The notes under the pieces: generated by a model
Seen by the model: only the letters and a program-made list of their open reading frames with translations
Told to the model about the DNA's origin: nothing
Database searches by the model: none
Shown: positions 1 to 38,702 of the stretch, in pieces
Layout of the letters: every line of letters begins with the position of its first letter
Position numbering within the stretch: position 1 is the first letter of the stretch
Made by a program: the position numbers and the translations under genes
Source of the DNA: an uncultured Mucilaginibacter sp.
GTDB lineage: Bacteria; Bacteroidota; Bacteroidia; Sphingobacteriales; Sphingobacteriaceae
Assembly: GCF_937859865.1 (NCBI RefSeq)
Contig: NZ_CALMAT010000119.1
Span: 1 to 38,702, forward strand
Length of the DNA: 38,702 bases
Direction of reading: 5' to 3'

Positions 1-158
1 TAGTTTTAGAAGCCAAAGTTTTGCTGCGGAACTATGAGATCAGCATTGCGCAGGTAGCTGAAGAAATCAACTTTCCGGATCAATCTTCCTTTGGCAAATA
101 CTTTAAAAAACATACCGGTTTTTCACCGTCGGAATATCGGATCAAAGCGAACAGTTAA
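1..158 (+). CDS. AraC-family transcriptional regulator, C-terminal end (partial)
   Basis: The reading frame is already open at the window edge (first full codon at 3) and stops with TAA at 156-158. The roughly 51 residues match the second helix-turn-helix of AraC/XylS regulators: an LLRNYEISIAQVAEEINF helix pair, then DQSSFGKYFKKHTGFSPSEY, the classic F..FKK..G.SPSEYR signature. This half binds DNA; the effector or sensor domain lies outside the window. It is followed by the etf genes on the same strand, so it may control the lipid cluster, but nothing in the sequence proves this. Confidence 0.85.
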   Translation, partial: VLEAKVLLRNYEISIAQVAEEINFPDQSSFGKYFKKHTGFSPSEYRIKANS

Positions 159-162
159 GCGT

Positions 163-185
163 GATGCTTCTTTTATCGGCATAAA
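163..185 (+). repeat. Single arm of the dispersed TTCTTTTA hairpin repeat
   Basis: GATGCTTCTTTTATCGGCAT followed by AAA; the inner part TTTTATCGGCATAAAA is itself a 6-bp stem with loop CGGC. No facing second arm is seen. It lies directly behind the AraC stop codon. Its reverse complement, together with its flank (ACACTGATTTTATGCCG), reappears at 24303-24333. Confidence 0.7.
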
Positions 186-287
186 ATCAGTGTTAAAAGC
201 TACTGTTCCCCTTTCTCCGTTTTTTTGACCAAAAACACCGCGCTCCTGCCCTTTTTTAATCAGCCGCCGAAACTAATTTTACTTTTC

Positions 288-295
288 TAAATTAG
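288..295 (+). promoter_or_regulatory. Possible -7 box upstream of etfB
   Basis: TAAATTAG matches the Bacteroidota -7 consensus TAnnTTTG at all but one position and sits 45 bases before the etfB start. No clear TTG -33 element is seen at the expected distance, so this is weak. Confidence 0.22.
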
Positions 296-339
296 CAGCT
301 TCACATAAAATAATTGCTGCACCTAAATAAACCGAAAAC

Positions 340-1083
340 ATGAAAATATTAGTTTGTATCTGCCAGGTCCCGGATACGGTTACCAAAATCAACCTAAAAA
401 ACAACGATACAGCGGTTGAAGAAAACGGCGTAACCTTTGTCATCAACCCTTATGATGAATGGTATGCCTTGGTTCGCGCCTTGGAACTGAAAGAAACCGG
501 CCTTGCCCAAGCCGTCCATTTAATTACAGTCGGACGCACCGTTACAGAACCGATCATCCGCAAAGCGTTGGCTTTGGGCGGAGATGAAGCCGTGCGGATT
601 GATGCTGAAAGCACTGATCCTTATGTTGTTGCGCATTATATTGCCGCTTATGCCAAAACGGTTGGTTACGATTTGGTTTTATGCGGAAAAGAATCCATTG
701 ATTATGCAAACGGCGCAGTCGGGCCGATGGTTGCTGAATTGCTGGATTTAGACCATATCGGTTTTGCAACATCAATTGTTTTGGACGGAAATACGGCAAC
801 CGTAAAACGCGAAATAGACAGCGGCGAAGAAACTGACAGTTGCAGTTTGCCGCTCGTAATTTCCTGTCAAAAAGGTGTGGCCGAAGCACGCATCCCGAAC
901 ATGCGCGGCATTATGGCCGCCAGGACAAAACCGCTAAAAATAGTTGTGCCGGCAGCTGTAGAAAACTTAACCTCCGTTTCTTATTATGAATTGCCGCCAG
1001 CAAAAGCCGGCGTAAAAATAATTGGTGCCGATGAAATGGACGAACTGGTAAATTTATTGCACACGGTAAGCAAAGTAATTTAA
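340..1083 (+). CDS. etfB: Electron transfer flavoprotein subunit beta
   Basis: The 247-residue protein has the usual length and opening (MKILVCICQVPDT) of ETF beta, the AMP-binding subunit of the soluble heterodimer that accepts electrons from acyl-CoA dehydrogenases. The INPYDEWYALVRALELKE segment and the recognition-loop region near residues 185-200 (ARIPNMRGIMAARTKP) are typical. It is followed after 20 bases by etfA, giving the usual etfBA order, and lies upstream of an acyl-CoA dehydrogenase gene in the same direction. The likely electron exit is the Fe-S pair encoded at 12951-15166, inferred from family and context. Confidence 0.95.
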   Translation: MKILVCICQVPDTVTKINLKNNDTAVEENGVTFVINPYDEWYALVRALELKETGLAQAVHLITVGRTVTEPIIRKALALGGDEAVRIDAESTDPYVVAHYIAAYAKTVGYDLVLCGKESIDYANGAVGPMVAELLDLDHIGFATSIVLDGNTATVKREIDSGEETDSCSLPLVISCQKGVAEARIPNMRGIMAARTKPLKIVVPAAVENLTSVSYYELPPAKAGVKIIGADEMDELVNLLHTVSKVI

Positions 1084-1103
1084 ATCCTTAAATAATCAAG
1101 AAA

Positions 1104-2081
1104 ATGTCAGTCTTAGTATTTGTAGAACATATTGAAGGCGTTATCCGAAAAACAAGTTTGGAAGCCCTACAATACGCTTCTGAAATTGCCAAAAAACTCG
1201 GCACAACCACAACAGCCGTTGTAGCCGGACAAATTGAAGAAACAGCCTTGCAAGACCTTGGCGCATATGACGCACAAAAAGTTTTGTATGTGGCCGATGC
1301 CCGTTTAAACGAATTGAACGCAAGGGCTTGCACACGAATCTTGGTTACTGCTGCCCAAAAGGAAAACAGCCAGGTTATCGTGTTGCTGCACGATGTAAAC
1401 GGCCGTGCCATCGCGCCGCGTGTTGCTATCCAATTAAAAGCTGGTTTTGTTGCCGGTGCGCTGGATTTCCCGGATTTGGAAAAAGGTTTTGTGGTCAAGA
1501 AATCGGCGTTTTCGGGGAAAGCTTTTGCTTATGTTAATATAACGAGTCCGGTTATAATCATTACTTTATCGCCCAATACTTTCCCCATTGTTAAAGCTGA
1601 AGGAACGGCCACGGTAGAAAAACTGCAAGTCGCTTTTGAAGATAAAGACTTCGCCATTAAAGTAAAAAGCGTAGAAAAAATAACCGGCGAAGTGCCGTTG
1701 GCCGATGCCGAACTGGTGGTTTCTGGTGGGCGCGGCATGAAAGGGCCGGAAAACTGGGGCTTGATCGAAAACCTGGCGCACGAACTGGGCGCGGCAACGG
1801 CTTGTTCGCGCCCGGTTGCTGATTCCAATTGGCGGCCGCACCACGAGCATGTTGGCCAAACCGGCGGAACGATTCGTCCTAATTTGTACATTGCTGCCGG
1901 GATTTCCGGGGCGATCCAGCATTTGGCCGGCGTAAGCGGTTCAAAAACCATTGTCGTGATCAACAAAGACCCGGAAGCCCCGTTTTTTAAAGCGGCTAAT
2001 TACGGCGTGGTGGGCGATGTAATGGAAATTTTGCCAAAGCTGACCGAAGCGGTAAAAAAGTTTAAGGCCGCACATCATTAA
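1104..2081 (+). CDS. etfA: Electron transfer flavoprotein subunit alpha
   Basis: The 325 residues show the two ETF alpha parts: an N-terminal alpha/beta domain (residues 1-190) and the C-terminal FAD-binding domain. The latter starts at VVSGGRGMKGPENW and contains HVGQTGGTIRPNLYIAAGIS and INKDPEAPFF, the conserved FAD-holding motifs. It binds FAD and shuttles electrons between beta-oxidation dehydrogenases and a membrane quinone reductase. It lies 20 bases behind etfB and 10 bases before the thioesterase gene, so the three are almost certainly co-transcribed. No residue anomalies were noticed. Confidence 0.95.
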   Translation: MSVLVFVEHIEGVIRKTSLEALQYASEIAKKLGTTTTAVVAGQIEETALQDLGAYDAQKVLYVADARLNELNARACTRILVTAAQKENSQVIVLLHDVNGRAIAPRVAIQLKAGFVAGALDFPDLEKGFVVKKSAFSGKAFAYVNITSPVIIITLSPNTFPIVKAEGTATVEKLQVAFEDKDFAIKVKSVEKITGEVPLADAELVVSGGRGMKGPENWGLIENLAHELGAATACSRPVADSNWRPHHEHVGQTGGTIRPNLYIAAGISGAIQHLAGVSGSKTIVVINKDPEAPFFKAANYGVVGDVMEILPKLTEAVKKFKAAHH

Positions 2082-2095
2082 TACTTCTTTTATGC
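2081..2095 (+). repeat. Single repeat arm overlapping the thioesterase start codon
   Basis: ATACTTCTTTTATGC is the A-type arm of the dispersed repeat, seen again at 16184 (GATACTTCTTTTATGCC). The ATG inside it (2092-2094) is the start codon of the next gene. Confidence 0.6.
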
Positions 2096-2532
2096 ACATA
2101 TTTTTTGAAGGCCAGGTGATTTGGTCGCAAATTGATGCCAACCAGCATATGCGGCACTCGGCTTATGCTGATTTTGCTGCACAAGCACGGGTAAACATGC
2201 TTGAAAAAGTTGGGCTAACTGCATCCAAACTTTTTGAGTTGAAGATCGGGCCGGTGTTGTTTCGCGAAGAATTGTCTTACCTGCGGGAAGTTGCTTTGAA
2301 CGATTACATCAAAGTTACCTGCGAGATTGTAAAATCAAGGGCGGATGCTTTCCGATGGACGACCCGCCACGAAATCTACCGAAGCGATGGCGTTAAAGCG
2401 GCGGTTATTGTTGCCGAAGGCGCGTGGATTGATACCGTAAAACGCAGGTTGGTTGTTTTGCCGGAAGAAATGAGCGCGCTGTTTTTAAGCTTGCCGCGAA
2501 GTGAAGATTTTGTAGAAGAAACGGCAAAATAG
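2092..2532 (+). CDS. Acyl-CoA thioesterase, 4HBT/hotdog fold
   Basis: The 146-residue single-hotdog protein carries the family signature near its start: WSQIDANQHMRHSAYADF, i.e. the D..HM.H..Y pattern of 4-hydroxybenzoyl-CoA thioesterase-like enzymes. Such enzymes hydrolyse acyl-CoA thioesters; the exact chain length cannot be read here. The motif begins only about 11 residues in, so the ATG at 2092 is the only sensible start. That start lies inside a dispersed repeat arm and shows no Shine-Dalgarno sequence. It sits 10 bases behind etfA, which places it in the etf operon and suggests a role in recycling CoA during fatty-acid degradation. Confidence 0.85.
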   Translation: MHIFFEGQVIWSQIDANQHMRHSAYADFAAQARVNMLEKVGLTASKLFELKIGPVLFREELSYLREVALNDYIKVTCEIVKSRADAFRWTTRHEIYRSDGVKAAVIVAEGAWIDTVKRRLVVLPEEMSALFLSLPRSEDFVEETAK

Positions 2533-2587
2533 AAAGTTTGAAATCAATCGGAACAAAAACTGATGCTATTTAAAGTGCTATTTTGGT

Positions 2588-2762
2588 TTTGGCTAAAGCC
2601 AGAAAAGCATCATCTTATCTCCGGCCTAAAGGCCGGGGCAATTGAAAAAGCCGTAAAAAAACCAAAGGCAATTGAGAAAATAAGACTGACAAAAATAAAG
2701 GCGATTAATTGCCACGGCCTTTAGGCCGTGGACTATAATTCCTGCACATGGCTTTAGCCAAA
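2588..2762. repeat. Nested inverted-repeat module (GGCTAAAGCC type)
   Basis: The outer arms are TTTGGCTAAAGCCA (2588-2601) and TGGCTTTAGCCAAA (2749-2762), perfect reverse complements. Inside lie two short hairpins, CCGGCCTAAAGGCCGG (2621-2636) and CCACGGCCTTTAGGCCGTGG (2712-2731). Each is flanked on the inner side by GCAATT or its reverse complement, so the two hairpins also face each other. Similar CTAAAG-centred palindromes are common between genes in Sphingobacteriaceae (general knowledge, not searched). Confidence 0.75.
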
Positions 2763-2770
2763 TCCATTCC

Positions 2771-2861
2771 GATGCTTCTTTTAGCACATAAAAATTGGTA
2801 TCCTTTATTGTTCAACCAAAATCAAAGCGAACACCAATTTTTTGCCGATAAAAGAAGCATC
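2771..2861. repeat. Paired hairpin repeat, short form
   Basis: The left arm GATGCTTCTTTTA and right arm TAAAAGAAGCATC face each other, with an inner complementary pair AAAAATTGGT / ACCAATTTTT. The outer TTTAAAC-type terminal repeats of the long form are absent. Confidence 0.8.
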
Positions 2862-3083
2862 ATCAATTCAATCAAAACAATTCGGCCCAAACCAAAATAA
2901 CCGAACTTTTGACAAATCATTCCGAAGTACAGCCCTTTTTTCTGTTGCTTCAACCCGGATATTTGTGGTACAAAACCAATAAAACTAAATTTTTAAACCA
3001 AGCCGGAATTTTTCTTTACCAATGGAAAAACCGAAACTGCTTTTTTTAGGAGACAGAAAAATTACTTCTGATTAAATCTCCCG

Positions 3084-3098
3084 TAAAAGAAGTGTATC
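3084..3098 (-). repeat. Degenerate single repeat arm
   Basis: TAAAAGAAGTGTATC resembles the right arm TAAAAGAAGYATC with two extra bases. It lies 30 bases upstream of the DUF2147 start. Confidence 0.35.
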
Positions 3099-3128
3099 TT
3101 GATTGCGAAAATTTAAACCTAAACCAAT

Positions 3129-3572
3129 ATGCACATCCTTAAAAAAAACCTGTTGCCCTGCTTCATCCTGTTGTTGATTTCTGCATTTGCCGCAAAAGCC
3201 CAAACCGACAAAGTGGAAGGGCTTTGGTACAACGATGCCAAAACAGCGAAAGTGCAGATCACAAAAGCTGCCAGCGGAAAATTCAACGGCAAAATAGTTT
3301 GGCTGAAAGATCCTTTGGAAAACGGAAAACCGCGCACCGACCAGCTAAACCCCGACGAGCAACTGCGCAAAAGGCCGATTTTAGGTTTGAAAATTTTGTC
3401 GGATTTTGAGAAAGAAGGCGACGATAAATATGTGGACGGCAAAATTTACGATCCGAAAAACGGCAAAACTTACAGTTGTAAAATGACTTACAAAGGCAAA
3501 ACTTTGGATATCCGGGGTTACATTGGTATTTCTTTGATTGGCCGTACCACGGTTTGGGAACGTGCAAATTAA
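3129..3572 (+). CDS. DUF2147 family secreted protein
   Basis: The 147-residue protein opens with a signal peptide (basic MHILKKN, hydrophobic core, cleavage expected after AAKAQ near residue 25). The mature part carries the DUF2147 hallmarks: an EGLWY start, LNPDEQLRKRPILGL, DGKIYDPKNGKTYS and IRGYIGISLIGRT near the end. The domain is a small beta-rich secreted module of unknown biochemical role. It lies 23 bases before fadN on the same strand, so it may be co-transcribed with the beta-oxidation genes, but the family gives no mechanistic link. Confidence 0.85.
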   Translation: MHILKKNLLPCFILLLISAFAAKAQTDKVEGLWYNDAKTAKVQITKAASGKFNGKIVWLKDPLENGKPRTDQLNPDEQLRKRPILGLKILSDFEKEGDDKYVDGKIYDPKNGKTYSCKMTYKGKTLDIRGYIGISLIGRTTVWERAN

Positions 3573-3595
3573 TTTCAGCATAAATCTACCTAAAA

Positions 3596-5977
3596 ATGAA
3601 TGCTAAACGAACGATAAAAAAAGTTGCCGTATTGGGTTCTGGTGTAATGGGCAGCCGTATTGCCTGTCATTTTGCCAACATCGGTATGGAAGTTTTGTTG
3701 CTGGATATTGTTGCGAAAGATGCTGCGCCAAACGATGCAAAATCCAAAAACAAGCTGGTAAACGAAGCATTAACGGCGGCTTTAAAATCCAACCCTTCCC
3801 CTATTTATTTCAAATCTTTCGCCAAAAATATTTCAACTGGAAATTTTGAAGATGATATGCCGAAGATTTCCACTTGCGATTGGATTATTGAAGTGGTGGT
3901 TGAACGCTTAGACATCAAACAAAAAGTTTTTGAACAGGTAGAAAAGTACCGTAAACCCGGCACTTTAATTACGTCCAACACTTCGGGCATTCCAATCCAT
4001 TTGATGGCCGAAGGAAGAAGCGAAGATTTTAAAAAGCATTTCTGCGGAAGCCATTTTTTTAACCCGCCGCGTTATTTAAAGTTATTGGAGATCATCCCAA
4101 CTCCCGATACTTTGCCGGAAGTTGTTGATTTCTTATTACATTTTGGCGAGAAGTTTTTGGGGAAAACCACTGTTCTGGCAAAAGATACGCCTGCTTTTAT
4201 TGGCAACCGCATCGGTGTTTTCAGCATCATGAGCATTTTGCATTATGCCGAAAAAAATAGTTATACCATTGATCAAATTGATAAACTGACTGGTCCGGTT
4301 ATTGGTCATCCAAAATCAGCAACTTTCCGCACCAGCGATGTGGTTGGTTTGGATACGATGGTTCATGTGGCAAACGGATTGAGCGCCAATGTGCCGAACG
4401 ACGAAGCGAAAGAGCTGTTTCAAATTCCCGAATTCGTTACCAAAATGGTTGCCAATAACTGGCTGGGCAGCAAAAGCGGACAAGGTTTTTACCGGAAAGA
4501 AAAAGTGAACGGCGGAAACGATTTTTACACGCTCAACCTCAAAACACTGGAATACGAACCTTCGCAAAAGGTAAAATTTTCTTCACTTGAAACCACCAAA
4601 ACGATTGATAATTTAAAAGACCGGATGAAGGTTCTGTTTGTGGCGAAAGACCGGGCAGGCGACTTTTACCGCTCGATTTTTTACCAGTTGTTTGCGTATT
4701 CGAGCAACCGCGTCCCTGAAATTTCTGACGAGTTGTACAAAATTGATGCCGCTATGAATGCCGGTTTTGGCTGGGAAATGGGTCCGTTTGAAAAGTGGGA
4801 TGCTTTGGGTGTTGAAGAAACCATCAAAGCAATGGAAGCTCAGGGTTATAAACCTGCACAATGGGTTTATGATATGCTGCAAATTGGCGCAACCAGCTTT
4901 TACAAAATCCAGGATGGCAAACGTTTGTATTTCGATATCAACACAAAAACTTACCAGTCAATTCCCGGAACGGAAGATTTTATTCTGCTGGACAATATCC
5001 GTGAAACGAACACGATCTGGAAAAACAGCGGAACCACGATTATGGATATTGGCGATGGCATCATCAACTTAGAATTCCACACCAAAATGAATACCATCGG
5101 CAGCGAAGTAATTGAAGGCATAAACAAAGCAATTACACTGGCCGAGCAAAGTTACCGCGGCTTAGTGATTTCGAACGAAGGGACAAATTTTAGCGCGGGT
5201 GCGAATGTCGGGATGATTTTTATGTATGCCGTTGAGCAGGAATTTGACGAGCTGAATATGGTAATCAAAGCTTTCCAAAACACGATGATGCGGATTCGGT
5301 ATTCTTCCATTCCCGTTGTTGCCGCGCCGCATCAAATGGCCTTGGGCGGTGGCTGCGAACTGTGTTTACATGCGGATAAAGTTGTTGCACACGCCGAATT
5401 GTACATGGGCTTGGTTGAATTTGGCGTTGGCTTGATCCCTGGTGGCGGCGGCACGAAAGAATTTGCACTGCGTTTATCGGATGATTTGCAGGACGGCGAT
5501 GTGGAATTGAATAACTTCCGCAACCGTTTCTTAACCATCGGCCAGGCAAAAGTTTCCACCTCCGCAGAAGAAGCATTTGAATTGGGTTATTTAAGAAAAG
5601 GCCGCGATTTAGTTGTTATCTCCAGAAACAGGTTATTATCTGAAGCAAAAAAACAATGTTTAATGATGGCGGACGAAGGTTATGTGCAGCCGCTTCAACG
5701 CAAAAACATCAAAGTTTTAGGAAAACAAGCACTTGGTTTAGGTTACGTTGGCGCGAACACAATGTACAGCGGAAATTACATTAGTGAACATGATGTGAAG
5801 ATTTCGCAAAAGCTGGCTTATGTATTGGCTGGCGGTGATTTATCGCAACCAACTTTAGTCAGCGAAGATTATTTATTGACGCTGGAACGCGAAGCTTTTG
5901 TATCGCTATGTGCAGAACGGAAAACGCTGGAACGCATACAATCCATATTAACAGGCGGAAAAGTATTAAGAAATTAA
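3596..5977 (+). CDS. fadN: 3-hydroxyacyl-CoA dehydrogenase / enoyl-CoA hydratase, FadN type
   Basis: The 793-residue bifunctional enzyme hydrates enoyl-CoA and oxidises the 3-hydroxyacyl-CoA with NAD. The dehydrogenase half comes first: the GSGVMG nucleotide loop at residues 14-19 and SHFFNP with the catalytic His153. The crotonase half is C-terminal: GGGCEL at 584-589 and VEFGVGLIPGGGGT with Glu588 and Glu608 in the two catalytic positions. This order is the reverse of E. coli FadB and is that of Bacillus FadN. The next two genes are the thiolase and acyl-CoA dehydrogenase, as in the Bacillus fadNAE operon. The stop codon overlaps the outer arm of a long hairpin repeat. Confidence 0.93.
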   Translation: MNAKRTIKKVAVLGSGVMGSRIACHFANIGMEVLLLDIVAKDAAPNDAKSKNKLVNEALTAALKSNPSPIYFKSFAKNISTGNFEDDMPKISTCDWIIEVVVERLDIKQKVFEQVEKYRKPGTLITSNTSGIPIHLMAEGRSEDFKKHFCGSHFFNPPRYLKLLEIIPTPDTLPEVVDFLLHFGEKFLGKTTVLAKDTPAFIGNRIGVFSIMSILHYAEKNSYTIDQIDKLTGPVIGHPKSATFRTSDVVGLDTMVHVANGLSANVPNDEAKELFQIPEFVTKMVANNWLGSKSGQGFYRKEKVNGGNDFYTLNLKTLEYEPSQKVKFSSLETTKTIDNLKDRMKVLFVAKDRAGDFYRSIFYQLFAYSSNRVPEISDELYKIDAAMNAGFGWEMGPFEKWDALGVEETIKAMEAQGYKPAQWVYDMLQIGATSFYKIQDGKRLYFDINTKTYQSIPGTEDFILLDNIRETNTIWKNSGTTIMDIGDGIINLEFHTKMNTIGSEVIEGINKAITLAEQSYRGLVISNEGTNFSAGANVGMIFMYAVEQEFDELNMVIKAFQNTMMRIRYSSIPVVAAPHQMALGGGCELCLHADKVVAHAELYMGLVEFGVGLIPGGGGTKEFALRLSDDLQDGDVELNNFRNRFLTIGQAKVSTSAEEAFELGYLRKGRDLVVISRNRLLSEAKKQCLMMADEGYVQPLQRKNIKVLGKQALGLGYVGANTMYSGNYISEHDVKISQKLAYVLAGGDLSQPTLVSEDYLLTLEREAFVSLCAERKTLERIQSILTGGKVLRN

Positions 5978-6140
5978 GGGCTTGTTTAAATTTATACAAT
6001 AAAAATACCAATGCTTCTTTTACCCTATAAAAATTGGTGTTTGCATCAACCTAAAAAAATCAAAAACCAATTGCCCACCAATTTTTAGGTGATAAAAGAA
6101 GCATAGAAAAATAAATGAACAAAATTTAAACAGGCTTTAA
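5974..6140 (+). repeat. Long hairpin element, copy A (MITE-like)
   Basis: The terminal inverted repeats are TTAAGGGCTTGTTTAAATTT on the left and AAATTTAAACAGGCTTTAA on the right. Inside, TGCTTCTTTTACCCTAT and AAAAATTGGTG face CACCAATTTTT and AGGTGATAAAAGAAGCA. The left CCCTAT and right AGGTGA do not pair and would form an internal loop. The element fills the fadN-fadA gap and its left end overlaps the fadN stop codon. Confidence 0.85.
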
Positions 6141-6152
6141 GCAAAGAAAACA

Positions 6153-7331
6153 ATGGACGCATATATAGTAGCGGCTTGCCGCAGTGCAGTTGGAAAAGCC
6201 ACACGCGGTGGTTTTAGATTTACACGGCCGGATAATTTAGCGGCAGATGTGATCCGGCAATTGGTTGCATCGGTGCCAAATGTGGACAAAGAGCAAATTG
6301 ATGACGTGATTGTAGGAAACGCCACGCCAGAAGCAGAACAAGGGTTAAACGTTGCCCGATTGATCTCGCTGATGGCACTGGATACGGACAAAGTTCCGGG
6401 GATGACGGTGAACCGTTATTGTGCTTCGGGTTTGGAAACTATTGCGATTGCTTCGGCAAAAATCCATAGCGGCATCAGTGATTGTATCATTGCCGGCGGC
6501 GTGGAAAGCATGAGTTTGTTGCCTTTTGGCGGCTGGCGAATTGTTCCGAACGTAGATGTTGCCCTGGCTCACCCCGATTATTATTGGGGAATGGGTTTAA
6601 CGGCAGAAGCGGTTGCAAAAGAATATAATATCAGCCGCGAGGAGCAGGACCAGTTTGCTTATAACTCGCACCAAAAAGCAATTAGTGCGATTGAGGCAGG
6701 CCGGTTTAAAGACCAGATTGTGCCGGTAAACGTAACCGAAACTTATGTTGACGAAGACGGAAAACGCAAAAAAAGGGAGTTTATAGTAGCGACCGATGAA
6801 GGCCCGCGGGCTGACACTTCCATTGAAGCTTTGTCCAAGTTGAAACCTGTTTTTGATGCCAAAGGATTGGTTACGGCGGGAAATTCTTCCCAAACCAGTG
6901 ATGGCGCGGCCTTTGTGATGGTGGTGAGCGAACGGTTTATGAAAGAAAACAACCTGGTGCCAATTGCCCGAATGGTGAATTATGCCGTTGCTGCCGTTCC
7001 GCCGCGCATTATGGGAATTGGTCCGCTGCTGGCGATACCAAAAGTTTTGAAAATGGCGGGAATGAAGCAGGACGATATGGATTTAATCGAGCTAAACGAA
7101 GCATTCGCCTCACAATCCTTAGCCATCATTAAAGGGTTGGATTTGAACCCGGAGATACTGAACGTAAACGGCGGTGCCATCGCTTTAGGTCATCCATTGG
7201 GTTGCAGCGGCGCAAAATTATCCGTCCAGATTTTTGACGAGTTGAAAAAACGCGATAAAAAATACGGCATGGTTACAATGTGCGTTGGCACCGGACAAGG
7301 CGCGGCAGGCATATTCGAGTTATTAAATTGA
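6153..7331 (+). CDS. fadA: Acetyl-CoA C-acyltransferase (3-ketoacyl-CoA thiolase)
   Basis: The 392-residue thiolase has the nucleophilic Cys90 in VNRYCASGLE, the GGAIALGHPLGCSG motif with His347, and the second catalytic Cys377 in MCVGTGQGAAG. It splits 3-ketoacyl-CoA with CoA in the last step of the beta-oxidation cycle. Length and motif order are normal. It stands between fadN and an acyl-CoA dehydrogenase, which favours a degradative role over a biosynthetic acetoacetyl-CoA thiolase, although motifs alone do not separate the two. Its upstream gap is filled by long hairpin element A. Confidence 0.92.
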   Translation: MDAYIVAACRSAVGKATRGGFRFTRPDNLAADVIRQLVASVPNVDKEQIDDVIVGNATPEAEQGLNVARLISLMALDTDKVPGMTVNRYCASGLETIAIASAKIHSGISDCIIAGGVESMSLLPFGGWRIVPNVDVALAHPDYYWGMGLTAEAVAKEYNISREEQDQFAYNSHQKAISAIEAGRFKDQIVPVNVTETYVDEDGKRKKREFIVATDEGPRADTSIEALSKLKPVFDAKGLVTAGNSSQTSDGAAFVMVVSERFMKENNLVPIARMVNYAVAAVPPRIMGIGPLLAIPKVLKMAGMKQDDMDLIELNEAFASQSLAIIKGLDLNPEILNVNGGAIALGHPLGCSGAKLSVQIFDELKKRDKKYGMVTMCVGTGQGAAGIFELLN

Positions 7332-7359
7332 ACACCAAAAAATAGTAGATAAAAACAGT

Positions 7360-9153
7360 ATGGACACAGCAACAGTAAAACAGCAACTCAAAGGCGGCGA
7401 GTTTTTAATTAAAGAAACGTTGGCAGAAGATATATTTATCCCCGAAAACTGGGACGAAGAACAATTGATGATCGCGCAAACCTGCCAGGAGTTTGTAGAC
7501 CAAAAAGTTGTTCCTATCATCGGTCGGATTGATGCGCAGGAAGAAGGTTTGATGGTAAACTTGATCGAGCAGGCCGGCGAACTGGGCATTCTGGGCGTTT
7601 CCATCCCCGAAGAATACGGCGGTTTTGGCAAAGATTTTACCACCGCTATGTTGGTGAGCGAGAAAACCGGCCCCGGCGCTTCTTTTTCTGTTGCGGTAAT
7701 GGCGCATACCGGCATTGGCACTTTGCCTATTTTGTATTATGGAAGCGAAGAACAAAAGACCAAATACATTCCCAAATTGGCTTCTGGCGAGTGGAAAGGC
7801 GCTTATTGCTTAACTGAACCAAGCGCAGGTTCTGATGCCAACTCGGGAAAAACCCGTGCAACGCTTTCTGCCGATGGCAAAAATTACATCATCAACGGAC
7901 AGAAAATGTGGATCACCAATGCCGGTTTTGCGGATGTTTTTACGGTTTTTGCCAAGATTGACGGCGACGAAAACCTAAGTGCGTTCATCATCGAAAAAGG
8001 TTATGAAGGAATTTCCCTCAACCCCGAAGAACATAAAATGGGTATTAAAGGAAGCTCTACCCGCCAGGTATTTTTTAACGATTGCAAAGTTCCGGTAGAA
8101 AACCTGTTGTCCGAAAGAGGAAATGGCTTTAAAATCGCGGTAAATATTTTAAACCTGGGCCGTATGAAATTGGGCGGTGCTGCTTTGGGCGCTTCAAAAC
8201 ATGTAATTACCAGTTCTATTCGCTACGCGAATGAGCGGGAGCAGTTTGGCCGTTCGATTGCAAAATACGGTGCCATCCGTTACAAGTTGGCCGAGCAGGT
8301 GATCCGTGCTTATGCTGCCGAAGCGGCTATGTATCGCGCCAGCCAAAACATTGAAGATGCCATCCACGGCATGATCGAAAACGGCATGGAACCATCCAAA
8401 GCCAAATTAAAAGGCACCGAACTTTTTGCGATAGAAGCGGCCATCATCAAAGTTCATGCTTCGGAAGCGTTGGATTATATTGTGGATGAAGGCGTGCAAA
8501 TTTATGGCGGCATGGGCTACAGTGCCGAAGCGCCGATGGACCGTGCTTATCGCGATAGTCGCATCAACCGCATTTTTGAAGGCACGAACGAGATCAATCG
8601 GATGTTAACAGTGGATATGATTTTGAAACGTGCCATGAAAGGCGAACTGGATTTGATGGGACCGGCACAAAAAGTAGCTTCCGAATTGATGAGCATCCCT
8701 GATTTTGGCGCTTCGGAAGATGATTTCTTCAGCAAAGAAAAAAAATACGTTGCCAATTTTAAGAAAGCAGTTTTGTTGGTTGCCGGTGCAGCGGTACAAA
8801 AACTGATGATGAACCTGGCCAAAGAACAGGAAGTTTTAATGAACCTGGCCGATATGCTGATCGAAACTTACGTGAGCGAATCGTTGCAATTGCGGGTTGA
8901 AAAATTAGCCGGTCAGCGCGGCGAAACAGCGATTGCAGAGCAGATTGATATGATGCAGGTTTACATCCGGGACGCCGCCGATAAGATTTTCAAATCAGGA
9001 AAAGAAGCTTTAAATGCTTTTGCCGAAGGCGATGAACGGCGCATGATGATGGTTGGTTTAAAACGCTACACCAAAACCGAAGACATCAACACAACGGCAG
9101 CGCGCCGACGCATTGCAGCAAAACTGATCGGCCAAAACAAATACTGTTTTTAG
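7360..9153 (+). CDS. fadE: Acyl-CoA dehydrogenase, long form (FadE of Bacillus type)
   Basis: The 597-residue flavoprotein makes the first oxidation of acyl-CoA and passes electrons to ETF. It shows the two ACAD signatures: CLTEPSAGSDANSG near residue 150 and the C-terminal QIYGGMGYSAE segment. IFEGTNEINR supplies the probable catalytic base Glu407. An extra C-terminal region of about 180 residues after the core matches the long ACAD type (Bacillus FadE, about 594 residues; VLCAD-like) rather than the 380-residue short/medium-chain enzymes. It starts 28 bases behind fadA and ends 40 bases before the acyl-CoA synthetase, so co-transcription is likely. Confidence 0.92.
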   Translation: MDTATVKQQLKGGEFLIKETLAEDIFIPENWDEEQLMIAQTCQEFVDQKVVPIIGRIDAQEEGLMVNLIEQAGELGILGVSIPEEYGGFGKDFTTAMLVSEKTGPGASFSVAVMAHTGIGTLPILYYGSEEQKTKYIPKLASGEWKGAYCLTEPSAGSDANSGKTRATLSADGKNYIINGQKMWITNAGFADVFTVFAKIDGDENLSAFIIEKGYEGISLNPEEHKMGIKGSSTRQVFFNDCKVPVENLLSERGNGFKIAVNILNLGRMKLGGAALGASKHVITSSIRYANEREQFGRSIAKYGAIRYKLAEQVIRAYAAEAAMYRASQNIEDAIHGMIENGMEPSKAKLKGTELFAIEAAIIKVHASEALDYIVDEGVQIYGGMGYSAEAPMDRAYRDSRINRIFEGTNEINRMLTVDMILKRAMKGELDLMGPAQKVASELMSIPDFGASEDDFFSKEKKYVANFKKAVLLVAGAAVQKLMMNLAKEQEVLMNLADMLIETYVSESLQLRVEKLAGQRGETAIAEQIDMMQVYIRDAADKIFKSGKEALNAFAEGDERRMMMVGLKRYTKTEDINTTAARRRIAAKLIGQNKYCF

Positions 9154-9193
9154 CACCTAAAAATTCATGTCAAACTAAAATTCAGCGATTCCC

Positions 9194-11005
9194 ATGAAAA
9201 AGGCAGCACGGTTATTTGATTGTTTAGAAGCACAACAGCAGGAGCCAAAACCTGATTTTTTGAACGCCAAAATCAACGGCGAATGGAAATCGTACAGCAC
9301 GGCCGAGGCGCATGAGAAAATCTATCAGTTGGCCGCTGCTTTGCTTGAAATGGGGATTTCACCGGGCGATGGTAGTGTTGAAGGACGAAACAAAGTTGGC
9401 CTTATCAGCAACAGCAGGCCCGAATGGCTGATAACAGATTTGGCCGTGCAACTGGTTGGCGGGATTTTAGTGCCGCTTTATCCAAACACCAGCACAAAAG
9501 AAATGGAACAGATTTTGGCAGAAGCCGAAGTTGCCTGCATTTTTGTAAGCGATGCCGAACTTTGCGCCAAAGTAACAGCAGTTCAAAAAAACGTGCCGAC
9601 GTTAAAAACCATCGTTTCGTTTGATAAAATTACGGATTGCGTTCACTTTGAAAGTTTGCTGAAACCAACCAGCGAAGTTGACAAAAAGCGGATTTCGGCC
9701 ATCAGCAACCGCATTACCGAAAACGATGTAACCACTATCATTTTCACTTCGGGCACAACCGGACGGCCAAAAGGCGTGATGTTGACGCACAAAAATATTG
9801 TAAGCAATGTGGTTGGTTCTGGCAAAGTATTGTTGCAGATTCCGGTCGTCAATAAACGTGCGCTCAGCTTTCTACCGCTCAACCATATCTTCGAAAAAAT
9901 GGTTACCTACATCTACCTTTTTTATGGGTTTTCGATTTACTACGCCGAAAATATGGATACGATTGGCGCGAACATGCGCGAAGTAAAACCCAATTTGTTT
10001 ACGGCCGTTCCAAGACTTTTAGAAAAAGTGTTTGAAAAAATCGTGATCGAAGGACAGAAACTTTCGGGCATTAAAAAGAGTATTTTCTTGTGGTCAATTA
10101 AAGTGGCAGAACAATTTGAAAATACCGGCACCAGCTTGTGGTACAAAGTGAAATTGGCCATTGCCAACAAATTGGTTTACAGCAAATGGCGGGCTGCTTT
10201 GGGCGGCGAAGTAAAAGCCATTATTTTGGGCAGTTCTGCTTGCCCGGTACGCCTTGAAAAAATATTTACCGCCGCCAAGATTGTGATTTTAGAAGGTTAT
10301 GGGTTGACGGAAACTTCTCCGGTAATTACCGTAAACCAATATCAAATAAACGGCAGAAGGTTTGGAACGGTTGGGCTTTTGCTGGAAGATGTGCAGGTAA
10401 AAATAGCAGCCGACGGTGAAATTTTGTGCAAAGGCCCGAACATTATGTTGGGTTATTACAAAAACCCGGAGCTGACGGCAGAAGTTTTGGCGGACGGCTG
10501 GTTCCATACCGGTGATATCGGACAGATTGACCAGGATAATTTCTTGAAAATAACCGACCGGAAAAAAGAGATTTTTAAAACCTCCGGCGGGAAATATGTT
10601 GCACCCGTGCCGATTGAAAACCGGATGAAAGAAAGCCCTTTGATCGAGCAAATGATGGTAATTGGTGCCGAAAGAAAGTTTACTTCGGCTTTGATCGTTC
10701 CATCTTATCCAAACCTGAAATTATGGTGCGAGCAGCAAAACTTTAATTTTAATTCGGCTCAGCAAATTGTTGAACAGGAGCAAGTTATTGCTTTGTACCA
10801 ATCGGTTGTTGATTCTTTTAATTCGGAATTTAACCATGTGGAACAGGTAAAAAAATTCAAACTACTTTCGGAAGAATGGACGATCAACGGCGGGGAATTA
10901 ACGCCCACCGGAAAAATGAAACGCCGCATCATCATGGAAAAATACAAACAGGAGATCGAGCATTTGTATCAAACCGAAACCGACAAAACGCTGGTTGCAC
11001 ATTAA
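9194..11005 (+). CDS. Long-chain acyl-CoA synthetase (AMP-forming)
   Basis: The 603-residue adenylate-forming enzyme activates fatty acids to acyl-CoA via acyl-AMP. Motifs in order: the P-loop-like TSGTTGRPKGVML from residue 185, the linker EGYGLTETSPV, GWFHTGDIG and the hinge ITDRKKEIFKTSGGKYVAP. Length and the KYVAP..IE region match the COG1022 (FAA1/Bubblegum-like) branch more than E. coli FadD. It starts 40 bases behind fadE. The gap after it carries a hairpin repeat, which could separate it from the isomerase gene at mRNA level (inference). Confidence 0.92.
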   Translation: MKKAARLFDCLEAQQQEPKPDFLNAKINGEWKSYSTAEAHEKIYQLAAALLEMGISPGDGSVEGRNKVGLISNSRPEWLITDLAVQLVGGILVPLYPNTSTKEMEQILAEAEVACIFVSDAELCAKVTAVQKNVPTLKTIVSFDKITDCVHFESLLKPTSEVDKKRISAISNRITENDVTTIIFTSGTTGRPKGVMLTHKNIVSNVVGSGKVLLQIPVVNKRALSFLPLNHIFEKMVTYIYLFYGFSIYYAENMDTIGANMREVKPNLFTAVPRLLEKVFEKIVIEGQKLSGIKKSIFLWSIKVAEQFENTGTSLWYKVKLAIANKLVYSKWRAALGGEVKAIILGSSACPVRLEKIFTAAKIVILEGYGLTETSPVITVNQYQINGRRFGTVGLLLEDVQVKIAADGEILCKGPNIMLGYYKNPELTAEVLADGWFHTGDIGQIDQDNFLKITDRKKEIFKTSGGKYVAPVPIENRMKESPLIEQMMVIGAERKFTSALIVPSYPNLKLWCEQQNFNFNSAQQIVEQEQVIALYQSVVDSFNSEFNHVEQVKKFKLLSEEWTINGGELTPTGKMKRRIIMEKYKQEIEHLYQTETDKTLVAH

Positions 11006-11030
11006 TCAAAGTTTCTTATAATCATGTCAA

Positions 11031-11075
11031 ATACTTCTTTTATCACCCTAAAATTATTGGCATAAAAGAAGCATC
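11031..11075. repeat. Paired hairpin repeat, shortest form
   Basis: ATACTTCTTTTAT at the left faces ATAAAAGAAGCAT at the right with about 19 bases between them. One A-type and one G-type arm are combined, giving one mismatch in the stem. It lies between the acyl-CoA synthetase and the isomerase genes. Confidence 0.75.
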
Positions 11076-11108
11076 GTTAATTCGTCTTTTTGCTGATCAA
11101 TCATTGCC

Positions 11109-11879
11109 ATGAAAACTTTAGAAATCAATATTGAAAACAAACTGGCTGTAATTACGCTAAACCGCGGACGTTCCAATCCCATCAATTTGGAAATGATTTC
11201 GGAACTGATCTCCGCAGTAAAAGAACTTGAAGCGGACGAAGAAGTTAATGGCTTGATCATCACCGGAAAAGAAGGGTTTTTCTCGGCAGGAATTGACCTG
11301 ATCGAAGTTTACCATTACAACGAGCAGCAAAGCCAGGATTTCTGGACAAATTTCCTGTTGATGCAAAGCACTTTAGTCAGTTTTAAAAAGCCTTTTGTGG
11401 CTGCAATTTCCGGCCATAGTCCCGCTGGCGGCTGTATTATTGCGCTCTGTGCCGATTATCGCGTAATGGCAAAAGGCAATTTTATCATCGGCTTGAATGA
11501 AATTCCGGTTGGGATTATTGTTCCGGATACTGTTTTTAGCCTATATTCTTTTTGGTTGGGAAAACGTAAAGCGTACCAGTATTTGCTGGAAGGAAAATTG
11601 TTAAAAGTTGATGAAGCTTTGCAATTCGGTTTGGTGGATGAAGTAGTTGAACCAGAAGAAGTTCTGAAAGTTGCAGAGAAAAAGATCAGGATTTATATGA
11701 AGATGAACGCAGAAACCTGGCAGCAAAGCAAATTAAATTTAAGAAAAGAACTGATTAGCCAAATGCAAACGGATCAAAGCGAGACTTTGAACAAAATGCT
11801 GGAACAATGGTGGTTGCCCGAAACACGCTTATCTTTGCAAAAAGTAATTGGCCAGCTTACCAAAACTGTAAAAAACTAA
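11109..11879 (+). CDS. Delta3,delta2-enoyl-CoA isomerase (ECI1-like crotonase)
   Basis: This 256-residue crotonase-fold protein moves a double bond from position 3 to position 2 so that unsaturated acyl chains can enter the hydratase step. The motifs are those of mitochondrial ECI1 rather than a hydratase: FFSAGIDL (59-64 region), SGHSPAGGCIIAL (101-113) and IGLNEIPVGI (127-136). Glu131 is the single catalytic acid; the first hydratase Glu position is occupied by the PAGGC stretch. The stop is followed after one base by the dienoyl-CoA reductase start, so the two auxiliary enzymes are translationally linked. An ordinary enoyl-CoA hydratase is the alternative but fits less well. Confidence 0.8.
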   Translation: MKTLEINIENKLAVITLNRGRSNPINLEMISELISAVKELEADEEVNGLIITGKEGFFSAGIDLIEVYHYNEQQSQDFWTNFLLMQSTLVSFKKPFVAAISGHSPAGGCIIALCADYRVMAKGNFIIGLNEIPVGIIVPDTVFSLYSFWLGKRKAYQYLLEGKLLKVDEALQFGLVDEVVEPEEVLKVAEKKIRIYMKMNAETWQQSKLNLRKELISQMQTDQSETLNKMLEQWWLPETRLSLQKVIGQLTKTVKN

Positions 11880-11880
11880 A

Positions 11881-12786
11881 ATGGAAATTCCTGAAAATAA
11901 CAGTTTGGGCGACGCCGAAAAAGGAATGCTGCGAAACGATGCTTTCAACGGAAAAACAATCATCATAACCGGCGGCGGAACGGGACTGGGCAGAGCAATG
12001 GGAACATACTTTTTAAAGCTTGGTGCCAATTTAGTCATCACGAGTAGGAAGTTAAAGGTTCTGCAAAAAACCGCCACTGAAATGGAAACCGAAACCGGAG
12101 GCAAAATTTTAGCTTTGGCTTGCGATGTGCGTCATTATGAGGAAGTTGAAAAAGTTTTTCAGGAAGCGGTTGCCAAATTTGGGCAGGTAAACGCAGTAGT
12201 GAACAACGCTGCCGGGAATTTTATTTCGCCTACAGAACGGCTTTCGGCCAATGCTTTTTCTACCATCATTGATATTGTGTTGAAAGGTTCGGTCAATTGT
12301 TCTTTGGCTGCCGGAAAATATTGGATCAAGGAAAAAATGCCGGGCAATATTTTGAATATCATTACCACTTATGCTTTTACTGGTTCGGCTTACGTCGTTC
12401 CTTCGGCTTGTGCCAAAGGCGGCGTACTGGCCCTAACGCGATCTTTGGCGGCAGAATGGGGCCGGCATCAAATCCGAACCAACGCCATTGCGCCCGGCCC
12501 TTTTCCAACCAAAGGCGCGTGGGAAAGATTACTGCCCGGGGAAATGGCTGAAAAATTTGATTTTAAAAACCGCGTCCCTTTAAAACGAGTTGGCAAACAA
12601 CAGGAAATTGCCAATTTGGCTGCCTTTTTAATTTCCGATTATTCGGCTTACATCAATGGCGATGTGATTACGATTGATGGCGGCGAGTGGCTGCAAGGCG
12701 CCGGGCAATTTAACGGACTGGAAATGGTTACCGATGAAATGTGGGACGGCATTGAACAATTAATACGCGCCGCAAAAGGTAGCTAA
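11881..12786 (+). CDS. 2,4-dienoyl-CoA reductase, SDR type (DECR1-like)
   Basis: This 301-residue short-chain dehydrogenase carries the NADPH loop GGGTGLG at residues 31-37 and NNAAGNFISPTERLS near 108-122, a signature nearly identical to human mitochondrial DECR1. The active pair is Tyr164 in TTYAFTG and Lys179 in ACAKGGV, with the 15-residue spacing of DECR1 instead of the usual SDR YxxxK. It reduces 2,4-dienoyl-CoA produced from polyunsaturated or even-position double bonds to a 3-enoyl-CoA, the substrate of the isomerase encoded just upstream. The bacterial FadH flavoenzyme type is unrelated. Confidence 0.85.
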   Translation: MEIPENNSLGDAEKGMLRNDAFNGKTIIITGGGTGLGRAMGTYFLKLGANLVITSRKLKVLQKTATEMETETGGKILALACDVRHYEEVEKVFQEAVAKFGQVNAVVNNAAGNFISPTERLSANAFSTIIDIVLKGSVNCSLAAGKYWIKEKMPGNILNIITTYAFTGSAYVVPSACAKGGVLALTRSLAAEWGRHQIRTNAIAPGPFPTKGAWERLLPGEMAEKFDFKNRVPLKRVGKQQEIANLAAFLISDYSAYINGDVITIDGGEWLQGAGQFNGLEMVTDEMWDGIEQLIRAAKGS

Positions 12787-12810
12787 TAAATTATATTTTT
12801 GTTGATTAAC

Positions 12811-12942
12811 ACCAATGCTTCTTTTACCCTATAAATTTTGGTGCCTGTTTAATTTTCATAAACTGAAAATGAATGTTTACCAATTTTTGGGTGATAAAAG
12901 AAGCATTGAAACTTTTATAAAAAAATTTAAACAGGCTCTAAA
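12811..12942 (+). repeat. Long hairpin element, copy B (left end lost)
   Basis: The core arms ATGCTTCTTTTACCCTATAA and GGTGATAAAAGAAGCAT face each other with the inner TTGGTG / ACCAA pair. The right terminal repeat AAATTTAAACAGGCTCTAA is kept, but the matching left terminal repeat is absent. It lies between the dienoyl-CoA reductase and the membrane Fe-S protein genes. Confidence 0.8.
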
Positions 12943-12950
12943 TAAATTCC

Positions 12951-14249
12951 ATGATTGCACAACTCGTCTTTCTAATCATATTGGCTGCCGCGGTATTTTT
13001 ATTTAGCAAAAACACCGGCAAAATCCGGCGTAATATTTTGCTGGGAAAAGATGCCGACCGGAGTGACCAGCCCGCGCTTCGCTGGAAAACCATGGCAAAA
13101 GTAGCCTTAGGCCAAAGTAAAATGGGCAAACGGCCGGTAGCAGCAATCATGCACTTGTTTATTTATGTCGGTTTTGTCATCATCAACATCGAAGTTTTGG
13201 AGATTACGATTGATGGGCTTTTTGGTTCGCACCGTGTTTTTTCCCGTCCGTTGGGTAGTTTATACGGCTTGCTGATTGGCGGCTTTGAAATCCTGGCGTT
13301 GCTGGTTTTGGTTTCCTGCGTGGTGTTTTTATCTCGAAGGAACCTGCTAAAACTGAAACGTTTTCAAGGCCCGGAGATGAAAGAATGGCCGCGTTCAGAT
13401 GCCAATTATATTCTTTTCATCGAAATATTATTGATGACCGCTTTTCTCACCATGAACGCGGCAGATTACAAATTGCAAGCCTTGCATTTTGGGCATTATA
13501 TTAAAGCCGGCAGTTTTCCGGTCAGTGCTTTGATTGCCCCGCTCCTGCCTTCCAACGCCAGTTCATTAGTGATGATCGAACGCGGCTGCTGGTGGTTCCA
13601 CATCATTGGCATTTTGGCTTTTTTAAATTACCTTCCCTACTCCAAGCATTTCCACATTTTGCTGGCTTTCCCAAATACGTATTATTCCAAGCTTTCACCC
13701 AAAGGCCAGTTCAGCAATATGGCTTCGGTTACCAATGAAGTAAAGGCAATGGTTGACCCTTCTTTCGTTCCTGCCGCTACCGAACCCGGCCGTTTTGGTG
13801 CCAAAGATGCAACCGACCTCACCTGGAAAAACCTGATGGACGCTTACACTTGCACCGAATGCGGGCGTTGCACGAGCGTTTGCCCGGCCAATAATACCGG
13901 AAAATTACTTTCGCCACGTAAAATTATGATGGACACGCGCGACCGGATTACCGAAATCGGGAACAATTTGGATAAACAGGGAAAAGACTTCCAGGACAAT
14001 AAAACCTTGCTGGACGATTACATTTCGCGCGAAGAATTGTGGGCCTGCACCACTTGCAACGCCTGTACCGAAGCTTGTCCGGTAAACATTGACCCGTTAA
14101 ATATCATTACCGAAATGCGAAGGTTTATTGTGATGGAAGAATCGCAGGCACCGCCAAGTTTAAACAACATGTTTAGCAATGTGGAAAACAACGGCGCACC
14201 TTGGAAATATTCAAACGCCGACAGGATGAATTGGGCAGAAAGTGATTAG
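12951..14249 (+). CDS. Membrane (Fe-S) protein, N-terminal half of a split ETF:menaquinone oxidoreductase (EtfD/EMO-like)
   Basis: The 432-residue protein starts with a membrane domain of about five hydrophobic segments within residues 1-240 (NarI/HdrE-like, with histidines suited to haem). Two [4Fe-4S] motifs follow: Cys301, 304, 307 and 311 (CTECGRCTSVCP) and Cys366, 369, 372 and 376 (CTTCNACTEACP). The next gene encodes the CCG domains that follow such a region in single-chain EtfD / EMO proteins. The pair could thus move electrons from ETF to menaquinone. No FixC-type ETF-QO is present in the window, and etfBA lie in the same + strand cluster. A heterodisulfide-reductase-like partner for another donor is the alternative. 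Confidence 0.8.
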   Translation: MIAQLVFLIILAAAVFLFSKNTGKIRRNILLGKDADRSDQPALRWKTMAKVALGQSKMGKRPVAAIMHLFIYVGFVIINIEVLEITIDGLFGSHRVFSRPLGSLYGLLIGGFEILALLVLVSCVVFLSRRNLLKLKRFQGPEMKEWPRSDANYILFIEILLMTAFLTMNAADYKLQALHFGHYIKAGSFPVSALIAPLLPSNASSLVMIERGCWWFHIIGILAFLNYLPYSKHFHILLAFPNTYYSKLSPKGQFSNMASVTNEVKAMVDPSFVPAATEPGRFGAKDATDLTWKNLMDAYTCTECGRCTSVCPANNTGKLLSPRKIMMDTRDRITEIGNNLDKQGKDFQDNKTLLDDYISREELWACTTCNACTEACPVNIDPLNIITEMRRFIVMEESQAPPSLNNMFSNVENNGAPWKYSNADRMNWAESD

Positions 14250-14374
14250 CGGATGGTTCATAGATCATAGTAAAAACCTGCAAAGTCTCCAACTACGCTC
14301 CTCCCATGAACTATTGACCATCAACTATCAACACTTCCCATGAACCATTAACTATCACCCATCAACTAACAACC
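14250..14374 (+). repeat. Degenerate tandem CCATGAAC / CATCAACTAT repeat
   Basis: CCCATGAAC occurs at 14303, 14337 and, as CCATGAAC, at 14373, separated by degenerate units of ACTATCAAC / CATCAACTA. The last copy contains the start codon (14375) of the next gene. No promoter or Shine-Dalgarno sequence is recognisable here. Confidence 0.65.
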
Positions 14375-15166
14375 ATGAACGAACTACATATCCCAACCAT
14401 GGCGCAAATGGCAGCCGAAGGCAAAGCGCCCGAAATTTTATTTTGGGTGGGTTGCGCCGGAAGTTTTGACGAACGTGCCCAAAAAATCACGAGAAGCATT
14501 TGCAAAATTTTACAACATGTTGGCCTAAGTTATGCCGTTTTGGGAACTGAAGAAAGCTGCACCGGCGATCCGGCAAAACGTGCGGGAAATGAGTTTTTGT
14601 TTCAAATGCAGGCGTTGACGAATATTGAAGTTTTAAATGCATATGCAGTCAAAAAGATTGTAACTGGTTGTCCGCATTGTTTCAATACGTTGAAAAACGA
14701 GTATCCGCAACTGGGCGGAAATTATGAAGTGATCCATCATACCGAATTGATCCAACAGTTAATTGACGAAGGAAAATTAAAAACGGAGGACAATGAAAGT
14801 TTCAAGGGCAAACGTATCACCTACCACGATGCTTGCTACTTAGGCCGCGGCAACAACGTTTACGAAGCGCCACGAAACGCTTTGCAGGTTTTGGATGCCG
14901 AACTGGTAGAAATGAAACGTTGCCGAAGCAACGGTTTGTGTTGTGGTGCAGGCGGCGCGCAAATGTTTAAAGAAGCCGAACCCGGAAAAAAAGAAATCAA
15001 CATCGAACGGATTGAAGATGCGATTGAAGCCAAAGCACAAATTGTAGCTTCGGCCTGCCCTTTCTGCATGACCATGCTGCGCGACGGCGTAAAAATCAAA
15101 GAAAAAGAACAAGAAATTCAGGTTTTGGATATTGCCGAAATTACGGCGCGGGCAAATGGGTTATAA
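14375..15166 (+). CDS. CCG-domain (Fe-S) protein, C-terminal half of a split ETF:menaquinone oxidoreductase
   Basis: The 263-residue soluble protein has two CCG (DUF224 / HdrB-like) modules. The first runs from FWVGCAGSFDERAQ to TGCPHCF and has a single Cys in ESCTGDP. The second has HDACYLGRGN, LCCGAGGAQMF and SACPFCMTM, the full C...CC...CxxC pattern for a cysteine-ligated cluster. In HdrD/EtfD-type proteins these modules follow a membrane and ferredoxin region in one chain; here that region is the preceding gene. The first module's loss of the CC pair suggests that only the second binds a complete cluster. It ends the + strand lipid cluster. Confidence 0.8.
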   Translation: MNELHIPTMAQMAAEGKAPEILFWVGCAGSFDERAQKITRSICKILQHVGLSYAVLGTEESCTGDPAKRAGNEFLFQMQALTNIEVLNAYAVKKIVTGCPHCFNTLKNEYPQLGGNYEVIHHTELIQQLIDEGKLKTEDNESFKGKRITYHDACYLGRGNNVYEAPRNALQVLDAELVEMKRCRSNGLCCGAGGAQMFKEAEPGKKEINIERIEDAIEAKAQIVASACPFCMTMLRDGVKIKEKEQEIQVLDIAEITARANGL

Positions 15167-15179
15167 GTTTGAGGAACAG

Positions 15180-15226
15180 GATGCTTCTTTTATCGGCATA
15201 AATTTTATCGGTATAAAAGAAGCATT
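15180..15226. repeat. Paired hairpin repeat between convergent genes
   Basis: GATGCTTCTTTTATCGGCAT and the facing ATAAAAGAAGCATT form a near-perfect stem. The centre repeats the TTTATCGG motif a second time. Its place between two convergent genes would suit a bidirectional terminator. Confidence 0.8.
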
Positions 15227-15272
15227 GTGTTGTTTTGATTTTTGCTGTTTTTTCCGCAAATTTTTCTTTGTT

Positions 15273-15300
15273 CGTTCTTTTTCCTTGATAAAAAAGAACG
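15273..15300. terminator. Hairpin between convergent genes
   Basis: CGTTCTTTTT and AAAAAGAACG form a perfect 10-bp stem around an 8-base loop. With its internal T and A runs it could end transcription from both sides (CCG-domain gene and esterase gene). Confidence 0.5.
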
Positions 15301-15354
15301 TATAAAACGTAACCGCAGGTTTCAATCCTACCGTTGACGTGACAAAACGCAACC

Positions 15355-16164
15355 TTACTTCATCTGTTCCTTAATAAAAGCAATTGCCTTTGCATACGTA
15401 TCCAAAATATCATTGCCGCGCCAACCGTGGCCTTTTCCGGGGTATGTAACATAACTCGACGGAACATTGGCCTGTTTCAGCTTCACATTCAAACTATCGC
15501 TTTCTCGGATCGGTACAATCGGATCGGCCGTGCCATGAAAAATAATTGTAGCAGGGCTTTTCTTGCTGACGTGGTCAACCGCGCTGGCATCGGCATAAAC
15601 ATTCGGGATGGCCGTAGGAACACCGTTCATCAACCCGGCCAGTTCGTGGTGCGCTCGGTAAAGGTCAACCATATCGGCAGGGCCAAACAAATCAACCACT
15701 ACTTTTACTTCGTGTTTCGGGTCGTGGATAAATCCTTCTACCAAAGCCAATTGCGCGCCTGCACTTTCGCCCAGCAAAATCAATTGCTTTTTATCAATGT
15801 GGTAATCTTTCGCTTTGTCTTTGATAAAAGCAACCGCTTTGTCAACATCGTCAATTTGCGCCGGCCACGGATTGCTCAAGGTTTGCCGGTTGGCCAAACG
15901 GTAATTTAGGTTGAAAATAGCATAATCCGGAAAGGCTTTTTGCAAAGGTTTCAGCCAATGCGCCATGTTGATTTTATCGCCTGCAACCCAGCTTCCGCCG
16001 TGGATCAAAATGATGGCAGGCATTTTGCCCTTGCTTTCTTTGGGCAGGTAAACGTCCATTTTTTGCTGGGCATCATCGCCATAAGCTACATCTTTATTAA
16101 CGGTTTGTGCCGAGGCCATTTGCCAGCCAATCATCAAACTTAATATGGAAATTATTTTTTTCAT
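15355..16164 (-). CDS. Secreted alpha/beta hydrolase (esterase/lipase-like)
   Basis: The 269-residue protein has a signal peptide cleaved after ASAQ near residue 20. The alpha/beta-hydrolase core shows the oxyanion motif HGGSW (55-59), the nucleophile Ser134 in GESAGAQ, and probable acid Asp214 in HGTADPIVP with His246 in GKGHGW. This is the BD-FAE / acetyl-esterase-like pattern, so it probably cleaves small esters or acyl groups of polysaccharides outside the cytoplasm; substrate unknown. A repeat arm lies 20 bases upstream of the start. It is convergent with the beta-oxidation cluster and is probably a separate unit. Confidence 0.85.
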   Translation of the reverse strand: MKKIISILSLMIGWQMASAQTVNKDVAYGDDAQQKMDVYLPKESKGKMPAIILIHGGSWVAGDKINMAHWLKPLQKAFPDYAIFNLNYRLANRQTLSNPWPAQIDDVDKAVAFIKDKAKDYHIDKKQLILLGESAGAQLALVEGFIHDPKHEVKVVVDLFGPADMVDLYRAHHELAGLMNGVPTAIPNVYADASAVDHVSKKSPATIIFHGTADPIVPIRESDSLNVKLKQANVPSSYVTYPGKGHGWRGNDILDTYAKAIAFIKEQMK

Positions 16165-16183
16165 AAATACAAACTGTTTTTTC

Positions 16184-16256
16184 GATACTTCTTTTATGCC
16201 TTAAAAAACCGTGCCGAACAGTTGGGCCATACGTTTCCGTCATACTTCTTTTACAG
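16184..16256 (+). repeat. Two single repeat arms in direct orientation
   Basis: GATACTTCTTTTATGCC (16184-16200) and CATACTTCTTTTACAGC (16240-16256) are direct, not inverted, copies of the A-type arm. They lie between the divergent esterase and glycosidase genes. Confidence 0.65.
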
Positions 16257-16378
16257 CATCTTTTTTAGTGAAGGTGATTTTAACACCTGGCAAACACTTT
16301 TCCACATTGGCCTTTTTAAAAAACCAAAAGTTATTTTACAAGTTAAATATTATAGTGTACCAGATAAACACTTAAAAC

Positions 16379-16383
16379 AGGAG
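16379..16383 (+). promoter_or_regulatory. Clear Shine-Dalgarno sequence before the GH1 fusion gene
   Basis: AGGAG lies four bases before the ATG at 16388. Strong Shine-Dalgarno sequences are rare in this window, and this one supports the chosen start. Confidence 0.5.
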
Positions 16384-16387
16384 CGTT

Positions 16388-18577
16388 ATGCTTACACAAA
16401 GACCATTAGAAATTTGGGGCGGAATTGAGGGGACTATCAACCGCGTTGGAGATAATTACATTGACCAGTCGGAGTTTTCCGGCCATTACAACCGCGAAAC
16501 GGATATAGATTTAATCGCTTCTTTGGGCATCAAAATGTTGCGCTACCCGGTTTTGTGGGAAAAACATCAGCCCAAAAAAGACACTGAAATTGATTGGAGC
16601 TTTACCGAACGCAACTTACTTCGGCTAAAAAAACTGAATGTAGAACCAATTGCCGGTTTGGTGCACCATGGCAGCGGGCCAACTTTTGTCAATTTTTTTG
16701 ACGGCAGTTTTGAACAAGGCGTTGCCGATTATGCCAAACTTGTTGCCAAAAAATTTCCCTGGCTCGAATATTATACGCCGGTAAACGAACCGCTTACAAC
16801 AGCACGTTTTTGCGGTTTGTACGGCCATTGGTATCCGCACAAAAAAGATGCATACTCTTTTTACCGGGTACTTTTGAGCGAATGCAAAGCGACTATCATG
16901 GCGATGGAGGCCATTCGGGAAGTCAACCCAAATGCAAAACTGATTCAGACGGAAGATTTAGGCAAAGTTTACAGCACACCGCTGTTGAAGTATCAGGCCG
17001 ATTTTGAAAACGAACGCCGCTGGCTTTCTTACGATTTGATCACCGGAACGCTAACGCCAGACAAAACGATGTACAAATTCCTGACCGGGATGGGTTTTAA
17101 AAACCAAGAGCTGGATTACTTTTTAGAGAATCACTGCAAACCGGACATCGTCGGCTTTAATTACTACATCACTTCCGAACGTTACCTGGACGAAAACCTG
17201 CAAAAGTATCCACAGCACGTTCATGGCGGCAACGGACGCCATCAATATGCTGATGTTGAGGTTGTCCGAGTTCCTTACCAACAAAAAACAGGGCCATCGG
17301 TATTGCTAAAAGAAGCGTGGGAAAGGTATAAATTACCGCTTGCCATTACCGAGTGCCATTTGCATTGCACGCGCGAAGAACAAATGCGTTGGTTCCATGA
17401 AATGTGGGAAACGGCAAACCAGTTGCAAGCCAATGGCGTGGACATCCGTGCTTTAACGGCCTGGGCCATTTTAGGCACTTATGGTTGGAACAAGTTGGTA
17501 ACCAAACCCTGGGGATTGTACGAGCCGGGCGTTTTTAACCTTCGTTCTGGTAAACCGCGGCCTACGGCAATGGTTAAACTGATCCGTGAACTATCAAAAA
17601 ATAAAGTTTATCAGCAACCGGTTTTAAAAACTTTTGGCTGGTGGAAACAGGAAAAAAGGATCGCTTATCCGGATGCCAACGTTTTCAGGATCAATAATTT
17701 AAAACCTGTATCGCATAGTCAACCTGTTTTAGTTTTAGGCAAATTTGCTTCAATAGAAACTGCATATGAAAAGATTTGCGCGGACAGAAGTATCCATTGC
17801 GTGGTTCATAACCAAATTGGTTTGGTTAATCAAGTTGAATTTGAAAAACTGATCCGGGATATCAATCCTTGGGCAATTATTAACCTACAGGAATATGCGG
17901 ATTTGGAGCTGGCAGAACAAAACCCGGAAAACTGCTTCAAAATAAATACGGACACAGCTTTGCTTTTGGCCGAAGCTTGTAAAAAGAACGCCATTAAACT
18001 CGTTACTTTTTCTTCTGCATCTGTTTTTAATGGAGAAAAAGAAGAAGCATATTTAGAAACAGATGCCGTTTCACCAAGAAATATTTTCGGCCAAAGCAAA
18101 GTAAAGACAGAAGAAATGTTGCTGCAACACTTCCCCGAAACCTTGATTGTTCGCGTTGGAAAATTGTTCAGTCCTTGGGAAAGCAGCGGTTTTATTTCGA
18201 AAATTTTAAACCGGATCAAGGAAGGAAGGACGGTTGAAGCAGCAAACGACAATTTAATTTCGCTGACCTACGTACCGGATTTGGTGCACGAAACTTTAAA
18301 CATTTTACTGGACGACGAATGTGGTATTGTCCATGCAGCCAACCAGGGGCAAACAACAGATGCCAACTTAGCCCGAAAAGCAGCACAATTTGCCCGATTG
18401 AATGACAGTTTGGTAAAAGGCGTACCGGCAGCAAAATTACAGCAAAAGATACCCGCACCACAAAACGCTACGCTGCAAAGTGAAAAAGGTGTTTTGTTGC
18501 CCGAGTTTGAAAGTGCCTTAAAACACTATTTGGAAATTACGGATCAGGTATTTTTAGCAGACAAAATAGCGGTGTAA
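16388..18577 (+). CDS. GH1 family glycosidase fused to an RmlD-like sugar-nucleotide SDR domain
   Basis: The 729-residue protein has two parts. Residues 1-430 resemble family 1 glycosidases: PVNEP with the acid/base Glu134 and ITECH with the probable nucleophile Glu322, in the usual order. Residues 440-715 resemble dTDP-4-dehydrorhamnose reductase (RmlD-like SDR), with FSSASVFNG at 541-549 and PRNIFGQSK at 563-571. In the SDR part the Gly-rich NAD loop is missing (LVLGKFASIE) and the catalytic Tyr is Phe567, though Lys571 is kept. So the glycosidase may be active while the second domain probably only binds a sugar or nucleotide sugar (inference). No signal peptide is visible, so a cytoplasmic role is likely. 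Confidence 0.8.
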   Translation: MLTQRPLEIWGGIEGTINRVGDNYIDQSEFSGHYNRETDIDLIASLGIKMLRYPVLWEKHQPKKDTEIDWSFTERNLLRLKKLNVEPIAGLVHHGSGPTFVNFFDGSFEQGVADYAKLVAKKFPWLEYYTPVNEPLTTARFCGLYGHWYPHKKDAYSFYRVLLSECKATIMAMEAIREVNPNAKLIQTEDLGKVYSTPLLKYQADFENERRWLSYDLITGTLTPDKTMYKFLTGMGFKNQELDYFLENHCKPDIVGFNYYITSERYLDENLQKYPQHVHGGNGRHQYADVEVVRVPYQQKTGPSVLLKEAWERYKLPLAITECHLHCTREEQMRWFHEMWETANQLQANGVDIRALTAWAILGTYGWNKLVTKPWGLYEPGVFNLRSGKPRPTAMVKLIRELSKNKVYQQPVLKTFGWWKQEKRIAYPDANVFRINNLKPVSHSQPVLVLGKFASIETAYEKICADRSIHCVVHNQIGLVNQVEFEKLIRDINPWAIINLQEYADLELAEQNPENCFKINTDTALLLAEACKKNAIKLVTFSSASVFNGEKEEAYLETDAVSPRNIFGQSKVKTEEMLLQHFPETLIVRVGKLFSPWESSGFISKILNRIKEGRTVEAANDNLISLTYVPDLVHETLNILLDDECGIVHAANQGQTTDANLARKAAQFARLNDSLVKGVPAAKLQQKIPAPQNATLQSEKGVLLPEFESALKHYLEITDQVFLADKIAV

Positions 18578-18583
18578 TTTTAT

Positions 18584-18645
18584 AATGCTTCTTTTACCGG
18601 CATAAATTTGACATCCACTAAAAAAATGCCGGTAAAAGAAGCATC
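18584..18645. repeat. Paired hairpin repeat between convergent genes
   Basis: AATGCTTCTTTTACCGGCAT faces ATGCCGGTAAAAGAAGCATC, a stem of about 19 bp with about 22 bases between the arms. It sits 6 bases behind the GH1 fusion stop and 13 bases before the stop of the convergent TPR gene, so it may serve as their shared terminator. Confidence 0.85.
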
Positions 18646-18658
18646 CTGTTGCGGCAAC

Positions 18659-19810
18659 TTATCTGCTCAGTTCTTTAATCCGGCTGCGTGTAAAATCTAC
18701 ATAAACCTGCTCTTTGACCGGCGGTTTTGCCTTGAGATATTTCTTATAAAATTTTACAGCATTGGCTTTATCGTGCAGCCCTTTGTCATACAATCCGGCT
18801 AAATTATAATACGTAATGGCTTTTTCTTTAAAAAACAAACCTTTTTGGTAAGCTACAGCTTCATTTTTAAACTGTTTGTTTAAGTCGTAGGTGTCGGCCA
18901 TTTCATCATAATATACATCTGTGTTTGGCGAAATGGCTTGCATCAACGTTTTGTCGTAATATTCTACCGCCTGTTTGTACCGCTTTAAAGCCTTAAAACT
19001 TCTGGCCGATAAATAACAAATCCTTTCTGTCTGGGCATCCACAGGCATTGCCAAAAAAGTTTCTAAAGCACAAGTGTGGTTTTTTGTCATAAAATATGAG
19101 GTGCCAAGCATGTTTTGCACTTCCAAAGAAGCGTTGCCCAATTCTACCAGCTTTAAACAAGTACCAATAGTTTCTTTAAACCGATTGTTGATGTAAGTTA
19201 GTTTTGCCAACGAACGCAACAAAAGCAAATTGGTAGAATCGGCCAGTAAAGCAATTTTCAAAATTGGTTCGGCTTGTTTAAACCTTTTCATATTCATCAG
19301 CAGCAAACTTAAATCTGCGGCTACATCTGGCTCTTGCGGATTAATTTTATTAGCCGTTTGCCAGCTTGAAATCGCTTTTTCAGTTTCACCTTTATCCGAA
19401 TACAAGTTGCCTAACTGCTTATAAACCGAAAAGTTGGTTTTATCCAACGCAATCACTTTTTCAAAATAAAACAAAGCTTTCGTGTTATTTTCCCGCCTGA
19501 TCTGGATATTGGCCAAATTTAACAAAACAGGAATACTGGCAGAATCTTGCTGGTAAATACGCAAATAGTAGCTCTCGGCATCCAACAGTTTCCCGGCCAT
19601 TTGATTGGCATAAGCAAAACGGCCAAGTACTTTTAAATTGGTAACCGGTTCGGGATAATTTTTTTTCAGGTAATTAACCGCTTCTGTGTAACGCTGGTTT
19701 TGGTACAAATCAATCAAAACAGCATCGTTTGGCGTGTTTGTTTGCGCTTTTATTTCATTTTTGAAAATCAAAAACGCAGCAGTTATCAACAAAAAAGTAT
19801 AGGTTTTCAT
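18659..19810 (-). CDS. Secreted tetratricopeptide-repeat protein
   Basis: The 383-residue protein begins with a signal peptide (MKTYTFLLITAAFLIF, cleavage after EIKAQ near residue 23). The rest is built from TPR units of about 34 residues, e.g. around AKLLDAESYYLRIYQQD, NTKALFYFEKVIALDKTN and TEKAISSWQTANKINPQE. TPR proteins bind partner proteins; the partner is unknown. It is expected in the periplasm. It is preceded by a good candidate promoter and is separated from the upstream metallo-beta-lactamase gene by a hairpin repeat, so it is probably its own unit. Confidence 0.8.
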   Translation of the reverse strand: MKTYTFLLITAAFLIFKNEIKAQTNTPNDAVLIDLYQNQRYTEAVNYLKKNYPEPVTNLKVLGRFAYANQMAGKLLDAESYYLRIYQQDSASIPVLLNLANIQIRRENNTKALFYFEKVIALDKTNFSVYKQLGNLYSDKGETEKAISSWQTANKINPQEPDVAADLSLLLMNMKRFKQAEPILKIALLADSTNLLLLRSLAKLTYINNRFKETIGTCLKLVELGNASLEVQNMLGTSYFMTKNHTCALETFLAMPVDAQTERICYLSARSFKALKRYKQAVEYYDKTLMQAISPNTDVYYDEMADTYDLNKQFKNEAVAYQKGLFFKEKAITYYNLAGLYDKGLHDKANAVKFYKKYLKAKPPVKEQVYVDFTRSRIKELSR

Positions 19811-19828
19811 AAAGCAACATTAATTTAA

Positions 19829-19860
19829 CTAAGCTATTAGTTTATTAACGCTTTTCAAAA
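19829..19860 (-). promoter_or_regulatory. Candidate promoter of the TPR gene
   Basis: On the minus strand TTTTG is followed after 19 bases by TAGCTTAG, close to the Bacteroidota pattern TTTG-N19-TAnnTTTG. The -7 box lies about 19 bases before the start codon at 19810. Confidence 0.4.
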
Positions 19861-19880
19861 TTAAATCTGCAGTTTTTGTT

Positions 19881-19954
19881 GATGCTTCTTTTATCGTGCA
19901 TTTTTTGGTATTGGTTTCTGAAAATGCCGAAAAACAACCGATAAAAGAAGCATT
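19881..19954. repeat. Paired hairpin repeat
   Basis: GATGCTTCTTTTATCG faces CGATAAAAGAAGCATT, a 16-bp stem with an AT-rich centre that contains a smaller GTGCATTTTT / AAAATGC pair. It lies 10 bases beyond the metallo-beta-lactamase stop codon, in a terminator-like position. Confidence 0.85.
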
Positions 19955-19963
19955 TGCCCAAAT

Positions 19964-20803
19964 TCAAAATAACGATAACTGCATTTTTGACTGCTCTTTT
20001 ACAGTTGGTTTGTTTGAAGCTTGTTTTTTTAAAAACGATCCGTCTATTAAATAAACCGCCGTTTCTGCATCGCGCGAAGCCACGATAATTTCTGTCCCTT
20101 TGGCACAACCTTCAAACAATTGTTGCACCAATTTTGGGCAATTGTTGTCTTTTGAAAGGTGCGACAACAGTAAATGACCCATAAATTCCGGCTTGTGCCG
20201 GGTGAAAACCTGCAAAGCCTGCGCGTTGGATAAATGCCCTTTTCCACCACGGATGCGGTGTTTTAAATGGTACGGATAACGGCCGTTCATCAGCATTTCG
20301 TCATCGTAATTGGCTTCTAAAAAAGCGGCGTGGCATTGTTTAAAATGATGGATCAATTGTTTGCAGGCAAAACCAATATCCGTAAAAACACCAACTTTAA
20401 TACGGTTACAACCGATCACAAAGCTATGCGGCTCGATGGCATCGTGTAGTTTTGGGAAAGCTAAAATTTCCAGTCCGCCAATTTGTACCGGTTTTGTAAT
20501 GCAAAAAGGTTTGGTCAGGTGTTCTTCCAAAACTAAGCGGCTATTCAGTTTTGTTTTTGGGGTGATGTAAACCGGCAAACTATATTTCCGCGACAACACT
20601 TCCACGCCTCGGATATGGTCGGTATGTTCGTGGGAAATAAAAATAGCCTTTACTTTATCAAAACCCAAACCCAAACGCTTCATCCGTTTTTCGGTTTCTA
20701 AACATGAAATCCCGGCATCTACCAACACCGCTTCCTGCGCATTGCCGATGTAATAACAGTTGCCGTTGCTGCCCGAATTTAAGGAGGAAATGAATAAAGA
20801 CAT
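19964..20803 (-). CDS. Metallo-beta-lactamase fold hydrolase, WalJ/YycJ-like
   Basis: The 279-residue protein opens with SSLNSGSNGNCYYIG, the typical WalJ/YycJ start, and has the metal motif HEHTDH with His58, His60, Asp62 and His63. KGHLSNAQA, a hallmark of this subfamily, and a later HLLLSHLSKDNN follow. Members are cytoplasmic two-metal phosphodiesterase-type enzymes, with exonuclease or DNA-repair roles suggested in Firmicutes; the substrate here is not readable. The last 20 residues are a Lys-rich tail. It starts 65 bases downstream of the pentapeptide gene on the same strand. Confidence 0.85.
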   Translation of the reverse strand: MSLFISSLNSGSNGNCYYIGNAQEAVLVDAGISCLETEKRMKRLGLGFDKVKAIFISHEHTDHIRGVEVLSRKYSLPVYITPKTKLNSRLVLEEHLTKPFCITKPVQIGGLEILAFPKLHDAIEPHSFVIGCNRIKVGVFTDIGFACKQLIHHFKQCHAAFLEANYDDEMLMNGRYPYHLKHRIRGGKGHLSNAQALQVFTRHKPEFMGHLLLSHLSKDNNCPKLVQQLFEGCAKGTEIIVASRDAETAVYLIDGSFLKKQASNKPTVKEQSKMQLSLF

Positions 20804-20868
20804 GGAACTGCAAAGTAACTGGTTATGGTTTGGTTATCCATTGGTTTTACTGGTTTTTTTAGCAATAA

Positions 20869-21447
20869 TTAAGGAACGATGACCAAATCGTAACGGTATA
20901 AAAGCCCGGCCAAATCATGCGCGGCAAACTTCGCTTTTTTCAGGTTGTTCATTTCCGGGTCAATCATAAAATTTTTGCAGGAAGTAAAATCAACCGTGCT
21001 TAAATTGGTTTGATCGAAAACAGCTTCATACAAATCACAATTGATGAATTTGCTTTTGCTAAGGTCGGCGCGGGTAAAATTTACGCTGTGCAGCTTGCAG
21101 TTTTCAAAACGGCTGGCGTTCATTTTTTTCTGGTCAAAAGAAGCATATTCCAGGTTGCAATCTATAAAGCAAACGGCAAAACCAAAATCGCGCGTACGCG
21201 AAAAGTTGGTGCCCAGCAATTTGCAGCCGCTGAAAACCAGATTGTTCATTTTGCAACTGTCTGCATTGATGTTGCTGAAGTTGCAGTTTTTGAAAACACA
21301 ATCGGTAAAGTTGTAATGCGAGAAAGAAGCGAAGGAGCAGTTGACGAGTTCACAATCTTCAAAATCGCGCCTTTCGGGTTTCTGCAAAGCAAAATCTATG
21401 TTTTGTAAAACTTCTTTTTCTGGTGTTGGGCCTTTCATCGGCTGCAA
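20869..21447 (-). CDS. Pentapeptide-repeat protein (Qnr/McbG-like fold)
   Basis: The 192-residue protein consists largely of pentapeptide repeats of the A(D/N)LXX type, read as units such as NCSFA, DCVFK, NCNFS, GCKLL, GTNFS, DCNLE, YASFD and DCDLY-like steps from about residue 30 to 160, folding as a right-handed quadrilateral beta-helix. The C-terminal stretch IDPEMNNLKKAKFAA followed by LAGLLYRYDLVI is typical of the Qnr/McbG-like branch. These proteins can mimic DNA and bind gyrase, but many have no known function. Starts at 21447 or 21438 (second ATG) are both possible. The gene is cytoplasmic; no signal peptide. Confidence 0.8.
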   Translation of the reverse strand: MQPMKGPTPEKEVLQNIDFALQKPERRDFEDCELVNCSFASFSHYNFTDCVFKNCNFSNINADSCKMNNLVFSGCKLLGTNFSRTRDFGFAVCFIDCNLEYASFDQKKMNASRFENCKLHSVNFTRADLSKSKFINCDLYEAVFDQTNLSTVDFTSCKNFMIDPEMNNLKKAKFAAHDLAGLLYRYDLVIVP

Positions 21448-21469
21448 ACCTATTCAAAAAAAAGGTTGG

Positions 21470-21482
21470 TAAAAGAAGCATC
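21470..21482 (-). repeat. Single repeat arm
   Basis: TAAAAGAAGCATC matches the G-type right arm exactly. It lies in the 45-base gap between the MtfA-like stop codon and the pentapeptide start. Confidence 0.65.
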
Positions 21483-21492
21483 GGCAAAAATT

Positions 21493-22272
21493 TTAGCCTT
21501 CCTTTTCCTCCAAAAAAACCTTACTCAACATGTCGTACAGTTCCGGGTGTTTTTGTTTCAATTTTTCGGGCTTCCCAAAAAAATATTCGGAAGTTACGGC
21601 GAAGAACTCGGCCTCGTTGGTCATGGCGTACGGGTTGATGTCTGATTTTCCGTTCTCCATTTTTTTGATTTCGCGGTGTACCAGTTTCATCCAGGGTTCG
21701 GCATATTCAGGCGGCAAAAGCTGTTCGGGCACGCCGTCGGTTGCACCGTCTTCCTGGTCAAGCAAATGCACAAACTCATGAATCCCTACATTTTCAGCTC
21801 CCGCAGAAGCAGAAAAACCTTTCCGCAAAGCTGCGCGCGAAAGCAGCATTTGCCCGTTCATAAAACCGCTGCCAACCATGCCTGCCATTTCGCCTTTTCC
21901 TTCATCAAATTTAAAATCATTATTAAAGGCATCGGGATATAAAACAACATTGGTGAGGTGCGGGTAACGCCAGTTTTTAAACCTGAAAATCGGGATCAAG
22001 GCACTGGAAGCAACCAACACTCGGTCTAAATCTTCCAGCTCAAAACCAACGCCTTCCAAATGGGTTTCCTGCAAAAAAGCCACTGCCCTCAAAACAAAGC
22101 TTTCCTGCTGTTCCGGGTTCAGTTGCCGGTAAAAAGCCACATGTTGCTGCAAAAGCTGCTTGTAACTTTCTGTTTGTTCCGGTTGAATGACGGGTTCTGC
22201 CTTTTGCTTGTTCAGAAACAGATAAGCCATAAACAAAAGGACGGGCAAGGCAAGGATTAAATAAAGCATCAA
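21493..22272 (-). CDS. Zinc-dependent peptidase, MtfA (M90) family
   Basis: The 259-residue protein has an N-terminal membrane anchor (residues 2-20) and a soluble zinc-peptidase domain. The zinc motif is HEFVH at 165-169 inside NVGIHEFVHLLDQEDG, and the downstream acid is in NEAEFFAVTSEYFF, both hallmarks of MtfA (Mlc titration factor A). In E. coli MtfA binds the repressor Mlc and has aminopeptidase activity; no Mlc homologue is visible here, so only the peptidase fold is claimed. The membrane anchor is absent from the E. coli protein but is known in Bacteroidota members. Confidence 0.88.
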   Translation of the reverse strand: MMLYLILALPVLLFMAYLFLNKQKAEPVIQPEQTESYKQLLQQHVAFYRQLNPEQQESFVLRAVAFLQETHLEGVGFELEDLDRVLVASSALIPIFRFKNWRYPHLTNVVLYPDAFNNDFKFDEGKGEMAGMVGSGFMNGQMLLSRAALRKGFSASAGAENVGIHEFVHLLDQEDGATDGVPEQLLPPEYAEPWMKLVHREIKKMENGKSDINPYAMTNEAEFFAVTSEYFFGKPEKLKQKHPELYDMLSKVFLEEKEG

Positions 22273-22278
22273 TTTTGA

Positions 22279-22302
22279 TTTTTATGCGGTAAAAGAAGCA
22301 TT
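22279..22302 (-). repeat. Single repeat arm upstream of the MtfA-like gene
   Basis: TTTTATGCGGTAAAAGAAGC then ATT: a G-type right arm in which CCGG is shortened to CGG. It lies six bases before the start codon at 22272, so it would be inside or next to the leader. Confidence 0.6.
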
Positions 22303-22534
22303 CGTTTTTGTTGAAGGATAAGGATTATATAAGCGGCTTTGTTTAGGCAGAGATCAAGAAAATGCCTTTTTTAAATTTGCTGCTCCTTTAAAATCTGCTT
22401 GTTGCCTATTTGCATCAGCGTGGGTTTGCTTCCATTTAAACTGTCATCACATTTTCAATTAAACGTTACAACAAGGTTTTAAATTTAGTGCAGGTAAAAA
22501 TAGTATTAGCTTTAACGCACCAAATGTTTTGAAT

Positions 22535-23272
22535 ATGAAAAACAGTTTTACTTTTTTACTCCTATCAGCCGCGATTTTAATATTGGGAAGCTGCAACCAC
22601 GGCCCCGGAAACACCAGCACAAAAAAGACAAAGAAAAGGCAACCAGTTAATTACGCCAATTATATAATTGAAATAATTACCTGTAAAACCAGAAAAGATA
22701 TCCGCCAAGCAGAATATGTACGCTTGGACTCGTTGGTGCAGCAACTTTATGTTCAAAAGCAGCCCGGTTATATCAGCAGCGAAAGCGGCGTTGACCAAAA
22801 AGGCAACTGGCTGGTGGTTTTATCGTGGGATAATATAGCACATGCAGATGCCGGCCGGCAAAAATTTTTACAAAACCCTTTGTGGACAGGTGTACAAAAA
22901 CTGATTGACACGACCACTTTAAACCGCAAACGTTTTGTGGTAAAAGAAGACCACAGCAACTCGTTAAAAGACCAAAAGCCTTATGTAATTGAGTTGGCCA
23001 CTTTTAAAGAAAAACGCCAGGTTGTGCGTGATACTTTTGAGAAACGGGACCAGCAGGTGGAAGCCGAATACATCAGCAGGCAAACCGGTTACATCACGCG
23101 CCGCATTGGCGTTGCCCCAGATGGCGAGCGTTTGATGATGATTTATTGGAAAACTTTGACCGATGCCGACAACGGGATGAAGGAATTTTTAAAAGAACAA
23201 TCGGTAGCAGACTATGCTAAAATGATTGATTGGCCAACGGTGGACCTGAAGCGTTTTCAGGCAATAAATTAA
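22535..23272 (+). CDS. Lipoprotein with two tandem ABM-like (ferredoxin-like) domains
   Basis: The 245-residue protein begins with a lipoprotein signal (LLLSAAILILGSC, lipid-linked Cys about residue 19). Two similar halves of about 95 residues follow: YIIEIITCKTRKDIRQAEYV and YVIELATFKEKRQVVRDTFE each lead to a GYI.....GV core, a hydrophobic WDNIAHADAG or WKTLTDADNG segment, and end in LNRKRFVV or LKRFQAIN. This pattern recalls the antibiotic-biosynthesis-monooxygenase-like dimeric alpha/beta barrel fused in one chain. Function is unknown. The ATG at 22535 was chosen over the upstream TTG at 22529 because it gives a normal n-region. Confidence 0.7.
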   Translation: MKNSFTFLLLSAAILILGSCNHGPGNTSTKKTKKRQPVNYANYIIEIITCKTRKDIRQAEYVRLDSLVQQLYVQKQPGYISSESGVDQKGNWLVVLSWDNIAHADAGRQKFLQNPLWTGVQKLIDTTTLNRKRFVVKEDHSNSLKDQKPYVIELATFKEKRQVVRDTFEKRDQQVEAEYISRQTGYITRRIGVAPDGERLMMIYWKTLTDADNGMKEFLKEQSVADYAKMIDWPTVDLKRFQAIN

Positions 23273-23465
23273 GTTTTGGTATGTTTTGCTTTTGTGTAAA
23301 AATTTACGTTTTTCAGGTTTAATTTTAAACAAAATAAAAGTACGAAAATAAGCTATCAGCTAATAAAGTTTGGTTTAAGTAAATTGCAAATACAGCACAA
23401 CTATCTGCCTGAAAAACAAGTAGAAGTGTGGCAAAAAACCTACCCTTGCCTAACCTGTACGCTTT

Positions 23466-23876
23466 ATGAACACTGCCCAACCTGCAGATACCTGCCTGCT
23501 TGCCAATCTGCAAACTTCCATTTCCAACTGTTTAACCAGCTATGCGCAATATGTGCAAATGCTGCACCAAAACCAATTGCACAAAGAATACGGCTGGCAC
23601 AACCGCATTTGGACGATCCATGATGTAGAAGCACCGGCAAGCATCACCAACTTGGTGCTGCATTTGGAACTGGAACGAAAACTGTTTTTTGCCGCTCTGG
23701 AAAACGGTATCATTCGCCTTACCGATGCTTTGTATTCGATCAACTTGTATGAAAAAATCTGGCGGAACGCCTTGGACAAAAACGAAACCAACGCCACTAC
23801 GCACGTTTACATTTACAAAATGATTAGTGCCGGAGACGAACTGAACCACGCACTTGTCCGATTGACCAAAGCTTGA
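23466..23876 (+). CDS. Hypothetical protein
   Basis: The 136-residue protein is not recognised. It is predicted mostly helical, with an aromatic centre (GWHNRIWTIHDVEAPASITN) and no signal peptide or membrane segment. It begins 193 bases after the lipoprotein gene and is followed by a strong bidirectional terminator. A competing frame (23384-23623) has Cys-rich content but overlaps it and is shorter. Real coding is likely from length and smooth composition, but homologues were not checked. Confidence 0.55.
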   Translation: MNTAQPADTCLLANLQTSISNCLTSYAQYVQMLHQNQLHKEYGWHNRIWTIHDVEAPASITNLVLHLELERKLFFAALENGIIRLTDALYSINLYEKIWRNALDKNETNATTHVYIYKMISAGDELNHALVRLTKA

Positions 23877-23891
23877 TTTCACAGACATAAA

Positions 23892-23932
23892 AAAAGCGGG
23901 CGTATATAAATACAAACCCGCTTTTAAAATCC
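23892..23932. terminator. Bidirectional terminator
   Basis: AAAAGCGGG and CCCGCTTTT form a 9-bp GC-rich stem flanked by A and T runs, between the stops of the convergent genes at 23876 and 23952. Confidence 0.8.
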
Positions 23933-23951
23933 GGTTGTTTTGATTTAACGG

Positions 23952-24176
23952 TTAAACCTTGCGTGGCGGCAAATCAAAAGCTACGGCATTGTGTTCAAAA
24001 TGGCCTTTGTGCGAGCCATCGCAAAAAGGTTTATTGGTGGATAAACCGCATCGGCAAACCGAAACGATAGTCCTTCCCTGCAAACCGTAGTTGTTGCCCT
24101 GCATGTCCACAATCTCAAAATCGCCTTCTATTTTTACCGACCCGTTGTTGTTGATGGTTAGTTTTGTTGCTGCCAT
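23952..24176 (-). CDS. CDGSH iron-sulfur domain protein
   Basis: The 74-residue protein is a single CDGSH domain. The [2Fe-2S] ligands are Cys41, Cys43, Cys52 and His56 in CRCGLSTNKPFCDGSHKGHF, the exact C-x-C-x8-C-x3-H spacing. Such proteins hold a redox-active, partly labile [2Fe-2S] cluster (mitoNEET family); small bacterial forms are cytoplasmic with unknown partners. It is a single-gene unit convergent with the hypothetical gene before it and divergent from the DAC-like gene. Confidence 0.92.
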   Translation of the reverse strand: MAATKLTINNNGSVKIEGDFEIVDMQGNNYGLQGRTIVSVCRCGLSTNKPFCDGSHKGHFEHNAVAFDLPPRKV

Positions 24177-24302
24177 AGTTTTAATATTTTAAAGCAAAGG
24201 TAAACATTGCAAGGAAGAAGAAAAGCTTGCAGCGTGGCTTTGCTGTAATACAAACTGATTCTAAATTGGCTGCGTTAAACTGTCCTTCCATATCAACAAC
24301 GT

Positions 24303-24333
24303 ACACTGATTTTATGCCGGTAAAAGAAGTATC
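24303..24333 (-). repeat. Single repeat arm with extended conserved flank
   Basis: ACACTGATTTTATGCCGG runs into TAAAAGAAGTATC. The reverse complement of 163-193 carries the same extended sequence (ACACTGATTTTATGCCG), so the conserved unit is about 30 bases here. It lies in the gap between the divergent CDGSH and DAC-like genes. Confidence 0.65.
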
Positions 24334-24378
24334 GGCGGTTTAAAATAAAACAAACAACATTAGGCTGACATACGAAAC

Positions 24379-24409
24379 TTGCTTACCCGTTTAAATTAGG
24401 TTAGTTTTG
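24379..24409 (+). promoter_or_regulatory. Promoter of the DAC-like gene
   Basis: TTG at 24379-24381, a 20-base spacer and TAGTTTTG at 24402-24409 match the Bacteroidota -33 and TAnnTTTG -7 boxes. Transcription would start near 24416, which excludes a TTG start at 24407 and fits the ATG at 24440. Confidence 0.6.
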
Positions 24410-24439
24410 ATACAAACCTGCAAGCCACTGTCAGCCATA

Positions 24440-25624
24440 ATGAACAATGCCCTTTCCACCAGCTTAAACGAAAGAAGGATTTCTCAACCTACTTACCAGG
24501 CTGCTTTTGCGGTTTCGGAAGCAGTTGACCTTCATTTTAAAAAACATTTTAACGCGGCACGCTTAAACGCAGTGCAAGAACTGGCGCCCGAACCATCTGC
24601 CGAAGTTATTGAAGCGATTATTGATGTGGCTTTTTGGGCAAGCTTAGGCCGCGAAGAAGGCCGATCGCCCAAAATATCCCTTGCTTTTTTGCCTGAAGAA
24701 ATGGCCGGAATGCCTTTGGTGTTTAAACACAGGCTGCCGTTTAAAACACAAACTTTAACCAAACTGGCACCGGCAGTAGAGCGTCCGGGCATCCATTTAG
24801 GGATTTGGATAGAAGACGGCGAGCTGTATTTGTGGGGAACAACACGCGAAATCCCGGGCCTGTGCTTTGTGCTGGAAGTGGTTGAACCCGGCCTGTTGGT
24901 TGTAAAACACCGCCGGATAGATGGTTTAGGAAAGTTTGTAAACGTGGCCACACTAAAAGGCGACCAGATTAAAGTGGTGGATGAAATCAGCCAAAACGCA
25001 TCCGAACGCCCGCCGATCATCAATTCTTTGTTAGGCTTTACTTCTCATTACAGCAACAATGATGCTGATTCCATTAATGTGCTGGTACAGTTGGCCACTG
25101 CCATGCGTGCCCATGGTCGCGGCGGCGCGGTGTTGGTGGTTCCGGCAGATACGGACAACTGGCGCGATTCGATCATCCATCCCATTACTTATCCTGTGGT
25201 TTCGGCTTTTTCCGGGTTATCAGACCTGACGAAACAAATTGACCAGGAAAAAAACCTGCTTTTGTGGCAAAACATGCTACGGCAAGCTGTAGATAGTGTT
25301 GGCGGCTTGACGGCGGTTGACGGCGCAACCGTAATCAACGACCGGCACGAACTGCTTGCTTTTGGTGCCAAGATCGGTAGGTCGTGGAAAAGTAAACGGG
25401 TAGATCAGATCGTGCTTACAGAACCAGTGATCGGCAGTTCGGCCAGCGTAATCCATCCGGCTACTTTAGGCGGAACAAGGCACCTTTCGGCAGCACAATT
25501 TGTGTTTGACCAACGCGATGCCGTTGCCTTGGTTGCTTCGCAAGATGGCCGCTTTACCGTTTTTGCCTGGTCGCCGCTGGAAAACATGGTGCATGCGCAC
25601 CAGATTGATATTCTGTTGCTATAA
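24440..25624 (+). CDS. DAC-like (DisA_N-type) domain protein with N-terminal sensor-like domain
   Basis: The 394-residue protein ends in a region resembling the diadenylate cyclase (DAC) fold: LATAMRAHGRGGAVLVVPAD, then VDGATVINDRHELLAFGAKI with the DGA motif at residues 294-296, and GGTRHLSAAQFVF followed by AVALVASQDGRFTVF. Active DACs have DGA and RHR; here the second motif is RHL (347-349), so cyclase activity is doubtful. The front half (to about 200) resembles the putative sensor domain called DACNV in protein databases (from memory, not searched). A c-di-AMP-related or nucleotide-sensing role is inferred only. It is probably monocistronic, with its own promoter. Confidence 0.65.
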   Translation: MNNALSTSLNERRISQPTYQAAFAVSEAVDLHFKKHFNAARLNAVQELAPEPSAEVIEAIIDVAFWASLGREEGRSPKISLAFLPEEMAGMPLVFKHRLPFKTQTLTKLAPAVERPGIHLGIWIEDGELYLWGTTREIPGLCFVLEVVEPGLLVVKHRRIDGLGKFVNVATLKGDQIKVVDEISQNASERPPIINSLLGFTSHYSNNDADSINVLVQLATAMRAHGRGGAVLVVPADTDNWRDSIIHPITYPVVSAFSGLSDLTKQIDQEKNLLLWQNMLRQAVDSVGGLTAVDGATVINDRHELLAFGAKIGRSWKSKRVDQIVLTEPVIGSSASVIHPATLGGTRHLSAAQFVFDQRDAVALVASQDGRFTVFAWSPLENMVHAHQIDILLL

Positions 25625-25682
25625 CAGTTTGTTGCGCTAAATTCTAAGTTTCTAATCCTAAGCTTGTCAAAGGCTCACCAAA

Positions 25683-25705
25683 TTTTACCCGATAAAAGAA
25701 GCATC
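25683..25705 (-). repeat. Single repeat arm
   Basis: TTTTACCCGATAAAAGAAGC then ATC, a G-type right arm between the convergent DAC-like and membrane-protein genes. Confidence 0.6.
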
Positions 25706-25726
25706 AATTTTATGAAACGCTGAAAT

Positions 25727-26173
25727 TTATTTCTTTTTCCCTAAAACTTTAATCGCCCCGGCCGCTGCCAAACCGCCCAAGGTGTACCACAAAATTGTTA
25801 AAACTTTCGTTTCTGTTGTCCGGTCGCTGTGCGATTGGTTTAAGTTCATTTTAGAAGGTAAAAAAACCGCTCCCACTCCTGCCGCCAGCCCTAAAACCAA
25901 GCCCCGCCTCAACAAATGCTTCTTTTTCCCAAAACCAATCAGGCTGTAATACAAAGCATTGCTTAAAATATCGGCAGCTAAAGTGCAGGCGTACAACTCT
26001 TTTTGGGTGGAAGGAAGAGGCAAACCGGCTGCTTTCAACAATTTCGTCAGCGCTTCTTCCCCAATCAAATGGATATGCGGTGCGTCTTTATCTATCTTTC
26101 GGTAAGTTTCATGGATTAGGTTGAGCGTTAATGCGCCTGCCAATCCTCCGGCCAATGCTGTTGCTGTTTTCAT
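25727..26173 (-). CDS. Conserved hypothetical membrane protein
   Basis: The 148-residue protein is not assigned to a named family. Residues 1-20 are hydrophobic and Gly-rich (MKTATALAGGLAGALTLNLI), hydrophobic segments lie near 68-82, 90-106 and 125-142, and the tail is KVLGKKK. A hydrophilic HETYRKIDKDAPHIHLIGEE stretch with several His residues follows the first segment. This suggests a small inner-membrane protein with three or four spans. It faces away from the VF530 gene and no operon partner is apparent. Confidence 0.65.
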   Translation of the reverse strand: MKTATALAGGLAGALTLNLIHETYRKIDKDAPHIHLIGEEALTKLLKAAGLPLPSTQKELYACTLAADILSNALYYSLIGFGKKKHLLRRGLVLGLAAGVGAVFLPSKMNLNQSHSDRTTETKVLTILWYTLGGLAAAGAIKVLGKKK

Positions 26174-26258
26174 TTGTGGTAAAGTCAGGCCGGCTGGATT
26201 TTGTTTGATCGGTATTTTGGTTTAGCCAGCTAATCTTTTTTTACATTTGTTTAAACTG

Positions 26259-26489
26259 ATGGAAACACAAAGCAACAACCCGCTGCACGGCAAAACGCTG
26301 GAAAGTATCTTGAATGATTTAGTGGCACATTTTGGCTGGGAAGAATTAGGCAACCGCATCCGCATCAATTGTTTTACGGATAACCCAAGCCTTAAATCGA
26401 GCTTAACTTTTTTGCGTAAAACGCCTTGGGCCAGAAAAAAAGTGGAAGACTTGTACATCCGCTTCTGCTTAAAAAAGCCGACAATATAG
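26259..26489 (+). CDS. VF530 / DUF2132 family DNA-binding-like protein
   Basis: The 76-residue protein matches the VF530 family along its full length: [40 protein letters not shown] and [20 protein letters not shown]. The family is a small helical domain whose Vibrio member was solved by structural genomics and proposed to bind DNA. The ATG at 26259 was preferred to a TTG at 26247 because the family starts just before NPLHGKTLE. It stands alone between two minus-strand genes. Its stop codon touches a perfect hairpin. Confidence 0.85.
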
Positions 26490-26528
26490 GTTGATACTGT
26501 TTTTATCGGCATAAAAACAGTGTCAACC
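26489..26528. terminator. Palindrome of the variant repeat (TGATACTG type), terminator-like
   Basis: GGTTGATACTGTTTTTAT and ATAAAAACAGTGTCAACC pair around the loop CGGC: 18 bp with one T-G wobble. The loop and inner stem are the same TTTTATCGGCATAAAA core as the main repeat, but the outer part differs. It separates the convergent VF530 and PQQ-dehydrogenase-like genes. Confidence 0.75.
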
Positions 26529-26542
26529 TTTAACAACAATTT

Positions 26543-28096
26543 TTACTCAGCCTTTTTCTTCGGGCCTTCTACCACACTTTTTTCGGGAAGTTTGGCTGGT
26601 TGCTTTTGCCCGGTTGGGTCTTGGCCTAAATAAGTGAACTCTAAAATACTGCCCCGGTAACTTATTTGCTGCGGGTTTTCTTTGGAAGGGCCGGAAGAAA
26701 CCGAACCGGTGTCTGTTGATAAATAAATCTTTTTTCCATCGGGGGATAAAGCCAGGTCGCGGTAACGTACATCGCCTTTAAAATAACAAATGGTATCAGA
26801 AGTGATTTGGTCGCCCCGTTCGTTCAGCTTTAACCGGATCAGTTTTCCGTTTTTCAGGCCGGTCAGCAACACCGAGTTTTTCCATCCCGGAATACTGTTC
26901 GCCGTATAAACCTCAATACTGCTTATCCCTTCGGATGCCCATTTGGTTCCATTGTTGCCGCTTTCAATGTCATTAAAAAGTTTAGTTAAAAAAGATGAAG
27001 AGTTGGGATACAAAGTTTTAAGCGGCGCACGATAATTTTCAGTTCCGATTAGCTTTACGTTTTCCTGCTCTGAGCGGATAAAAGGATAAGTAGTATGCCA
27101 CTTGCCCGGCAGGCTGTCATGGTTGGAAACACCTGCCGCCAAACCATTGTAATTGCCATCAGGATAACCGATAATTAAAGGATGCCCGTAGTTCTTCCCT
27201 TTCTCGATGATGTTAACTTCATCATCCGAAAAAGGGCCATGCTCGCAGGAATACAACCTTCCGGTGCCATTTACAACGGCATAAAACAAGCCTTGCGGGT
27301 TGCGGTGGCCAAAACTCCAAACTGCATTTTGCCGTGAATTGGTGTTGAAAGGGTTATCGGTAGGGATCCATTTGTCAAAAGGGTTTTGGTCTGCGTCCGG
27401 CTCCAAGTTAAAACGCAATATCTTCCCTTCGTAATCGTCTTTTTGCTGCGCATGGTTTGGACGGTTGGCGTTTACAAACTGGCCCGCACCCATATCTCCG
27501 ATAGAATAAAATAAATAGTTTTTACCGTTTACGAAAGCAATGGTTAAACGCCCGCCGTTATGGTCGTTGCTGCCAGGCAAAGTATCGCAAAGCGTAACCG
27601 GGTTAACTAGCTTTTGTGCTTTGGTATCGTATTCGTAGCGCACAATTTTTGTTTTGAAAAAACAGCCGCCATAATTTAAAGCGCAGCCACTGCCACTTTG
27701 GTTTGCGCCTTTAAACTGGTACATATATGACAAATAAACATAAGGCTTGCCGGATAACAACTGTGGGTGCAAAGCCATACCCATCAAACCGGCTTGCGGC
27801 CAGGGCTTGCCGTTGTGCATCCTGTCGTACCGCGGAAACTGCCTTTCGCTGTTCAAATCCAGCAGCACCGTTTTATTGCCCGAAGCAGTATCAATCCGGC
27901 TTACGAGGTAACCTTTTGCTTCAGTTACCCATAGGTAATTATCTGGGCCAAAAGTAATTTCCCATGGGTCGCTTAATTTTGCCGCTACGGTGCGTACTGC
28001 AAATTTTTCACCATTCGGCCCGGTTATGGTTTGTGCCTTTGCTTCTGCATAAATTAATGCGGTAAAAAAAGCAATTAGTAAAGCATGTTTTTTCAT
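26543..28096 (-). CDS. PQQ-dependent soluble glucose/sorbosone dehydrogenase-like protein
   Basis: The 517-residue exported protein starts with a signal peptide (MKKHALLIAFFTALIY, cleavage after EAKAQ). The six-bladed propeller shows sGDH motifs in order: LSDPWEITFGPD, GMALHP, NDHNGGR with the catalytic-His position, GHRNPQGL with the conserved Arg, and EHGPFSDDEVNII. It would oxidise a sugar or sugar derivative in the periplasm with PQQ; substrate and PQQ loading are not proven. A Cys-rich insert (SGCALNYGGCFF) may form a disulfide. ATG at 28096 replaces an in-frame TTG at 28120. A long hairpin element lies upstream. Confidence 0.82.
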   Translation of the reverse strand: MKKHALLIAFFTALIYAEAKAQTITGPNGEKFAVRTVAAKLSDPWEITFGPDNYLWVTEAKGYLVSRIDTASGNKTVLLDLNSERQFPRYDRMHNGKPWPQAGLMGMALHPQLLSGKPYVYLSYMYQFKGANQSGSGCALNYGGCFFKTKIVRYEYDTKAQKLVNPVTLCDTLPGSNDHNGGRLTIAFVNGKNYLFYSIGDMGAGQFVNANRPNHAQQKDDYEGKILRFNLEPDADQNPFDKWIPTDNPFNTNSRQNAVWSFGHRNPQGLFYAVVNGTGRLYSCEHGPFSDDEVNIIEKGKNYGHPLIIGYPDGNYNGLAAGVSNHDSLPGKWHTTYPFIRSEQENVKLIGTENYRAPLKTLYPNSSSFLTKLFNDIESGNNGTKWASEGISSIEVYTANSIPGWKNSVLLTGLKNGKLIRLKLNERGDQITSDTICYFKGDVRYRDLALSPDGKKIYLSTDTGSVSSGPSKENPQQISYRGSILEFTYLGQDPTGQKQPAKLPEKSVVEGPKKKAE

Positions 28097-28158
28097 TGCT
28101 GATACAACCGTCAACAACAATAGAAGTTCTCTTAATCTGTTAAAAAATTAATTGTATA

Positions 28159-28313
28159 GCGCCTGTTTAAATTTACACAAGAGAAAATATTGATGCTTCT
28201 TTTACCCTATAAAAATTGGTGTACAAAGTTTTTTTTAGGCTGATGCAAACACTAATTTTATAGGGTAAAAGAAGCATTGGAACTTCGACAAATAAATTTC
28301 AAACAAGCGCTTA
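28159..28313 (-). repeat. Long hairpin element, copy C (inverted)
   Basis: The terminal repeats are GCGCCTGTTTAAATTT on the left and AAATTTCAAACAAGCGCTTAA on the right in mirrored form. The core arms ATGCTTCTTTTACCCTATAA and ATAGGGTAAAAGAAGCAT pair perfectly. Read on the minus strand, its loop GTGTTTGCATCAGCCTAAAA aligns with copy A, so it is an inverted copy. Its edge coincides with the stop codon of the DEAD-box-like gene. Confidence 0.85.
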
Positions 28314-29609
28314 ATGTTTCCGCTTGTTGTTCATTTTGGCTTTTTCGCCCGAACTGTAGTTGTAAGTTTTGGCATTACTGGCCTTTTTTTCGTGGAAAGC
28401 TGCACCCGTTTCCGGTGCTTTTTGGGCTGCTTTTGTGGCCGACTTTTCTACGTCTTTTTTAAGTTCTTTTTCGATCACCAAACCTTCCGGCAATTCGGCA
28501 ACCGGTATTTTTTGTCCGATGGCTTGTTCTATTTTCCTAACCATTGCCAACTCCAAATCAGTGGCAAAAGTAATGGCCAGCACCTCAAAATTTTCCTGCG
28601 GCCATTGGTTCACCACATGTTTGATGAAAATTTCTTTTTCTTCCGGAAGTTCGAAATGGAAGAGAAACGGGATGTCGGTCAAATCCAGGTTCGGCGTATT
28701 TTCATTCGCCACAATCAAAGTACGCATATTCGATGCCGCTTTAAACTGCTGAATGTCATCAAAACCTGCCGTATCAAAAAATTGCGGGTTAAGTATCGCC
28801 GCTTCCTCTTTAACGCTTTTGCCCAAACTCTTCAACACTTTTTCGGCAGTAAAAGAAGTATTTACAAAAACCACATTTTTGGTGAAAACATCGGCATCTT
28901 GCAAAAACAAATCAAGCAAATTCAATTTTGTACGGAAGTTTGGCACTTGGTACAGCAACTGTTCGTGCGTTACCAAATCCGTTTCAGTCAATTCTTCCAC
29001 TTCTACCGTTGCCGGCATTTGCATAAACAGGCCGATCATTTTCAGCAGTTTATCATGCATTACTTCGGTAAAAACCAAATGTTGCGCTTTGTCAATGCTG
29101 TTGGCAAGTTCGGCAACCGGCAATTGCATACCTTGTTTGATGATCAGTTCGGCGTCATCCAAAATCAGCAAATCCACTTTGTTCAAGTTCAAACCCAATT
29201 TCAGGTAAATGGCACGCGCACGGTCTGGCGTGGCCACAACCACATCGGCGCCATCGGCCAAAGCGTTCAACTGCGTTTCCATTCCCGGCGACGGAAATAA
29301 ACCTACAATTTGGATGGTTTTGTTTTTGGTAAATAAACTAAATTGTTCTAAAACAGCTTCTACTTTTTCTTTGCTGTCCACCAAAATTAAAACACGTGGT
29401 GCATCGCCAAAACCTTGTTTGATGCGGTTTAAAACAGCCAGAATATAAGTTGTGGTTTTGCCGCAACCTTCCGGGCCAACCACAATTAAATCCTGTCCGC
29501 CTGCTATCCTGGCCAAGGTTTTAAGTTGAATTTCTTTCGGACTGGCAAAACCGGCTTCAGTTACCGTTCGTGCTAATTGTTTACTGAGCTTTAATTTTTC
29601 TGCCCACAT
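28311..29609 (-). CDS. DEAD-box RNA-helicase-like protein with degenerate motifs
   Basis: The 432-residue protein has the two-RecA layout of DEAD-box helicases but is eroded. The Walker A GPEGCGKT (residues 45-52) and the VVATPDRA motif are intact. Motif II reads DDAE (151-154) instead of DEAD, the SAT motif is absent (VFTEVMH in its place), and no HRIGRTGR-like motif VI is seen near KHVVNQWP. The tail is Lys/Ala-rich and ends in NNKRKH, suited to RNA binding. It may bind ATP or RNA without normal unwinding. ATG at 29609 was chosen because the upstream TTG (29642) lies inside the -7 box. A single repeat arm motif is embedded in the frame at 28846-28862. Confidence 0.75.
   Translation of the reverse strand: MWAEKLKLSKQLARTVTEAGFASPKEIQLKTLARIAGGQDLIVVGPEGCGKTTTYILAVLNRIKQGFGDAPRVLILVDSKEKVEAVLEQFSLFTKNKTIQIVGLFPSPGMETQLNALADGADVVVATPDRARAIYLKLGLNLNKVDLLILDDAELIIKQGMQLPVAELANSIDKAQHLVFTEVMHDKLLKMIGLFMQMPATVEVEELTETDLVTHEQLLYQVPNFRTKLNLLDLFLQDADVFTKNVVFVNTSFTAEKVLKSLGKSVKEEAAILNPQFFDTAGFDDIQQFKAASNMRTLIVANENTPNLDLTDIPFLFHFELPEEKEIFIKHVVNQWPQENFEVLAITFATDLELAMVRKIEQAIGQKIPVAELPEGLVIEKELKKDVEKSATKAAQKAPETGAAFHEKKASNAKTYNYSSGEKAKMNNKRKH
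28846..28862 (-). repeat. Arm-like sequence inside the DEAD-box-like frame
   Basis: The minus strand reads AATACTTCTTTTACTGC, matching the A-type arm ATACTTCTTTTA; it encodes NTSFTA at a normal place in the helicase C-domain. It may be chance or an old insertion. Confidence 0.3.
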
Positions 29610-29639
29610 GGAGGGTTTGGAGTTTGAAGATGGAAAGCA

Positions 29640-29647
29640 CAAAGGTA
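29640..29647 (-). promoter_or_regulatory. -7 box of the DEAD-box-like gene
   Basis: The minus strand reads TACCTTTG, a perfect match to TAnnTTTG, about 31 bases before the ATG at 29609. The -33 region falls on a repeat arm (29660-29675) instead of a TTG. Confidence 0.45.
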
Positions 29648-29659
29648 CGTTTTGCGTGC

Positions 29660-29675
29660 ATACTTCTTTTACCGG
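29660..29675 (+). repeat. Single repeat arm in a divergent promoter region
   Basis: ATACTTCTTTTACCGG, A-type. It overlaps the expected -33 region of the helicase-like gene and lies upstream of guaA. Confidence 0.65.
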
Positions 29676-29712
29676 TGTTTTTTATGCGCCTTGTTTTGTT
29701 ATGTTGATGCTT

Positions 29713-29807
29713 GCTGTCTTCCCGACCAACGGGAAAGATCTTCTTAGAAGCGATTCATATTTGTAAAGTTGAAAGAAGATTTCTCCCTTTGGTCGAAATA
29801 ACAAAGC
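29713..29807. repeat. Imperfect inverted repeat of the TGTCATCCCGACC family
   Basis: GCTGTCTTCCCGACCAACGG at the left faces CCTTTGGTCGAAATAACAAA at the right, with GATCTTC / GAAGAT inside. It is a diverged relative of the element at 33786-33895. A degenerate tract of CTTTC / AACTTTCC units follows to 29855. Confidence 0.6.
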
Positions 29808-29855
29808 GGCTTCCCGACTTTCAGACTTCCCGTCTTTCTAACTTTCCAACTTCTT

Positions 29856-29866
29856 CTGTATCTTCG
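29856..29866 (+). promoter_or_regulatory. Possible -7 box close to the guaA start
   Basis: TATCTTCG (one mismatch to TAnnTTTG) lies only a few bases before ATG at 29870. If used, the mRNA would be almost leaderless. Confidence 0.25.
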
Positions 29867-29869
29867 CGG

Positions 29870-31399
29870 ATGCAAGAAAAAATTATTATTCTTGATTTTG
29901 GTTCGCAGTTTACCCAACTCATCGCGCGCCGCGTCAGGGAATTGAGCATTTACTGCGAGATCCATCCTTTTAACCATTTGCCCGAATTTGACGAATCTGT
30001 AAAAGGAATTATTCTTTCTGGAAGCCCATATTCTGTGCGCCAAACCGATGCGCCGCATTTCGATTTTATTCCGTTTCATGGCAATTTGCCGGTTTTGGGC
30101 GTTTGTTACGGCGCACAGTTTCTGGCCCATCATTCCGGCGGCGAAGTTTTGGCTTCAAGCACGCGGGAATATGGCCGCGCTCATCTGCAATTCATTCAAT
30201 CAGAAAACCCGCTGTTCAAGCAAATTCGGGCCAACTCACAGGTTTGGATGTCGCACGGTGATACCATTGCCAGAATTGCCGATGATTTTGAAATCATCGC
30301 CAGTACAGATTCGGTTAAAGTTGCCGCTTATCAAATCAAAGGAACCCAAACTTACGGCATCCAGTTTCACCCGGAAGTAACGCACAGCATTGATGGCAAG
30401 CAATTGCTGCAAAACTTTTTGGTGGATATTTGCGGTTGTAAACAAGATTGGACGGCTGATTCTTTTGTAGAAACCACGATTGCAGAACTTAAAGAAAAAT
30501 TAGGTGATGACCAAGTGGTTCTCGGGCTTTCCGGCGGCGTAGATTCTTCAGTGGCTGCGGTTTTGCTGCATCATGCCATCGGTAAAAACCTCCATTGTAT
30601 TTTTGTGGACAACGGTTTGCTGCGGAAAGACGAGTTCCAGTCCGTTTTGGATTCGTACCAGCACATGGGCCTGAACGTAAAAGGCGTGGATGCCAAACAA
30701 CGTTTTTACGATGCTTTGCAGGGATTGTCTGATCCGGAGAAAAAGCGAAAAGCCATCGGCCGTGTTTTTATAGAAGTTTTTGATGACGAAGCACACCGCA
30801 TCGAAAATGTAAAATGGCTGGGGCAAGGAACGATTTATCCGGATGTGATCGAATCGGTTTCGGTAAAAGGGCCATCGGCAACCATCAAATCGCACCATAA
30901 TGTTGGCGGTTTGCCCGATTTTATGAAGCTAAAAGTAGTAGAACCGCTGAATACGTTGTTTAAAGATGAAGTGCGCAAAGTAGGCAAAGCGCTGGAAATT
31001 GACCCAGATATTCTCGGCCGCCATCCTTTTCCCGGTCCGGGTTTGGCCATCCGTATTTTGGGGGAAATAACGCCCGAAAAAGTAGCGGTTTTGCAGGAAG
31101 CCGATGCGATTTACATCAACAATTTAAGGGCGGCTGGTGTTTATGATCAGGTTTGGCAGGCGGGCGCCATCTTTTTGCCGGTGCAATCTGTGGGCGTGAT
31201 GGGCGATGAACGCACTTACGAAAACGTGATTTGCCTGCGTGCCGTGGAATCTTTGGATGGCATGACGGCCGACTGGTGCCATTTGCCGTACAACCTGCTT
31301 GGAAAAATATCTAACGAAATCATCAATAATGTTAAAGGAATTAACCGCGTTGTGTACGACATCAGCTCGAAACCGCCGGCCACCATTGAGTGGGAATAA
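29870..31399 (+). CDS. guaA: GMP synthase (glutamine-hydrolysing)
   Basis: The 509-residue enzyme converts XMP to GMP. The N-terminal class I glutaminase has [17 protein letters not shown], the nucleophile Cys79 in [10 protein letters not shown] and FHPEV. The ATP-pyrophosphatase part has the PP-loop [11 protein letters not shown]. The C-terminal dimerisation part has [17 protein letters not shown] and ends in KPPATIEWE, the normal terminus. The start was moved 53 codons downstream of the longest frame because [13 protein letters not shown] is the family's N-terminus and the upstream part is repeat DNA. The stop is followed directly by an ATG in another frame, which is not used. Confidence 0.96.
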
Positions 31400-32621
31400 A
31401 TGGCTGATACTGTTTTTACCGGCACTTTTTTGGGCTGCATGTTCGCCAAAAATACGGCCGGTGGTGCAAACGCCGGTTGCAAAAACGGAAGAACAAAAGC
31501 CAGCAGTCAAAAAAAACGACACGGTAAAAGTTGCCGAAAAAACACCGGTAAAAACAGCACGCGTTCCGTCTATCGCTTTGTTGCTGCCGTTTTCGCTTGA
31601 TCCGGCTGGTTCGGTTATTTCCACTCAAAATCAAATTAAAACCAATATCGCGGTTGATTTTTATGAAGGTTTTAAACTGGCTTTGGATTCGTTAACCGGC
31701 AACGGACAAAGTTTTAAACTAACCGTTTTCGATACAAAAGATGAACAAACGCAGGCGCAAAACCTGGCTTTAAACCCGTCCGTCCGCAAAAGCGATTTGA
31801 TTGTTGGCCCGGTTTTTCCGGCTGGCGTTCAGGCTTTTTCGGCGCGCATCAGCAGTTTGCACAAGCCTGTTGTTTCGCCGCTTTCGGCCGCTTCTCCGGC
31901 AACTTACAACAATCCTTCGCTCATCACTTTAACGCCGCCGCTTGAATTTCATGCAATGCGTGTGGCGCAATATATCAAGGAAAACATCAACCCAAAAACC
32001 GTTTACATTTTGCGTTCCGGTTTTTCCGAAGAGAACAAATACATTTTGCCATTTAAAAAAACGCTGGACAGTTTGAGTAAGAAACGGATTAAAATTGTTG
32101 ATGTTACCATTTCTAAAGGCGATTTTACGGCACTTTTGCCCACACTTTCCAAAACCTCCGAAAATGTTTTTGTCGTCCCTTCCACGCAGCGTTCGTTTTT
32201 GAAAGTTACTTTGAATGCGCTGGATAAACTTTCAGATACATACCCAATCCAGCTTTTCGGCCACCCAAACTGGAACAAAGCCACGTATTTAAGACCGGAA
32301 ACGTTGGAGAAAATGCATACTTTTATTACTTCGGCTTATCAAATCAATTACAAATCGCCGGAAATGGTTGCCTTTATCAAAAGTTTTCGTAAAATGTACC
32401 ACGCCGAACCGACCGAATATGCCATCAATGGTTTTGATACCGGTTTGTATTTCGGAAAAATCTTAAGCGATCCATCTGCTGATTTTAACCATTTGCAAAA
32501 CAGGCCTTTTGATGCTTTGCACAACCGTTTTGAGTTTGTGCAGAAAAAAGGTTACGGTTGGATTAACAGTTATGTAGAATTGTTGCAATACCAGGATTAT
32601 TCGTTGAAACCAGTAAAATGA
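31386..32621 (+). CDS. Type-1 periplasmic-binding lipoprotein (LpoA / amino-acid ABC binding-like)
   Basis: The protein of about 411 residues carries a lipoprotein signal ([14 protein letters not shown]) and, after a Lys/Pro-rich linker, a periplasmic-binding fold of type 1: [41 protein letters not shown] and [14 protein letters not shown]. Homologues resemble branched-chain amino-acid binding proteins and the PBP activator LpoA; the ligand is unknown. No ATG fits: TTG at 31386, inside the guaA 3' end (14-base overlap), gives a sensible signal peptide. ATG at 31329 is an alternative with a long n-region. Its stop overlaps the next start by four bases. Confidence 0.75.
31403..31424 (+). repeat. 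Variant repeat arm encoding part of a signal peptide
   Basis: CTGATACTGTTTTTACCGGC matches the variant arm at 26491 (TGATACTGTTTTTATCGGC) at all but one base. In frame it encodes LILFLPA of the lipoprotein signal. Confidence 0.45.
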
Positions 32622-33784
32622 GGGCCGAAAACCAGCTTCGTACATTTTTAGCTTTGCTGGAAAGTTATCCGGCAGAAACGCCTTTGTACAAATTTTTGCC
32701 GGGCTATTTTCGGCTGCACAAAAAAATGGGTTCTACCGATCGGCGTGTGGCTTCGCGCCTGGTTTACAATTATTTTAGGTTGGGGAAAGCGCTGGCCAAC
32801 CACGCGCCGGAAGAGCGTTTGTTTGCTGCCGAGTTTTTGTGCAACAACCAGGAAAACTCTTTTTTGAGTTTTTTTAAACCGGAACTGGCGGCTCAGATCC
32901 ATTTGAATATTCAGGACAAAATTATGGTGCTAAAAGAAGCATATCCGGATTTTAACCTGGAAGATATTTTCCCTTTCACCCATCATTTTTCTGCCGAAAT
33001 TGATCCAATACTGTTTTTATCGTCCTTTTTTATCCAGCCTGATCTTTTTATCCGCATTCAAAAAGGTCATGAATTTCAGGTGAAGCAGACGCTGACGGAT
33101 GCAGGAATTGTTTTTCGGCAGAAAAGCGAACAATGTTTGGCTTTGCCGAACGGGACGAAGCTGGATACCATTTTTCCGAGCCAGCGTTATTTTGAAGTGC
33201 AGGACGAATCTTCGCAGCAAACGGCGCGCAATTTTCAGCCTAAAAAATGGGAAAACTGGTGGGATGCCTGCGCTGCTTCGGGTGGAAAAACTTTGTTGCT
33301 GCACGAATTGGAACCGGATTTAAAGCTGGTTGTTTCGGACATTCGCGAATCTATTTTAGATAATTTGGAAGAGCGTTTACAACAGGCCGGCATCAAAAAG
33401 TATCAGAAAAAATTACTTGATCTTACCCAAAATGTAGATTCTGTTTTGCACGATTATACTTTCGACGGCATTATTTTAGATGCGCCTTGCACCGGCAGCG
33501 GAACTTGGGGACGAACGCCGGAAATGATCAGTCAGTTTAGCGCTTCGCGGATTTCCTTTTTCCAGCAACTGCAAAAAACGATTGCTTTAAACGTGGTCAA
33601 ATATTTAAAACCTGGAAAAGTATTGGTTTATATTACCTGCTCTGCTTTCCGCGAAGAAAACGAAGACGTTGTAAATTACCTGGTAAAAGAAGCAGGTTTG
33701 CGATTAGAATCTTTTGAATTGTTAAAAGGTTACGAACGGAAATCGGACACGATGTTTGTGGCGCGGTTGGTAAAGATAGTTTAA
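32618..33784 (+). CDS. RsmB/NOP-like RNA m5C methyltransferase
   Basis: The 388-residue SAM-dependent enzyme methylates cytosine C5 in rRNA or tRNA. The N-terminal region (1-110) is the helical NusB-like part. The catalytic domain shows DACAASGGKTLLL (SAM loop), DAPCTGSGTWGRTPE (motif IV, the release Cys) and VYITCSAFREENED (motif VI, the catalytic Cys), the full two-cysteine set of RsmB/NOP enzymes. The exact RNA target is unknown. Translation is coupled to the preceding lipoprotein gene by a 4-base ATGA overlap. The downstream gap carries a composite repeat that likely ends the transcript. Confidence 0.9.
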   Translation: MRAENQLRTFLALLESYPAETPLYKFLPGYFRLHKKMGSTDRRVASRLVYNYFRLGKALANHAPEERLFAAEFLCNNQENSFLSFFKPELAAQIHLNIQDKIMVLKEAYPDFNLEDIFPFTHHFSAEIDPILFLSSFFIQPDLFIRIQKGHEFQVKQTLTDAGIVFRQKSEQCLALPNGTKLDTIFPSQRYFEVQDESSQQTARNFQPKKWENWWDACAASGGKTLLLHELEPDLKLVVSDIRESILDNLEERLQQAGIKKYQKKLLDLTQNVDSVLHDYTFDGIILDAPCTGSGTWGRTPEMISQFSASRISFFQQLQKTIALNVVKYLKPGKVLVYITCSAFREENEDVVNYLVKEAGLRLESFELLKGYERKSDTMFVARLVKIV

Positions 33785-33785
33785 T

Positions 33786-33895
33786 TTTTTGCTGTCATCC
33801 CGACCGTAGGGAGAAATCCTCTTTCAACCAATACTTCTTTTATCAGCATAAATTTGATGAAGATTCCTCCCCTTCGGTTCGGAATGACAGCAAAA
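33786..33895. repeat. Composite element: GTCATCCCGACC inverted repeat with a TTCTTTTA arm inside
   Basis: The outer arms TTTTGCTGTCATCCCGACCG and CGGTTCGGAATGACAGCAAA face each other. The centre holds the A-type arm ATACTTCTTTTATCAGCAT (33831-33849). It lies between the convergent methyltransferase and MarC genes, in a terminator position. Confidence 0.8.
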
Positions 33896-33898
33896 CCT

Positions 33899-34471
33899 TT
33901 ACAAATGCGTATTGCTTCTGAAAAGCTTGATCGAAATGGCCAGCAAAATAATACCAAAAGCTTTGCGCAAAATATTTAACCCGGTTTTGCCCAACAAGCG
34001 TTCCAGCCACTGCACATTCTTCAAAACCAAATAAACAAAAATGGTATTTAAGGCGATGCCGATGATGATGTTTTGCGTTTGGTATTCGGATTTGAGGGAA
34101 AGCAAAGTGGTCATCGTTCCGGCACCGGCAATGAGCGGAAAAGCAAGCGGGACGATGGAAGCGGTAGAAGAAATTTCGTCTTCTTTAAAAAAACGGACGC
34201 CCAAAATCAGTTCCATCGCGATAATAAATATCACCAGCGAACCGGCAATGGCAAAAGAAGCCACATCAATATTAATGATGGACAACAGTTGATCGCCCAC
34301 AAAAAGGAAGATGATCATCAGCACAAAAACGGTTGCCGATGCTTTTTCGGATTCGATCCGTCCGGCTTTTTGCCGCATATCAATGATGATCGGGATGGTG
34401 CCGATGATATCAATGATGGCAAAAAGAATCATCGTTACCGAAAGGATTTCGCGGGGGTTAAATGTTAACAT
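33899..34471 (-). CDS. MarC family membrane protein
   Basis: The 190-residue protein has six hydrophobic segments and the MarC (UPF0056) opening FNPREILSVTMILFAIIDIIGTIPIII, here seen from residues 4 to 30 in pieces. PLAFPLIAGAGTMTTLLSL follows in the middle. MarC proteins are inner-membrane proteins of uncertain function; the old link to multiple antibiotic resistance was not confirmed. Its start overlaps the end of the MFS gene by 14 bases, so the two are translated from one mRNA, MFS first. Confidence 0.88.
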   Translation of the reverse strand: MLTFNPREILSVTMILFAIIDIIGTIPIIIDMRQKAGRIESEKASATVFVLMIIFLFVGDQLLSIINIDVASFAIAGSLVIFIIAMELILGVRFFKEDEISSTASIVPLAFPLIAGAGTMTTLLSLKSEYQTQNIIIGIALNTIFVYLVLKNVQWLERLLGKTGLNILRKAFGIILLAISIKLFRSNTHL

Positions 34472-35642
34472 CGCTTTGCGTATTTGTTTTCTCTTTTGCC
34501 CTCAAAATAAAGGTAAATAAAAACCCGATAAAAATATAAGCTGCGGACAGAAAGAAGACGTAATGGACAGAAATTCCGGAGATTAAACCGGCACTGACCG
34601 GACCTAAAATTTGCCCGATGGAAGCGTAAGACTGGTTAAGCCCGAGCGTTTTGCCTTGCTCGTTCTGACTAACCCGATCAGAAATAATGGCATTGAGCAT
34701 TGGATTTCGCAAGCCGTTGAACAAACCGTAAGCGCACATCAAAGCCGAAAAAACAAGCAGTTTGTTGGTGAATCCCGCAAGCAGCATCGCCACAAAACAA
34801 AAAATTAGCGATAAAAGAAGTATCAATGATTTGGAGGAAAACAGCTTGGTGATGTAAGGCACGGCCAGTTGCATCAGGATTCCAGAAATGCCAAAACCGG
34901 CAAAAAAGACACCGATTTGGAAAGGCGTAATTTTTAAAACATCTGCCGTAAAGGTTTGAAAACCGATGATCATTGCAAACTGCGCTGTTGTTAACAAAAA
35001 GCCGATAAAAATAGCATTGCCGATAACCGGTGCTTTTAAAACCGTGATTAAGGATTTAAATTCGAACTTACTGTCGTTCTTACGCTCTTTGCCCGAATTG
35101 GTTTCTTTTAAAAAGAAATGTGCGCACAAAACACCAACCAAGGCAATGGCCGCCGAAAAATAAAATGGCGCCTGCAAGCTGATCTTGCTCATTACGCCGC
35201 CAATTGCCGGGCCGATAACAAAGCCAAAACCAAAGGCCGAACCGAGGATACCGAAGTTTTTAGCGCGGTCTTCAGGGGAAGAAGTATCAGAAACCATGGC
35301 CTGGGCCACAGAAATATTGCCGCCGGTAATGCCATCCAAAATACGGGCGGCAAAAAGCATGATTAGGCTTCGTGCTTGCGCAAACAAAACAAAGGAAACA
35401 CAAGTGCCAATCAGGCTAATGATGAGCAAAGGTTTGCGGCCATATTTATCAGACAAAGAACCTAAAACCGGTGTGGCAAAAAACTGGGCAACGGAAAAAG
35501 AGGCCGTCAGCAAGCCCAACATTTGTTCGGTCATGCCAAACTGCTTGCCGTATGGATAAATGAGCGGAACAATGATGCCAAACCCTAACGAATTGATGAC
35601 ACAGATGAAAACTAAAGTCCACAAATTTTTATTTTTTTTCAT
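34458..35642 (-). CDS. MFS transporter, DHA1 (tetracycline-efflux-like) family
   Basis: The 394-residue protein has 12 hydrophobic segments and DHA1 motifs: SDKYGRKPLL between segments 2 and 3 (motif A), ILDGITGGNISVAQA (motif B region) and FGFVIGPAIGGVM in segment 5 (motif C of antiporters). It resembles proton-driven drug exporters such as TetA-like proteins; the substrate cannot be read. It is the first gene of a two-gene unit with marC and lies behind a strong terminator. An exact 16-base repeat arm is embedded in the frame at 34809-34824. Confidence 0.88.
   Translation of the reverse strand: MKKNKNLWTLVFICVINSLGFGIIVPLIYPYGKQFGMTEQMLGLLTASFSVAQFFATPVLGSLSDKYGRKPLLIISLIGTCVSFVLFAQARSLIMLFAARILDGITGGNISVAQAMVSDTSSPEDRAKNFGILGSAFGFGFVIGPAIGGVMSKISLQAPFYFSAAIALVGVLCAHFFLKETNSGKERKNDSKFEFKSLITVLKAPVIGNAIFIGFLLTTAQFAMIIGFQTFTADVLKITPFQIGVFFAGFGISGILMQLAVPYITKLFSSKSLILLLSLIFCFVAMLLAGFTNKLLVFSALMCAYGLFNGLRNPMLNAIISDRVSQNEQGKTLGLNQSYASIGQILGPVSAGLISGISVHYVFFLSAAYIFIGFLFTFILRAKEKTNTQSDVNI
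34809..34824 (-). repeat. Exact repeat arm inside the MFS frame
   Basis: The minus strand reads GATACTTCTTTTATCG, identical to the A-type arm; it encodes the SLILLLS membrane stretch. It is either chance in hydrophobic coding DNA or an exapted copy. Confidence 0.35.
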
Positions 35643-35677
35643 CCGGTTTAGTTGGCATTAAAGAAAGCACCAAAACT

Positions 35678-35709
35678 AAAAAAGGTTCTGCAGTGGCAGA
35701 ACCTTTTTT
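35678..35709. terminator. Strong rho-independent terminator
   Basis: AAAAAAGGTTCTGC and GCAGAACCTTTTTT form a perfect 14-bp stem with loop AGTG and T-run, behind the amino-acid permease gene and before the MFS gene on the minus strand. Confidence 0.92.
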
Positions 35710-35728
35710 AAGCTCAATTTGAATGTTT

Positions 35729-37246
35729 TTATACGAACGGAGATTTTGGCGGAACGATTGGATCAATCAGGTTGCTTTTATTTTGAAGTACAGAGTGTTT
35801 TCTGCTGTAGCTGAAGTAGATAACGAAGCCAATTAACAGCCACACAATCAAACGCAGCCAGTTCGTCCAGCCTAAACCTACAATCATCGCTCCACAAACA
35901 ATGATCCCTAAAATTGGAACAAACGGCACTAACGGTGTTTTAAATTCGCGCTTTAAACCTGGATCGGTTCGACGTAAAACGATAACTGCAACACAAACCA
36001 ACATAAAGGCGAATAAAGTTCCGATACTGGTCATATCGCCTACAATATCACCAGGAACAAAAGCAGCAAACAAACCAACCAATATCAAAATAAACCAACT
36101 CGCTTTATAAGGCGTTTTATAAACTGGATGTATCTCGCTAAAAACTTTTGGCAGCAAACCATCCCGGCTCATGGAGTAAAAAACACGCGACTGGCCTAGA
36201 AGCATCACCAGAATAACAGAAGAAAAACCGGCCAAAATAGCAACGGTAACTAATTTGCCCAGCCAACCATAACCAATCATATATTTATTAATGGCGAAAA
36301 CCACGGAAGCTTCTTTACCCGAAGTCCTAAAATCTTCTGTAGTAGCCATACCTGTTAAAACATGGGCAAACAAAATGTAAAGTACGGTGCAAATAGCCAG
36401 AGAACCTAAGATACCGATCGGCATATCCCGTTTAGGGTTTTTTGCTTCCTGGGCGGTTGTACTAACGGCATCGAAACCGATAAAAGCAAAAAACACCACT
36501 CCTGCCGCACCAAGGATACCCATAACCCCTCCAAAATTGTGCGAAATCCCTTCATGGTCAACATATTTTGTTGGCTCTGGGATGTAAGGTGTATGGTTTG
36601 CAGGATTGATAAACTTCCATCCTAAAATAATAATCAGGATTACAATAGCAACTTTGGTAATAACGATGATGCCGTTTACCAACGCTGATTCTTGTGTTCC
36701 GCGGATCAACAACATGGCTAAAATAAATACAATGGCCAAGGCTGGAAGATTGCTCATGCCGTTCTGCGTGCCATCTACAGAAGTTTGAAAAGGGGAATGG
36801 CACCATTGATAAGGTATTGCTCCCCAACCCAAAACGTTGACCAACAGATTATTTAAATATTCGCTCCAGGCAATACCAACGGTTGCAGCGCCTACGGCAT
36901 ATTCCAAAATCAAATCCCAACCAATAATCCAGGCAATGAGTTCGCCCATGGTAGCATAACTATAAGTATAAGCACTACCGGCAATTGGGATGGAAGAGGA
37001 AAGTTCTGCATAGCAAAGTCCAGCCAGTGCGCAGCCGATTGCGGCCAGGATAAAACCATAAGTTACAGATGGGCCGGCGTTTTGCGCAGCCGCAGCGGCA
37101 GTACGTACAAATAAACCCGCACCGATGATGGCACCGATTCCTAAAGCAATTAAAGAACCCGCTGTTAATGTACGTTTCAGGCTTTTTTCAGACTCGGCCG
37201 ATTCGGCCATGAGCGTACTGATGGGCTTTTTTAAAAATAGACTCAT
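35729..37246 (-). CDS. APC family amino acid permease (CAT-like)
   Basis: The 505-residue protein has about 12-14 membrane segments. The first has the APC signature IALGIGAIIGAGLFV and is followed by AGSAYTYSYATMGELIAWIIGW with substrate-site glycines. FAFIGFDAVSTTAQEAKNP in the middle is the hallmark of the cationic amino-acid transporter (CAT/YfnA-like) branch. It would take up amino acids at the inner membrane; specificity is not readable. It stands alone between two terminators. The start MSLFLKKP was kept, though a Met at residue 13 is also possible. Confidence 0.9.
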   Translation of the reverse strand: MSLFLKKPISTLMAESAESEKSLKRTLTAGSLIALGIGAIIGAGLFVRTAAAAAQNAGPSVTYGFILAAIGCALAGLCYAELSSSIPIAGSAYTYSYATMGELIAWIIGWDLILEYAVGAATVGIAWSEYLNNLLVNVLGWGAIPYQWCHSPFQTSVDGTQNGMSNLPALAIVFILAMLLIRGTQESALVNGIIVITKVAIVILIIILGWKFINPANHTPYIPEPTKYVDHEGISHNFGGVMGILGAAGVVFFAFIGFDAVSTTAQEAKNPKRDMPIGILGSLAICTVLYILFAHVLTGMATTEDFRTSGKEASVVFAINKYMIGYGWLGKLVTVAILAGFSSVILVMLLGQSRVFYSMSRDGLLPKVFSEIHPVYKTPYKASWFILILVGLFAAFVPGDIVGDMTSIGTLFAFMLVCVAVIVLRRTDPGLKREFKTPLVPFVPILGIIVCGAMIVGLGWTNWLRLIVWLLIGFVIYFSYSRKHSVLQNKSNLIDPIVPPKSPFV

Positions 37247-37314
37247 GTAGTTTTTTAATTATTTGGTTGATTTTATCTGTAATTCCAAACGTAATTAAAT
37301 TTACTGACAAAAAG

Positions 37315-37343
37315 AAAGGGATTTCTTTGCAAGAAATCCCTTT
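37315..37343. terminator. Rho-independent terminator behind the pyrophosphatase gene
   Basis: AAAGGGATTTCTT and AAGAAATCCCTTT form a perfect 13-bp stem around TGC. On the minus strand it is followed by a T-rich CTTTTTGT. It lies downstream of hppA and element D. Confidence 0.88.
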
Positions 37344-37347
37344 GCCA

Positions 37348-37512
37348 TAAAAGCTTGTTCAAATCTATATAAGAAAAATTGTTGATGCTTCTTTTACCCT
37401 ATAAAAATTGGTGTTTGTGTCAGCTTAAACAAACCAAAAACCAGGTATACCAATTTTTAGGTGATAAAAGAAGCATGGTAAAATAAATAAACAAAATTTA
37501 AACAAGCTTTAA
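37348..37512 (+). repeat. Long hairpin element, copy D
   Basis: The ends AAAAGCTTGTTCAAAT and AAATTTAAACAAGCTTTAA face each other. The core arms GATGCTTCTTTTACCCTAT and AGGTGATAAAAGAAGCAT, the AAAAATTGGTG / ACCAATTTTT inner pair and the loop are all alignable with copy A. It lies in the 3' region of hppA, opposite to the direction of transcription. Confidence 0.85.
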
Positions 37513-37527
37513 CAGATATGCTAACCA

Positions 37528-38702
37528 TCAAGGCTTTATTTTTGTAAATGTTGTTTTTACCGCCTCAATTTTAATCGCTTTGTGGTTTTGAGGAAGGATT
37601 TTTGTAACGCCGTTATTATCAACATGTATGTGTGGTGCGATCACTAAAGAAACAATAGACATCAGTTTGATCAAAATATTCATGGAAGGGCCGGAAGTAT
37701 CTTTAAAAGGATCGCCAACGGTATCGCCGGTAACGGAAGCTTTGTGCGGCTCTGATTTTTTGTAATAAATTTCGCCGTTGATCTCTACGCCTTTTTCAAA
37801 AGACTTTTTGGCATTGTCCCAAGCTCCGCCAGCATTGGATTGGAAGATGCCCATCAATACGCCCGAAACGGTAACGCCGGCCAGCAAGCCGCCCAGAACT
37901 TCAGGCCCAAGCGTAAAACCAACAATAATTGGCGTGATTAAAGCGATCAGACCCGGTGCAACCATTTCGCGAAGGGAAGCTTGCGTAGAAATAGCCACGC
38001 ATTTTTCGTATTCGGGTTTGGCTTTGTACTCCATGATGCCCGGGATTTCGCGGAACTGTCGGCGCACTTCCTGCACCATGGCCATGGCGGCGCGGCCAAC
38101 GGCAGAAATACACAAAGCCGAAAAAATAAACGGGATCATGCCGCCGATAAACAACCCGGCCAAAACATCGGCTTTATAAATATCAATATGATCTATACCG
38201 GCAACGCCAACAAAAGCGGCAAATAAAGCCAGCGAAGTTAAAGCGGCCGAAGCAATGGCAAAACCTTTTCCGGTTGCAGCGGTGGTGTTGCCAACGGCAT
38301 CCAAAATATCGGTGCGGTGGCGCACTTCTTCGGGCAACTGGCTCATTTCGGCAATCCCTCCAGCGTTATCTGCAATCGGTCCAAAAGCATCAATGGCCAA
38401 CTGCATGGCTGTGGTTGACATCATTCCGGCAGCAGCAATTGCAACGCCATATAATCCTGCAAAATGGAAAGAGCCATAAATTCCGGCTGCTAAAACCAGT
38501 ATCGGCAACACGGTTGACTCCATCCCAACCGCCAAACCGGCAATAATATTGGTGGCGTGGCCGGTAGAAGATTGTTTGATGATGCTCATCACCGGGCGTT
38601 TGCCCATTGCGGTATAATATTCGGTGATGATGGACATTAACGTGCCGACCACTAAGCCAACCGCAATGGATAAAAACACATCAGTTTTGCTAAATGTGAT
38701 GC
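37528..38702 (-). CDS. hppA: Membrane-bound ion-pumping pyrophosphatase (partial, 3' part)
   Basis: The frame is open at the window edge and covers about 391 C-terminal residues (normal total about 700-750). It splits pyrophosphate and pumps H+ or Na+. Motifs: [38 protein letters not shown] and [20 protein letters not shown], the conserved PPi/Mg-binding ends. The Ala after GNTT (GNTTAA, not GNTTKA) and the Thr three residues on mark the K+-dependent subfamily. The track-like internal GTG (38677-38679) is not a start, since conserved sequence continues upstream. Its pumped ion cannot be fixed from this part. Confidence 0.93.

Follow-up and report, generated by a model that had tools for sequence, protein, structure and literature searches.

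Family 1 glycosidases (GH1) typically carry their nucleophile in a TENG motif, and MAT2B is the non-catalytic regulatory subunit of human methionine adenosyltransferase 2. Our search found no literature joining MAT2B with dTDP-4-dehydrorhamnose reductase, and full-text literature searches, covering listings and abstract openings, found no published description of a fusion between a GH1 domain and an RmlD-like reductase of the SDR type. The closest annotated proteins are three fusions labeled "family 1 glycosylhydrolase" (WP_013334485.1 from Gloeothece, WP_013921762.1 from Runella, and WP_051307551.1 from Deinococcus ficus), for which no experimental work was found in the literature searched. 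They share the architecture of the protein described here over nearly its whole length, at 44 to 48% identity, but differ from it in having an SDR half with the GxxGxxG loop, the catalytic Tyr, and the Lys.

The stretch of DNA analyzed here (the window, 38,702 nucleotides) encodes such a fusion with altered reductase motifs (Table 1). We consider it fairly likely, with a probability of about 0.6, that the window protein is a working glycosidase with a dead but still folded reductase half kept by weak purifying selection, in a fusion family in which this loss has occurred repeatedly.

Domain assignment and altered motifs of the window protein

The gene encodes a single chain of 729 residues, which confirms the coordinates and the residue number 567 given in the original prediction, and both of the GH1 catalytic Glu residues named there are in place (NE134P and TE322). 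By score (PF00232 over residues 32 to 378, 53.2 bits against a curated cut-off of 22.6), catalytic residues, and predicted TIM-barrel fold, the first half is a member of GH1 and would be expected to have retaining glycosidase activity. It falls far below the NCBIfam equivalog for the beta-glucosidase BGL (TIGR03356; 51.9 versus 478.5 bits). The second half matches PF04321 over residues 447 to 716 (150.4 bits against a cut-off of 27) and has the RmlD fold in the model, but the GxxGxxG motif (here GKFASIE) and the Tyr of YxxxK (here Phe567) are missing, and its score is below the NCBIfam rmlD equivalog cut-off (139.8 versus 224.05 bits). Three intact fusions that we tested also score just below that cut-off (205.4, 210.3, and 216.4 bits), so the intact fusions are best called RmlD-like.

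Table 1. Positions in the window of the fusion gene and of its halves, motifs, and key residues
Feature	Positions	Strand	Basis or remark
Whole gene, GH1-RmlD fusion	16388..18577	+	729 aa, single ORF
GH1 half, residues 1-428	16388..17671	+	Pfam PF00232; residues 1-409 superimpose on GH1 structures, Z 35.7
Glu134, acid/base of NEP motif	16787..16789	+	Alignment; kept in 66/66 members
Glu322, nucleophile (ITECH)	17351..17353	+	Alignment; kept in 66/66 members
Flexible linker, residues 433-440	17684..17707	+	pLDDT < 50
RmlD-like SDR half, residues 446-716	17723..18535	+	Pfam PF04321; aligns to RmlD 1vl0, residues 444-720, Z 35.5
Former GxxGxxG loop, residues 451-457, now GKFASIE	17738..17758	+	Alignment, conserved columns
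SSD motif, residues 542-544, now SSA	18011..18019	+	Alignment, conserved columns
Phe567 replacing catalytic Tyr	18086..18088	+	Alignment; codon TTC
Lys571 of YxxxK, kept	18098..18100	+	Alignment

Modeled with AlphaFold2 (mean pLDDT 90.5, pTM 0.90), the window protein shows a folded SDR half behind the short flexible linker. Its GH1 half superimposes on GH1 glucosidases over 380 residues (rmsd 3.0) and its SDR half on RmlD 1vl0 over 274 residues (rmsd 1.7); MAT2B ranks third when the model is searched with Foldseek and is also matched by sequence. The model is no proof that the SDR half folds, because the alignment behind it was full of intact relatives.

The loss of the Gly-rich loop that had been predicted is real for two of its three glycines, the second having become Ala and the third Glu, but Gly451 is retained. 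The Asp of the SSD motif has become Ala544, with Ser542/543 retained, and Phe567 is indeed found where the relatives have Tyr. Other changes at conserved SDR positions are P626L, A688I, R690A, and F593L. Since the altered motif columns are at least 90% conserved among 36 intact relatives, the altered motif is not a matter of chance. The window protein keeps 117 of the 119 conserved columns of the GH1 half and 49 of the 68 of the SDR half.

These replacements suggest that reductase activity has been lost. It is very unlikely that the SDR half remains active as an oxidoreductase by dispensing with the Tyr and using Ser542/543 and Lys571: these residues and 49 of the 68 conserved columns persist, but the GxxGxxG loop, the SSD Asp, and the Tyr have gone together, and the half evolves fast. 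That the odd motif reflects a sequencing or assembly error is hardly credible. The genome is a draft of 177 contigs, but the substitutions are many and separate, the reading frame is clean, and both relatives from the same genus carry changes at some of the columns altered in the window (G502, D544, and D638).

The fusion is predicted to be cytoplasmic, solely from the lack of an evident N-terminal hydrophobic stretch. It stands alone as a gene, since the flanking genes, an esterase-like ORF on the 5' side (15355-16164) and a TPR protein on the 3' side (18659-19810), both lie on the minus strand. Elsewhere in the window, positions 9194-15163 hold a run of plus-strand genes resembling an acyl-CoA ligase, a crotonase, and a 2,4-dienoyl-CoA reductase, after which come two for Fe-S proteins resembling electron carriers of the HdrC/HdrB type.

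Distribution of the fusion and recurrent loss of reductase motifs

The GH1-RmlD fusion is a widespread family, found in Bacteroidota, cyanobacteria, Deinococcus, and proteobacteria. A search of 100 genomes of relatives gave 17 near-full-length matches in 16 genomes, the window's own included; one genome (G047) has two, the match in another (G041) is limited to residues 7 to 655, and those in G001 and G002 span residues 1 to 729. Sampling 395 genomes of the phylum added two genomes with the fusion, as well as a GH1-only copy in G337, and in an order-level sample 25 of 300 genomes, again including the window's own, match with an E value of 1e-60 or lower. At least 80% of the fusion is present in 19 plasmid records, from Gloeothece, Runella, Deinococcus, Microvirga, Caballeronia, Azospirillum, Sphingobium, and others, and most of their SDR halves read GKTGTLG, SSDLVFDG, and YGxSK or close to it. 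The fusion in G001, from the window's genus and 70% identical to the window protein, has GKSGMLG and YGQSK intact.

For comparison across the family we assembled 57 rows, to which nine from the genus of G569 were added to give 66 members; rates were compared on 49 full-length rows. Sixteen of the 40 listed plasmid matches were considered for the set, the Azospirillum record (L048) contributing two rows, and a scan of genome contigs for the fusion gave 5 loci. Left out were L050, in which the gene is split in two, L055, a single-domain GH1 gene, and L056 to L058, which duplicate L076 to L078; the single-domain GH1 paralogues L002/L079, L021, and L059 are outside the member count. The split copy lies at positions 7097-9138 of L050, on a Sphingomonas daechungensis plasmid, as two annotated ORFs. 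L079, from the window's genome, carries its separate single-domain GH1 gene at 6615-7811, with the acid/base motif NEI instead of NEP; it is preceded by a classical SDR gene and by ORFs resembling, by eye, glucose-6-phosphate dehydrogenase and 6-phosphogluconolactonase.

Both GH1 catalytic Glu residues are kept in all 66 aligned members. The SDR Tyr and Lys are kept in 49 of them (38 with GxxGxxG, 7 with GxxGxxA, and 4 with the loop lost), and the SDR half is eroded in the other 17, of which 9 are without the Tyr or the Lys and 8 are shortened; one of the shortened members, L075 (628 aa), has lost the Tyr region by an internal deletion. We took Tyr and Lys as the main count; loss of GxxGxxG alone is too strict a criterion because the GxxGxxA of 7 of the 66 rows may be functional. 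On the tree of the GH1 half, loss of the Tyr or Lys or of the half itself requires at least 11 changes across the 66 members (12 under a stricter definition, on 57 rows). These counts do not support the view that the fusion is generally built with a dead SDR half, both residues being retained in 49 of the 66 members. Homologues with intact motifs, which the original prediction had named as evidence against its reading, do exist and are the majority, and in this respect they largely tell against it; its corollary that the window protein would then be a simple mutant does not hold, given 17 eroded members and at least 11 changes.

The window's genus is represented in the set by three genomes with three different loss patterns, and one of the three, L060, keeps GxxGxxG, Tyr, and Lys. 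That these three members differ at conserved SDR columns, together with the at least 11 changes in the family, rules out an accident of a single strain. We also looked for a separate SDR gene that might stand behind the shortened copies, but in the two cases inspected by eye, neither the 118-aa ORF that follows the Ensifer copy nor the sequence following L096 contains an SDR motif.

Phe567 arose four times in full-length members on the GH1 tree: in the window protein, in L084/L085/L109, in L077, and in L047. The Tyr has been substituted in five lineages, and the chance of four or more of five going to Phe is about 0.003 (calculated by hand on a small number of events, taking the probability that a single-base replacement in a Tyr codon yields Phe as one in six). 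Phe is the mildest replacement of Tyr for the fold.

Constraint on SDR halves without the catalytic Tyr

With the GH1 tree fixed, the terminal branch leading to the window protein is 0.091 long for the GH1 half and 0.592 for the SDR half, and this ratio of 6.52 is the highest of the 49 tips. The median ratio is 1.19 for the 35 intact rows and 1.68 for the 12 eroded rows (one-sided rank test, P = 0.006), a test weakened by shared ancestry and by the definition of "eroded" on SDR columns. Between the window gene and L060, dN/dS is 0.074 for the GH1 half (dS 1.71) and 0.213 for the SDR half (dS 1.69), and across the three genus members the SDR values range from 0.19 to 0.23; all of these values are rough because dS is near saturation. 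Simulated neutral drift at 0.3 changes per site produced a mean of 8.8 stop codons, and none of 2,000 runs was free of stops; the window gene has none. Constraint on the window's SDR half is therefore relaxed about threefold but not abandoned, dN/dS being higher than in the GH1 half at equal dS.

These numbers bear on the possibility that the SDR half is a degenerating passenger sequence heading for deletion, as has happened in the shortened relatives (8 of 66, among them L075 with its missing Tyr region). Such neutral decay would fit the three differing loss patterns in the window's genus but is unlikely, given a dN/dS of 0.19 to 0.23 among those members and zero stops or frameshifts where neutral drift would leave about 9 or more stops.

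The proposal that one half is a pseudoenzyme fares well in part. The half looks catalytically dead, yet purifying selection still maintains it in frame (no stops; dN/dS of 0.21 in the comparison with L060), and in a separate clade the Phe567 half is nearly unchanged. This clade comprises L084, L085, and L109, three species of one genus in the window's family, all with Phe567 and no Gly-rich loop. They retain 57 to 58 of the 68 conserved SDR columns, and SDR dN/dS is 0.013 and 0.016 in two pairs (dS is saturated in the third), with 0.033 to 0.042 for GH1. The Tyr-less SDR half is thus under strong constraint there, and plain dispensability of the half gives no explanation for it. These proteins are the best support in our data for a non-catalytic role, yet they lie outside the window's lineage; a mechanism of reduction without Tyr is also possible in them. 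Their SDR half is a candidate conserved pseudoenzyme, better suited to experiments than the window protein.

It had further been proposed that the half senses a nucleotide sugar and so controls the glycosidase. A true regulatory pseudoenzyme of this kind, one that binds a nucleotide sugar or NAD(H) but does not turn it over, would be consistent with the four independent Tyr-to-Phe changes in full-length members, which are more conservative than random loss, with the retention of Phe567 throughout the three-species L084 clade at SDR dN/dS of 0.013 to 0.016 (two measurable pairs), and with the existence of an RmlD-fold non-catalytic regulator in MAT2B. For the window protein, the additional changes at conserved SDR positions listed above, the altered cofactor loop, and an SDR half evolving 6.5 times faster than GH1 speak against sensing. 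We saw no sign of a ligand or of regulation, and most members of the family keep the catalytic residues. We therefore regard this regulatory role as improbable, and from its sequence the window's SDR half looks like one under relaxed constraint rather than a tuned sensor.

A related and tentative suggestion, doubtful but perhaps somewhat easier to entertain, is that on more than one occasion the RmlD half ceased to be an enzyme and became an integral, non-catalytic partner of the GH1 half. It draws on the four lineages in which Tyr became Phe and on the three-species clade with its almost unchanged dead half; if it is right, the half must do something there besides ordinary reduction, for example hold or gate the GH1 active site.

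Gene neighborhood, proposed role, and comparison with known systems

At least 45 of 57 members have a glycosyltransferase gene of the Ensifer-related kind close to the fusion gene, and at least 19 of 57 have one for UDP-galactopyranose mutase (Glf); both counts are lower bounds, with only about 1.5 kb upstream covered for 17 loci. The two are fused in one gene beside the fusion in Gloeothece and Sphingobium (L040, 4488-6914; L049, 4427-6673; L051, 4441-6684). Loss of the SDR half shows no association with loss of the neighboring glycosyltransferase or Glf gene (Fisher P = 1.0 and P = 0.77). No glycosyltransferase gene neighbors the fusion within the window; the nearest of the cassette type in that genome is on another contig (G000:C118), and its GLF match is on contig C64. 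In the window's six-member clade (support 100/100), only L080 has an adjacent glycosyltransferase gene, which is divergently oriented. The orphan cassette-type glycosyltransferase of the window's genome (L103, 8268-9509) lies about 1.1 kb upstream of an ORF on the same strand that by eye resembles pyruvate oxidase.

In five alphaproteobacterial loci (L049, L048, L052, L053, and L044), sites of the EcfG type matching the loose pattern GGAAC-N-GTT occur upstream of the cluster; a stricter pattern occurs 17 times in the 253,334 bases of both strands of the alphaproteobacterial loci. The Sphingomonas melonis Fr1 EcfG regulon table lists adjacent transcripts 1750, "Glycosyltransferase," and 1751, "Glycosidases" (PMC6599016), and these may represent the same cassette as the fusion locus. 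The cassette terms were not found in a paper on the general stress response (PMC7083833). The family points to an uncharacterized cassette of glycosyltransferase, UDP-galactopyranose mutase, and GH1-RmlD fusion; in alphaproteobacteria this cassette may form part of the general stress response.

Returning to the reading that we favor, the GH1 half would be the indispensable part of the fusion, most likely a retaining beta-glycosidase or transglycosidase acting on a glycoconjugate made by the cassette. In most members the residues of the RmlD half are those expected in an active NAD(P)H-dependent nucleotide-sugar reductase, and the half presumably works as one. In the window's genus this function has apparently been given up, the window protein being without the cofactor loop, the SSD Asp, and the catalytic Tyr. 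The remaining half, in frame and with a predicted fold, would most simply pack against the glycosidase and stabilize it, and such a structural role is, we infer, the simplest explanation for its persistence. Beside an unchanged glycosidase half, the family has reductase halves that look alive, look dead, are shortened, or are missing altogether. With this natural series one can test whether an enzyme half that has been lost turns into a structural or a regulatory part.

Compared with known systems, the window protein shares its barrel fold (Z 35.7 over 380 residues) and both catalytic Glu residues with the GH1 beta-glucosidase of Thermotoga maritima (2j7h and 1od0), but is only 19% identical to it, has ITECH as its nucleophile motif, and carries the extra C-terminal SDR half. 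That half shares the fold of RmlD (1vl0, 3sc6, and 1kbz; Z 35.5 and rmsd 1.7 to 1vl0 for residues 444 to 720); unlike RmlD, it sits behind a glycosidase, has lost the cofactor loop and the Tyr, and scores below the rmlD cut-off. MAT2B likewise has the RmlD fold but is a separate subunit of an unrelated enzyme, with no fusion to a glycosidase.

Follow-up and report, generated by a model that had tools for sequence, protein, structure and literature searches.

Cyclic di-AMP (c-di-AMP) is a bacterial messenger made by diadenylate cyclases (DACs). A preliminary description of the DNA analysed here, a 38,702-nt stretch from an uncultured Mucilaginibacter sp. (the window), had pointed to a gene whose product resembles these enzymes and keeps their DGA motif (residues 294-296), but has a leucine in place of the last arginine of RHR (residues 347-349). 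Both observations proved to be exact. The locus raises the question of whether a protein carrying RHL may still be a nucleotide cyclase, a receptor that binds its ligand without catalysis, or an enzyme with a different product.

The gene (24440..25624, + strand) consists of an ATG-initiated ORF at 24440-25621 and a stop codon reaching to 25624, and encodes 394 aa, a predicted soluble protein of 43 kDa. A longer form could start at a TTG at 24407, but we preferred the ATG because the TTG overlaps a candidate -7 promoter element. The corresponding candidate promoter, of the Bacteroidota type (TTG-N20-TAGTTTTG, 24379..24409, + strand), lies ∼30 nt upstream of the ATG; chance alone would yield 1.24 such matches in the window, so only its position is suggestive. 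This is the candidate for the promoter of its own that had been attributed to the gene; a scan for E. coli-type promoters returned nothing on the + strand. Transcription as a single gene is suggested mainly by the neighbours at 23952-24176 and 25727-26173, which lie on the opposite strand. Differences from two orthologues of the same genus were distributed over the three codon positions as 0.16/0.09/0.52 and 0.22/0.14/0.48, and 25 of 60 relatives contained a match to the gene, indicating that it is real and under purifying selection. It is present in a single copy in its own genome, and the orthologue of Mucilaginibacter arboris, which is close to the source organism, shows 79% identity.

The N-terminal part of the protein had been described as sensor-like. 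Profile searches identified it as DACNV, a probable sensor domain (Pfam PF21751, residues 47-135, 24578..24844, + strand), with 113.6 bits against a cut-off of 27 (E 5e-33), and the same profile matched all 27 aligned orthologues. A literature search of limited coverage found no paper naming this domain. The C-terminal part (approximately residues 211-394, 25070..25621, + strand) gave a different result, since the Pfam DAC profile (PF02457, DisA_N) reached 13.8 bits against a cut-off of 27 and covered residues 345-370 only. A similarly faint match occurred in 24 of the 27 aligned orthologues. DACNV proteins with an intact RHR also score below this cut-off (L069, L070, L126, L130 and L131), which indicates that the Pfam model under-detects the whole DACNV-linked branch. 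Comparison with 18 CdaA domains by hhalign paired DGA with DGA, RH with RH and SQ with SE at an E value of 0.0069, with a probability of merely 5.5%. Sequence searches of the PDB, with the single protein or with a profile of the DAC domain as query, gave chance matches and no DAC, and NCBIfam gave no match for the protein.

Structure prediction was more informative. AlphaFold models of medium confidence were obtained for the whole protein (pLDDT 73) and for the DAC domain (pLDDT 80, pTM 0.80), and for each of them all 50 PDB matches listed by Foldseek were diadenylate cyclases (DisA, CdaA, CdaM and their kin) with probabilities of 0.99-1.00, the best single match being M. tuberculosis DisA. 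Because the superposition was loose (TM ∼0.5, rmsd 4-11 Å), we make no claims at the atomic level. The motifs also follow each other in the order of the DAC family (GG-L, DGA, GTRH, SQD). According to these models the C-terminal domain has a DAC fold, as had been proposed. Missing similarity to DAC profiles had been named beforehand as an argument against this proposal; the score below the Pfam cut-off goes half of that way, but it is overridden by the fold comparison.

We then compared conservation across Bacteroidota, Acidobacteriota and Gemmatimonadota, using a set of 131 distinct DACNV proteins. The counterpart of the GALI motif, RGGAVLVVP (residues 227-235, 25118..25144, + strand), was recognised by its position and strand in the models, and its G228 occurs in 131/131 proteins. 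Inside the DGA motif (25319..25327, + strand), D294 and G295 are present in all 130 proteins with a letter there. TRHL (residues 346-349, 25475..25486, + strand) is the counterpart of TRHR, Leu349 standing for the third residue of RHR, while SQDG (residues 367-370, 25538..25549, + strand) is that of CdaA (V/I)SEE, with S, Q and D found in all 130 proteins with letters there. Asp369 aligns with the metal-binding Glu of CdaA SEE, so that an acidic residue is kept, as far as the alignment indicates. Wherever a letter is present, positions 294, 295, 345, 347, 348, 367, 368 and 369 are invariant, and T346 hardly varies.

Position 349, which ranks 153 of 375 in conservation, varies among hydrophobic residues. 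The distinct proteins carry there L (97 of 131), M (5), F (5), I (4) or V (2), T, S, Q and C once each, and R in only 14, which answers the earlier suggestion that conservation of RHL be checked in orthologues. The form GGTRH[L/M/F/I/V][S/A]AAQF is common to orthologues in Bacteroidota and Acidobacteriota. A sequencing error or a pseudogene as the cause of RHL was rejected, as the same class of residue occupies the position in more than 100 distinct proteins. Judged from this alignment, RHL is no one-off but the fixed signature of a subfamily that is both old and widespread.

In a maximum-likelihood tree built from 75 of the 131 proteins, with the trait columns kept, one branch (support 100/99) separated all Arg-less proteins from the RHR proteins, with a single change in all bootstrap trees. 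The lone RHC protein falls among the RHR proteins and was assigned to them; two intermediates, RHS (L127) and RHQ (L128), sit on long branches and their placement is unsure. R349 is absent from the Arg-less clade and present in 14/15 members of the sister group. Two other positions differ in the same way: K311 (25370..25372, + strand) is found in 111/114 proteins of the Arg-less clade, the RHR clade having Glu (11/15) or Val instead, and Q353 (25496..25498, + strand) occurs in 114/114 proteins of the former and is mostly Arg (11/15) in the latter. K311 and R349 never appear together in the 131 proteins. As the changes at 311, 349 and 353 all fall on one branch, they represent a joint remodelling in one event and not repeated covariation.

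What the loss of the third arginine may imply can be judged from characterised enzymes. In CdaA of L. monocytogenes, ATP is contacted by Leu31, Asp71, Thr102, Arg103, His104 and Ser122, by Glu124 through the metal and by the backbone of L88, G101 and E123, and the listed contacts do not include Arg105, which corresponds to the last position of RHR (PMC7288161). Substitutions D172A and R203A abolish the activity of Leptospira CdaA, and S222A leaves 47.5% of it (PMC12974146). By alignment, the counterparts of the CdaA side chains at the ATP and metal site are kept in the DACNV protein (D294, T346, R347, H348, S367 and D369), including those of the residues tested in Leptospira (D294, R347 and S367 for D172, R203 and S222). 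The RHR knock-outs reported are triple mutants in which RHR is changed to AAA, and no separate mutant of the third Arg was found in this literature (PMC3328451, PMC13022847, PMC4568413). Since the third Arg is off the contact list, the known mutants are triple alanine mutants and the contacting side chains are kept, it is not justified to conclude from RHL that no c-di-AMP is made. All 32 canonical CdaA genes that we examined encode the third Arg, and hence it must matter for something.

Taken together, we consider it somewhat probable (roughly 55%) that the gene encodes a soluble, stand-alone nucleotide enzyme of the DAC fold, gated by a sensor domain, with a conserved pocket and an RHL remodelling. 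DACNV would receive a signal and control the DAC domain, which would use the pocket typical of DACs to bind a metal and ATP or a related nucleotide. Most likely, two such domains dimerised head to head would condense the nucleotide into a cyclic dinucleotide, with c-di-AMP as the default guess. RHL, K311 and Q353 would remodel the rim of the site or the dimer surface; a pocket remodelled rather than deleted is suggested because position 349 lies outside the reported ATP contacts. From the residues kept, nucleotide binding is very likely and catalysis reasonably so, and the assignment of c-di-AMP as the product is tentative. Several results argue against this reading: the Pfam DAC score below the cut-off, the medium confidence of the models, the third Arg of all 32 CdaA genes, the loss of ATP binding in M. 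tuberculosis DisA when the whole of RHR is mutated (PMC3328451), and SQDG in place of SEE, where the metal assignment relies on alignment.

The genomic setting bears on how this protein relates to the known cyclases. In line with the preferred reading, its own genome offers a c-di-AMP context, as it also encodes a PgpH-type 7TM-HD protein and a canonical CdaA (134 bits). A DAC over the cut-off was detected in 43/47 other DACNV-bearing genomes and in 10/11 of a further set. As CdaA is nearly always found alongside, the DACNV-DAC protein is most likely a second, specialised protein and not the housekeeping cyclase. Four genomes, two of them from Gemmatimonadota (G355, G797) and G515 and G032, carry DACNV without a canonical DAC match; either these assemblies are incomplete or the DACNV-DAC protein is their sole DAC-fold protein. 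DACNV was found in 106/120 genomes of a Hymenobacter family sample, whereas phylum samples gave 8/296 for Bacteroidota, 18/247 for Acidobacteriota and 9/249 for Gemmatimonadota, and its occurrence in Sphingobacteriaceae is patchy. A 521-aa ORF of one Hymenobacter genome (L103 in G353) matches the DAC profile with 40 bits, over the cut-off, and contains DGA and GARYNSA for GTRHRxA, RHR being replaced by RYN; low-scoring DAC matches of similar size (480-545 aa) occur in G127, G851 and G915. No relatives were found on plasmids, phages or viral contigs, for which reason an origin in mobile elements was rejected, and none of the PADLOC profiles for anti-phage defence families matched.

The gene itself stands alone. 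Both neighbours are encoded on the opposite strand, a small CDGSH iron-sulfur protein transcribed divergently (23952-24176) and a 148-aa protein (25727-26173). Elsewhere in the window, a gene for a peptidase M90 (glucose-regulated metallo-peptidase; 21493-22272, - strand; E 1e-64) adjoins a pentapeptide-repeat gene (20869-21447). In 73 loci there was no conserved partner, only shadow ORFs, common histidine kinases and synteny at the species level. An MBL-fold hydrolase present at 7 loci was dropped as a candidate, given that its positions and orientations differ.

A first alternative, corresponding to the first option of the preliminary description (nucleotide binding without c-di-AMP formation), is a receptor or regulator: the DAC domain would have a nucleotide or c-di-AMP as its ligand and catalyse nothing, and it might, for example, pair with CdaA or an RHR-type DACNV protein. 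The loss of an arginine that all 32 CdaA genes carry, the near-constant presence of another c-di-AMP-capable DAC in the genomes and the inactivity of triple RHR mutants all agree with it. However, the first Arg, the His, the Ser, the catalytic Asp of DGA and the acidic residue aligned with the metal ligand are all invariant, and a pure receptor would not need the catalytic Asp so strictly; the lack of a conserved partner gene nearby also speaks against it. We therefore regard such a receptor as possible but unlikely.

Rather more doubtful is an enzyme whose remodelled site (K311, a hydrophobic residue at 349, Q353, and FGAK and TEP motifs) yields some nucleotide different from c-di-AMP, such as a cyclic dinucleotide that is mixed or contains guanine. 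The idea of another substrate had been raised before, and it gains some support from the linked K311 and Q353, near-fixed against E311 and R353 in the RHR clade, from the mutual exclusion of K311 and R349, from the proximity, by alignment, of K311 to an adenine-contacting strand position, and from G014, G311, G370 and G531, genomes in which both DACNV forms occur together and can coexist with CdaA. Linked changes on one branch nevertheless amount to one historical event, and K311 can be aligned with the adenine site only to within ∼2 residues. That the Arg-less clade represents a distinct class of nucleotide cyclases, making a non-c-di-AMP messenger beside the housekeeping CdaA, is likewise improbable. 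The last alternative, that the C-terminal domain is no DAC and that DGA and RH are chance matches, as the subthreshold Pfam score, the low hhalign probability and the PDB sequence search would allow, is highly improbable and already largely refuted by the Foldseek lists, which contain DACs alone for two models, by the order of the motifs and by paralogues that combine GTRHR with the same DACNV domain.

DACNV-DAC thus adds to CdaA a further conserved protein with a predicted DAC fold. To our knowledge, c-di-AMP signalling has been little studied in Gram-negative bacteria, and an active protein might point to a source of c-di-AMP or another nucleotide that is controlled by a sensor in these organisms. 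The activity of the RHL protein would also show whether a DAC requires all of the textbook RHR motif.

Among the known systems, CdaA/DacA (PF02457) shares with DACNV-DAC the DAC fold, as modelled, and the Asp, Thr, Arg, His and Ser of the ATP site. CdaA is membrane-bound and has HDGA, RHR and SEE, whereas DACNV-DAC has VDGA, RHL and SQD and shows neither the three N-terminal membrane helices of CdaA nor any other clear membrane segment (hydropathy over 19 residues peaks at 1.66, in a region of predicted strands). DisA is also soluble and has the DAC fold, but there the DAC domain is N-terminal and followed by a DNA-binding C-terminus; in DACNV-DAC it lies behind DACNV and ends the protein, with no Pfam match to an HhH domain. 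CdaS and CdaM resemble it in the DAC fold (matches to 2fb5 and 8ofj), but have different N-terminal parts and both depend on RHR. For DACNV-DAC proteins of the RHR type (for example L069, L126 and L215-L225) we found no experimental work. They display the same two-domain layout, DG, GTRH (GMRH in two) and SQDG, but they keep Arg349, mostly together with Glu311 and Arg353, and stand on the other side of the tree.
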